Positions 1-37,808 of a DNA stretch of 37,808 bases are shown here, piece by piece; within the stretch, counting starts at the first letter, position 1; every line of letters starts with the position of its first letter. The stretch covers positions 1 to 37,808 of the forward strand of contig JAEETK010000009.1 of the NCBI GenBank assembly GCA_016290315.1, given 5' to 3'. The notes under the pieces were generated by a model. That model did not search any database, was not told the DNA's origin, and saw nothing but the letters and a program-made list of their open reading frames with translations. Both the position numbers and the translations under genes were made by a program. This stretch comes from Candidatus Saccharimonadota bacterium. Its GTDB lineage: Bacteria; Patescibacteriota; Saccharimonadia; Saccharimonadales; Saccharimonadaceae.

Positions 1-24
1 ACAATTATTGTAGCACTTTGAACA

Positions 25-33
25 TGCTAAAAT
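25..33 (+). promoter_or_regulatory. Extended -10 promoter, leaderless start of the DUF362 gene
   Basis: TGCTAAAAT lies with its last base six nucleotides before the ATG at 40. No Shine-Dalgarno fits between them. A start site 6-7 bases after the -10 would fall on the A of the start codon, so a leaderless mRNA is inferred. No good -35 is visible, as is common for extended -10 promoters. Confidence 0.7.
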
Positions 34-39
34 ATAAGT

Positions 40-927
40 ATGGATAAAGCAAAAGTCTATTTCGCGAAAGATATATCCCCAGAATCATTACAAAAAGTAT
101 ACGACGCGCTCAATGTGAAACTAACCGGCAAAATCGGCGTAAAAGTCTCCACCGGCGAACGTGGTGCTAAAGGATACCTCAAGGCTAGTCTCATTGGGCC
201 ATTTGTTAAGAATCTAAATGGCACCATCATCGAATGTAATACCGCGTACGGTGGTGCACGCAACAACGCCGAAGAACATATGGAAGTTGCTAAAGAACAC
301 GGCTTCACCGACTTTGCCGATGTAGATATCATGGACGCCGATGGCGAATTCAAAATTCCAGTCAAGCAGGGCAAGCATCTAGAATATGATTTGGTAGGCA
401 AAAATTTTGCCAATTATGACGCCATTATTAATCTCGCGCACGGCAAGGGGCACGCCATGGGCGGCTTTGGCGCCAATCTCAAAAACCAGTCCATTGGCAT
501 CGCTTCGCGCAACGGCAAAGCTTATATCCACACGGCCGGCAGAACAGATGATCCAAACATGCTCTGGCGTAGCCTCCCAAGGCAGATTGCCTTCATCGAA
601 TCCATGGCCGAAGCCGCAACCGCCGTCGCAGATTATCTAAAAGAGAACAATAAGCCTATCGTCTATATTACCGTCATGAACGCACTCTCAGTCGACTGCG
701 ACTGCGACGCAAACCAAGGCGACCCAGTCATGGCCGACCTCGGAATTATTGCTAGCTTAGATCCAGTCGCTAACGACCAGGCTTTTATTGATATGATTTG
801 GAATAGCGAAGATCCAGGTGCTAAAAAGCTACGCGCACGCATCGACAGGCAAGAGGGTCGCGAAATCCTTCCATATGCCGAAAGTCTCGGCCTCGGAACG
901 CGCCAATATGAATTAATCGAAGTATAA
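40..927 (+). CDS. DUF362 domain-containing protein
   Basis: This 295-residue soluble protein fits the DUF362 family, whose biochemical role is unsettled. Features seen are an N-terminal VKVSTGERG segment, a central NTAYGGARNN stretch, INLAHGKGHAMGGFGANLKN typical of the family core, and a C-terminal cysteine/aspartate-rich VDCDCDANQGDP segment with family-like spacing. Many DUF362 proteins carry a ferredoxin-type 4Fe-4S domain with four spaced cysteines. That domain is absent here; only the CDCD pair is cysteine-rich. No signal peptide or membrane segment is seen. The gene leads a run of four same-strand genes and its start is set by a leaderless-type promoter. CorA follows after 15 bases, so they are probably co-transcribed. 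Family assignment is fairly secure; function is not. Confidence 0.85.
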   Translation: MDKAKVYFAKDISPESLQKVYDALNVKLTGKIGVKVSTGERGAKGYLKASLIGPFVKNLNGTIIECNTAYGGARNNAEEHMEVAKEHGFTDFADVDIMDADGEFKIPVKQGKHLEYDLVGKNFANYDAIINLAHGKGHAMGGFGANLKNQSIGIASRNGKAYIHTAGRTDDPNMLWRSLPRQIAFIESMAEAATAVADYLKENNKPIVYITVMNALSVDCDCDANQGDPVMADLGIIASLDPVANDQAFIDMIWNSEDPGAKKLRARIDRQEGREILPYAESLGLGTRQYELIEV

Positions 928-942
928 AGGGAAACTACGAGA

Positions 943-1878
943 ATGTTGCGGTTTTATAAAACGGATCCAGAAACTAAGAAATTAACAAAGCTCGAAGGGC
1001 CAGAGCCCGATTCCTGGATCGACTTAGTCGAGCCCACCGATGACGAAATTGCCAAAGTTCTCAAGATTACAAACATAGATGCCGACCTGCTTACAAAAAT
1101 GCGCGACGACGACGAGCTCCCGCGTACAGAAGCAACTAAAAATGCTACACTAATAGTCGTCGATGTTCCTGCTATCGACGACGATGAGCATTATATTACT
1201 TATCCAGTCGGCATAATCGCCACTAATGATAATTATTTAGTAACAGTTTCTCCGCGCAGAACAAATATTTTTCAAGATTTTCGCAAAGGTCTTATTTCAA
1301 ATTTTCGCACCGCTAAAAAGACCCGCTTTCTAATCCAAACCATGAATGCAGTTGCTGCCAAATATCTAGAAATTCTTAACGATATTTATCGCAAACTCGA
1401 ATACCGCGAAGATATGCTACAGCAGGCTACTAAAAACGAGGACCTCGTCGATTTATTAATGACCGAAAAAACATTGGTCTATTTTACGACCTCGCTAAAA
1501 GAAAATAGCTTAGTGCTAGAACGCATTAATAAAGGGTCGGTTTTGCCATTATATGAAGACGACTTGGATATGCTCGAAGATGCCATCATCGAGAACAACC
1601 AGGCTATCGATATGGCAGGCATTTATCGCGAAATTGTTCAATCTATGGCAGAAACCTATGCGACCATCATTAGCAACAACCAAAACAACATCATGAAATT
1701 CCTCGCCGGCATCACAATCGTGCTTTCAATTCCAACAATGATTTCATCATTCCTCGGCATGAATGTACAATTCGGCATTATCGGCACAGACCCAGCGGCA
1801 GCCACCATTATACTAATCATCTCGTTCGTAGTATCAATCGCGACGGCTATTATCCTAAAGAAGAAAGACCTACTTTAA
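943..1878 (+). CDS. corA: CorA-family magnesium/divalent cation transporter
   Basis: CorA proteins form pentameric Mg2+ channels in the cytoplasmic membrane. The 311-residue length is normal. The N-terminal two thirds is a charged cytoplasmic domain with a long helical region around residues 130-235. Two hydrophobic segments close the protein, near residues 250-272 and 283-305, separated by the signature GMN tripeptide in SSFLGMNVQFG. This filter motif is diagnostic. The tail is short and basic (KKKDLL), as in the family. It sits 15 bases after the DUF362 gene with only a weak AAGGGA upstream, and a small membrane protein gene starts four bases after its stop, so the three genes probably form one operon. 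Other divalent ions such as Co2+ cannot be excluded as substrates. Confidence 0.93.
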   Translation: MLRFYKTDPETKKLTKLEGPEPDSWIDLVEPTDDEIAKVLKITNIDADLLTKMRDDDELPRTEATKNATLIVVDVPAIDDDEHYITYPVGIIATNDNYLVTVSPRRTNIFQDFRKGLISNFRTAKKTRFLIQTMNAVAAKYLEILNDIYRKLEYREDMLQQATKNEDLVDLLMTEKTLVYFTTSLKENSLVLERINKGSVLPLYEDDLDMLEDAIIENNQAIDMAGIYREIVQSMAETYATIISNNQNNIMKFLAGITIVLSIPTMISSFLGMNVQFGIIGTDPAAATIILIISFVVSIATAIILKKKDLL

Positions 1879-1882
1879 AAAA

Positions 1883-2353
1883 ATGGAAAAACGCTCGGTC
1901 GCCATTATTCTTTCTTACAGCGCTCCGATCGTCTTTCTAATAATTGCACTGTTTCTAGGATGGGGGCTCACTAGTTTGTCTCTTATTACAATTTTACTCA
2001 TCTATACAACATATCTGCGTGCGCATAATTTTTTAGGAAACACCATACCAGGCAAATACAACACGCTCGCTAACTACGCCATTGGCACCACCATCTCTAC
2101 TGCCGTAATTATGGTAGATATCTACCTAATACATTATCAAACCATAAATCGCCAACTATTCATTAGCCTTTATGCTGCTACTATTATAACTGGACTAATC
2201 TTTACAATTACCTTATTTATTACCGATCATACTCGACACACCTCAGGAAAAAGCTACCAAAGAGTCAATATCATCACGATGGTTACATCGATTATTCCTC
2301 TAGTAGCCATATTAATTACATCATTAATCGTAGACATAAACTATACATGGTAA
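1883..2353 (+). CDS. Small multi-pass membrane protein of unknown function
   Basis: The product has 156 residues and I do not recognise its family. It is strongly hydrophobic, with about four to five predicted membrane spans: roughly residues 8-27, 29-46, 66-85, 92-114 and 130-151. Short polar loops contain RAHNFLGNTIPGKYN and TDHTRHTSGKSYQR. There is no cysteine pattern or catalytic motif. The start is four bases after the corA stop, so it is probably read from the same mRNA. A new -10 element at 2370 follows its stop, so the operon likely ends here. A role linked to ion transport is only suggested by position. Confidence 0.7.
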   Translation: MEKRSVAIILSYSAPIVFLIIALFLGWGLTSLSLITILLIYTTYLRAHNFLGNTIPGKYNTLANYAIGTTISTAVIMVDIYLIHYQTINRQLFISLYAATIITGLIFTITLFITDHTRHTSGKSYQRVNIITMVTSIIPLVAILITSLIVDINYTW

Positions 2354-2369
2354 AGATTCTAAAACATAA

Positions 2370-2375
2370 TATAAT
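2370..2375 (+). promoter_or_regulatory. -10 promoter element, leaderless start of the DUF308-like gene
   Basis: TATAAT ends exactly six bases before the ATG at 2382, with no Shine-Dalgarno between. It repeats the spacing found at other lead genes in the window. No TG extension is present. Confidence 0.6.
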
Positions 2376-2381
2376 AACAAT

Positions 2382-2960
2382 ATGACAGAGAATAAAAACA
2401 CCGACATTATCGAAGGTCAAGTCGTGAACGAGACCAAAAACAATTCAAAAGCCTTTTTTGCACCAGCCCTCATCGATATAATTATGCTCGCATTGGGTAT
2501 TACTCTACTAATCTGGGCAGACAAAGTCGTCAACGGAATCTCTATGGCGATTGGCGGACTATTTATTCTCTATGCCACCTATAACTTTATAGCTTACCTT
2601 CGTTCCGAAAAGAAAGCCGCCGACACTACGAAGCTTATCGCCGGCATAGCCATGGTGATTGCGGGCATTTTCTTAATTTCCCAAACTGGTTTTATCAAGG
2701 AGATAATCTCTTTCATAGTTGGCACTTTTATTATCATTGCTAGCATGATTAGACTCCAAGACTCTTTCAAGTTGCGCAAAATCAACAAGGAGGCAGCAAA
2801 GATTCCTCTTGTCCTTTCTAGCATCAGCCTAGTCTGTGGTGTCCTTTGCATTCTCGGCAAAATACTCATACCAGACATTTTTCTACAGATTCTTGGCGTC
2901 ATGTTAATCATTTTTAGTTTTTCGGATATTTCTGGACTACTTACAACTCATAAAAAATAA
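2382..2960 (+). CDS. DUF308/HdeD-like six-helix membrane protein
   Basis: This 192-residue membrane protein begins with a polar cytoplasmic stretch of about 25 residues (MTENKNTDIIEGQVVNETKN). About six hydrophobic helices follow in three pairs, each pair ending in a short basic loop (RSEKKA, RLQDSFKLRKINK). The repeated two-helix pattern, with glycine-rich segments such as LALGITLLIWADKVVNGI and GGLFILYATYNF, resembles DUF308, the family of E. coli acid-resistance protein HdeD. The family's molecular role is poorly known. The gene has its own -10 element at the leaderless distance and appears monocistronic, since the next gene also has its own promoter at 2993. Confidence 0.72.
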   Translation: MTENKNTDIIEGQVVNETKNNSKAFFAPALIDIIMLALGITLLIWADKVVNGISMAIGGLFILYATYNFIAYLRSEKKAADTTKLIAGIAMVIAGIFLISQTGFIKEIISFIVGTFIIIASMIRLQDSFKLRKINKEAAKIPLVLSSISLVCGVLCILGKILIPDIFLQILGVMLIIFSFSDISGLLTTHKK

Positions 2961-2992
2961 AAAATAATTAATTGTTTTTAGTATTCAGCTTA

Positions 2993-3001
2993 TGCTAAAA
3001 T
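2993..3001 (+). promoter_or_regulatory. Extended -10 promoter of the secretion-channel operon
   Basis: TGCTAAAAT ends seven bases before the ATG at 3009, giving a leaderless or near-leaderless mRNA. A weak -35-like TTGTTT lies at 2972-2977 with an 18 bp spacer. Confidence 0.65.
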
Positions 3002-3008
3002 AATATAC

Positions 3009-4241
3009 ATGAACGAGGATGGGAGTTTAGGAATCCCTCATGGCGCTCCTAGTGAGGAGGAGACGCCGAGCGAGGCGCCAATAGCGCCCAACGCCGCAGA
3101 GGAGTTATTAAATAATTCGGCCAATACGTCAACCGAAAATCAATTAGACATCTCACACGATACGCCAATCGAGAATCAAACGGTCCCGGTCAACAGCGAA
3201 CCGATAGATATTTTTGCGCAGCAAGGCGCCATCGCGCCTAACGATATGGCTCCAGAATCCAACATAAGCGAAGATACTCCAACGAGTTTCAACGCTACCT
3301 CGCAGGCCACTACTAACCCCACCGCTCAAACTCATCTTTCAAATAACCCTTTTAGTAATCGCAACCATTATCAACACTCCTCACAAAAAACTAGCCCCGA
3401 CATTCCTCAATTCTTCAGCAATGCAATTGCTACAAACGCCACCGTACAAGCCCCTCGCAAGAGCAGGAAAGGCCTATTTATCGGCATCGGCATCGGATTA
3501 TTGGCATTAATTGTAGTAATAGTATTATTGAGTAGTATTACTATATTTAGTGGCAAACCAAATTATAAGGAACAAAAATCCGCTTTTAATCGATACGCAA
3601 ACAAATTGCTATTCAATCTAGATAGCGACAAGGATATACCAGACCGCGAAAAGAATACCGCCTATAGCTATGAGACCATGCAACAAAACAATTACACTAT
3701 CGATTCATCGTACGTGCTCGACCTAATATCACTGTACGACAATTACTCCTCCTCTCTAGCCAAACTAGATCAATCCAAACTTGACGAAAAATTAAAAACT
3801 TATACAGAAGAAAATAAGAGCGCGCTAATATTCATCCAAAAGTACTCAAATGCCGAAGAGCTTGCATCCGACGACATTTACGAACTGTACGCAGTCTCGC
3901 CAAACGACGCTAATTCCGCCATAGAATCATATTTATCGCTCTTTAGCGACGGTAATAATTCTTATATGGTAAAATACAAATCCTACAAAGAGGAAGAATT
4001 CAATATAGCTCTTAAACTTGCGGAAGAGTACGCAAAATCAGGGTGCCTCTCCAAGACGGTAGATCAACAATGCATCGACAACGTTATCGCTATGGATAAA
4101 AACGACATTGGAATCGGCGACCTATCCAACAATATGTTTGCCAATTCAAATAGCGCTAGCCAATTAATACAAGTATCTTATTCAGATTTATCAATGTTTT
4201 GTTGGGAAATACGAGACATGCTTAACGGAGGTAATTCATAA
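3009..4241 (+). CDS. Single-pass envelope protein with disordered N-terminus
   Basis: The 410-residue product has three parts. Residues 1 to about 150 are low-complexity, rich in Asn, Pro, Thr, Glu and Gln, and likely disordered. A basic patch (PRKSRKG) precedes a membrane helix at about 155-178 (FIGIGIGLLALIVVIVLL). The remaining ~230 residues are polar, helical and probably outside the membrane, with two cysteines late in the domain (GCLSKTVDQQCID) that could pair. No catalytic motif is seen. The layout of cytoplasmic tail, one span and outer domain resembles accessory subunits of secretion systems such as VirB8- or VirB10-like proteins, but I see no direct similarity. The VirB6/TrbL-like gene starts three bases after its stop, so a shared role is likely. 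Confidence 0.7.
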   Translation: MNEDGSLGIPHGAPSEEETPSEAPIAPNAAEELLNNSANTSTENQLDISHDTPIENQTVPVNSEPIDIFAQQGAIAPNDMAPESNISEDTPTSFNATSQATTNPTAQTHLSNNPFSNRNHYQHSSQKTSPDIPQFFSNAIATNATVQAPRKSRKGLFIGIGIGLLALIVVIVLLSSITIFSGKPNYKEQKSAFNRYANKLLFNLDSDKDIPDREKNTAYSYETMQQNNYTIDSSYVLDLISLYDNYSSSLAKLDQSKLDEKLKTYTEENKSALIFIQKYSNAEELASDDIYELYAVSPNDANSAIESYLSLFSDGNNSYMVKYKSYKEEEFNIALKLAEEYAKSGCLSKTVDQQCIDNVIAMDKNDIGIGDLSNNMFANSNSASQLIQVSYSDLSMFCWEIRDMLNGGNS

Positions 4242-4244
4242 TTT

Positions 4245-7200
4245 ATGAAAAAAATCAAACTAACATCAATACTTGTACTATCGCTAGTCGTAAGCATATT
4301 CATTTCTAGCAATTCCTACGCTGATGAAATCACAAATATTGCCGGCTTCACAGAATTAAATAAATGCTACACGGGCCAAGGCGCCCCTCTTAAAAAAGAT
4401 ATTGGCGACATAAAAAACGGTCTATCGATTGATAAAATGTTTACCGGCGATAAAGACGGAAAAGTTGCGATTCCGAACAACTGGCAAAATACAATTGCCG
4501 ACGGGAATCTTTCATGCGAACAATTAATCGTAGGTTATGACCGCGCGAGTGTTCTCGGTAACGGCGGCGGAAAGTGGCCAGCACTCATTTCTGGCTCTCC
4601 TACGGGTACGCCAGCCACTCTCACTCAAGACAAAGCAATCCCCTGGCTAGAAAAAATGGGATACAAGGCAGAGGCTGGCTCCGGCAGCACGAGCGGCGGT
4701 AACTGCGTAAAAATCACATACATAAAAAAGACTAGCGGCAGTTCGTATGCGGACGCTAAGACTAAAAATGGCAAAGAGATTTATACCCACGAACTCTGCG
4801 TAGATAAGCTAACTGACAACAAAATTGCATCAGATAGTAAATTCACCGTAAACGAAAACGGCGAGAAAGAGCTTACCAAGGTAAAAGTCAAAAACGGCAA
4901 GCTCAACCTTACTAAAGGTTCTGTCGACTTAACAGTCGGAACCACGTGGAAGACTATTGTCGAAAACTTTTACAACACACTCAAAGCCAATCGCGCAACC
5001 GTAGAATGGTCAGAAGGCACAAATCACGACGGTACCAGACAGTATTATCATGCCGAACTTAAAATATATGATCCAGCAGACGGACTCAATGGGGGCGTAT
5101 CAGACGGCGATTATGACAAGAAGAATAATCACTGGGTATTTGATACCAGCGCAGCCAACGCTGCAAAAATAGCCATAAGCAAGAACTCTTCCTACAGCGA
5201 CGCTTCCGCATTAAAATTTTCAGCCGACCAAAAAACATCCTTACATCAGCACTATTTCGCTACTTATTTTAAGGCTAAATTAATTTGCGAAGGAGATGAC
5301 GAATATTCAAGCCTTACGGCGGGCGCCGATACTGTTAAGGCTAAGAATGTAACTAGCAAAACATGCTACGCTAGAGCAGAGAACCCTCAGCCAAAACATA
5401 ACCCATTCACGCCGGCAAAAGTTCACGCGATTACAGATAGTCTGACCTGGTACGTAGACTACACGTTCGAGGAGCTAGTCAACCACATGACCGAAGACGA
5501 GCTCACCGGCGCCGCAGCAGCAAACCCAGACGCGGCAAACCAAGATGATAGCGACGCCGCTACACGTGAGCCAGATTGTCAGACTCGTTCGGGGGCGCTC
5601 GGTTGGATTATTTGTCCACTCATTACTACCGCCGCCGACTATATTCAAAGAGCATACTCAAACCTCATTGAGCCATTTCTTAGCATCGATGCTATATTAT
5701 TCGATACTAGCACTAATGGTGGCAAAGCCCTACGCAGCATTTGGTCTATATTCCAAGGCTTCGCAAACCTCGTTTTCGTAATCGTGTTTCTTGTCGTCAT
5801 CTTCTCACAACTAACTGGAGTAGGTATTGACAATTACGGCATAAAAAAGATTCTCCCGAAATTGATTGTTGGCGCCATACTAATAAATTTGTCTTACTTC
5901 ATCTGTCAGCTAGCCATCGACCTGTCAAACATACTCGGTCGCGCTATCGGTGGCCTGTTTAATAATATGTCCGCCGAAATAGACAGCGATCTTTCGCAAG
6001 TATATGTTAACCTCAACCCCACCGAAGCAACAGGCATGCAAGCATTTTTAGATATCGCCAAAGAAAACCTTGGCATGGTTAAATTCATTGCTGGCATATT
6101 AGCTTTCGGCGCATTCCTAGCGGCTGGCCCAGTCATAATTATTCCTGCATTAATGGCCCTTATCTCGCTAGCCGTAGGCGCTTTCTTCCTCTTTGCCTTG
6201 CTTGCTATCCGCCAAGCCGTAGCCGTAATCTTAGTAGTCGTATCGCCACTAGCTTTCGCTGCATATATGCTACCAAACACTAAAAGCCTATTCAAAAGAT
6301 GGCTCGACACATTCAAGGGTCTACTTATGGCTTATCCAATCGCCTCCGCACTCGTATTTGGCGGCGAGTTCGTATCAAAGATTCTCCTAGCAGCCAGCAC
6401 ATCCGACGGCGGTAGCGGCGGAAGCGTCCAAAAAACTATTACGAGCCTCGGCATTATCTTGTCGGCAGCTGTCGTCGCAGTCGCACCTATCTTCTATATT
6501 CCAAGTCTTATCAAAAAGAGCCTTAGCGCACTCAGTGGCGTCACTGCTGCGCTCGCGACTAGACAAAAAGCTATCACATCTGGCGCCCAAAAGAGAGTCG
6601 ACAGCGGTATTCGCAACAGTGGCTGGCAACGTACCGCAAGCGAGAGAAACCAACGTATTGCTGCTGGAATTGGTAAAGACGGCAAATTAACCACATTAGG
6701 CCGCTTACAAAACACTTGGCCCTCCAGGGCGTTAAGGGGCGCAGGCGGACGCGCAAAATTAGCCGAGGCCCGTTCGAAAGCATTGGGCAATGTAAACTCC
6801 AGTATTACGAGCGACCGCATGTTAACTAGTGCTGGTGTACTTGCCGCCGGTGCCACTATTGCCAACAAAGCCAAGTCGCAACTTGTCGATGACGAAATCG
6901 CAAATATGGAAGAAGATACAAAAAACTACAACGTCGACGTAATGGAAGGCCAATTAAAGAAAATATTGTCTAGCAATGAAATTAATGCAGACAATAAAGT
7001 TAAGGCCCAAGCTCTCATGAAAAAGCTATCTCAATCTGGCGGCGATGGCAACAAACGGCTCGCGAGCATAATCAGGAACGATACAGCCTCCGATGCAGGT
7101 AAACAATTACTAGCCAGCTACGCAACAAGCACGGACATAGCAGGGAATATTGGCAACAAAGATGCCTACGTCGCTCAATACTTACGCGACTTCCAAGCAG

Positions 7201-7577
7201 GCACAAATAGCGCCGACAAAAGCTTCGAAGTTTGGTCTAGTACAGAAAGGTTTGGCTCCGACGGTAAAAGCCTAGGAAGTAACGAAGAATTCGTTGCTCA
7301 AAAACAGCTTGACGACGACGAGCGGCTCCTGCAACAAAGTACAGACAGCCTTAAGCAGACCTACGAGGCTGGCAGTCTCGATAAGGAACGCGCCGCACGC
7401 ATACAAGGGAATGATAACCTCAACAAGAAAGACGACCAACATAAGATTCTTACAAATGTCAAGAATCTAACCGATGAGCAATATGCGGCTAGACGAAATC
7501 CTAAAGACAAAGACTACGTAAATCCATTCGACATAAAACCCAAAAACACACCAAGGCCCGGACAATCGACGCCTTAA
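4245..7577 (+). CDS. VirB6/TrbL-like type IV secretion channel protein
   Basis: This 1110-residue envelope protein starts with a signal peptide (basic MKKIK, hydrophobic core, cleavage after NSYA near residue 26). Residues 27-455 form a secreted domain with several cysteines and glycine-rich stretches. A polytopic block follows, with spans near 494-522, 539-560, 612-675 (two to three helices), 689-711 and 731-756. Residues 770-1110 are a charged, Ala/Lys/Gln-rich cytoplasmic tail. A polytopic core with a conserved ALLAIRQAVAVILVVVSPLA helix fits the VirB6/TrbL family, the inner-membrane channel of type IV secretion and conjugation systems. CPR bacteria, including Saccharibacteria, often encode such giants beside VirB4/VirD4 and pilus genes, but none of those is in this window. 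The Shine-Dalgarno GGAGG lies inside the end of the preceding gene. A strong terminator follows directly. Confidence 0.75.
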   Translation: MKKIKLTSILVLSLVVSIFISSNSYADEITNIAGFTELNKCYTGQGAPLKKDIGDIKNGLSIDKMFTGDKDGKVAIPNNWQNTIADGNLSCEQLIVGYDRASVLGNGGGKWPALISGSPTGTPATLTQDKAIPWLEKMGYKAEAGSGSTSGGNCVKITYIKKTSGSSYADAKTKNGKEIYTHELCVDKLTDNKIASDSKFTVNENGEKELTKVKVKNGKLNLTKGSVDLTVGTTWKTIVENFYNTLKANRATVEWSEGTNHDGTRQYYHAELKIYDPADGLNGGVSDGDYDKKNNHWVFDTSAANAAKIAISKNSSYSDASALKFSADQKTSLHQHYFATYFKAKLICEGDDEYSSLTAGADTVKAKNVTSKTCYARAENPQPKHNPFTPAKVHAITDSLTWYVDYTFEELVNHMTEDELTGAAAANPDAANQDDSDAATREPDCQTRSGALGWIICPLITTAADYIQRAYSNLIEPFLSIDAILFDTSTNGGKALRSIWSIFQGFANLVFVIVFLVVIFSQLTGVGIDNYGIKKILPKLIVGAILINLSYFICQLAIDLSNILGRAIGGLFNNMSAEIDSDLSQVYVNLNPTEATGMQAFLDIAKENLGMVKFIAGILAFGAFLAAGPVIIIPALMALISLAVGAFFLFALLAIRQAVAVILVVVSPLAFAAYMLPNTKSLFKRWLDTFKGLLMAYPIASALVFGGEFVSKILLAASTSDGGSGGSVQKTITSLGIILSAAVVAVAPIFYIPSLIKKSLSALSGVTAALATRQKAITSGAQKRVDSGIRNSGWQRTASERNQRIAAGIGKDGKLTTLGRLQNTWPSRALRGAGGRAKLAEARSKALGNVNSSITSDRMLTSAGVLAAGATIANKAKSQLVDDEIANMEEDTKNYNVDVMEGQLKKILSSNEINADNKVKAQALMKKLSQSGGDGNKRLASIIRNDTASDAGKQLLASYATSTDIAGNIGNKDAYVAQYLRDFQAGTNSADKSFEVWSSTERFGSDGKSLGSNEEFVAQKQLDDDERLLQQSTDSLKQTYEAGSLDKERAARIQGNDNLNKKDDQHKILTNVKNLTDEQYAARRNPKDKDYVNPFDIKPKNTPRPGQSTP

Positions 7578-7579
7578 TA

Positions 7580-7610
7580 AAAAAACACCCCCAAAGGGGG
7601 TGCTTTTTTA
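7580..7610 (+). terminator. Bidirectional rho-independent terminator
   Basis: CACCCCC (7586-7592), loop AAA and GGGGGTG (7596-7602) are followed by six T on the plus strand and preceded by an A-run that gives T on the minus strand. It can end both the secretion operon and the convergent minus-strand phosphodiesterase operon, whose stop lies at 7608. Confidence 0.9.
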
Positions 7611-8333
7611 TAATATCTTTTCGCAAATACAATTATTTGCTTTTCGCATTGCCGACAACCGTTCGTCGGTACCCTTAATCGTCCAGACTAAAATCGGCTT
7701 CCGAAGGTTACGTAGAGTATCAACTACTGGAATGTCTAAATCATTTTTGTCTACGGAAATAAAATCACTCAAAAACATCGACCAGTTTACAGCTCTTCGA
7801 AAAACCCAATTCTTAATACCTTTGACGTCCTTAAACATACTGTTTGAAAAAAGCTGTCCAACCGGTCGATCGCGAAATAGATGTCTCAGTTTTCGCACAA
7901 TCAGTGGATGAAAACTTTTTAGAGCGTAATCCCCAACATACCCATCAAGTAATCGCACCAAGGCTTTTTCGAGCTTACCTACAGGAGCATCAGATTTTAG
8001 CTCGATAATAATCGGCACAGCCCCGTTTATTAACGCCAAGACATCTTTTAGCAAGGGAATACGCTCATCTGTTCCATGGAGCCGATATTTTTTAAGCTTT
8101 GCTGCAGACAAAGTTTTTATCTCAATATCCGCACCGCACATCCGTTTGATATTATCGTCATGAAAAACCGCCACACGCCCATCGGCTAACAAGTGGACAT
8201 CCAGTTCAATAATATAACCAGCACGCACCGCCGCGCCAAAAGCCGTCATCGAATTTTCCGGCACGCCGCCACCGTGAAGGCCGCGATGCGCTATCAATGA
8301 CGAGAATAGAAAATCTAGATTTTTCTTGCGCAT
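7608..8333 (-). CDS. ugpQ: Glycerophosphodiester phosphodiesterase family protein
   Basis: GDPD enzymes hydrolyse glycerophosphodiesters, from phospholipid turnover, to glycerol-3-phosphate and an alcohol. The 241-residue protein has the N-terminal catalytic signature LIAHRGLHGGGVPENSMTAF, the metal-binding IELDVHLLADGRVAVFHDD, and a later PIIIELKSD strand, all in family order. Length is normal and no signal peptide is present, so it is cytosolic. I chose the start at 8333 because its ATG shares one base with the TAA stop of the flavodoxin gene (TAATG), which is typical translational coupling. An in-frame ATG 24 bases earlier would overlap that gene more. It is the last gene of a three-gene minus-strand operon. 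The glycerol-3-phosphate product links it loosely to gpsA in this window. Confidence 0.88.
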   Translation of the reverse strand: MRKKNLDFLFSSLIAHRGLHGGGVPENSMTAFGAAVRAGYIIELDVHLLADGRVAVFHDDNIKRMCGADIEIKTLSAAKLKKYRLHGTDERIPLLKDVLALINGAVPIIIELKSDAPVGKLEKALVRLLDGYVGDYALKSFHPLIVRKLRHLFRDRPVGQLFSNSMFKDVKGIKNWVFRRAVNWSMFLSDFISVDKNDLDIPVVDTLRNLRKPILVWTIKGTDERLSAMRKANNCICEKIL

Positions 8334-8866
8334 TAAATAGCCAATTGATCCACCCAATAATACACTTGTTTACGACCACCAGGTTGGCGCGCAAGTTCTC
8401 CCGACATCGCAAAGCCCTGTTCTGGAGCAGATCCGACCGCTTTCTCAGCTACGACGCGAAAAGTATCCACTTCGCCCGAACCACCATGCGTGCAAAATGG
8501 AATTACAATCTTACCCGTAAAGACATGTCTTTCCAAGAATGTATACATAATCATTGGCAAATCGCTGCACCAAATCGGATAGCCAATAAAAATCGTGTCA
8601 TAATCGTCAAAGCCTGGCACATCCTCAGCGTATTCAGGGCGCTCCTGCATGGCACGTTCTTCTGTCGCTTTTACAAGCTTTTGGTCATAGCTATCTGGGT
8701 ATGGTTCTTTTGGCATAATCTGAAAGCTAGTAACATCGTGTCCATCTTCTTTAAGCTTTGCTACAATCGCATCTGCCATCATTGCCGTATTACCAACTTC
8801 ATTCTTCTCGCCAGCAACAACATCCTCGCCGCCCGCCGAAAAGAAACATACTAATACCTTACTCAT
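8333..8866 (-). CDS. Flavodoxin family protein
   Basis: The 177-residue protein has the flavodoxin fold: strand one VLVCFFSAGGEDVV followed by NTAMMADAIVAKL, then DDYDTIFIGYPIWCSDLPM, then KIVIPFCTHGGSG. The last two match the flavin-binding loops of the Flavodoxin_4 group, where Trp flanks the isoalloxazine ring and THGGSG follows. The phosphate loop after strand one (SAGGEDVVAGEKNEVGNT) is longer than in classical flavodoxins, as is usual for this group. It likely binds FMN and carries electrons or reduces quinone-like substrates in the cytosol; the partner is unknown. A strong Shine-Dalgarno (AGGAGG) precedes the ATG. Eight bases separate it from the upstream gene, and the phosphodiesterase overlaps its stop by one base. 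Confidence 0.87.
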   Translation of the reverse strand: MSKVLVCFFSAGGEDVVAGEKNEVGNTAMMADAIVAKLKEDGHDVTSFQIMPKEPYPDSYDQKLVKATEERAMQERPEYAEDVPGFDDYDTIFIGYPIWCSDLPMIMYTFLERHVFTGKIVIPFCTHGGSGEVDTFRVVAEKAVGSAPEQGFAMSGELARQPGGRKQVYYWVDQLAI

Positions 8867-8874
8867 TTTTCCTC

Positions 8875-9405
8875 CTATTTAAAAAATTCTACCGTTACTT
8901 TTCCATTACCCATTACACTTTCAAGCGATTCCGGGCTCACGATTCTACCCAAACGCGTATATTCATACTGCGTATCGAAAGATTTATAAAAAATCACTAT
9001 CGTATTATCACCATACAACATCACATCGCCAGCATTAATGTGCTCTGGCTTATAGTTTTTTACAGGCAAAGTGTCGCTGCCCGTATAGTATTTTTCATTA
9101 TTATTCAGATCAAGCATCTCTAGCTCAAACGGGGTAGAGGTTGCAAACTCTTGGCCGGCCTTACCAGAATCGACAGACATTAAATAGCTTTCGCCATTTA
9201 CCCTAATTGAAATATATTTAATACCCGTATTCTCCTCCTCTTTTTGTACTTCTGATTCAGCTCCGACTGACACATCTTGAGTTTTCTTGCGTTTTTCTTT
9301 CTTAATTGATTCGAAGCCAGTCCTCATAAAAATGGACATGCTAACCATCGCAATAACCATTGTTGCCAAAATCAAGATGATTTTCTTTTTATCACTACTT
9401 TCCAT
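8875..9405 (-). CDS. Membrane-anchored protein of unknown function
   Basis: This 176-residue product has a short cytoplasmic N-terminus (MESSDKKK), one hydrophobic helix at about residues 9-27 (IILILATMVIAMVSMSIFM) and a charged linker (KKEKRKKTQDVS). The roughly 110-residue outer domain looks beta-rich, with alternating strands such as IKYISIRVNGESYLMSV and GDVMLYGDNTIVIFYKSF. The segment ending in EYTRLGRIVSPESLESV is reminiscent of cyclophilin-like fold proteins (DUF4430 or cyclophil_like groups), but I cannot confirm that. It is the first gene of the operon with flavodoxin and the phosphodiesterase and diverges from the MerR gene with only 46 bases between them. Function unknown. Confidence 0.7.
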   Translation of the reverse strand: MESSDKKKIILILATMVIAMVSMSIFMRTGFESIKKEKRKKTQDVSVGAESEVQKEEENTGIKYISIRVNGESYLMSVDSGKAGQEFATSTPFELEMLDLNNNEKYYTGSDTLPVKNYKPEHINAGDVMLYGDNTIVIFYKSFDTQYEYTRLGRIVSPESLESVMGNGKVTVEFFK

Positions 9406-9451
9406 TAGCGTTTTCGTCTCGCTTTGTTATACTATATATTGTACAACAGAT

Positions 9452-9874
9452 ATGCTCGAACAGAAAATTTACAGCCTAGAAGAGGCAGGGCAGAAAACAA
9501 ATTTAAGTGCAAAGATACTGCACTCTTTTTGCGACCATAATCTTATTCCTGGGATTAAGCCCGGCACGAAAGCGCCACGCTTCGACGAATACGATATCCA
9601 ATGGATCAAAATTGTCGACAATCTCAAACATTGCCGCATGACCAACGATGAGATATATAAATACGCTCAACTTTTCGCCAAAGGTAGCGCGACTATACCA
9701 GAACGTAAAGCGATGCTTAAGGAAAAGACCCAAGAGCTCGAGGCCGAAATGTATGAGCTCCAAGCCAGTCTCGACTTTATCAATTATCGCCAACAATATT
9801 ATGATCGCATCCTTGAACAAGATATCGACGGCGCCGCCGAAGTTTTACTTGAATCAGATATGTGTATGTTTTAG
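9452..9874 (+). CDS. MerR-family transcriptional regulator
   Basis: The 140-residue protein has a MerR layout. It starts with a winged helix-turn-helix (IYSLEEAGQKTNLSAKILHS, then the wing PGTKAPRFDEYDIQWIKIVDNL), continues with the KHCRMTNDEIYKYAQLF helix, and ends in a long coiled-coil dimer helix. The usual tyrosine-rich recognition pattern is altered (HSFCDHNLIPG instead of RYYE..GLI). No cysteine cluster for metal sensing is seen, only one cysteine near the extreme C-terminus. I chose the ATG at 9452 because the reading frame upstream lies inside the divergent gene and encodes no MerR sequence. A TATACT -10 lies at 9428-9433. The 46 bp divergent spacing suggests it controls the flavodoxin operon as well as itself. 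Its stop overlaps the pgeF stop. Confidence 0.8.
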   Translation: MLEQKIYSLEEAGQKTNLSAKILHSFCDHNLIPGIKPGTKAPRFDEYDIQWIKIVDNLKHCRMTNDEIYKYAQLFAKGSATIPERKAMLKEKTQELEAEMYELQASLDFINYRQQYYDRILEQDIDGAAEVLLESDMCMF

Positions 9875-10644
9875 TCTTTTAGCCAAATCAGCGCTAAATT
9901 GCGAAAATGCTTTTCGCCTTCAATATTCCCCCTATAGGAATTAATCAAATCCTTATGACAAACTGTACATAGGCCCGAGTCGATAATATTTTCCATTTTT
10001 ACGCCAGCTCTTTCGAGTAGCCAAGTGTTACAGCGTACCGTATCAATATAATATTTATTATTTTTTTGAACCGTTATCTCGTTGATTATTTCTGGATACG
10101 CCTTTGCAAATTCCCCATATACATCCTGGTCAACTTCGAAATGATCTTGGCGTATACTCGGGCAGATTACACAAATCAAATCCGAAGTCCTCGTGCCATA
10201 CTCTGCAACCATTTTGCGAAGCCCATTCTGAGCAATTTTTTGCAAAGTGCCACGCCAACCCGAATGAATGTTCGCAATTGCATGATGTATTGGGTCATAC
10301 ATTAATAAAGAGATACAATCTGCAACTTTAGTACACAAAACAGCACCGCGTTTTGCGGTCACTAGTCCATCCGTATCCTTAAACTTGCGCACCGCATCGT
10401 CATATTCCGCCACCACATCAGTATGCGCCTGAAAGGGCATTACCAAATCTTCAACGCGAACGCCTAGTTCGCTCGCAATTCCAGAATAATCTACCTCAGG
10501 CGAAATTGGTTCATAATGATAGCCCTTTGCGCCTCGGATTGCAAAAGCTACACCAAGTTCAGGATACTTCTCTAACTCAGGAAAAACTAAGTACTCCGCC
10601 TTCTCGCCTACGATATGCTTTACATGTCCATTATCTAGCATCAT
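9871..10644 (-). CDS. pgeF: PgeF/YfiH-family (laccase-domain) multicopper-type nucleoside enzyme
   Basis: The YfiH/PgeF family is annotated as polyphenol oxidase or peptidoglycan editing factor; members have purine nucleoside phosphorylase/deaminase activity or remove wrong residues from UDP-MurNAc. The 257-residue length is typical. The family metal-ligand pattern is present: the His of QAHTDVVAEY, the Cys of VADCISLLMYD, and the His of ANIHSGWRGTLQKI. The C-terminal SGLCTVCHKDLINSYRGN block is also characteristic. I chose the ATG at 10644 because it forms an ATGA overlap with a 32-codon upstream ORF; a TTG 15 bases earlier is possible but lies inside that ORF. Tail to tail, its stop overlaps the merR stop by four bases. 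A housekeeping cytosolic role is likely. Confidence 0.88.
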   Translation of the reverse strand: MMLDNGHVKHIVGEKAEYLVFPELEKYPELGVAFAIRGAKGYHYEPISPEVDYSGIASELGVRVEDLVMPFQAHTDVVAEYDDAVRKFKDTDGLVTAKRGAVLCTKVADCISLLMYDPIHHAIANIHSGWRGTLQKIAQNGLRKMVAEYGTRTSDLICVICPSIRQDHFEVDQDVYGEFAKAYPEIINEITVQKNNKYYIDTVRCNTWLLERAGVKMENIIDSGLCTVCHKDLINSYRGNIEGEKHFRNLALIWLKD

Positions 10645-10739
10645 TCGCTGCAAGCCCAAAGCTCTTCATTGTCGTCATCGTCACGGCTTTGCTCAAGCTC
10701 TTGAATGGCCTTTTCCTCTTCGCTATTATCCTGGTCCAT
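10641..10739 (-). CDS. 32-residue acidic micro-ORF coupled to pgeF
   Basis: The peptide begins MDQDNSEEEKAIQELEQSRD and ends NEELWACSE. It is highly acidic and helical-looking, with no recognised family. Three facts support translation: TATAAT lies six bases before its ATG, the leaderless spacing used by other lead genes here; its TGA overlaps the pgeF ATG as ATGA; and pgeF has no other clear promoter or ribosome binding site at its own start. It may be a functional small protein, or mainly a device that loads ribosomes on a leaderless message and hands them to pgeF. Confidence 0.55.
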   Translation of the reverse strand: MDQDNSEEEKAIQELEQSRDDDDNEELWACSE

Positions 10740-10745
10740 ATCTAT

Positions 10746-10751
10746 ATTATA
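10746..10751 (-). promoter_or_regulatory. -10 element, leaderless start of micro-ORF and pgeF
   Basis: TATAAT on the minus strand is followed by six bases and then the ATG at 10739. No Shine-Dalgarno lies between. Confidence 0.6.
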
Positions 10752-10814
10752 CCTCATCGTAAAAGCAAAACCGGGCATTGGGCGAACCTTGGGCTCTCAT
10801 CCTGCGCTGCAGCC

Positions 10815-10840
10815 AACAAAAAACTGCCCAAAGGGCATTT
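10815..10840 (-). terminator. Terminator of the tRNA-Gln transcript
   Basis: On the minus strand TGCCC, loop TTT and GGGCA are followed by a run of six T. It lies about ten bases downstream of the tRNA 3' end. Confidence 0.75.
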
Positions 10841-10847
10841 TCTTGAT

Positions 10848-10922
10848 TGGCTGGACCGGCAGGATTCGAACCTGCGAATGCTGGGACCAAAACCCAGTGC
10901 CTTACCGCTTGGCGACGGTCCA
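10848..10922 (-). tRNA. tRNA-Gln (anticodon TTG)
   Basis: The minus strand folds as a full cloverleaf. The acceptor arms are TGGACCG and CGGTCCA, the anticodon arm is CTGGG with loop TTTTGGT and CCCAG, and the T arm is GCAGG TTCGAAT CCTGC. Anticodon TTG reads CAA. The discriminator is G and the CCA tail is encoded. It has its own promoter and terminator, so it is a single-gene transcript. Confidence 0.96.
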
Positions 10923-10932
10923 ATCTTTCAAA

Positions 10933-10961
10933 ATTCTATCACAAAAAGAAATCTTTGTCGA
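10933..10961 (-). promoter_or_regulatory. Promoter of tRNA-Gln
   Basis: TCGACA, a 17 bp spacer and TAGAAT with a TGA extension just before it lie on the minus strand. The -10 ends ten bases before the mature tRNA 5' end, so the 5' leader would be very short. Confidence 0.7.
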
Positions 10962-10973
10962 ATGAGGTTATAT

Positions 10974-10999
10974 AAAAAGGTCCCCCACTAGGGGAGACC
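10974..10999 (-). terminator. Terminator of the 187-residue orphan gene
   Basis: On the minus strand GGTC and GACC pair outside a CCCC/GGGG stem with one mismatch, followed by five T. Confidence 0.75.
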
Positions 11000-11033
11000 A
11001 CGAAGGCGCTACGAAGCTGCGCATAACGAAAAA

Positions 11034-11597
11034 TTACAGCGGCATAATAATGGTGACGGTATTCGAAACATATACAGCATCATTCTCTAGCCAAATCCAT
11101 ACTTCATGCTTATTATTAACCGATACAAATTGGCATCCGCTCTTATCGGGCAACAGATCGAAATAATAATTTGCGATGATATTTTCCTCATGTTCGACCG
11201 TAATATAAACTCGCCCATTTTGGTTAACCGTAAAACACCCGTCAATCAAAGATTTACGCTCATAGAAATCGCGGTTAATAGCACCATACAAGACATTCCC
11301 TTTACTAGCGGTTATTTGATCATAATTGCCACTAGTTGCATCATAATAATACACTTCGTCCAACATCGGCGGTATTGTTCCGCTCGAATCCGGGCCATAC
11401 GTAAACATCTGGGGCTCACCGACGCCTGCAAGGCGTATTTCAAAGTTGAAATTTGCAAGTTCATCAGGACTCATACCAGCCTTATCATGAAACTCGCGTA
11501 GCGCCGCCAAAGGAATCATTTTTACCCCAGGCATCACTGAGCGAACTCTCGGGACTACGAGCTCGTTATAGAGATTGTCTATATCATCAGCATTCAT
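11034..11597 (-). CDS. Hypothetical 187-residue protein
   Basis: I do not recognise this protein. It is soluble, without signal peptide or membrane span. Residues 1-45 look helical (MNADDIDNLYNELVVPRVRS, then LAALREFHDKAGMSPDEL). The rest is beta-rich with aromatic strands such as MLDEVYYYDATSGNYD, NGRVYITVEHEENIIANYYF and HEVWIWLENDAVYVSNTVTI. Only one cysteine pair position is seen (DGCF and SGCQF), too far apart for a zinc site. I chose the ATG at 11597 because GGAGGT sits nine bases upstream; a longer frame of 26 codons upstream crosses the promoter. It diverges from the ABC exporter gene, has its own -35/-10 promoter, a strong Shine-Dalgarno and its own terminator, so it is an independent unit of the SD-led accessory class. 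Confidence 0.75.
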   Translation of the reverse strand: MNADDIDNLYNELVVPRVRSVMPGVKMIPLAALREFHDKAGMSPDELANFNFEIRLAGVGEPQMFTYGPDSSGTIPPMLDEVYYYDATSGNYDQITASKGNVLYGAINRDFYERKSLIDGCFTVNQNGRVYITVEHEENIIANYYFDLLPDKSGCQFVSVNNKHEVWIWLENDAVYVSNTVTIIMPL

Positions 11598-11636
11598 ACT
11601 TTTTACCTCCGTTATTAATGTGCAAAATCTACAAAT

Positions 11637-11665
11637 ATATAATCCTAAAATTATAAAATCTGCAA
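11637..11665 (-). promoter_or_regulatory. Promoter of the 187-residue orphan gene
   Basis: TTGCAG and TTATAT on the minus strand are separated by 17 bases. The leader is about 35 nt and contains GGAGGT. It nearly touches the plus-strand TTGACT at 11676, giving a back-to-back promoter pair. Confidence 0.45.
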
Positions 11666-11675
11666 GCATTAGCAC

Positions 11676-11704
11676 TTGACTAAAACGGCAATCTATGATA
11701 TAAT
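11676..11704 (+). promoter_or_regulatory. Distal sigma70-type promoter upstream of the ABC exporter
   Basis: TTGACT, a 17 bp spacer and TATAAT match the consensus well. A transcript from it would start near 11711 and include a GGCTCGAGCC palindrome (11731-11740) before the second promoter at 11747. It offers a second, leadered mRNA for the same operon. Confidence 0.7.
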
Positions 11705-11746
11705 AGAGACATATATGCTCCTAGTCTTTTGGCTCGAGCCCTTTCT

Positions 11747-11755
11747 TGCTAAAAT
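11747..11755 (+). promoter_or_regulatory. Extended -10 promoter, leaderless start of the ABC exporter operon
   Basis: TGCTAAAAT ends six bases before the ATG at 11762, with no Shine-Dalgarno. It is identical in sequence to the elements at 25 and 2993. Confidence 0.65.
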
Positions 11756-11761
11756 ATATTT

Positions 11762-12631
11762 ATGAGCAAGATACTTATTAGCGCCCGCAGTCTCCGTAAG
11801 TCTTACGGCAAACGCAATAGCAAATTTGAGGCACTACGTGGCGTTACGTTGAATATTCACGAGGGAGAATCGGTAGCCATTATCGGCAAGTCTGGTTCTG
11901 GCAAATCTACGCTAATGCATCTACTAGCGCTCCTAGACAAGCCGACTCGTGGTGAAATTACCCTAAACGGTCATCCTACCGCCAAGCTACGCGCCCGCAA
12001 ACTCAATACTATTCGCAATAAAAAGTTTGGCTTCGTTTTTCAAAGCTTCTTCATGAATCCTAACGACACCGTACTAAACAACGTGATTCTTCCGCTAAAA
12101 ATCGCCGGTGTTGGATATAGAGAACGCCACCGCCGCGCCGTCTCCGCCCTCAAGACCGTTGATCTCGATGACAAGCGCAACAATAAAGCCAGCGACCTGT
12201 CTGGCGGCCAAAAACAACGCGTCTGCATTGCGCGCGCTATCGTTAATGGCCCTAAGGTCATCTTCGCAGATGAGCCAACCGGGAATCTCGACTCTGCTAC
12301 TGGCGACAAAATAATCAACCTCCTATTCAAGCTTAACCGCGAGAAGGGAATTACTCTTATCATCGTTACTCACGACCAAGATTTAGCAAACAAATGTCAA
12401 CGCCAAATCAACATCAAAGATGGCCGTATCGTCTCAGACTCCTCTGCCGACGTGGAACAGGACGATGACGGAGACGAAGAAATTCGCGAAATCGTCGCCG
12501 AAAGCGAAGACGACGACGACGAGGATGCGACCCCAGACAAGTTCGAAGGCGATAACAATATTGACGGCATGCTCGACCAAAAGCACCCAGTCCACCATAT
12601 AAACATTGAAGAAGACGAGGAGGACCTATAA
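11762..12631 (+). CDS. ABC transporter ATP-binding protein, MacB/LolD type
   Basis: The 289-residue protein has all ABC motifs: Walker A GKSGSGKST at about residues 42-50, Q-loop FGFVFQSFFMN, signature LSGGQKQRVCIARAI, Walker B KVIFADEPTGNLDSATG and the switch histidine in IIVTHDQDL. The IFADEPTGNLDS block is typical of the MacB/LolD/FtsE group, which couples ATP hydrolysis to periplasmic mechanotransmission or export rather than import. The family domain ends near residue 222. An unusual tail of about 65 residues follows, dense in Asp and Glu (QDDDGDEEIREIV, ESEDDDDEDATPD) and ending EEDEEDL. The permease gene starts within its stop (TAATG), so the two are coupled. The exported substrate is unknown. 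Confidence 0.92.
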   Translation: MSKILISARSLRKSYGKRNSKFEALRGVTLNIHEGESVAIIGKSGSGKSTLMHLLALLDKPTRGEITLNGHPTAKLRARKLNTIRNKKFGFVFQSFFMNPNDTVLNNVILPLKIAGVGYRERHRRAVSALKTVDLDDKRNNKASDLSGGQKQRVCIARAIVNGPKVIFADEPTGNLDSATGDKIINLLFKLNREKGITLIIVTHDQDLANKCQRQINIKDGRIVSDSSADVEQDDDGDEEIREIVAESEDDDDEDATPDKFEGDNNIDGMLDQKHPVHHINIEEDEEDL

Positions 12632-13941
12632 TGAAACTTTTAGATATCATTCGGGACGCAAACGCCAATCTACTCCGCAATAAGTTGCGCAGCTTCCTAA
12701 CTATCCTTGCCATTTTCATCGGCTCTTTCTCGATTATTTCAACCTCCGCTATTCAGGCGGGCGTCAATGATTTCATCGATCAACAGGTTGACAGCTATGG
12801 CGGCGAAGGCTATCTCGCCGTCGTGTCGAAAGACTCTTTCGACGCCCTCGAAGGCCTAACCGGAGCCATGGGTGGCGGCAATAATACCCCCATTGAATAT
12901 AAAGAAGACAAGATTCAAGACGGCATGACCCCCATCACTAACGAGCAGCTCGACAAAATCAAAAAAATCGACGGCATCGATGGCGATAGCCTTGTAGAGC
13001 AAAAATCTTTAAACATATCCTACGTCAGCAGTAAAAAGACCGACAAAAAATATCTTATCGGTGCCGAAGCTTTGCCACCAGGCAACATCAAAGTTGAAAC
13101 TACCACCGGCGGACAACTCGACTTGCAGGGTGATGAATATCAAATTCAGCTCGAGAAAAAATATGTCGATGTACTCGGATATACAGAAGAAAACATAATT
13201 GGCGAAAAAATCCAGCTCGTCGTAGTCGACCAATTCAAGCATACTCAGAAAACTTTTAACGTAAAAGTTGTTGGCGTAATTGCGCCTGGCGTAGTATCAA
13301 TGGGCTATTCCTACGTGAATAACAAAACAGCCGACGACATCTATGCTGAAAATACTAAATACTACCCAGCAGAATATAAAGACCGCGTCGTTGCAATAGC
13401 TGTAAATTACGACTACAAAAATCACTCAGCAAAGGAAATAAAAGACAAGCTTGAAGACATCGGCCTATCCGCCATGACTATCGACGACATTATCGGCTCA
13501 ATCAAAACATTCTTTGATGTCATATTGACCGTATTCAAGATCTTTGGCTTTATCGCCTTGCTGGCGGCCGCCATCGGCATCATTAATACGCTCTTTATGT
13601 CCGTCCAAGAACGCACTCGCGAAATCGGCCTCGACAAAGCATTAGGCATGTCGTCCGCACGTGTCTTCCTTAGCTTTAGCATCGAAGCTATCTCGCTCGG
13701 TTTTTGGGGCTCCGTATTTGGCATTACCGTATCGATGATACTCGGCAACATTGCCAATAATATTTTCCACGCCGAAGGCGGTTTCCTCGAAAGCTTCCCA
13801 TCTTTCAACCTTGCGACCTACACCATCAAAGACATCATTATTGTCACTGCTCTGATCATGTTTATATCGTTCCTGGCCGGAACGCTTCCAGCCAGACGCG
13901 CCGCTAGCAAAAACCCTATTGATGCATTACGCTACGAATAA
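12631..13941 (+). CDS. MacB/FtsX-type ABC transporter permease
   Basis: The 436-residue permease has the family architecture: one N-terminal helix at about residues 20-44 (LRSFLTILAIFIGSFSIIST), a large outer MacB-like domain at about 45-285, then three helices near 290-325, 345-370 and 393-417 that form the FtsX domain. The ERTREIGLDKALGMSSARVF segment between helices two and three is the conserved coupling stretch of FtsX-type permeases. The C-terminal PARRAASKNPIDALRYE is a classic family ending. One permease and one ATPase would pair as two dimers. No adaptor (MacA-like) gene is present, which is usual in single-membrane bacteria. GAGGAGG at the end of the ATPase gene serves as its ribosome binding site. 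Confidence 0.92.
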   Translation: MKLLDIIRDANANLLRNKLRSFLTILAIFIGSFSIISTSAIQAGVNDFIDQQVDSYGGEGYLAVVSKDSFDALEGLTGAMGGGNNTPIEYKEDKIQDGMTPITNEQLDKIKKIDGIDGDSLVEQKSLNISYVSSKKTDKKYLIGAEALPPGNIKVETTTGGQLDLQGDEYQIQLEKKYVDVLGYTEENIIGEKIQLVVVDQFKHTQKTFNVKVVGVIAPGVVSMGYSYVNNKTADDIYAENTKYYPAEYKDRVVAIAVNYDYKNHSAKEIKDKLEDIGLSAMTIDDIIGSIKTFFDVILTVFKIFGFIALLAAAIGIINTLFMSVQERTREIGLDKALGMSSARVFLSFSIEAISLGFWGSVFGITVSMILGNIANNIFHAEGGFLESFPSFNLATYTIKDIIIVTALIMFISFLAGTLPARRAASKNPIDALRYE

Positions 13942-14033
13942 ACCTCTCTTGGCTAACCATAAGATATATGCTTTAATAGCATAACTGAGTACTCCAAAGT
14001 TACAACCCAGATACGATGGCACACAAGAAAAGC

Positions 14034-14058
14034 ACCACCGGCCTAGCCGGTGGTTTTT
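14034..14058 (+). terminator. Bidirectional terminator after the ABC permease
   Basis: ACCACCGGC, loop CTA and GCCGGTGGT are followed by TTTTT on the plus strand. On the minus strand the same stem is followed by GCTTTTCTT. It separates the exporter operon from the convergent 66-residue membrane protein gene. Confidence 0.88.
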
Positions 14059-14069
14059 GATGTGGAGGT

Positions 14070-14270
14070 TTATAGAAAACCCAGAAAATACGCTACCATG
14101 ACGAGAGCGAACACATATTTCGTGAATCCCCTCAGTCCAAAAATGCCCAGAATAGCGCTGATAATACAATAGATAATGCTACTAACGACCACCATGGCCG
14201 TAATACCGATCATTGTAGCAAACAGAAAAAACGCGACCGCTATAGCGAGATAAGCGCGCAGCCAATACAT
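14070..14270 (-). CDS. Small two-helix membrane protein
   Basis: The product has 66 residues, of which most lie in hydrophobic segments, about 5-24 (RAYLAIAVAFFLFATMIGIT) and 25-47, with a further C-terminal hydrophobic stretch at 53-66 (VFALVMVAYFLGFL). A short basic loop (LRGFTK) separates the last two. No family is recognised. I chose the ATG at 14270 because AAGGAGG ends eight bases before it; an in-frame ATG six bases earlier is too close to the Shine-Dalgarno. The Shine-Dalgarno lies partly in the loop of a short ACCT/AGGT stem. The gene has its own consensus-like promoter and shares a bidirectional terminator with the ABC operon, so it is a stand-alone unit. Confidence 0.72.
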   Translation of the reverse strand: MYWLRAYLAIAVAFFLFATMIGITAMVVVSSIIYCIISAILGIFGLRGFTKYVFALVMVAYFLGFL

Positions 14271-14319
14271 TCTCATCACCTCCTTAAAGGTACCAACTTT
14301 CGTAAGCAGTTCAGACTCA

Positions 14320-14348
14320 ATTATGACACTTTTGCATCTAGCTGTCAA
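14320..14348 (-). promoter_or_regulatory. Promoter of the small two-helix membrane protein
   Basis: TTGACA, a 17 bp spacer and CATAAT lie on the minus strand. The leader is about 42 nt. The -35 lies 11 bp from the divergent extended -10 of the methyltransferase gene, so the two polymerases would compete. Confidence 0.7.
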
Positions 14349-14358
14349 AGCATATTTT

Positions 14359-14367
14359 TGCTATAAT
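14359..14367 (+). promoter_or_regulatory. Extended -10 promoter, leaderless start of the RNA methyltransferase
   Basis: TGCTATAAT ends six bases before the ATG at 14374. No Shine-Dalgarno or convincing -35 is present. Confidence 0.68.
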
Positions 14368-14373
14368 TAACAG

Positions 14374-15522
14374 ATGAATGCAAAAATCGACAAACTCGTT
14401 CCAGGCGGGCAGGGGATCGCCACACTTGCCGATGGCAAGAAAGCTTTTTTATGGAATGCATTACCGGGGGAAGAAGTCGAATTTGAAATTACTAAAAACA
14501 AGCATAGTTATTGCGAGGGTATCGCCACAAAAGTCATCTCATCATCACCACTTCGCATCGAGCCGAAAGACGCATGTTATCTCTCGACTAGCCCCTGGCA
14601 AATTATTGACTATGCGGAAGAATTGTCTCAAAAACAATCCCTCGTCAAAGAATGTCTTCGTCAACAGCACATCGATGCCCCCGTTGAGCCTACTATTACC
14701 GACGGTAAGGATTTTTACTACCGCAACAAAATGGAGTATTCTCTCTACTGGAGCCACGAAGATAATCTTATCTATCCAGCTTTCCATACGCGCGGCACGC
14801 ATCGCAAATCGCCTATAGCGCAAAGCTCAATCGAACGCCCAGAAATCTTCGCAGAAGCCCAAAGAATTATCGCCGGCCTTAACGCTAAACATGCCGAAGC
14901 GCGCGCCTATCAGTCGCTCCTGATTCGCTGCGATCAACAAGGCAAAGTATCCTCGGCACTCTTTGAGAATCGCAAACCGCATCCGATCATGAGTCTGCTT
15001 GAAGATTCTATCTGTAATTACAAATACTCCTACTCGCCGAACGGGTTTTTCCAAATAAATCTACCCGTCTACGAATTAGTTCTCAAAGAAATATCAAAAC
15101 ATATCACTACCGACAAAGTCCTCGACCTTTACGCAGGCGTTGGCAGTATTGGCTTAAGTGTTGCCCGCAATAAAAACCTCACGCTCGTTGAAGTTAATGG
15201 CGCTGCTTTTGCCGAAATGCAAAACAATGCTAAGGGAACCACCGCCAATTGTGTACTCGCTAAATCCGAGGATGTCACAGAATATATTGCTCCGGATTGC
15301 ACTGTCATTCTTGACCCACCACGTGCCGGATGCGATCAAAAACTCATCGAGAAGCTAAACGAAGTTCAGCCAGAAAAAATTATCTACCTTAGCTGCAATC
15401 CCATCACACAGGCGCGCGATCTTGCATCGCTACATGGTTATCGTATAGCAAAACTACAGCCATACAACTTTTTCCCGCGCACTCCACATATTGAGAATCT
15501 CGCCATTCTCGAAAAAGCTTAA
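14374..15522 (+). CDS. m5U RNA methyltransferase, RlmD/RlmCD/TrmA family
   Basis: The enzyme uses S-adenosylmethionine to methylate C5 of uridine in 23S rRNA or tRNA. The 382-residue protein begins with a TRAM-like RNA-binding domain (about 1-55). The catalytic domain shows the SAM loop VLDLYAGVGSIGLSVA, motif IV TVILDPPRAGCDQKL and the nucleophile motif IIYLSCNPITQARDL, whose Cys attacks uridine C6. Many RlmD-type enzymes bind a 4Fe-4S cluster through a CxxxxxCxxC pattern near residue 70. Here only one cysteine of that block remains (KDACYLSTSPWQII), so the cluster is probably absent. Target base cannot be told from sequence alone. It heads its own unit; gpsA follows after 27 bases with its own -10. 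Confidence 0.9.
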   Translation: MNAKIDKLVPGGQGIATLADGKKAFLWNALPGEEVEFEITKNKHSYCEGIATKVISSSPLRIEPKDACYLSTSPWQIIDYAEELSQKQSLVKECLRQQHIDAPVEPTITDGKDFYYRNKMEYSLYWSHEDNLIYPAFHTRGTHRKSPIAQSSIERPEIFAEAQRIIAGLNAKHAEARAYQSLLIRCDQQGKVSSALFENRKPHPIMSLLEDSICNYKYSYSPNGFFQINLPVYELVLKEISKHITTDKVLDLYAGVGSIGLSVARNKNLTLVEVNGAAFAEMQNNAKGTTANCVLAKSEDVTEYIAPDCTVILDPPRAGCDQKLIEKLNEVQPEKIIYLSCNPITQARDLASLHGYRIAKLQPYNFFPRTPHIENLAILEKA

Positions 15523-15534
15523 TGGCTCTATTTA

Positions 15535-15543
15535 TGCTAGAAT
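15535..15543 (+). promoter_or_regulatory. Extended -10 promoter, leaderless start of gpsA
   Basis: TGCTAGAAT ends six bases before the ATG at 15550, inside the 27 bp gap after the methyltransferase gene. Confidence 0.65.
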
Positions 15544-15549
15544 AGTCCT

Positions 15550-16332
15550 ATGATTATCTCGATTCTTGGAGCTGGCGTATTCGGAAAAGCGCTCGGCAAA
15601 ATTCTCACCGACAACCATCACGAAGTAAAATATTATGACCCTTACGTCTACCCAGACATACCGTTAGAGCGAGCTACTTACCAAGCCAACGCCATCGCCA
15701 TCGTTATTCCATCTGCCAATCTGCCAGAATTTCTCGAAACATACCCTTCACATCTAAAAAAGCTCCCAACCATTTTGGCAACAAAGGGCATCTGCGATCC
15801 CAGCATGTTTGACGATTTTGAACAGTTTTCAGCCATTTCCGGACCAGGCTTTGCTCAAGAAATAATCGACGGAAAACCTGCCACATTTACCGCTTCCGCG
15901 CCCTTCGCTATGGGATTGCTTAAGAACGAGCAAATCCAAATCGAGCTACAAGAAGATTTACTCGGTATCCTACTTTGCGGCTCGCTCAAGAACATCTATG
16001 CTATCGGCGCTGGCTATCATGGCGACTCCGAAAACGATTCAGCCATTTTTATCCAACACGCTCATGCCGAAATGCAAAAATACCTCAAAGATCACGGCGC
16101 TCAGCCATACACGGCCGAACTAGCCTGCGGCATTGGCGACCTAATTCTTACCTGTACTCACGACACTTCTCGCAACTACATGTGCGGCGTTCGCCTACGC
16201 GAAGGAAAGAGTTTGCCAGAAATAATCGACGAACTAAAGACTGTCGAAGGTGTATCTGCGCTCAGCAAAATCGACCATGCAGATTATATGATTCTTGACG
16301 AAATATACGACCTTGTTGGCCAAATAGATTAA
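15550..16332 (+). CDS. gpsA: NAD(P)H-dependent glycerol-3-phosphate dehydrogenase
   Basis: GpsA reduces dihydroxyacetone phosphate to sn-glycerol-3-phosphate for phospholipid synthesis. The 260-residue protein opens with a Rossmann motif (IISILGAGVFGKALGKIL). It continues with AIAIVIPSANLPEFL, the ISGPGFAQEI substrate loop, and the C-terminal helical domain with the catalytic Lys in GSLKNIYAIGAGYHGD. The family helix ELACGIGDLILTCTHDTSRNY is clear. At 260 residues it is about 70 shorter than typical GpsA. The trimming is spread over loops and there is no frameshift. Its TAA overlaps the stop of the convergent 733-residue gene on a TTAA sequence. The aldolase fusion and the phosphodiesterase in this window act on neighbouring triose and glycerol phosphates. 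Confidence 0.92.
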   Translation: MIISILGAGVFGKALGKILTDNHHEVKYYDPYVYPDIPLERATYQANAIAIVIPSANLPEFLETYPSHLKKLPTILATKGICDPSMFDDFEQFSAISGPGFAQEIIDGKPATFTASAPFAMGLLKNEQIQIELQEDLLGILLCGSLKNIYAIGAGYHGDSENDSAIFIQHAHAEMQKYLKDHGAQPYTAELACGIGDLILTCTHDTSRNYMCGVRLREGKSLPEIIDELKTVEGVSALSKIDHADYMILDEIYDLVGQID

Positions 16333-18530
16333 AGTAGCCCTTCAATATAACTCACCGAAACATCTTTTGTTTGAAAGTTCGTTTGACGTATATGCGCATC
16401 GGCCACCAAAAGCGTTCGCGCAATTTTGTCATCATATTCCTGACCAAGGGACTCTTTGTATTTCTCCGAAAGTTGCTTTAAATAGCCTTGTTCAATATCA
16501 TTCGTAGCCGACTCGCACAACGAGGCGAAACCGTCAAAAAGGCGTCGCTTTGCCGTCTCAGGTTTGTCGTCATAACTTTCATAAAACGCCGTCAGCTTAT
16601 CATATTCTTCAAGAATAGCGCCATATAGTGCTTTGCTATTTTTCGCATCCTTAAACTGCAAAAATAGCTGCTCCATCGCATAAACTTCATTGTCAGTTAT
16701 CTTCTTCCGCGCCAGAAGATATTTAAACAAATCAACCTTATCAATATCATCGCAAAAGATCGCACTATAATAAACCCGACTAAGTTTTGCATCGGCAGAA
16801 TGAACATATTTTTCAATGCTCTTATTCTTCTGCTTAGCAAACCAAAGATCATGACATTTATTCTCAACGTCATCTGCAACCTTATATTTATCCGTCGCAT
16901 AACCGTTCAGAAAAGCTTTTAATTTCGAATCGTATCGCTTAACCCCGTCTAGGCACAGCACCCAGCCCAGGGCCTCTTCAAACTCATCTTTTTCGGACTC
17001 ATTCACATATTTAATACGATTACGATTCTTTATTGGCCAAACATCGCCAACGCGCGGCCAAAACAACTCATATACAAGTTTTTCCATCGCATTATTTAAG
17101 CCGGCATCTTCGCCTGGCAAAGTTTTCCAAAAATAATTCAAAAGATCGCACGCCATCCAATACAAGTTATAATCTTCATCGTTTTTAATAGTTAAATTCT
17201 TAAGAATACTCACGACCGCGGGCAAAACATTGCTGTATTTTTTGTAATCTGCCACCTGCATATAATTACATAGATAAAAGGCAATAAAATTCCGGTTATA
17301 TTCTCCAGAAATTATTTCTTTTTGAATTTGCTTATCTGCGGCAGTAGAGAAATTTACAAGTTGCGGATACTTAAAAAAGACGCACGGATCGTTCGTTTCC
17401 GTGTAGCTTTTGAGGCTAACATTTATAGTTTCGAGACGTAAAAACTTTTCCCGAATATCTTCGCCTAATAAGTCATTCAAACGCTCATAGAACGTACCAA
17501 CATTTCGCGACAAATTATTATATTCAAAGAAATCGTAAAAGAAGTGAACCAACTTTGCAATGTCCACTTTATCAAAAATATAACAAGCACGAAAGATTAA
17601 TAGCTCGCGTTCGAAATCCAATTTATCTTCATCAAATCTTAAATGTGAATCCCCACCAATGCAGCGCTCATAACTGACCGCTCTTACCCAATCTTCGGTG
17701 CTGATCATAAAATTATCTGGACACAGAAAGCGCGCTAGCAAGACGCACATAAAATCCATTTCATCTTCATCGACAAACAAAAAATTACAACAGTTGTCTT
17801 CCAAAATGTTTTTGATCATGAGCGAATCGCCGGACATCTGCGAAATAATACTTGGTTCGGCAAAATCCGACATCGGAATCGTATTAATAATATCTAGATA
17901 CTCTCTAAACTGTGCCGCATCAGTCACAATACTATTACTAGTCAAACAATCCGCGTAGCGTGATTTCATTACGACACTATCATTCAACGCCGCAACGCCC
18001 AATTTACCAAAATATTCATTATGTATCTTTAAAAAGCGCTCGTTTTTCAGTAGACGACTCATTTTTACGAGTTGAGCCGTGCCGTCTATATGGCCGTAAG
18101 TATCTTTTCGTAGTCGATCGAATATCTCACGATATTTTGGGCTAACTAAATGACTTGTCTTATAGCTTTGAAACACAAATCCACCCAAATCACCATTTGC
18201 GTCAAACGAAATACCCTTCCGCATCAACACGCGCACCGAACGCGAGATAATATGAAACCGATACGAACGAAACATATCAATTACTTCATAGTGATCCAAT
18301 GCGCGAATAATCTCATTGTAAGCATCTGGATTGTCGGCATATTTCAACTCGTATTCCTTCAGTTTTCGACCATCCAACGCATAAAAATGAATTACTGCAT
18401 CGTGCAAAGACGAATAGCGCGGTATTATCGTCTCAAAATAAACAATCCGACGACATATTTTTTCGAAATCGCCAGCTTTTTCGAAGCTAAAAATAGCATC
18501 CCCATTCTTTGCGCCATCACCTCTTGCCAT
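16329..18530 (-). CDS. Large helical protein of unknown function (733 residues)
   Basis: I do not recognise this 733-residue protein. It is soluble, with no signal peptide or membrane span. It is rich in Tyr, Phe, Asp, Lys and Leu, and looks almost wholly helical, with repeated amphipathic helix pairs such as AYNEIIRALDHYEVIDMF and LYGAILEEYDKLTAFYESYD; a helical-repeat scaffold is possible. About fifteen cysteines are scattered without a zinc pattern. No Walker, nuclease or helix-turn-helix motif is found. It diverges from the helicase-nuclease gene with 13 bases between the two start codons, and both have -10 elements inside that gap, which suggests linked expression. Its stop overlaps that of gpsA. 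A role near DNA repair is only suggested by position. Confidence 0.75.
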   Translation of the reverse strand: MARGDGAKNGDAIFSFEKAGDFEKICRRIVYFETIIPRYSSLHDAVIHFYALDGRKLKEYELKYADNPDAYNEIIRALDHYEVIDMFRSYRFHIISRSVRVLMRKGISFDANGDLGGFVFQSYKTSHLVSPKYREIFDRLRKDTYGHIDGTAQLVKMSRLLKNERFLKIHNEYFGKLGVAALNDSVVMKSRYADCLTSNSIVTDAAQFREYLDIINTIPMSDFAEPSIISQMSGDSLMIKNILEDNCCNFLFVDEDEMDFMCVLLARFLCPDNFMISTEDWVRAVSYERCIGGDSHLRFDEDKLDFERELLIFRACYIFDKVDIAKLVHFFYDFFEYNNLSRNVGTFYERLNDLLGEDIREKFLRLETINVSLKSYTETNDPCVFFKYPQLVNFSTAADKQIQKEIISGEYNRNFIAFYLCNYMQVADYKKYSNVLPAVVSILKNLTIKNDEDYNLYWMACDLLNYFWKTLPGEDAGLNNAMEKLVYELFWPRVGDVWPIKNRNRIKYVNESEKDEFEEALGWVLCLDGVKRYDSKLKAFLNGYATDKYKVADDVENKCHDLWFAKQKNKSIEKYVHSADAKLSRVYYSAIFCDDIDKVDLFKYLLARKKITDNEVYAMEQLFLQFKDAKNSKALYGAILEEYDKLTAFYESYDDKPETAKRRLFDGFASLCESATNDIEQGYLKQLSEKYKESLGQEYDDKIARTLLVADAHIRQTNFQTKDVSVSYIEGLL

Positions 18531-18531
18531 A

Positions 18532-18544
18532 TATAATTATTATA
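18532..18544. promoter_or_regulatory. Overlapping divergent -10 elements in a 13 bp spacer
   Basis: TATAAT at 18532-18537 on the plus strand ends six bases before the helicase ATG at 18544. TATAAT at 18539-18544 on the minus strand ends eight bases before the orphan ATG at 18530. Both mRNAs should be leaderless or nearly so, and the two start regions overlap physically. Confidence 0.6.
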
Positions 18545-21500
18545 TGGAATTCGAGAACGCTTATCAACACCTTAACGACCAGCAGCGCGCCGCTGTTGAC
18601 CATATCGACGGACCATTATTAGTTATTGCGGGACCAGGCACCGGTAAGACCCAGCTTCTTTCCGTTCGCGTTGCTAATATTCTTAGACAAACCGACGTTG
18701 GACCAGAAAACATCCTTTGTTTAACTTTCACCGAAACCGGCGCTAGTAATATGCGCAAACGTCTCGCCGATTTTATTGGCCCCGAGGCCTATAAAGTCCA
18801 AATTCAAACCTATCATGCTTTCGGCTCCTACATTCTTCAAGAGCATCGCCCAGATTTAACTGCCGCCATCGATGAGCTTGAACGTTTTACTATGATTCGC
18901 GACATTCAAGAGTCACTCGACCCAACTGACATTCTGCGCCCAGAGTTTTATACTAGCTCTATCATTTCCGCTATTTCCGACTTAAAATCCGCAGCCTTGT
19001 CGCCAGAAGATATTCGCAAAATCGTCAATCGCAACCAGATTGATTCTGCTAAGATTTATTCTGCCATATCAGAAGAAATCCAAAGCACGCGCGGTTTGCG
19101 CTATCCGAAATCCGCCGAAGTATACGGACGTATTCTTGACGCCATTAAAACTTTTGTCGATGCGCCAAGCTCGCCCGAATATATTGTTGGAAAAGTCGAA
19201 CCAATCGCAAATATTTACTATCGCTCGCTCGCCGAAGCTCTACTTGCAGAAGAAAACTCCGCTAAACCATCTTCAAAACTGCCCGGGAAATGGCGAGATA
19301 AGTATTTTAAGAAGGATAAAAACGACAACTACGTTTTTGGCGACGATATAGCTAATAAGAAATTACTCAGCCTCGCCAATATTATGGAGAAGTATAGCAC
19401 TGCACTAAACGCATCTGGGCTCTTCGACTATGACGACATGATTCTAAATGCCATCGATTTGCTTAAGAATGATGACGAAAAACGCTATAACGCCCAAGAA
19501 CGCTTCCAATATATTCTACTCGACGAGTTTCAAGATACCAATGATGCTCAAGCGCAGTTAGTTAGCCTACTTACCGACAATCCTAGCAATGAAGGTAAGC
19601 CAAATATCATGGCCGTCGGCGATGACGATCAGGCCATTTACGGCTTTCAAGGCGCCAATACGTCTAACTTCTTCGATTTTGACGCCAAATATCACCCAAA
19701 ACAAATCTTCCTTACTAAGAACTACCGCTCCTCGGCGCCAATTCTTGAACTATCGCACAATATTATTGAACAGGCGACGGACCGTTTCTGTAAGGCGCCA
19801 AACGTCAATATTGATAAGCACATCTCAGCCGAAAACGCACCCGACCAAACAAATATCGAGATTCGCGAATTTAAAGCTTATCAAGCCGAATATTCATATA
19901 TCGCTCGCGAAATACGCAAAATACTCGATAATGGCACAGCGGGAAATAATATCGCTATTATCGCGCCAAAGCATAAATATCTGGTTTCTATCTTGCCGTA
20001 CCTTCACGCGCTGGACATTCCTGTTTCATACACGCGTCGCGAAAATATCCTTGAGGATAGTAATATCAACGAGCTACTCAATTTCTGCCACGCATTACTC
20101 GCCATTGCGCAGAATCCAAAATACGCCGACACATACTGGTTCCAATTATTATCCATGCCATGTTGGAATCTCGAACCAAGAACCATCATCGAATTAATTC
20201 AATCAGCAAAATACAGCAAGCGCAGCATCCTCGAGCACATGCTTGAGGGGGATAATGAACAGTTGAAAGAAATCGCGAATTTTATCACGGAACTTTCCGC
20301 CCAAACAGAAACGTATTCAGCCGAATACATCATCAATATTGCCTGTAAAAAACTCTTTGATGACGAACTTGATAATTACGAACTATTTAGCAACCTGAAT
20401 ACGCTTCGTGACATGCTTTCGGCAAAAAAGACTAGAAATAGCGAAAAACTCAAGCTAGCCGATTTTATACATATGCTAGACGCCTACAATAACGCCGAAA
20501 TGGCCATCTTAAATAAATCACCTTACCACGAATCCGACACGGCCGTACAACTACAAACCGTACACTCCGCCAAGGGGCTAGAATACGAACACGTATTCTT
20601 GATTGCGGCCGATAACAAAAACTGGAGCGAAGCAAAAGGGAATACTGATCTTATCACCTTACCGCGCAACCTTGAGCATGTCCGCCATACTGGCGACTCG
20701 GCCGACGAGAAAATTCGCGTATTCTTCGTTGCGCTAACTCGCGCAAAAGCATATTTGCACCTTACCTACAGCCTCTCTGACTTTGCCGGACACACCGCCG
20801 ACCGTCTGAAATATCTAGATATCCGCGAAAATGAAAATCATTCTCAAATTAGCAAGGTTACCCCAGAAGAGTTTGCCGAAATTATCCCTAGCGAAGCCGA
20901 CGAATTACAACCAAGCGACATCGCTCCAGATAAGTGGCTCGACAATTATATTCCCGACGACGAAACCCGCAAAAACCTACTCTTGCCATATGTCGAGAAA
21001 TATCGCATTTCGCCTACCCATCTCAATACCTTCCTGGACTTACGCTACGGAGAAGGCCCCATCACATTTCTGCGCAACTACATCATTGGCGAGCCTAGCG
21101 ATGAATCCAACAGCTTCGCCCTCATCTACGGAAGCCTCATCCATGAGATAATGGACGAGATTAATAAGGAGAATATTAGCAACGAGGAGGCTATCGAGCG
21201 GTTTGAGAAACGCATCGATGAGGCTGACACGGACGAAAAAACCAAAGAGGACCTGCATAAACGCGGCCGGGCAGAGCTGGCTAAATTCCTCAGCGAACGC
21301 GGCGACTTGATTCGCAACACTAACGCTGAATCCGAACGCGGCTTCTTTACGGAAACCATCACACTTGGCGACGCTATTTTAACTGGCAAAATCGATCGCG
21401 TAGAAATCGATGAAGATACTAAAACCATAACCGTCGCAGACTTCAAAACCGGAAACGCCAAGCATAAATGGAGCACCTACGACACGACATTTGCCTATAA

Positions 21501-21780
21501 AATCCAATTGTATTTTTATAAATTCCTAATCGAGAATTCTAAAGATTTTCGCAACTATAAGGTCAAAACTGGACGCATCGACTATATCTCGCCAGACGAC
21601 GAAGGCGATATCGTTTCGTTAGAGCTAGAGTTTAACGAGAAAGACTCCGCAGATATAAAACATCTTATCCAGGCCGTATTCCGCCACATCAAGACCCTCG
21701 ATCTCCCAGACACCACTGCAGCTCTAGAGAGCAGTAATCCAACAAAAGCATTCTATGACCAGCTAATTGCCGAAGTGTAG
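18544..21780 (+). CDS. UvrD/PcrA-type helicase fused to a RecB-like nuclease
   Basis: This 1078-residue protein joins a superfamily 1A 3'-5' DNA helicase to a PD-(D/E)XK nuclease. Helicase motifs occur in order: Walker A AGPGTGKTQLL (about residue 30), Ia LTFTETGASNMRKRL, II LLDEFQDTNDAQ, III GDDDQAIYGFQGA, IV KNYRSS, V VHSAKGLEYEHVFLI and VI FVALTRAKAYLHL. After about residue 820 a RecB-type nuclease follows: GSLIHEIMDEI, LTGKIDRVEIDED, ITVADFKTGN and the QLYFYKF helix. This layout matches AddA-like or PcrA-nuclease fusions for end resection or repair. No AddB or RecC partner gene is nearby. Start and promoter are set by the leaderless -10 at 18532. Length and domain order are complete. Confidence 0.9.
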   Translation: MEFENAYQHLNDQQRAAVDHIDGPLLVIAGPGTGKTQLLSVRVANILRQTDVGPENILCLTFTETGASNMRKRLADFIGPEAYKVQIQTYHAFGSYILQEHRPDLTAAIDELERFTMIRDIQESLDPTDILRPEFYTSSIISAISDLKSAALSPEDIRKIVNRNQIDSAKIYSAISEEIQSTRGLRYPKSAEVYGRILDAIKTFVDAPSSPEYIVGKVEPIANIYYRSLAEALLAEENSAKPSSKLPGKWRDKYFKKDKNDNYVFGDDIANKKLLSLANIMEKYSTALNASGLFDYDDMILNAIDLLKNDDEKRYNAQERFQYILLDEFQDTNDAQAQLVSLLTDNPSNEGKPNIMAVGDDDQAIYGFQGANTSNFFDFDAKYHPKQIFLTKNYRSSAPILELSHNIIEQATDRFCKAPNVNIDKHISAENAPDQTNIEIREFKAYQAEYSYIAREIRKILDNGTAGNNIAIIAPKHKYLVSILPYLHALDIPVSYTRRENILEDSNINELLNFCHALLAIAQNPKYADTYWFQLLSMPCWNLEPRTIIELIQSAKYSKRSILEHMLEGDNEQLKEIANFITELSAQTETYSAEYIINIACKKLFDDELDNYELFSNLNTLRDMLSAKKTRNSEKLKLADFIHMLDAYNNAEMAILNKSPYHESDTAVQLQTVHSAKGLEYEHVFLIAADNKNWSEAKGNTDLITLPRNLEHVRHTGDSADEKIRVFFVALTRAKAYLHLTYSLSDFAGHTADRLKYLDIRENENHSQISKVTPEEFAEIIPSEADELQPSDIAPDKWLDNYIPDDETRKNLLLPYVEKYRISPTHLNTFLDLRYGEGPITFLRNYIIGEPSDESNSFALIYGSLIHEIMDEINKENISNEEAIERFEKRIDEADTDEKTKEDLHKRGRAELAKFLSERGDLIRNTNAESERGFFTETITLGDAILTGKIDRVEIDEDTKTITVADFKTGNAKHKWSTYDTTFAYKIQLYFYKFLIENSKDFRNYKVKTGRIDYISPDDEGDIVSLELEFNEKDSADIKHLIQAVFRHIKTLDLPDTTAALESSNPTKAFYDQLIAEV

Positions 21781-21790
21781 ATCACTACTA

Positions 21791-21819
21791 TTGCCGCATT
21801 CCCAATAAAATGTTATAAT
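21791..21819 (+). promoter_or_regulatory. Promoter of the zinc-ribbon miniprotein gene
   Basis: TTGCCG, a 17 bp spacer and TATAAT, with a TGT just upstream of the -10, precede a leader of about 52 nt that ends in AAGGAGGTG. Confidence 0.65.
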
Positions 21820-21877
21820 TATGTAGCTTTAGATAACCTTAAGTGTTCTTTTCCCAAAAAGGAGGTGAAAAACAAAC

Positions 21878-22081
21878 ATGTTGTTTTTTGGCAGTCACAT
21901 AATCTCAGGGTTCTACAAGAAAAAGCTTCCGCCAACGCTCAAGTCGACAGAAGGCCAGTTACAGCATAGGACAATGAGGTGCCCCTATTGCTCTGAGACG
22001 GGACAGCGGATCAATACAACATTGTTTCCCACTGTAAGCGAATGTCCTTTCTGTGGCGGCCGACGGCGCATTATTTACTGA
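21878..22081 (+). CDS. 67-residue zinc-ribbon-like miniprotein
   Basis: The N-terminal half (MLFFGSHIISGFYKKKLPPT) is partly hydrophobic and basic. The C-terminal half carries two CxxC knuckles, RCPYCSE and ECPFCGGRRR, 18 residues apart, which is the pattern of a zinc ribbon that binds one metal ion. Such ribbons usually contact nucleic acid or protein; the basic end RRRIIY would suit nucleic acid. No named family is recognised. A near-perfect Shine-Dalgarno (AAGGAGGTG) lies ten bases before the ATG, with a -35/-10 promoter before and a hairpin terminator after it. It is the first of two adjacent, independently controlled small genes. Confidence 0.72.
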   Translation: MLFFGSHIISGFYKKKLPPTLKSTEGQLQHRTMRCPYCSETGQRINTTLFPTVSECPFCGGRRRIIY

Positions 22082-22108
22082 TTGCATCTCTCACTAAAAC
22101 CACCCCAC

Positions 22109-22137
22109 GCCACCGTCAATATGCGGTGGTTTTTTTC
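22109..22137 (+). terminator. Terminator of the zinc-ribbon gene
   Basis: CCACCG and CGGTGG close a loop of seven to eight bases and are followed by seven T. Confidence 0.8.
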
Positions 22138-22241
22138 ATGAAACAACATTGTCTAACATCGCAAGGCGCATATCGCACCATCATCTACACGCCGTTTTGG
22201 GCAGAAAATGCCATATTTTGACAAAAAACCACAAAAAACTA

Positions 22242-22270
22242 TTGCATGATTATTCGTCTCGTGATATATT
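22242..22270 (+). promoter_or_regulatory. Promoter of the 68-residue gene
   Basis: TTGCAT, a 17 bp spacer and TATATT with a TGA extension directly upstream. The 100 bases before it, after the previous terminator, hold nothing I can identify. Confidence 0.7.
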
Positions 22271-22276
22271 TCTACC

Positions 22277-22413
22277 AGACATCGCAAAAATAGCTTTTAA
22301 GCTAGCGACTGCTCTTTAGAAAAACCAGAAAGCATGAGCCGTTCTAAATGACACCCAAACGCGCGGTGTCTATGAAGCATTTTGTTTGAGCAATCTATCA
22401 GGGAGGTGATAGT
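22277..22413 (+). promoter_or_regulatory. Structured 137-nt leader with Shine-Dalgarno in a hairpin loop
   Basis: Four stems can form in order: TAGCT/AGCTA (22291-22304), TTTAGAA/TTCTAAA (22315-22338), GACACC/GGTGTC (22340-22360) and CTATCA/TGATAG (22395-22412). The last holds GGGAGG exactly in its six-base loop, just before the ATG at 22414. No known riboswitch core is recognised. The structure suggests control of translation, or a long-lived presentation of the ribosome binding site. Confidence 0.5.
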
Positions 22414-22620
22414 ATGTCTTTTGCTGTAGAAGAATATAGAAATGGCGTCAGAATGGGCAGCAAAGTCGTACAGGACGGAGTCGAGCTCGCCAGACTCATT
22501 GAAGGCGCACATTTGACCGGAACCACATATGAAGCCAATGCCAGCCAGAGTCTGTACGGACCGCAGGTAACTGCGAACGCTCCGAAGGATGCCGACTCGG
22601 TCCGTTGGAGAACATATTAA
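22414..22620 (+). CDS. 68-residue protein of unknown function
   Basis: The protein is soluble and mildly acidic, and belongs to no family I know. The first 35 residues look helical (FAVEEYRNGVRMGSKVVQDG, then VELARLIEGAHL). The rest is probably extended or disordered (NASQSLYGPQVTANAPKDAD). There are no cysteines, signal peptide or membrane segment. Coding status is supported by a GGGAGG Shine-Dalgarno, a consensus-like promoter, an unusually structured 137-nt leader and a strong terminator close after the stop. A reading frame on the opposite strand across the leader has no initiation signals and was discarded. Confidence 0.68.
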   Translation: MSFAVEEYRNGVRMGSKVVQDGVELARLIEGAHLTGTTYEANASQSLYGPQVTANAPKDADSVRWRTY

Positions 22621-22651
22621 GTAAGTAAAAACTCACTCATGCTTTCACAAA

Positions 22652-22680
22652 AGGCCACCGCCTCGCGGTGGCCTATTTTC
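22652..22680 (+). terminator. Terminator of the 68-residue gene
   Basis: AGGCCACCGC, loop CTC and GCGGTGGCCT form a perfect ten-base stem followed by ATTTTC. Confidence 0.85.
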
Positions 22681-22803
22681 ATAAAAACCTGTATAATAAT
22701 ACTAATCGAATCATGCTTCGGCCCCTGATTCAGATTCATAAATTTCCAGACGCCAATATTGCGTCACCCACATCTATAAAAACGCAATCAGCAAAGGATT
22801 TTT

Positions 22804-23082
22804 ATGAATCAAAACTCTCTTCAAACAAACCTTCATGAACCAATCGACGTCGATGCTAGTTTCTCGCGTAGTATTCTTGGACATTGCCGCCCCATCACTT
22901 TTCGCACTCAATCCGGCAGAGAAGTGCAAATCGCTCAAGTCGGCCTCGTTCATCCCAAATACGACGGGCTCAAAACTATTTACGCCTTCGACATCACCGA
23001 CGGCGCTACCGATTACCGCATTACGCTCGATACCGATTCGCTCAACTGGTATCTAGAATTCGAGGGGGATCATTATGAATGA
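22804..23082 (+). CDS. 92-residue protein coupled to the Y-family polymerase
   Basis: This small soluble protein has a short N-terminal tail (MNQNSLQTNLHEPIDVDASF). A beta-rich body follows, including RPITFRTQSGREVQIAQVGL, IYAFDITDGATDYRITLDTD and a C-terminal LNWYLEFEGDHYE. Its last eight bases overlap the start of the dinB-like gene, so the two are translationally coupled. I recognise no family with confidence. In Firmicutes, small YolD-like proteins are encoded directly before Y-family polymerases such as UvrX, so this may be an analogous accessory factor; that is inference from position and size. An AAAGGA lies just before the ATG, and TATAAT at 22692-22697 is a possible promoter with a roughly 100-nt leader. 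Confidence 0.68.
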   Translation: MNQNSLQTNLHEPIDVDASFSRSILGHCRPITFRTQSGREVQIAQVGLVHPKYDGLKTIYAFDITDGATDYRITLDTDSLNWYLEFEGDHYE

Positions 23083-24295
23083 TACTATATACATTGATCT
23101 CAATTCTTGTTTTGCCACCATTGAGCAACAATCTCGCCCCATGCTGCGCGGGCGCCCTGTTGCCATTACTAATCGCATCACTCCTAATGCCTGTATTATT
23201 GCCGCTAGTTACGAAGCAAAAGCGCGCGGCATTAAAGTTGGTATGCGCCGCATGGAGGCCAACGCAATTTGCCCAGAGTTAATTTTTGCCGAGACCGAGC
23301 CAAGCAAGTATATTTTCGTGCACAACAAACTCAAGCACATCATGCAGGATTATTCCGCCGACGTCACTATGAAATCTATCGATGAAGGCGTCATTAATCT
23401 CGCCGCCGCGCCACCGCACATCAAAACTCGCAATCGTGCCGAAATTGGTCGAGAAATTAAACAGCGCCTCCTAACAGAAGTTGGCGATTATATGCGCTGT
23501 AATGTTGGTATTAGTAGTAATCGCTTCTTAGCCAAGCTCGCCGCCGAATTGCATAAACCTGACGGTCTAGACGAAATAACCCCCGACAACCAACGCGCCA
23601 TCTTCGCCAAGCTCAAGCTAACCGACCTTCCCGGCATCAATACGCGTATGGAGCGTCGCCTTAACGCGGTTAGCATTTACACGCCGCTTCAGTTTCTTGA
23701 CGCCGACGAGGATACTCTCGTTAAACTCGTTTGTAAAAGCATTGATGGTAGCAAATGGTACCAGCGCCTACGTGGCATCGAAGTAGACGACTATATTAGC
23801 GACATCAAATCCGTTGGTCGCCAATACGTCTTAGAGAGCCGTCATCTCACTAGAGAAGAAACCCGCGCTCGCATTTTACATCTATCCGAGGACGTTGGCT
23901 ATCGCCTCCGCAGCAAGCACCTCTATGCACGCGGCGTTTACGTCTGGACTTATGGCTACGACGATATTTACTCGCATAAATCCACTATTTTAAAACGCGC
24001 AATTAACACCGATCGAGACATCTGCAACTGCGCCAGTCAACTTTTTCTAAACTTACCCAGCCCCGTCCGTATTATTGGTATTACGCTCTATAAGCTACAA
24101 AAAGAAGCCGACGCGCAGCTAACCCTCTATCAAAAACAAATCGACCGCGCCGAGAGTGTCTGTGCTGCCATCGATAAGATTAATTACCGCTTCGGCTCGC
24201 GTAAAGTCCATTCCGCCGCCTCGCACGGTACCGAGCATGTGAAAACTAAAATTCCATTTGGCTCTACTCGCTATCTCGACCATTCAATCACGTGA
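23075..24295 (+). CDS. dinB: Y-family translesion DNA polymerase (DinB/UmuC group)
   Basis: Y-family polymerases copy past damaged bases. The 406-residue protein begins with the metal-binding strand IYIDLNSCFATIEQQ and continues with RPVAITNRITPNACIIAASY and AKARGIKVGMRR. The catalytic acidic pair is in MKSIDEGVINLA, and the helix-hairpin thumb includes CNVGISSNRFLAKLAAELHKPDG and LKLTDLPGINTRMERRLNAV. The little-finger domain fills residues about 240-370. The unusual SxDE context and CFATIEQQ start are closer to the UmuC/UvrX subgroup than to E. coli DinB. No QLxLF-type sliding-clamp peptide is obvious at the C-terminus. The start is fixed by GAGGGGG within the overlapping upstream gene. No LexA-like box was found before the operon. 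Confidence 0.92.
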   Translation: MNDTIYIDLNSCFATIEQQSRPMLRGRPVAITNRITPNACIIAASYEAKARGIKVGMRRMEANAICPELIFAETEPSKYIFVHNKLKHIMQDYSADVTMKSIDEGVINLAAAPPHIKTRNRAEIGREIKQRLLTEVGDYMRCNVGISSNRFLAKLAAELHKPDGLDEITPDNQRAIFAKLKLTDLPGINTRMERRLNAVSIYTPLQFLDADEDTLVKLVCKSIDGSKWYQRLRGIEVDDYISDIKSVGRQYVLESRHLTREETRARILHLSEDVGYRLRSKHLYARGVYVWTYGYDDIYSHKSTILKRAINTDRDICNCASQLFLNLPSPVRIIGITLYKLQKEADAQLTLYQKQIDRAESVCAAIDKINYRFGSRKVHSAASHGTEHVKTKIPFGSTRYLDHSIT

Positions 24296-24319
24296 CGGCG
24301 TTTTTATCTTAAACTGTTA

Positions 24320-24325
24320 TATAAT
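24320..24325 (+). promoter_or_regulatory. Probable -10 element of polA
   Basis: TATAAT is followed by a leader of about 30 nt with GAGGAG five bases before the ATG at 24361. No clear -35 is seen. This housekeeping gene is an exception to the leaderless pattern. Confidence 0.5.
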
Positions 24326-24360
24326 AAAGAGGATACAAAAAGTAGCAAGCGAGGAGCACT

Positions 24361-26811
24361 ATGGACGAACGCGAAAATCTTACTATTATTGACGGCAAAA
24401 GCGTATTCTATCGCGGCTACTACGCCATGGGACACCTATCTTTACCGGACGGCACGCCGACTGGTGGCGTATTTGGCTTTGCTACCATGCTGATTGAAAT
24501 CATTGAGAAACTTGAACCAGAATATATCGCCGTCGCATGGGATAAATCCAAGACCAATATTCGCAGTCGTCGCTCCATTTATGCCGACTACAAAGCAAAC
24601 CGCAAGCCGGCACCGCCAGATTTTTACGCCCAAATACCTTATCTTATGGAATTGCTTGAGGCTTTCCACATCCCGCTATACGAATTTGACGATTATGAAG
24701 CAGATGACATAATTGGCACGCTTGCTCGCAAAGCACAAGCGGCAGATAAGCGTGTCGAAATCATTTCTGGCGATCTCGATATGCTCCAAATCGTAGACGA
24801 GCACATTAAAATGTACCAACTCAAGCGCGGCTTTTCGGACGTTGCGGAATTTAACATTCCAGACGTCGAAGCAAAATACGGTCTCAAAAAATCACAATTC
24901 CTCGATCTTAAATCGCTAAAAGGCGACTCCTCGGACAATATCCCTGGCGTGCCTGGTATTGGCGAAAAAGGCGCCATCAAATTACTTCAAGAGTACGAAA
25001 CCCTCGAAAATCTTTATGCGCATATTGACGAAATCCCCGGCGCCACCGGCGCAAAACTTCGCGACGGCAAAGAGCTAGCATTTATTAGTAAACGACTTGC
25101 TCAAATTCAGTTTGATGCACCAGTTGAATTCGACCCAGAATCCACCAAACTAGCAGATTTCAAGCCCGAAAAGGTCGTTTCCGAGCTTCAAAAACTACAA
25201 TTTAACTCCCTAATTCGCAAATTTGTAAAACTTTTCCCAAACACAAAGCTAGATAATGTTGCAAAAATTACAACACCAACCACAAAAGCCCCTGTTGTAA
25301 AAAAGACAACACAGACGCCGAGCAAGATTCCAACTGATATTCTGCCACCACCCGCGGATATCGAAGTAGAAATACCCGATAACTTATACATCTCTTACGA
25401 CGTAAAAGCCGATATGCACGACCGACCAGAACTAGCCGAGGAAATCCTCAAAGGCCGTCCATTTTGGGACTTAGGGCAAGTCGATTTCTTACTCGACCCC
25501 TTAGCTAGAAAGACCGAGCAAATGCTCTTAATTAAGCCAGTCGACCCTCAAACACGCTATATTCAACAGCGCCAACAGCTGGCTGTTATTCCCAAGCTTG
25601 AAGAAATAGCCACCAAATTCGATATGCCACTCATCCCTGTACTCTACAAAATGGAGAAAGAGGGTGTCGCAATAGCATCCGATCGTTTCGATGCACTCAA
25701 AAAGGAATTCTCCGCCGAAATCGCCGAACTCGAGCAAAAAATCTACACAATGTCTGGCCAGAGTTTCAATATCAACTCGCCCATTCAACTCTCGCAGATT
25801 CTCTTCGAAAAGCTCGGTCTACCAACACAGGGAATCAAGAAGACTCAACGCGCATACTCTACGGACGCCAAGGAGCTCGATAAGCTTCGCGACAAACATG
25901 AAATAATTCCTCTTATCGAGCGTTATCGCGAAGTTGGCAAACTTCTCAGCACCTACATAAATCCACTCCCGAGCCTCGCCGATGAGAATCATCGCATTCA
26001 CACCACTTACACACAAGATGTTACTGCTACGGGTCGCCTCTCCAGTATCAATCCAAATCTGCAAAATATTCCCGTACGCAGCGATGATGGCAAACGAATT
26101 CGTGGCTGTTTTACGGCCGAAGCTGGCAAAGTTTTCATTTCCGCTGATTATGCCCAATTCGAGCTACGCCTAGCCGCAGCCTTATCTGGAGATCAAAAAC
26201 TAATCGACGATTTTAATGCCGGCCTCGATATTCATACCAAGACCGCCGCCGACGCTTTTCATATTCCAATGGAGCAGGTCACAAAAGCACAACGTCGCGC
26301 CGCCAAAGTCATCAACTTCGGTGTTCTGTATGGCATGAGCCCTAAAGGGTTGTCTGACGCCGCCGGTATGACATTTTATGAAGCAAAGCAATTTATTGAC
26401 AGCTACTTTAAGCTCCGCGCGCCGATGCGCAAATATCTCGACGACACGCTAGATTTTGGCCGCACGCACGGGTATGTCGAGACCATGTTCGGCCGTCGCC
26501 GCCCCACTCCTGATCTCGGAGCGCCAAACCATCTAGTCCGTGCCGCCGCCGAACGCGCTGCTGGCAATATGCCAATTCAAGGCACAGAGGCCGACCTAAT
26601 GAAGAAAGCTATGCTCGCCGTAGATAAACGGCTCCCAAGTGGCGCAAAGCTCATTTTACAAGTTCACGACTCTATGATTATCGAGTGCGAAAAGGGAATT
26701 GCCGACGAAGTAACAAAGACGCTAAAATCCTGCATGGAAAATGTAGCGCCAGAGTTACCCGTCAAGCTTGCCGTAGATGTCACAACGGGGCAAGATTGGG
26801 GCGAACTCTAA
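24361..26811 (+). CDS. polA: DNA polymerase I, lacking an active proofreading site
   Basis: PolA fills gaps in repair and removes RNA primers. At 816 residues it is shorter than the E. coli enzyme. The 5' nuclease domain occupies about 1-290, with FDDYEADDIIGTLA, VEIISGDLDMLQIV and the helix-hairpin SSDNIPGVPGIGEKGA. Residues 300-350 form a Pro/Thr-rich linker. The 3'-5' exonuclease region is present but its DxE motif is replaced (LYISYDVKADM), so proofreading is probably lost, as in Taq or Bst. The polymerase domain is complete: motif A ISADYAQFELRLAAALSGD, the O helix RRAAKVINFGVLYGMSPKGL and motif C LQVHDSMIIE. The next gene has its own promoter 10 bases after the stop. Confidence 0.95.
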   Translation: MDERENLTIIDGKSVFYRGYYAMGHLSLPDGTPTGGVFGFATMLIEIIEKLEPEYIAVAWDKSKTNIRSRRSIYADYKANRKPAPPDFYAQIPYLMELLEAFHIPLYEFDDYEADDIIGTLARKAQAADKRVEIISGDLDMLQIVDEHIKMYQLKRGFSDVAEFNIPDVEAKYGLKKSQFLDLKSLKGDSSDNIPGVPGIGEKGAIKLLQEYETLENLYAHIDEIPGATGAKLRDGKELAFISKRLAQIQFDAPVEFDPESTKLADFKPEKVVSELQKLQFNSLIRKFVKLFPNTKLDNVAKITTPTTKAPVVKKTTQTPSKIPTDILPPPADIEVEIPDNLYISYDVKADMHDRPELAEEILKGRPFWDLGQVDFLLDPLARKTEQMLLIKPVDPQTRYIQQRQQLAVIPKLEEIATKFDMPLIPVLYKMEKEGVAIASDRFDALKKEFSAEIAELEQKIYTMSGQSFNINSPIQLSQILFEKLGLPTQGIKKTQRAYSTDAKELDKLRDKHEIIPLIERYREVGKLLSTYINPLPSLADENHRIHTTYTQDVTATGRLSSINPNLQNIPVRSDDGKRIRGCFTAEAGKVFISADYAQFELRLAAALSGDQKLIDDFNAGLDIHTKTAADAFHIPMEQVTKAQRRAAKVINFGVLYGMSPKGLSDAAGMTFYEAKQFIDSYFKLRAPMRKYLDDTLDFGRTHGYVETMFGRRRPTPDLGAPNHLVRAAAERAAGNMPIQGTEADLMKKAMLAVDKRLPSGAKLILQVHDSMIIECEKGIADEVTKTLKSCMENVAPELPVKLAVDVTTGQDWGEL

Positions 26812-26821
26812 CATTAGCATC

Positions 26822-26850
26822 TTGACAAAAATATAAAAATTTGATATAAT
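26822..26850 (+). promoter_or_regulatory. Near-perfect sigma70-type promoter of the metallophosphatase gene
   Basis: TTGACA, a 17 bp spacer and TATAAT match the consensus exactly. A 24-nt leader contains GAGAGGAG. Confidence 0.88.
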
Positions 26851-26880
26851 AAAACAATCATTAAAGAGAGGAGAACTGTT

Positions 26881-27633
26881 TTGCGAATTGGGATTATTTC
26901 TGACGTGCATAGTAATATCGACGCATTGCGTGCTGTTTTTCAAGAATTCCAAGAACGCGGCGTCGATAAGTTCATTTGTCTTGGCGACGTAATCGGTCTA
27001 GGCGCGCATCCAGAAGAATGTGTTCAGCTGATCATGGAGCACCAAAACCAAATCTTAGCAATGGTTCACGGAAATCACGAAAATTACTTATTGAAAGCCT
27101 TACCCGTCCATAACCACAACGACGAAAACCAAGAAATGCTCCCTCCAGAAATCATAGATTTATTTAAATGGAATCATGAACAAATCAGCAACACGTCAAT
27201 CAATTTTCTTCGCCAATTTTCGCAGCAACAGACCGTAGAAGTGGAGGGAAGTAAAATTTACGTCAGCCATTACCCACTCGATCAGCTCGGAAACTATCGC
27301 AAGTTTTACTTCCGACCCGATAGCACCCAATGCAAACTAATCTTCAAGAACATTGATGCCGATATCTTCCTCTTTGGACACACGCATATCCGTTGCACTA
27401 CTAAAACGCACGACGGCAAACTATTTATTAACCCCGGCAGCGTCGGGTGTCCTATCGGTATTGAAGCTGCCAGTGTTGGCATTCTCGAAATATCACCTAG
27501 CAAGGTCTCATACGAACAAATCGACATCGCCTATGACGTCGATCACGCCATTAACGAGATGCTTGGCTACAGCGATAAATATCCAGCCATCGACTACACG
27601 GTCAACCGTTATTACCGCATATTAGACAACTAG
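26881..27633 (+). CDS. Calcineurin-like metallophosphatase
   Basis: The 250-residue enzyme has all five metal motifs: IGIISDVHSNIDAL at the N-terminus, CLGDVIGLG, MVHGNHENYLL, a central YVSHYP and the closing FLFGHTHIR. These bind two metal ions in the phosphoesterase superfamily. The compact form fits the YfcE/Metallophos_2 group of cyclic-nucleotide or nucleotide phosphodiesterases; the substrate cannot be told. A NPGSVGCPIG segment after the last motif is also family-typical. The start is TTG at 26881, chosen because GAGAGGAG lies about ten bases before it and IGIISDVHSN must be near the N-terminus. It stands alone between two promoters. Confidence 0.9.
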   Translation: MRIGIISDVHSNIDALRAVFQEFQERGVDKFICLGDVIGLGAHPEECVQLIMEHQNQILAMVHGNHENYLLKALPVHNHNDENQEMLPPEIIDLFKWNHEQISNTSINFLRQFSQQQTVEVEGSKIYVSHYPLDQLGNYRKFYFRPDSTQCKLIFKNIDADIFLFGHTHIRCTTKTHDGKLFINPGSVGCPIGIEAASVGILEISPSKVSYEQIDIAYDVDHAINEMLGYSDKYPAIDYTVNRYYRILDN

Positions 27634-27653
27634 ATACGGATAAGAGATGCTTA

Positions 27654-27662
27654 TGCTACAAT
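27654..27662 (+). promoter_or_regulatory. Extended -10 promoter, leaderless start of the PfkB-aldolase gene
   Basis: TGCTACAAT ends six bases before the ATG at 27669. No Shine-Dalgarno is present for this start. Confidence 0.68.
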
Positions 27663-27668
27663 AAAAGC

Positions 27669-29510
27669 ATGAGCAACATTTTGATTGTTGGCAATATCAC
27701 GAAAGACGTTTATCTGCGCCTCGATAATCGCCAAAACAAATTCGAGACCGACCAGAACGATATCAAATGGCTAGATTTCGCTTTTGACGGTTCTACGCAT
27801 AAATATTACAACCGTGTCTCCATTTTTGGCGGCGCTAGCATCAGCCTAGAAGTATTGACGCGTTTTGGGCTAACAGCCGAAATCGCAAATACCTCAGCGA
27901 AGTTCCTAGATGGGCAATTCATCGTCAAAGACACCAATATCGTTTATCGATATATTCTTTGCCAAGACCGCCACGTCAGCTATCTTAGCCCTAGCAACTA
28001 CAAACAAACCACCTGGGAAATTCCCAAAGAAAGCATAGACTGGATCTATGCCGACCGCAGCGCCAGCATCTCGCCAAAACTTGCCGAAGAACTCATCGAA
28101 TATCTAAATCTAAATCACCAGAGCAAATTAGCATTATTCGTCGGCAAATATAGCAACGTTAATGCCAATCATATGCGCGAACTCATCAATCGCGCCAGCA
28201 TCGTTATCACAGACACGAAGCTCAATCAAAATGTCGAAAACTTAGTTGTCATTACACCACATCATATCGAATATATGGGCAAACGCGTTCGCTGGCAGCT
28301 CGAAGATCGTCAAGACCTCATGACGCATCTTAGCTCGCATCTAACCATTGGCGCCTCTGTTTTCGGCGCACTTGTACTTGGGAAAGATGTTGACGAAGCT
28401 TTACTTCTAGCGCGTGCCAACATCGAACGCTCAATCCTAAGTTCTAGCTCTAACATCTCAACACTCGAAGAAGAAATATCCGACGATTTCTATCGCGTCG
28501 AAAAACACAATCCAAAGGAGGATAAAATGCTTGAAGTAGAATCTAACGCAAAAAGACTAGTTTCCGAAGGCCGCGGCATCCTCGCCGCCGACGAATCCGG
28601 CGGTTCTATCCATAAGAAATTTGAAGGTATGGGCATTCCAGACGACGAGCAACATCGTCGCGATTATCGAAATCTTTTCTTTACTACCCCAGATCTCGAG
28701 AAATTCGTCAATGGCGTTATTCTTTTCGACGAAACCGCCCGTCAGCAATCCGATGACGGTCGCGATTTTGTCACATTCTTGGCCGACAAGGGCATTCTGC
28801 CTGGCATCAAAGTGGACCAAGGCCTCGAACCTATCGATGGTACTGACGAAAAATACACCAAAGGTCTCGATGGTCTATCAGATCGCCTCGCCGAATATTA
28901 TCAAATGGGCGCCCGCTTCGCAAAATGGCGCGCCGCTTTCGAAGTAACCGATCATAGTCCTAGTCAAATGGCAATTCGCAAAAATGCCGAAATTCTCGCC
29001 CAATACGCACTTGACTGTCAAAACGCTGGCATTGTGCCAATTGTGGAACCAGAGCTAGTCTACGATGGCGATTATCCAATCGAAAAGAACATAGAATTTA
29101 CTGGGCAAATTCTTGATGCCTTGTTTGAAGAGCTCAAGAATAAAAACGTCAGTCTACCAGGTTGTATCCTAAAAGTTAACATGGTGCTTGCAGGCAAGCG
29201 CTATCACACACAGTCCACCCCGGCCGAAGTAGGTAAAGCCACTGCCGACGTGCTAAAGGCACACGTTCCGAGCAACCTTGCCGGCGTAGTCTTCCTTAGC
29301 GGCGGCCAAAGCGTCACACAAGCTACCGACAATCTTCAGGAGGTCACTAATAACGGTCCATTCCCATGGCCAGTCACCTTCTCGTTTGCGCGCGCACTCC
29401 AAGATCCCGCACTTAACGCCTGGAAAGGAAATAACGAGAACGCCGATGCAGCTCGTGCCGGTTTTCGCGAACGCCTCGTCGCCAACTGCGAAGCCCTAAA
29501 GCGCAAATAA
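27669..29510 (+). CDS. PfkB-like domain fused to class I fructose-bisphosphate aldolase
   Basis: The 613-residue frame contains two domains. Residues 1-275 resemble a PfkB/ribokinase fold: ILIVGNITKDVYLRL, IFGGASISLEVLTRFGL, a middle sugar-binding region and HLTIGASVFGALVLGKDVDE in place of the second PfkB signature. In active kinases that signature reads GAGD, where Asp is the catalytic base; here it reads GASV, so kinase activity is doubtful. Residues 287-613 are a complete class I aldolase, which splits fructose-1,6-bisphosphate to two triose phosphates. A linker of about ten residues (VEKHNPKEDK) joins them. An excellent internal ribosome binding site sits exactly at the junction. Frame and stop are intact, with no frameshift. 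A terminator follows. Confidence 0.88.
   Translation: MSNILIVGNITKDVYLRLDNRQNKFETDQNDIKWLDFAFDGSTHKYYNRVSIFGGASISLEVLTRFGLTAEIANTSAKFLDGQFIVKDTNIVYRYILCQDRHVSYLSPSNYKQTTWEIPKESIDWIYADRSASISPKLAEELIEYLNLNHQSKLALFVGKYSNVNANHMRELINRASIVITDTKLNQNVENLVVITPHHIEYMGKRVRWQLEDRQDLMTHLSSHLTIGASVFGALVLGKDVDEALLLARANIERSILSSSSNISTLEEEISDDFYRVEKHNPKEDKMLEVESNAKRLVSEGRGILAADESGGSIHKKFEGMGIPDDEQHRRDYRNLFFTTPDLEKFVNGVILFDETARQQSDDGRDFVTFLADKGILPGIKVDQGLEPIDGTDEKYTKGLDGLSDRLAEYYQMGARFAKWRAAFEVTDHSPSQMAIRKNAEILAQYALDCQNAGIVPIVEPELVYDGDYPIEKNIEFTGQILDALFEELKNKNVSLPGCILKVNMVLAGKRYHTQSTPAEVGKATADVLKAHVPSNLAGVVFLSGGQSVTQATDNLQEVTNNGPFPWPVTFSFARALQDPALNAWKGNNENADAARAGFRERLVANCEALKRK
28527..29510 (+). CDS. fba: Possible independent class I fructose-bisphosphate aldolase from an internal start
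   Basis: ATG at 28527 is codon 287 of the larger frame and is preceded by AAAGGAGG (28514-28521) with a five-base spacer. The product of 327 residues equals a full class I aldolase. Conserved sites are present: GILAADESGGSIHKKF near the start, FAKWRAAFEV, the Schiff-base Lys in GCILKVNMVLAG, and the phosphate loop VVFLSGGQSVTQATDNL. This is the eukaryote-type class I group. Since almost no other housekeeping start here has so good a Shine-Dalgarno, I think the cell makes both the fusion and a free aldolase, or that the nested start is the main aldolase source. It overlaps the previous entry by design. Confidence 0.65.
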   Translation: MLEVESNAKRLVSEGRGILAADESGGSIHKKFEGMGIPDDEQHRRDYRNLFFTTPDLEKFVNGVILFDETARQQSDDGRDFVTFLADKGILPGIKVDQGLEPIDGTDEKYTKGLDGLSDRLAEYYQMGARFAKWRAAFEVTDHSPSQMAIRKNAEILAQYALDCQNAGIVPIVEPELVYDGDYPIEKNIEFTGQILDALFEELKNKNVSLPGCILKVNMVLAGKRYHTQSTPAEVGKATADVLKAHVPSNLAGVVFLSGGQSVTQATDNLQEVTNNGPFPWPVTFSFARALQDPALNAWKGNNENADAARAGFRERLVANCEALKRK

Positions 29511-29533
29511 TCAATAAGAGTTTGTGTCATTTA

Positions 29534-29564
29534 AAACCGCATTCTTTACAGATGCGGTTTTTTA
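29534..29564 (+). terminator. Terminator of the PfkB-aldolase gene
   Basis: AAACCGCAT, a ten-base loop and ATGCGGTTT are followed by TTTTA. Confidence 0.85.
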
Positions 29565-29602
29565 TTACTTTCCAACTTCTTTGAATAAACCATATAATAC
29601 TC

Positions 29603-29698
29603 TTGACAGAATATCCATTCTATTGTAATATACAAAAGGTGTAGCGTCTCTTAGCTACGGTACTTTTAACTGAGGTTCATATTAAAGGAGGGAAAAAT
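29603..29698 (+). promoter_or_regulatory. Promoter and hairpin leader of the acidic miniprotein gene
   Basis: TTGACA (29603-29608), a 17 bp spacer and TAATAT (29626-29631) form the promoter. The leader of about 60 nt can fold as AAAAG/CTTTT outside GTAGC/GCTAC. Then AAAGGAGGG lies six bases before the ATG at 29699. Confidence 0.65.
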
Positions 29699-29932
29699 AT
29701 GGGCAAAGATATTCTCTTGTATGCAGTCGCTCTCACATGTTCTTTCATCGCGGGAATTGTTACCGCCAAAATTGCGGATAAACTTTCCGGCCGCAACAAC
29801 GGCCATGACTACGACAACGATGGCAGCTACGACGATGATGACTATGACGACGACTACGAAGACGACGACTACGAAGACGGCGAAGAGGAAGAGGAGGAAT
29901 ACTTCGACGATGAAGATCCGGACGTTTGGTAA
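29699..29932 (+). CDS. 77-residue membrane-anchored acidic miniprotein
   Basis: One hydrophobic helix at residues 5-27 (ILLYAVALTCSFIAGIVTAK) is followed by a short basic patch (KLSGR) and a tail of about 40 residues made almost only of Asp, Glu and Tyr (NDGSYDDDDYDDDYEDDDYE and onward). The positive patch after the helix and the lack of a cleavage site suggest the acidic tail is cytoplasmic. No family is recognised. Such a tail could bind calcium, magnesium or basic proteins, or be a charge mimic. Expression signals are strong: promoter, structured leader, near-perfect Shine-Dalgarno and terminator. Codon-level low complexity in the tail means frame shadows on both strands are not real genes. 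Confidence 0.72.
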   Translation: MGKDILLYAVALTCSFIAGIVTAKIADKLSGRNNGHDYDNDGSYDDDDYDDDYEDDDYEDGEEEEEEYFDDEDPDVW

Positions 29933-30003
29933 CGAGGAAGGTACTCCGAACTATTTCGGGGTATGACATATTATTCACTAATGACCTAATGCCGACCACT
30001 TGC

Positions 30004-30031
30004 AGTCCCCCCAAGAAGGGGGGACTTTTTC
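30004..30031 (+). terminator. Terminator of the acidic miniprotein gene
   Basis: AGTCCCCCC, loop AAGAA and GGGGGGACT are followed by TTTTCTT. A smaller hairpin without a T-run (TACTCCGA/TCGGGGTA) lies before it, near 29951-29972. Confidence 0.9.
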
Positions 30032-30060
30032 TTGTCAATATTTCTTACTTAATGAAAGAA

Positions 30061-30088
30061 CAAAAAAGCGCCTCCACGAAGGAGGCGC
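30061..30088 (-). terminator. Terminator of the 206-residue gene
   Basis: GCGCCTCC, a five-base loop and GGAGGCGC are followed on the minus strand by TTTTTTG. It converges with the previous terminator, 30 bases away. Confidence 0.88.
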
Positions 30089-30151
30089 GACATTTTTTGG
30101 AGATAATAATGCGGCGAATAGGCGGTCAGCTCATCCTGCGGAGCAGATCGA

Positions 30152-30772
30152 TCAGCGACATACTCGGGTCCATGAGGATATCAATTCCGCCAAGTCCGAA
30201 GCCGACATGTGCACACGGAACAGACTGCTCTGCGCGGAATCCTCGACCGCAATCGAAAGGATTATCAAGAACATTGGCATCGGAATGGGCTCCTTCTTCA
30301 GGATATACATGAACGTATCGCGTACGAAACGACGATCAGGCAGCCTGATATCCTTTTCCAACAGGCAAGCGATCACGTTGTCGAAGGAAGCTACATCCAT
30401 TTCGCCAATAACCTTGACTGCCTCATCGCCGTACGCAGTCTGCTGGATCACCTCACGCACTTTCTCGGGAATCAGTTCAGGGTCCGCATTGTTACCAGCC
30501 CCGCGGGCCATCAGGTAATAATCCCATACCATCGACTGACGCACGCACCCCCAAAGATATTCAACCAGCAGCTCCGCCATGGCGGGACTTACTTTCCCCA
30601 CTTGCGCAAAGATCGCAGCGCTGCTGAACGCTGACGCCGTAAAAATGTCGGTATACATCATACGCGCATCCCCTCCGGGCCGCATACCGACTTTGGAGAA
30701 GACGCTCTTCAGCCTGTCTACGTCGCCATCCTTAATAGCCTCAACTACGGGTTTGACAATTATTTTTTCCAT
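30152..30772 (-). CDS. Hypothetical helical protein (206 residues)
   Basis: I do not recognise this protein. It is soluble and mostly helical. The N-terminus is MEKIIVKPVVEAIKDGDVDR, and later helices include PAMAELLVEYLWGCVRQSMV, VREVIQQTAYGDEAVKVIGE and RDTFMYILKKEPIPMPMFLI. No catalytic motif, cysteine cluster or membrane span is clear. I chose the ATG at 30772 because GGAGGT lies nine bases upstream; an ATG 12 codons earlier has no such signal. The promoter is consensus-like. Codons such as CGG, GGA, AGG and CTG look commoner than in the nearby housekeeping genes, which may point to acquisition by transfer. The TetR gene lies upstream on the same strand with 124 bases between and could regulate it. 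Confidence 0.72.
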   Translation of the reverse strand: MEKIIVKPVVEAIKDGDVDRLKSVFSKVGMRPGGDARMMYTDIFTASAFSSAAIFAQVGKVSPAMAELLVEYLWGCVRQSMVWDYYLMARGAGNNADPELIPEKVREVIQQTAYGDEAVKVIGEMDVASFDNVIACLLEKDIRLPDRRFVRDTFMYILKKEPIPMPMFLIILSIAVEDSAQSSLFRVHMSASDLAELISSWTRVCR

Positions 30773-30829
30773 CTTTTTTACCTCCTTGGAAAAGAGCAAA
30801 AAATACAACGAGTACCTTATAACCTGCCT

Positions 30830-30858
30830 ATTATATAACTCTTTTCGTGATTAGTCAA
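30830..30858 (-). promoter_or_regulatory. Consensus promoter of the 206-residue gene
   Basis: TTGACT, a 17 bp spacer and TATAAT lie on the minus strand, with a leader of about 50 nt ending in AAGGAGGT. Confidence 0.82.
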
Positions 30859-30895
30859 TACGCCAGCAAAAATACCGCCCCGTTAAAAGCGAATT

Positions 30896-31474
30896 TTAGC
30901 GCCTAGCTTCTTCTTCAATCAAATTCTCGACCGTGACACGGAATATGCGCGCCAAGTATTTCTCGACCTTCGCACGTTCAAAGGAAACCGGATTGCTCAC
31001 CCAGTGCATAATCATGCCCACTATAGCCTCAGTCGAGAAGCCAGAAATAAAATCAGCATATTCTTTTTCAATAAAGGCATTGTTCCGCTTGGCAATATCC
31101 TTTATTATCTTGAGGAATATGTCGTGAAGATCTTTATACAAGAAGTGTCGTACCTCGTTTCGCGCATACGACTTCATCACATTGTCCATAAATTCCGAAT
31201 TTTGCTCCATATAGTCAAGCGTAATTTTTATCGCTCTCTTATAATCAACCGTTAAGTCGAAAGAGCGTACTAGGTTTATTGATTCAGTTTCCAAGGTCCA
31301 AGCTAACAAATCATAAATGTCATTAAAATGATAATAAAAAGTCTTTCGATTCACCTTCGCCGCCTCGGCTACTTCGCTTATGGATATCTTAGAAAGATCC
31401 TTATCTTTCATGATAACCTTTAGGGTAGTGGAAAGAAGTTTTCTGGTATTATAGCTAGCAACCTCGTGCCTCAT
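30896..31474 (-). CDS. TetR/AcrR-family transcriptional regulator
   Basis: The 192-residue protein has the TetR layout. The DNA-binding helix-turn-helix occupies about residues 10-52: LLSTTLKVIMKDKDLSKISI, then SEVAEAAKVNRKTFYYHFND, whose TFYYHF recognition end is diagnostic. The C-terminal domain (55-192) is helical and should form the dimer and ligand pocket; it resembles the TetR_C_7 or DhaS-like group. The ligand is unknown. The start ATG at 31474 has a weak GAGGA 12 bases before it. A GGACA/TGTCC palindrome lies over the likely -35 region, which suggests self-repression. Candidate targets are itself and the 206-residue gene downstream. Confidence 0.88.
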   Translation of the reverse strand: MRHEVASYNTRKLLSTTLKVIMKDKDLSKISISEVAEAAKVNRKTFYYHFNDIYDLLAWTLETESINLVRSFDLTVDYKRAIKITLDYMEQNSEFMDNVMKSYARNEVRHFLYKDLHDIFLKIIKDIAKRNNAFIEKEYADFISGFSTEAIVGMIMHWVSNPVSFERAKVEKYLARIFRVTVENLIEEEARR

Positions 31475-31517
31475 CTGTCTTTGTCCTCATTATTTACGCT
31501 ATTATAACTAATTGACC

Positions 31518-31550
31518 ATTATAATACAAAAATACGACGGACAAATGTCC
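31518..31550 (-). promoter_or_regulatory. tetR promoter with overlapping palindromic operator candidate
   Basis: TATAAT on the minus strand lies at 31518-31523. The -35 region 16-17 bases away coincides with the GGACA-AA-TGTCC palindrome at 31539-31550. A regulator bound there would block the promoter. Confidence 0.45.
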
Positions 31551-31571
31551 TACAATACAGATACCACAAAA

Positions 31572-31597
31572 AGCCCTCAACCAAAAAGCCGGGGGCT
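31572..31597 (-). terminator. Weak terminator-like hairpin
   Basis: AGCCC and GGGCT close a 16-base loop and are followed by TTTTTG on the minus strand. It lies just downstream of the alpha-CTD-like remnant and could be its original terminator. Confidence 0.35.
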
Positions 31598-31628
31598 GGC
31601 ACCGTCTTGGCGCCTGAGAGGGGGCAGA

Positions 31629-31802
31629 TTATTTTAATTCGAAACCGGCACGAATAAGCTTTTGCTTGAGTTCGCGATTAGCCACATCGCTGATGCCTCG
31701 AATCCCACCTCTGTCCCTTAGAGCCTCAAGAGCATCGCCGATTGTATTAATTCTGAACCTCTTTAGGCTGCCGCGTCGGGAGCGTTTGTGGAGTTGATTG
31801 AC
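31629..31802 (-). pseudogene. Remnant of a gene encoding an RNA polymerase alpha-CTD-like domain
   Basis: An open frame of 57 codons on the minus strand ends in TAA but has no ATG, GTG or TTG. It reads LKRFRINTIGDALEALRDR, then GIRGISDVANRELKQKLIRA, and ends GFELK. The pattern of hydrophobic, INTIGD and ELKQKLIRAGFELK positions lines up by eye with the helix-hairpin-helix C-terminal domain of RNA polymerase alpha (compare IGD and EIK..LA..GL.L in E. coli). A stop codon lies immediately before it, within the -35/spacer region of the next gene's promoter. I read it as the 3' end of a gene whose 5' part was lost when the deoxyribosyltransferase-like unit arrived. A short unannotated protein with a rare start is the alternative. 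Confidence 0.45.
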
Positions 31803-31826
31803 TTATATAGTATTTTATGATAAAAT
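31798..31826 (+). promoter_or_regulatory. Promoter of the deoxyribosyltransferase-like gene
   Basis: TTGACT, a 17 bp spacer and TAAAAT with a TGA extension. Confidence 0.8.
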
Positions 31827-31832
31827 ATGTTT

Positions 31833-31961
31833 CAATTTACCACGTCGCTTTGGCGTGAGAACATTTACATTTGAAAGGGAGGTGAGATTTTCTCAAAACT
31901 TACAGTGACAAGTATTCATGAATAGACGTGCAAAGATTTGTCTGTCGGAAAAGGAGGTTAC
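31833..31961 (+). promoter_or_regulatory. 129-nt leader with an orphan Shine-Dalgarno
   Basis: AAAGGGAGGTGA at 31874-31885 is a near-perfect Shine-Dalgarno with no ATG, GTG or TTG at normal distance; a TGAG/CTCA hairpin follows at once. A 15-codon frame (31918-31965) starts with ATG and ends in a TGA that overlaps the real ATG at 31962. A second Shine-Dalgarno, AAAAGGAGG, serves that ATG. The leader could carry a regulatory peptide or an RNA switch. Confidence 0.4.
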
Positions 31962-32939
31962 ATGATAGTTATTACAGCTCCCGAGAAATATGTATCGCAG
32001 TCTGGCGATGTTTGCGTATTTCTCGCAGGAGGTATTACGAACTGCACTAACTGGCAAAAAGAAGTAATCCAGACACTCCGGAATGAAATGAAGGCAATCG
32101 ACGGGGCGGAGCGACGCCTCGTAGTCTTTAATCCGAGGCGTGATTATTATCCAGTCCACGACCCGAGCGCTAACCAAGAACAGATTGAATGGGAGTTTAA
32201 ATATCTCGAAAGATGCCACATCTTCTCGATGTATTTCTGCTCCGGAGAGTCAGATCAGCCAATTTGCATGTACGAGCTGGGAAGACATCTGCGTCGCATT
32301 GCGACTGGAAGAAACCGCACGTTTGTCGATTGCGCCATAGTCACAGTCGAGGACGGCTATAAACGTTGCACCGACGTATTGATCCAAGGCCGGCTCGCCT
32401 CAAACGGGGAGCTTGCAATCGCGACCGGCTCTAACGCGACCCCTTCCGAGCATGCGCGAAGAATCGTCGCCGCCTATAAACGGCTTGCTGATAAGGAACG
32501 CATCTTCGGAGAAGATACTGGCAATCTAGACCCTGACGAGATTGCCAAGATGTCGGATTGGGAGCTGTTTATGGATTATTATTCCATCACGAAGATACAA
32601 TGGCGCCTCAATCACGATAGCTGCAGAGACTTCAGTCGAAAGCGTCTACCGGAAAAGGACTATGACGGCATACAAGAACAAGTAAGAAAACTACAGTACC
32701 CGGTTGAATATCTACTCTACGTCATATCGAAACGCAACGATATCGAAGTTAACGAACCAGCACCCGGTAAGCACATTCGGCCAGACAGAAAAGCGTTTAT
32801 GACCTGGTACAAATTCTACGACGATCACTTTATGCATGCGTTAACCAATGAACAGTGGGATGAGTTTGAGCGGAGACGCGAAGCCGGCGAGGACGTATCT
32901 GAGTTTTTACCGAAAGGTAACTGGCGCGACATCCTGTAG
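31962..32939 (+). CDS. Nucleoside 2-deoxyribosyltransferase-like protein with a unique C-terminal half
   Basis: The 325-residue protein has two parts. Residues 1 to about 165 match the nucleoside 2-deoxyribosyltransferase-like fold: VFLAGGITNCTNWQKEVIQT, then RLVVFNPRRDYYP, QIEWEFKYLERCHIFSMYFC and QPICMYELGRHLRR. The FLAGG loop and the E of YELG correspond to substrate and nucleophile positions of that family, which exchanges or hydrolyses bases of nucleosides. Residues 165-325 are charged, helical and unknown to me, with DWELFMDYYSITKIQWRLNH and KAFMTWYKFYDDHF. I chose the ATG at 31962 because AAAAGGAGG lies just before it; a TTG eight codons earlier lacks such support. Base-modifying or nucleotide-depleting enzymes of this superfamily also occur in phage defence, but no partner genes are seen. 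Confidence 0.8.
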   Translation: MIVITAPEKYVSQSGDVCVFLAGGITNCTNWQKEVIQTLRNEMKAIDGAERRLVVFNPRRDYYPVHDPSANQEQIEWEFKYLERCHIFSMYFCSGESDQPICMYELGRHLRRIATGRNRTFVDCAIVTVEDGYKRCTDVLIQGRLASNGELAIATGSNATPSEHARRIVAAYKRLADKERIFGEDTGNLDPDEIAKMSDWELFMDYYSITKIQWRLNHDSCRDFSRKRLPEKDYDGIQEQVRKLQYPVEYLLYVISKRNDIEVNEPAPGKHIRPDRKAFMTWYKFYDDHFMHALTNEQWDEFERRREAGEDVSEFLPKGNWRDIL

Positions 32940-32976
32940 AACGCGTAATATTGCCGATCCTTTCAGTGGAAACCAA

Positions 32977-33007
32977 ATGCCTGGCGGAGAGACGCCAGGC
33001 ATTTTTA
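32977..33007 (+). terminator. Terminator of the deoxyribosyltransferase-like gene
   Basis: ATGCCTGGCG, loop GAGAGA and CGCCAGGCAT are followed by TTTTAT. Confidence 0.92.
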
Positions 33008-33049
33008 TAACGTAAAACCACCATCTAGGCTGGTGGTTTTACGTTATAA
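33005..33049. repeat. 19 bp perfect inverted repeat between two terminators
   Basis: The left arm 33005-33023 and right arm 33031-33049 are exact reverse complements with a seven-base loop (TCTAGGC). The core is AAAACCACCA/TGGTGGTTTT. It lies between a plus-strand and a minus-strand terminator and has T-rich flanks only on the plus side. Confidence 0.85.
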
Positions 33050-33052
33050 CAA

Positions 33053-33079
33053 AAAGCAGGACGTTTGATGTCCTGCTTT
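33053..33079 (-). terminator. Terminator of the bL25 gene
   Basis: AAAGCAGGAC, a seven-base loop and GTCCTGCTTT are followed on the minus strand by TTTTTG, 20 bases after the bL25 stop. Confidence 0.9.
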
Positions 33080-33097
33080 GCTAAAACTAGAATAGTC

Positions 33098-33763
33098 TTA
33101 TTCGGCTTTTTCGCTTGCGGCAGCTTCCGCTTCTGCAGCGCGAGCTTCTTCGGCAGCCTTGTCAGCTTCCGCCTCAGCCTCGCGGTCGGCGGCTTCTTGT
33201 GCTGGATCATAGACATTCGCAATGGCGGTTTCTGGATCGAGCTCTTTGTCGGCCAATTCAACACCCTTCGGAAGCTTAAGATCGGCAATCGTAATGCCAT
33301 CTTCAACGGTCTTTAAACCGGAAGCGTCAACGATAATAGCCTCTGGAAGATCAGCTGGCTTAGCCTTGACGTCAATTTCCTCCATAACCTGAAGAATCGT
33401 CAAGTGAGCCTTGCTTGCGTCAGACTTTTCAAAGTCCACGATTTCAATCGGAGTAGTCGCCTCCACGACCTGATTTGCGGAGATTGCCTGAAATTCTACG
33501 TTCTGAATCGTCCCTTTCACAGGATCAAGATGAACGACCTTTACTAGCGCCATCTGTTTTTTACCAGCAATATCCAAATCAATTGGCGAGTGATAGCCAG
33601 CGTTCAAAAGAACTTTCTCGGTCTCATTGTAAGGTGATTGCGTCAAAATAGGGTCATTACCGCCACCAAACACAACAGAAGGAATCAGTCCTTGTTCGCG
33701 CAAACCTTTAACTTTTTTACCAGTCAACTCGCGTTTTGCGAGAGACAATTTATCTTCGCTCAT
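33098..33763 (-). CDS. rplY: Large ribosomal subunit protein bL25, Ctc type
   Basis: bL25 binds 5S rRNA. The 221-residue form is the longer Ctc type. The 5S-binding N-terminal domain covers about 1-95: KLSLAKRELTGKKVKGLREQ, GLIPSVVFGGG and QMALVKVVHLDPVKGTIQNV then EFQAI. The C-terminal beta domain covers about 96-190, with PIEIVDFEKSDASKAHLTIL, then VEEIDVKAKPADLPEAIIVD in near family form. The last 30 residues are a low-complexity Ala/Glu helix (ADREAEAEADKAAEEARAAE). The start ATG at 33763 has AGGA eight bases before it and a short leader after a TAAAAT -10. It is a single-gene unit with its own terminator. Confidence 0.93.
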   Translation of the reverse strand: MSEDKLSLAKRELTGKKVKGLREQGLIPSVVFGGGNDPILTQSPYNETEKVLLNAGYHSPIDLDIAGKKQMALVKVVHLDPVKGTIQNVEFQAISANQVVEATTPIEIVDFEKSDASKAHLTILQVMEEIDVKAKPADLPEAIIVDASGLKTVEDGITIADLKLPKGVELADKELDPETAIANVYDPAQEAADREAEAEADKAAEEARAAEAEAAASEKAE

Positions 33764-33848
33764 AAAATTATTCCTATTTTATCCTTGTGCATATTTTACC
33801 CTAAATAACAGGGGATGACAAGCGTAAGCACCTCTAGATATGTCTCGT

Positions 33849-36725
33849 TTATAGGATATTCTTCAAATACTTACCAGTTTCAGACTTCGAGTTACGCGCA
33901 ACGTCTTCCGGCGTACCCGTAGCTACCACTTTACCGCCGCCTTGACCACCCTCAGGCCCCATATCAATAATCCAATCCGCACTTTTTATTACATCTAGAT
34001 TATGCTCAATCACTATCATCGAATTACCACCAGATACTAAACGTTGTAAAATAGACAACAATCTTTTAACGTCATCCGAGTGCAGACCCGTAGTCGGCTC
34101 ATCCAAGATATACAAGGTCCTACCAGTCGATCGGCGACTCAATTCCGTCGCAAGCTTAATGCGCTGCGCCTCACCACCTGAGAAGGTTGTCGCCGGCTGA
34201 CCAAGGCGAATATAACCCAAGCCAACTTCTTGTAGTGTTTGCAATTTTCCCGCAATTGACGGCAAATTCTTGAAGAAATCTACCGCCTCATCTACTGTCA
34301 TTTCAAGCACATCCGCAATCGTTTTGCCTTTAAACTTAACTTCCAACGCTTCACGATTGTAGCGTTTACCATGACAAGCGTCGCAGGTCACAAATACATC
34401 TGGCAAGAAATGCATTTCAATCTTTATTACACCGTCGCCCTGACAGTTCTCACAACGCCCACCTTTAACATTGAAAGAGAAGCGGCCAGGCTTGTAGCCA
34501 CGCACTTGCGCCTCTGGCTGCTCGGCAAATAAATCACGAATATAATTAAAGACTCCTGTATAAGTAGCCGCATTTGAGCGTGGCGTACGACCAATCGGCG
34601 ATTGGTCAATCACAATTGCCTTATTAAGATACTCAATGCCGTCAATTCGCTCATGTGCACCCGGCACAGTCTGCGCGCGATTTAATCGTGCCAGTAATTC
34701 ATTTGCCAAAATCTCATTTACCAAGGTAGATTTACCAGAGCCAGACACGCCAGAAACAACAGTTAGTACGCCCAACGGAAACTTCACGTCGATATTTTTG
34801 AGATTATTTTCATGCGCACCGATTACTTCCAAGAACTTCCCAGACGGCTTGCGGCGTTTCTTGGGCACCTCTATCTTTGCTTTACCGCAAAGATACTTTC
34901 CCGTCACAGAATTTGGATCTTTCGCCACCTCATCAGGCGTACCGGCCGAAACTACTTTGCCGCCATGCACGCCGGCACCTGGGCCAATATCTATCAAATA
35001 ATCTGCCTGCTTTATCGTATCCGTATCGTGCTCAACTACTATTACAGTATTCTTCAGGTCGCGCAAATGCTTTAATGTCGCAATCAGACGGTCGTTGTCG
35101 CGCTGGTGTAAACCAATCGACGGCTCATCTAGTACATAAAGCACCCCTTGCAGGCCAGAACCAATCTGCGTCGCCAAGCGGATGCGCTGCGCCTCACCAC
35201 CCGACAACGTTGCCGCCGAACGTCCAAGCTCAAGATAATTCAAGCCAACATCTTTCATAAACCCTACGCGCGCCTTTATTTCCTTCAAGATTGGCCGCGC
35301 AATCATTTCTTCATTTTCAGTCAAGCCCAAATCCGAATTTAGCACATCCAAAGTCTGATCCACATCCATCGCGCACATATCCATGATGTTCAAATCATGA
35401 ATCGTAATCGCTAGCACCACTGGCTTTAAGCGCGCTCCATGGCAAGTCTGACAAACCCGCTCGCGCATAAAACGTTCAATATCCTTGCGTACAAAATCCG
35501 ATTCTGTTTCGCGATGGCGTTTTTCGAGGTTCGGAATAACCCCTTCGTAAACCGAATCGTATTCATAACCATTGCCTAACTTTACGTGATACTTATCGTC
35601 ACCCGTACCATAAAGAATCTTATGAATCGCATCTTCAGATAATTCACGAATCGGTACGCGCGTAGAAAAACCATGTTTTTCGCCCACGGCCGTTAGGCGT
35701 TTTAGCCACCAAGAATCCTGGTTAATACGGTTATATGGACGGATTCCACCCTCAGCAATCGTCAGATTCGGGTTCAAAACTAGTGACGGATCAATCTCCA
35801 TCCGCGTACCAAGACCAGTACAAGTCGGGCAAGCGCCTTGTGGCGCATTAAAAGAGAAGAGGCGCGGCTCTAATTCTGGGATCAATTCGTCTGGGTGGTT
35901 TGGGCAGGCATAACGTTGCGAATAGGTAACAATCTCCGCACCGTTAGTATTGATATTGTTCTGACCAATCGCCGTCGAGTTATCCTTAATGCATAAAACT
36001 TGCATAATGCCATCGCCCAAATCCAAAGCCTGCTCAACCGACTGCGAGACACGACTTTCCAAATCTGGCGCCATTACGAAACGATCCACAATAATCTCAA
36101 TGTCATGACGCAGATTCTTGTCTAGTTCTGGCCATTCATCGAGAGCATAAATCACACCATCCACACGCGCTCGCGCAAAGCCCTTAGCCAAATACTGCTC
36201 GCCAATATGCGAAAAAGAGCCTTTCTTTTGCGAAACTATCGGCGCCAACACCATTAGCTTCGATGCGGTTGGCCAAGCCATTACCTGGTCAATAATATCC
36301 TGCACTGTCCGACGCGCCACTTCCGAGTGACAAATTGGACAATGCGGCACACCAATACGTGCAAACAGCAGACGCAAGTAATCATAAATCTCAGTCACCG
36401 TAGCTACGGTCGAGCGCGGGTTGCGAGAAGTAGACTTCTGGTCAATCGAAATCGCCGGCGAAAGACCCGTAATCATATCTACGTCCGGCTTATCCATTAC
36501 GCCCAAAAACATGCGCGCATAAGAAGACAACGACTCAACATAGCGACGTTGCCCTTCGGCATAAATCGTATCGAAGGCCAGGGAAGACTTACCAGAGCCG
36601 GAAAGCCCTGTTATTACGACTAGCTTGTCGCGCGGAATATCAATATCGATATTCTTGAGATTATTAGCCCGTGCGCCACGAATTCTAATCACATTCTGAT
36701 CGTCTATCGAAGATTTATTTGCCAT
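33849..36725 (-). CDS. uvrA: UvrABC system protein A
   Basis: UvrA is the damage-sensing ATPase of nucleotide excision repair. The 958-residue protein is full length. ABC domain I has Walker [21 protein letters not shown] and signature [20 protein letters not shown]. Zinc modules appear as [16 protein letters not shown] and [12 protein letters not shown] domain II has [18 protein letters not shown], then the C-terminal zinc finger CENCQGDG with CDACHGKRY, signature [17 protein letters not shown] and Walker [17 protein letters not shown] chose the ATG at 36725 because TGGTATAAT ends six bases before it, the leaderless spacing of this genome; an in-frame start nine codons earlier would lie upstream of that promoter. 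UvrB and UvrC genes are not in the window. Confidence 0.97.
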
Positions 36726-36731
36726 TTCATA

Positions 36732-36740
36732 ATTATACCA
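36732..36740 (-). promoter_or_regulatory. Extended -10 promoter, leaderless start of uvrA
   Basis: TGGTATAAT on the minus strand ends six bases before the ATG at 36725, with no Shine-Dalgarno. Confidence 0.65.
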
Positions 36741-36786
36741 AATTTTGCCCAAAAAGTCAATTTGCTTACGCCTTTGCTAATGCAAT

Positions 36787-36817
36787 AAAAGCGCCCCCAA
36801 CTCTTCGTTGGGGGCGC
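36787..36817 (-). terminator. Terminator after the membrane protein gene
   Basis: GCGCCCCCAAC, loop TCTTC on the plus strand and GTTGGGGGCGC form an 11-base stem. On the minus strand it is followed by TTTTATT. It insulates uvrA from the upstream unit. Confidence 0.9.
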
Positions 36818-36884
36818 GCAGGAGTGGAAAACCGAAATGCCGCACATACATCTTTCTCAATCGTCATCCGGGCCACCATTATTA

Positions 36885-37592
36885 TCAGTGAGCCGCCTCC
36901 TCATTCTTGCGCTTGATTCTCTCTCTAATTAAAGCCAAACAGAGCTCAAACGCGTATAGTAAGGCATAGACAACCAAAAAGGCCACTGTTATGTACATCT
37001 TTAGCGAGACGTAATTACCCCCATAATAAGTTGCCGCCGATGCAATATACAAAACGCCACTGCTAACATACATTAACATGCCAATGATAGAAAGCCGCAC
37101 CACTGTTGCAATGTCATTATTCAAGAGCAATATACCCATTAACAAAAAGGTACTCTCTGCACTATAAATAAACAACGCTTCGGGGTAGCTATTGGCGAAG
37201 AACCTCAACCCCTGGCCATGTTTTATGCCCCACACCCCCAGTAGGACATAGTCGCAAAAAAGGCAATAGGCCGTCGCGACTACGATATAAGACGGGACAT
37301 ATCTGCCGCCGCCAAATATCTTGGCTGTCACGTAGCCGACCAGCACGACTAGTCCAATCAGCGCCACGATGTATGGCTGCAAAAACCCAAATGGGCGTTG
37401 AGAAAATAATGCAACAGTCTCCCCGAGCGCCTTCCCGCAAGCGGCATAGAGAGCCAAGTCGACCGTTTCTTTCATCGGCCATCCGAAGCGCCTCCAGAGC
37501 AGGGTCATCATGAACAATACCGCTATGACGGCAGCAATAACAGCGAAACAAAGACGTAGGATTATCTCTCTGCTTGGAGTAATTCCTGAGTT
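36885..37592 (-). pseudogene. Membrane protein gene that appears to lack its original start
   Basis: The open frame encodes up to 235 residues with about six to seven hydrophobic spans, for example REIILRLCFAVIAAVIAVLF, YIVALIGLVVLVGYVTAKIF, YIVVATAYCLFCDYVLLGVW, then two near STFLLMGILLLN and MYVSSGVLYIASAA, and a final TVAFLVVYALLYAFELCLAL. It ends in a basic tail, RERIKRKNEEAAH. No family is recognised. The frame opens after a TAG at 37593-37595. The first usable codons are a TTG at 37517 or ATG at 37511, both inside the first membrane span and without a ribosome binding site. The upstream DNA is a transposase start, so the true 5' end seems lost. It may still be expressed from a weak internal start (about 210 residues). 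Confidence 0.55.
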
Positions 37593-37758
37593 CTATGTTT
37601 GGATTTACTTCAAGCCATTTTTTCTTCCATCTCCATATGGTAGAACGGTTTACGCCATATCTATCCGCAACTGTTTGAACAGATAATTCATCTATGAAAA
37701 GCAATTTCATTGCTTTTCCTCTCGCTTTTTCTAGGCTAGGGTTGGTAGAATAACTCAT
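37567..37758 (-). pseudogene. 5' fragment of an IS481/IS3-like transposase gene
   Basis: The first ~65 codons encode a transposase-type helix-turn-helix: MSYSTNPSLEKARGKAMKLL, then SVQTVADRYGVNRSTIWRWK and KKWLEVNPNIEL. No DDE catalytic core follows; the frame runs on only as a shadow of the membrane protein gene in another frame. AAAGGAG lies nine bases before the ATG. The TGTTTAATACCACTT sequence upstream (minus strand, near 37781-37795) begins TGT as IS481-type ends do and may be the left terminal repeat. Only about 230 bases of the element remain here. Assignment to IS481 rather than IS3 is from memory of similar N-termini and is uncertain. Confidence 0.6.
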
Positions 37759-37780
37759 AGGACGGGTCTCCTTTATTTAA

Positions 37781-37795
37781 GTGGTATTAAACAAA
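37781..37795 (-). mobile_element. Possible terminal end of the truncated insertion sequence
   Basis: TGTTTAATACCACTT on the minus strand lies just upstream of the transposase start. No matching inverted copy was found elsewhere in the window, so the other end is missing or outside. Confidence 0.3.
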
Positions 37796-37808
37796 GTATA
37801 TGACTCGT

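Follow-up and report, generated by a model that had tools for sequence, protein, structure and literature searches.

The window, a stretch of 37 808 nucleotides from a Candidatus Saccharimonadota genome, contains an open reading frame in which a ribokinase-fold domain, probably a pseudokinase, is joined through a linker to a class I fructose-bisphosphate aldolase (Table 1). At the junction of the two domains lies a second ATG (28527-28529), which direct reading of the sequence places in frame with the ATG at 27669 as codon 287 of 613, and the Shine-Dalgarno (SD) element and five-base spacer that a sequence-only reading had described in front of it proved to be exact. Every genome of the genus that encodes a class I aldolase (44/44) carries the fusion, as do several other genera of the family; the N-terminal domain is present in all 45 genomes of the genus examined, and in all but one the frame runs on across the junction into the aldolase, a few contigs ending inside it. 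An assembly error joining two genes is ruled out by this open frame, as is an untranslated upstream part by the conserved protein sequence of the pseudokinase. Candidatus Saccharibacteria MAGs make up the named relatives at 99-100% identity, and several further relatives come from ruminant guts. A search of the open-access literature returned no account of a pseudokinase-aldolase fusion or of its internal start; genes with dual products are a known kind of system, of which the present instance appears to be undescribed in the literature searched.

Table 1. Features of the fusion gene and of the corresponding aldolase cistron in G002.
Feature	Position	Strand	Basis or remark
Extended -10 element TG-C-TACAAT, predicted leaderless promoter of the fusion	27654..27662	+	6 nt before ATG 27669
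Fusion ORF, ribokinase-fold domain (probable pseudokinase) and class I fructose-bisphosphate aldolase	27669..29510	+	613 aa; junction frame open in 44/45 genus genomes
Ribokinase-fold domain with linker, N-terminal (residues 1-286)	27669..28526	+	AlphaFold model me656eeae7ce9; PDB structure matches
Residues 222-225, SSHL, at the aligned position of the PfkB catalytic GAGD	28332..28343	+	Alignment; motif lost
Internal Shine-Dalgarno element AAAGGAGG	28514..28521	+	Sequence read directly; 16S pairing
SD-ATG spacer ATAAA, five bases	28522..28526	+	Sequence read directly
Free class I aldolase (327 aa), predicted second product starting at ATG codon 287	28527..29510	+	Start codon in 37/44 fusions
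Terminator-like hairpin 3' of the fusion gene	29533..29561	+	
Class II aldolase, Bacteroidota type, separate cistron (G002)	L052 1393-2355		Overlaps pseudokinase stop (ATGATTAG), behind AAAGGAGG

A complete aldolase behind a kinase-like domain

The aldolase domain is complete and shares 44% identity with rabbit muscle aldolase in a structural alignment, and its active-site motifs, including the Schiff-base lysine, are conserved (ILKVNMV, FAKWR, IVEPE, ILAADES and GIKVD; alignment with solved aldolases and A2). Matches to the family profiles PF00274 and NF033379 (376 bits against a cut-off of 22.2 and 405 bits against a cut-off of 250, respectively) span residues 289/290 to 609/611 and start at profile position 1/2, two to three residues beyond the methionine of codon 287; a full-length class I aldolase does begin at ATG 287, as had been claimed, and the short product would therefore be a complete enzyme. 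No class II aldolase was detected in the genus genomes searched, G002 excepted, so that outside G002 no fructose-bisphosphate aldolase other than the fused enzyme was found.

The predicted structure of the N-terminal domain has a mean pLDDT of 80, and its top structural matches in the PDB all belong to the ribokinase/PfkB family, with Z scores reaching 19.9 across about 250 residues. The catalytic GAGD motif is retained by the kinases L059, L060, L064 and L066 and absent from all of the pseudokinase-type fusions aligned; a Pfam search with 14 members returned neither PF00294 nor any other Pfam match for this domain, and the pseudokinase profile matched no sequence in the PDB. Judged from its sequence and predicted fold, the domain is probably a pseudokinase, and the earlier assignment as a working PfkB phosphofructokinase holds for the fold but not for the activity. 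A separate PfkB kinase with an intact TGAGDAF motif is encoded elsewhere in the same genome, and no PfkA-type enzyme was found in the approximately 350 kb covered. The loss of GAGD together with this true PfkB rules out a bifunctional phosphofructokinase-aldolase as the simple reading of the gene, and a 'PfkB-aldolase' label would misleadingly imply such an enzyme where the phosphofructokinase step is debated. In Nanosynbacter lyticus TM7x, a PfkB proposed to be a phosphofructokinase and an aldolase are encoded in one operon (TM7x_02415/02420; PMC12815258). A PfkB-family gene is thus physically linked to a fructose-bisphosphate aldolase in Saccharibacteria there as well, although the TM7x genes are separate and the kinase is predicted to be active, whereas here the domain is fused to a class I aldolase and lacks the catalytic motif.

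The PfkB domain to which the class I aldolase is joined in the genus g75 (L233, L235 and L242) retains TGAGDAF, from which it is likely that an active kinase-aldolase fusion came first and that kinase activity was lost afterwards. The g75 fusions are themselves candidate bifunctional kinase-aldolases, and the genomes concerned encode a class II aldolase as well. In the sister genus g2 the pseudokinase ORF stands alone, the aldolase domain having been lost (L121, L122, L123, L124, L128 and L129), or is accompanied by degenerate or truncated aldolase remnants (L126 and L127); an independent role for the pseudokinase is possible. Elsewhere in the order, free class I aldolases of other families are adjoined by a PfkB-like ORF on the same strand.

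Initiation signals of the fusion and at the domain junction

The ATG at 27669 lacks an SD element and is preceded, at a distance of six bases, by the -10 element TGCTACAAT. In the genome of the window a -10 element of this kind occurs near the start of 16% of genes compared with 0.7% of internal ATGs, and an extended -10 element lies 4-9 nt before the fusion start in 37 of the 45 genus genomes, an SD element taking its place in six and two being ambiguous. The suggestion that the upstream start is probably leaderless is thus supported by the element found in this species and in 36 others, and leaderless initiation of the fusion is likely in this species. The proposal of two initiation modes fits these species, but not the six that use an SD element upstream, which have no -10 box and have kept the internal SD; an internal start does not always go with a leaderless one upstream.

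The internal SD is complementary at 8/8 positions to the 3' tail of the 16S rRNA of its own genome (...ATTACCTCCTTTCT), with a pairing energy of -12.1 kcal/mol at a spacing of 5. A search for the tail by the exact pattern GGATCACCTCCTTT gave no match because the tail here reads GGATTACCTCC; the 16S rRNA end in L211 shows GGATTACCTCC in place of the usual GGATCACCTCC. Energies of -9 kcal/mol or lower are found at 26% of gene starts against 0.5% of internal ATGs. An SD match of at least seven bases precedes only 3 of 1522 internal in-frame ATGs, the junction ATG included (2/1521 others), in a same-genome background of approximately 350 kb; 72 kb of contig C11 (80001-152000) reads as N. RNA accessibility at the junction is above average in most species but moderate in this one, at the 72nd percentile, and is weak evidence. 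SD-like sequences within genes need not initiate translation, and a single strong internal SD could be a matter of luck; the case consequently rests on the relatives.

Among the 44 fusions of the genus, the junction start codon is the best-kept column of the segment from -10 to +1 in an otherwise variable linker, being ATG in 34, GTG in three and ATC, GCT, GCA, ACC or GAA in the remaining seven, and 28 of the 37 fusions with a start codon have an SD match of at least six bases, mostly at an aligned spacing of 4-5. The fusions were grouped into 28 lineages, 24 of which have the start codon, and in all 24 the strongest SD before any in-frame ATG, GTG or TTG of the gene is that of the junction start. 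The junction SD exceeds what synonymous resampling of the same residues yields (Fisher combined p of 1e-6, kinship not being fully removed), with a mean mid-p of 0.12 against flat controls of 0.56 at 255 other in-frame start-type codons of the same genes and 0.49 at 259 other SD-prone Lys-Glu/Lys-Gly sites. The linker residues vary between Lys-Glu, Lys-Gly, Arg-Gly and Gln-Gly, and the SD moves by one base between codon registers while the spacing stays constant; such persistence of signal and spacing through residue change is what selection on an RNA signal predicts. These comparisons support nucleotide-level selection, in most of the genus, on both the SD and the start codon of the junction. 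That the fusion is the only product, and that codon preference merely happens to turn Lys-Glu or Lys-Gly of a charged linker into an SD, is very improbable: AAG GAG makes up 13% of the Lys-Glu pairs in the genome, so a single occurrence would not be rare, but chance does not account for recurrence over 24 lineages, flat controls and linkage to the start codon.

The conservation looked for among orthologues was found in part. The signal is conserved beyond coding need in 24 of the 28 lineages of the genus and absent from the other four; start codon and SD have been lost while the fusion was kept in 7/44 fusions (about four lineages), and in the close relative L013 the junction SD is weak (-6.1). 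Beyond the genus, the internal SD is missing from the fusions of all other genera examined. Fusions kept without the internal SD are among the findings that the sequence-only reading had named as refuting it, and the internal start is accordingly an advantage and not a necessity.

Pausing of ribosomes by anti-SD pairing at domain boundaries has been proposed and disputed, and an SD-like element exactly at the domain junction could in principle act in this way, aiding the folding of the pseudokinase without initiating translation. A pause would need neither a start codon nor a fixed spacing, yet ATG or GTG at an aligned distance of 4-5 nt has been kept; SD strength drops in the lineages without the start codon (p of 0.0014, four such lineages only), and the fusions of other genera have the same domain boundary without an SD. 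Pausing is therefore considered an unlikely explanation. A free aldolase could also arise by proteolysis of the linker, which is poorly conserved and of low pLDDT, or from an internal promoter, but neither explains an SD together with a start codon, and both are held to be extremely improbable. The plus strand contains no promoter-like site from 27987 to the junction, and the internal promoter was rejected as no candidate lies close upstream of the junction on that strand.

Origin of the internal start

In the other genera examined no fused gene has an ATG with an SD at the junction, though one, L140, has an ATG and SD nine codons upstream. With the free class I enzymes as root, the tree of the aldolase domain is consistent with a single fusion event, older than the genus-specific signal, and the internal start would accordingly be a gain in this genus, probably acquired later, under selection, inside an existing fusion. 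A fusion scar is disfavoured by the same two observations. They also weigh against the related view that SD and ATG are relics of a formerly separate aldolase gene, decaying without function, since both the sister and the outer genera have fusions without an SD. A decaying relic would agree with the loss of the internal start in some species and with the two-cistron arrangement of nearly the same sequence in G002; on the other hand, a protein identity of 50-60% should mean saturation at synonymous sites, but the SD remains strong and above coding need, and this explanation is regarded as improbable, slightly more so than pausing.

G002 lies at the base of the genus in the pseudokinase tree, its position with respect to the sister genus not being resolved. 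It has no class I domain; its pseudokinase ORF ends ...AAAGGAGGAACAAAATGATTAG, the ATG of which starts a class II aldolase. This enzyme shares 29-32% identity with the class II aldolases of its own family but 70-72% with those of Bacteroidota, and was thus probably acquired by transfer. No SD precedes the class II aldolase gene in the two Bacteroidota relatives read, which makes it more likely that the SD in G002 is the junction signal of the recipient, as far as one genome and an inferred order of events allow. The replacement amounts to a natural experiment linking the junction signal to aldolase supply.

Two predicted products and comparable systems

Taken together, the comparisons favour, with a probability of roughly 0.75, a two-product gene in which a leaderless start yields the fusion and an SD-dependent start, gained within the older fusion and kept by selection, yields a free aldolase. 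That one gene yields a complete class I aldolase both within the fusion and in free form, the core of the sequence-only reading, is very probable, given that selection maintains SD and start codon at the junction across most of the genus; of that reading as a whole, the two products stand, while an active PfkB and a general pairing of two initiation modes do not. The transcript would start at or beside AUG 27669 and be translated into the 613-residue pseudokinase-aldolase fusion, while 30S subunits would bind the SD at 28514-28521 on the same mRNA and initiate at AUG codon 287 to give the 327-residue aldolase. If ribosomes use the internal start in this way, fusion and free aldolase would coexist in the cell.

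Class I aldolases of the family in question are typically tetramers, which makes it plausible, if speculative, that the two products co-assemble into mixed oligomers, the free subunit setting the number of pseudokinase domains in each. A precedent for mixed assembly is provided by SctQ/YscQ of type III secretion, where an internal start in the gene for the full-length protein yields a C-terminal product, SctQC, that binds the full-length form (PMC4295842). There, too, one gene combines, in its N- and C-terminal parts, counterparts of two proteins from a related system, and an internal start frees the C-terminal part; the proteins are unrelated, and SctQC has been demonstrated and is required, whereas the free aldolase is predicted and is dispensable in some species. 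A further, rather doubtful extension would make the dead kinase a regulatory subunit, its dose set by the balance between SD-started aldolase and leaderless-started fusion; by responding to growth state, this balance of initiation modes would, through mixed tetramers, tune glycolysis in an ultrasmall parasite.

In the Cas11 system, internal in-frame translation of cas8b likewise releases a separate C-terminal subunit that begins at a methionine inside a large ORF, and the short product has been demonstrated by mass spectrometry (PMC11899642), whereas the free aldolase is a prediction and both protein and context differ. The bacterial N-terminal proteoform pairs revealed by Ribo-RET, for example in Salmonella, also derive two products from one ORF through annotated and alternative in-frame starts (PMC11005335); they come from a general census, while the short form predicted here corresponds to the whole enzyme domain of a fusion. 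If the two-product reading is correct, the gene would represent a clear natural case of a fusion regaining an independent product through a start added after the fusion and then selected.

The sequence AAAGGAGG is also found before the ATG of the next gene downstream, which encodes a very acidic short protein (window 29684-29702). It recurs on contig C11 of the same genome (L162 19362-19374), with a five-base spacing to an in-frame internal ATG at about codon 368 of 466 in a gene resembling cysteinyl-tRNA synthetase.
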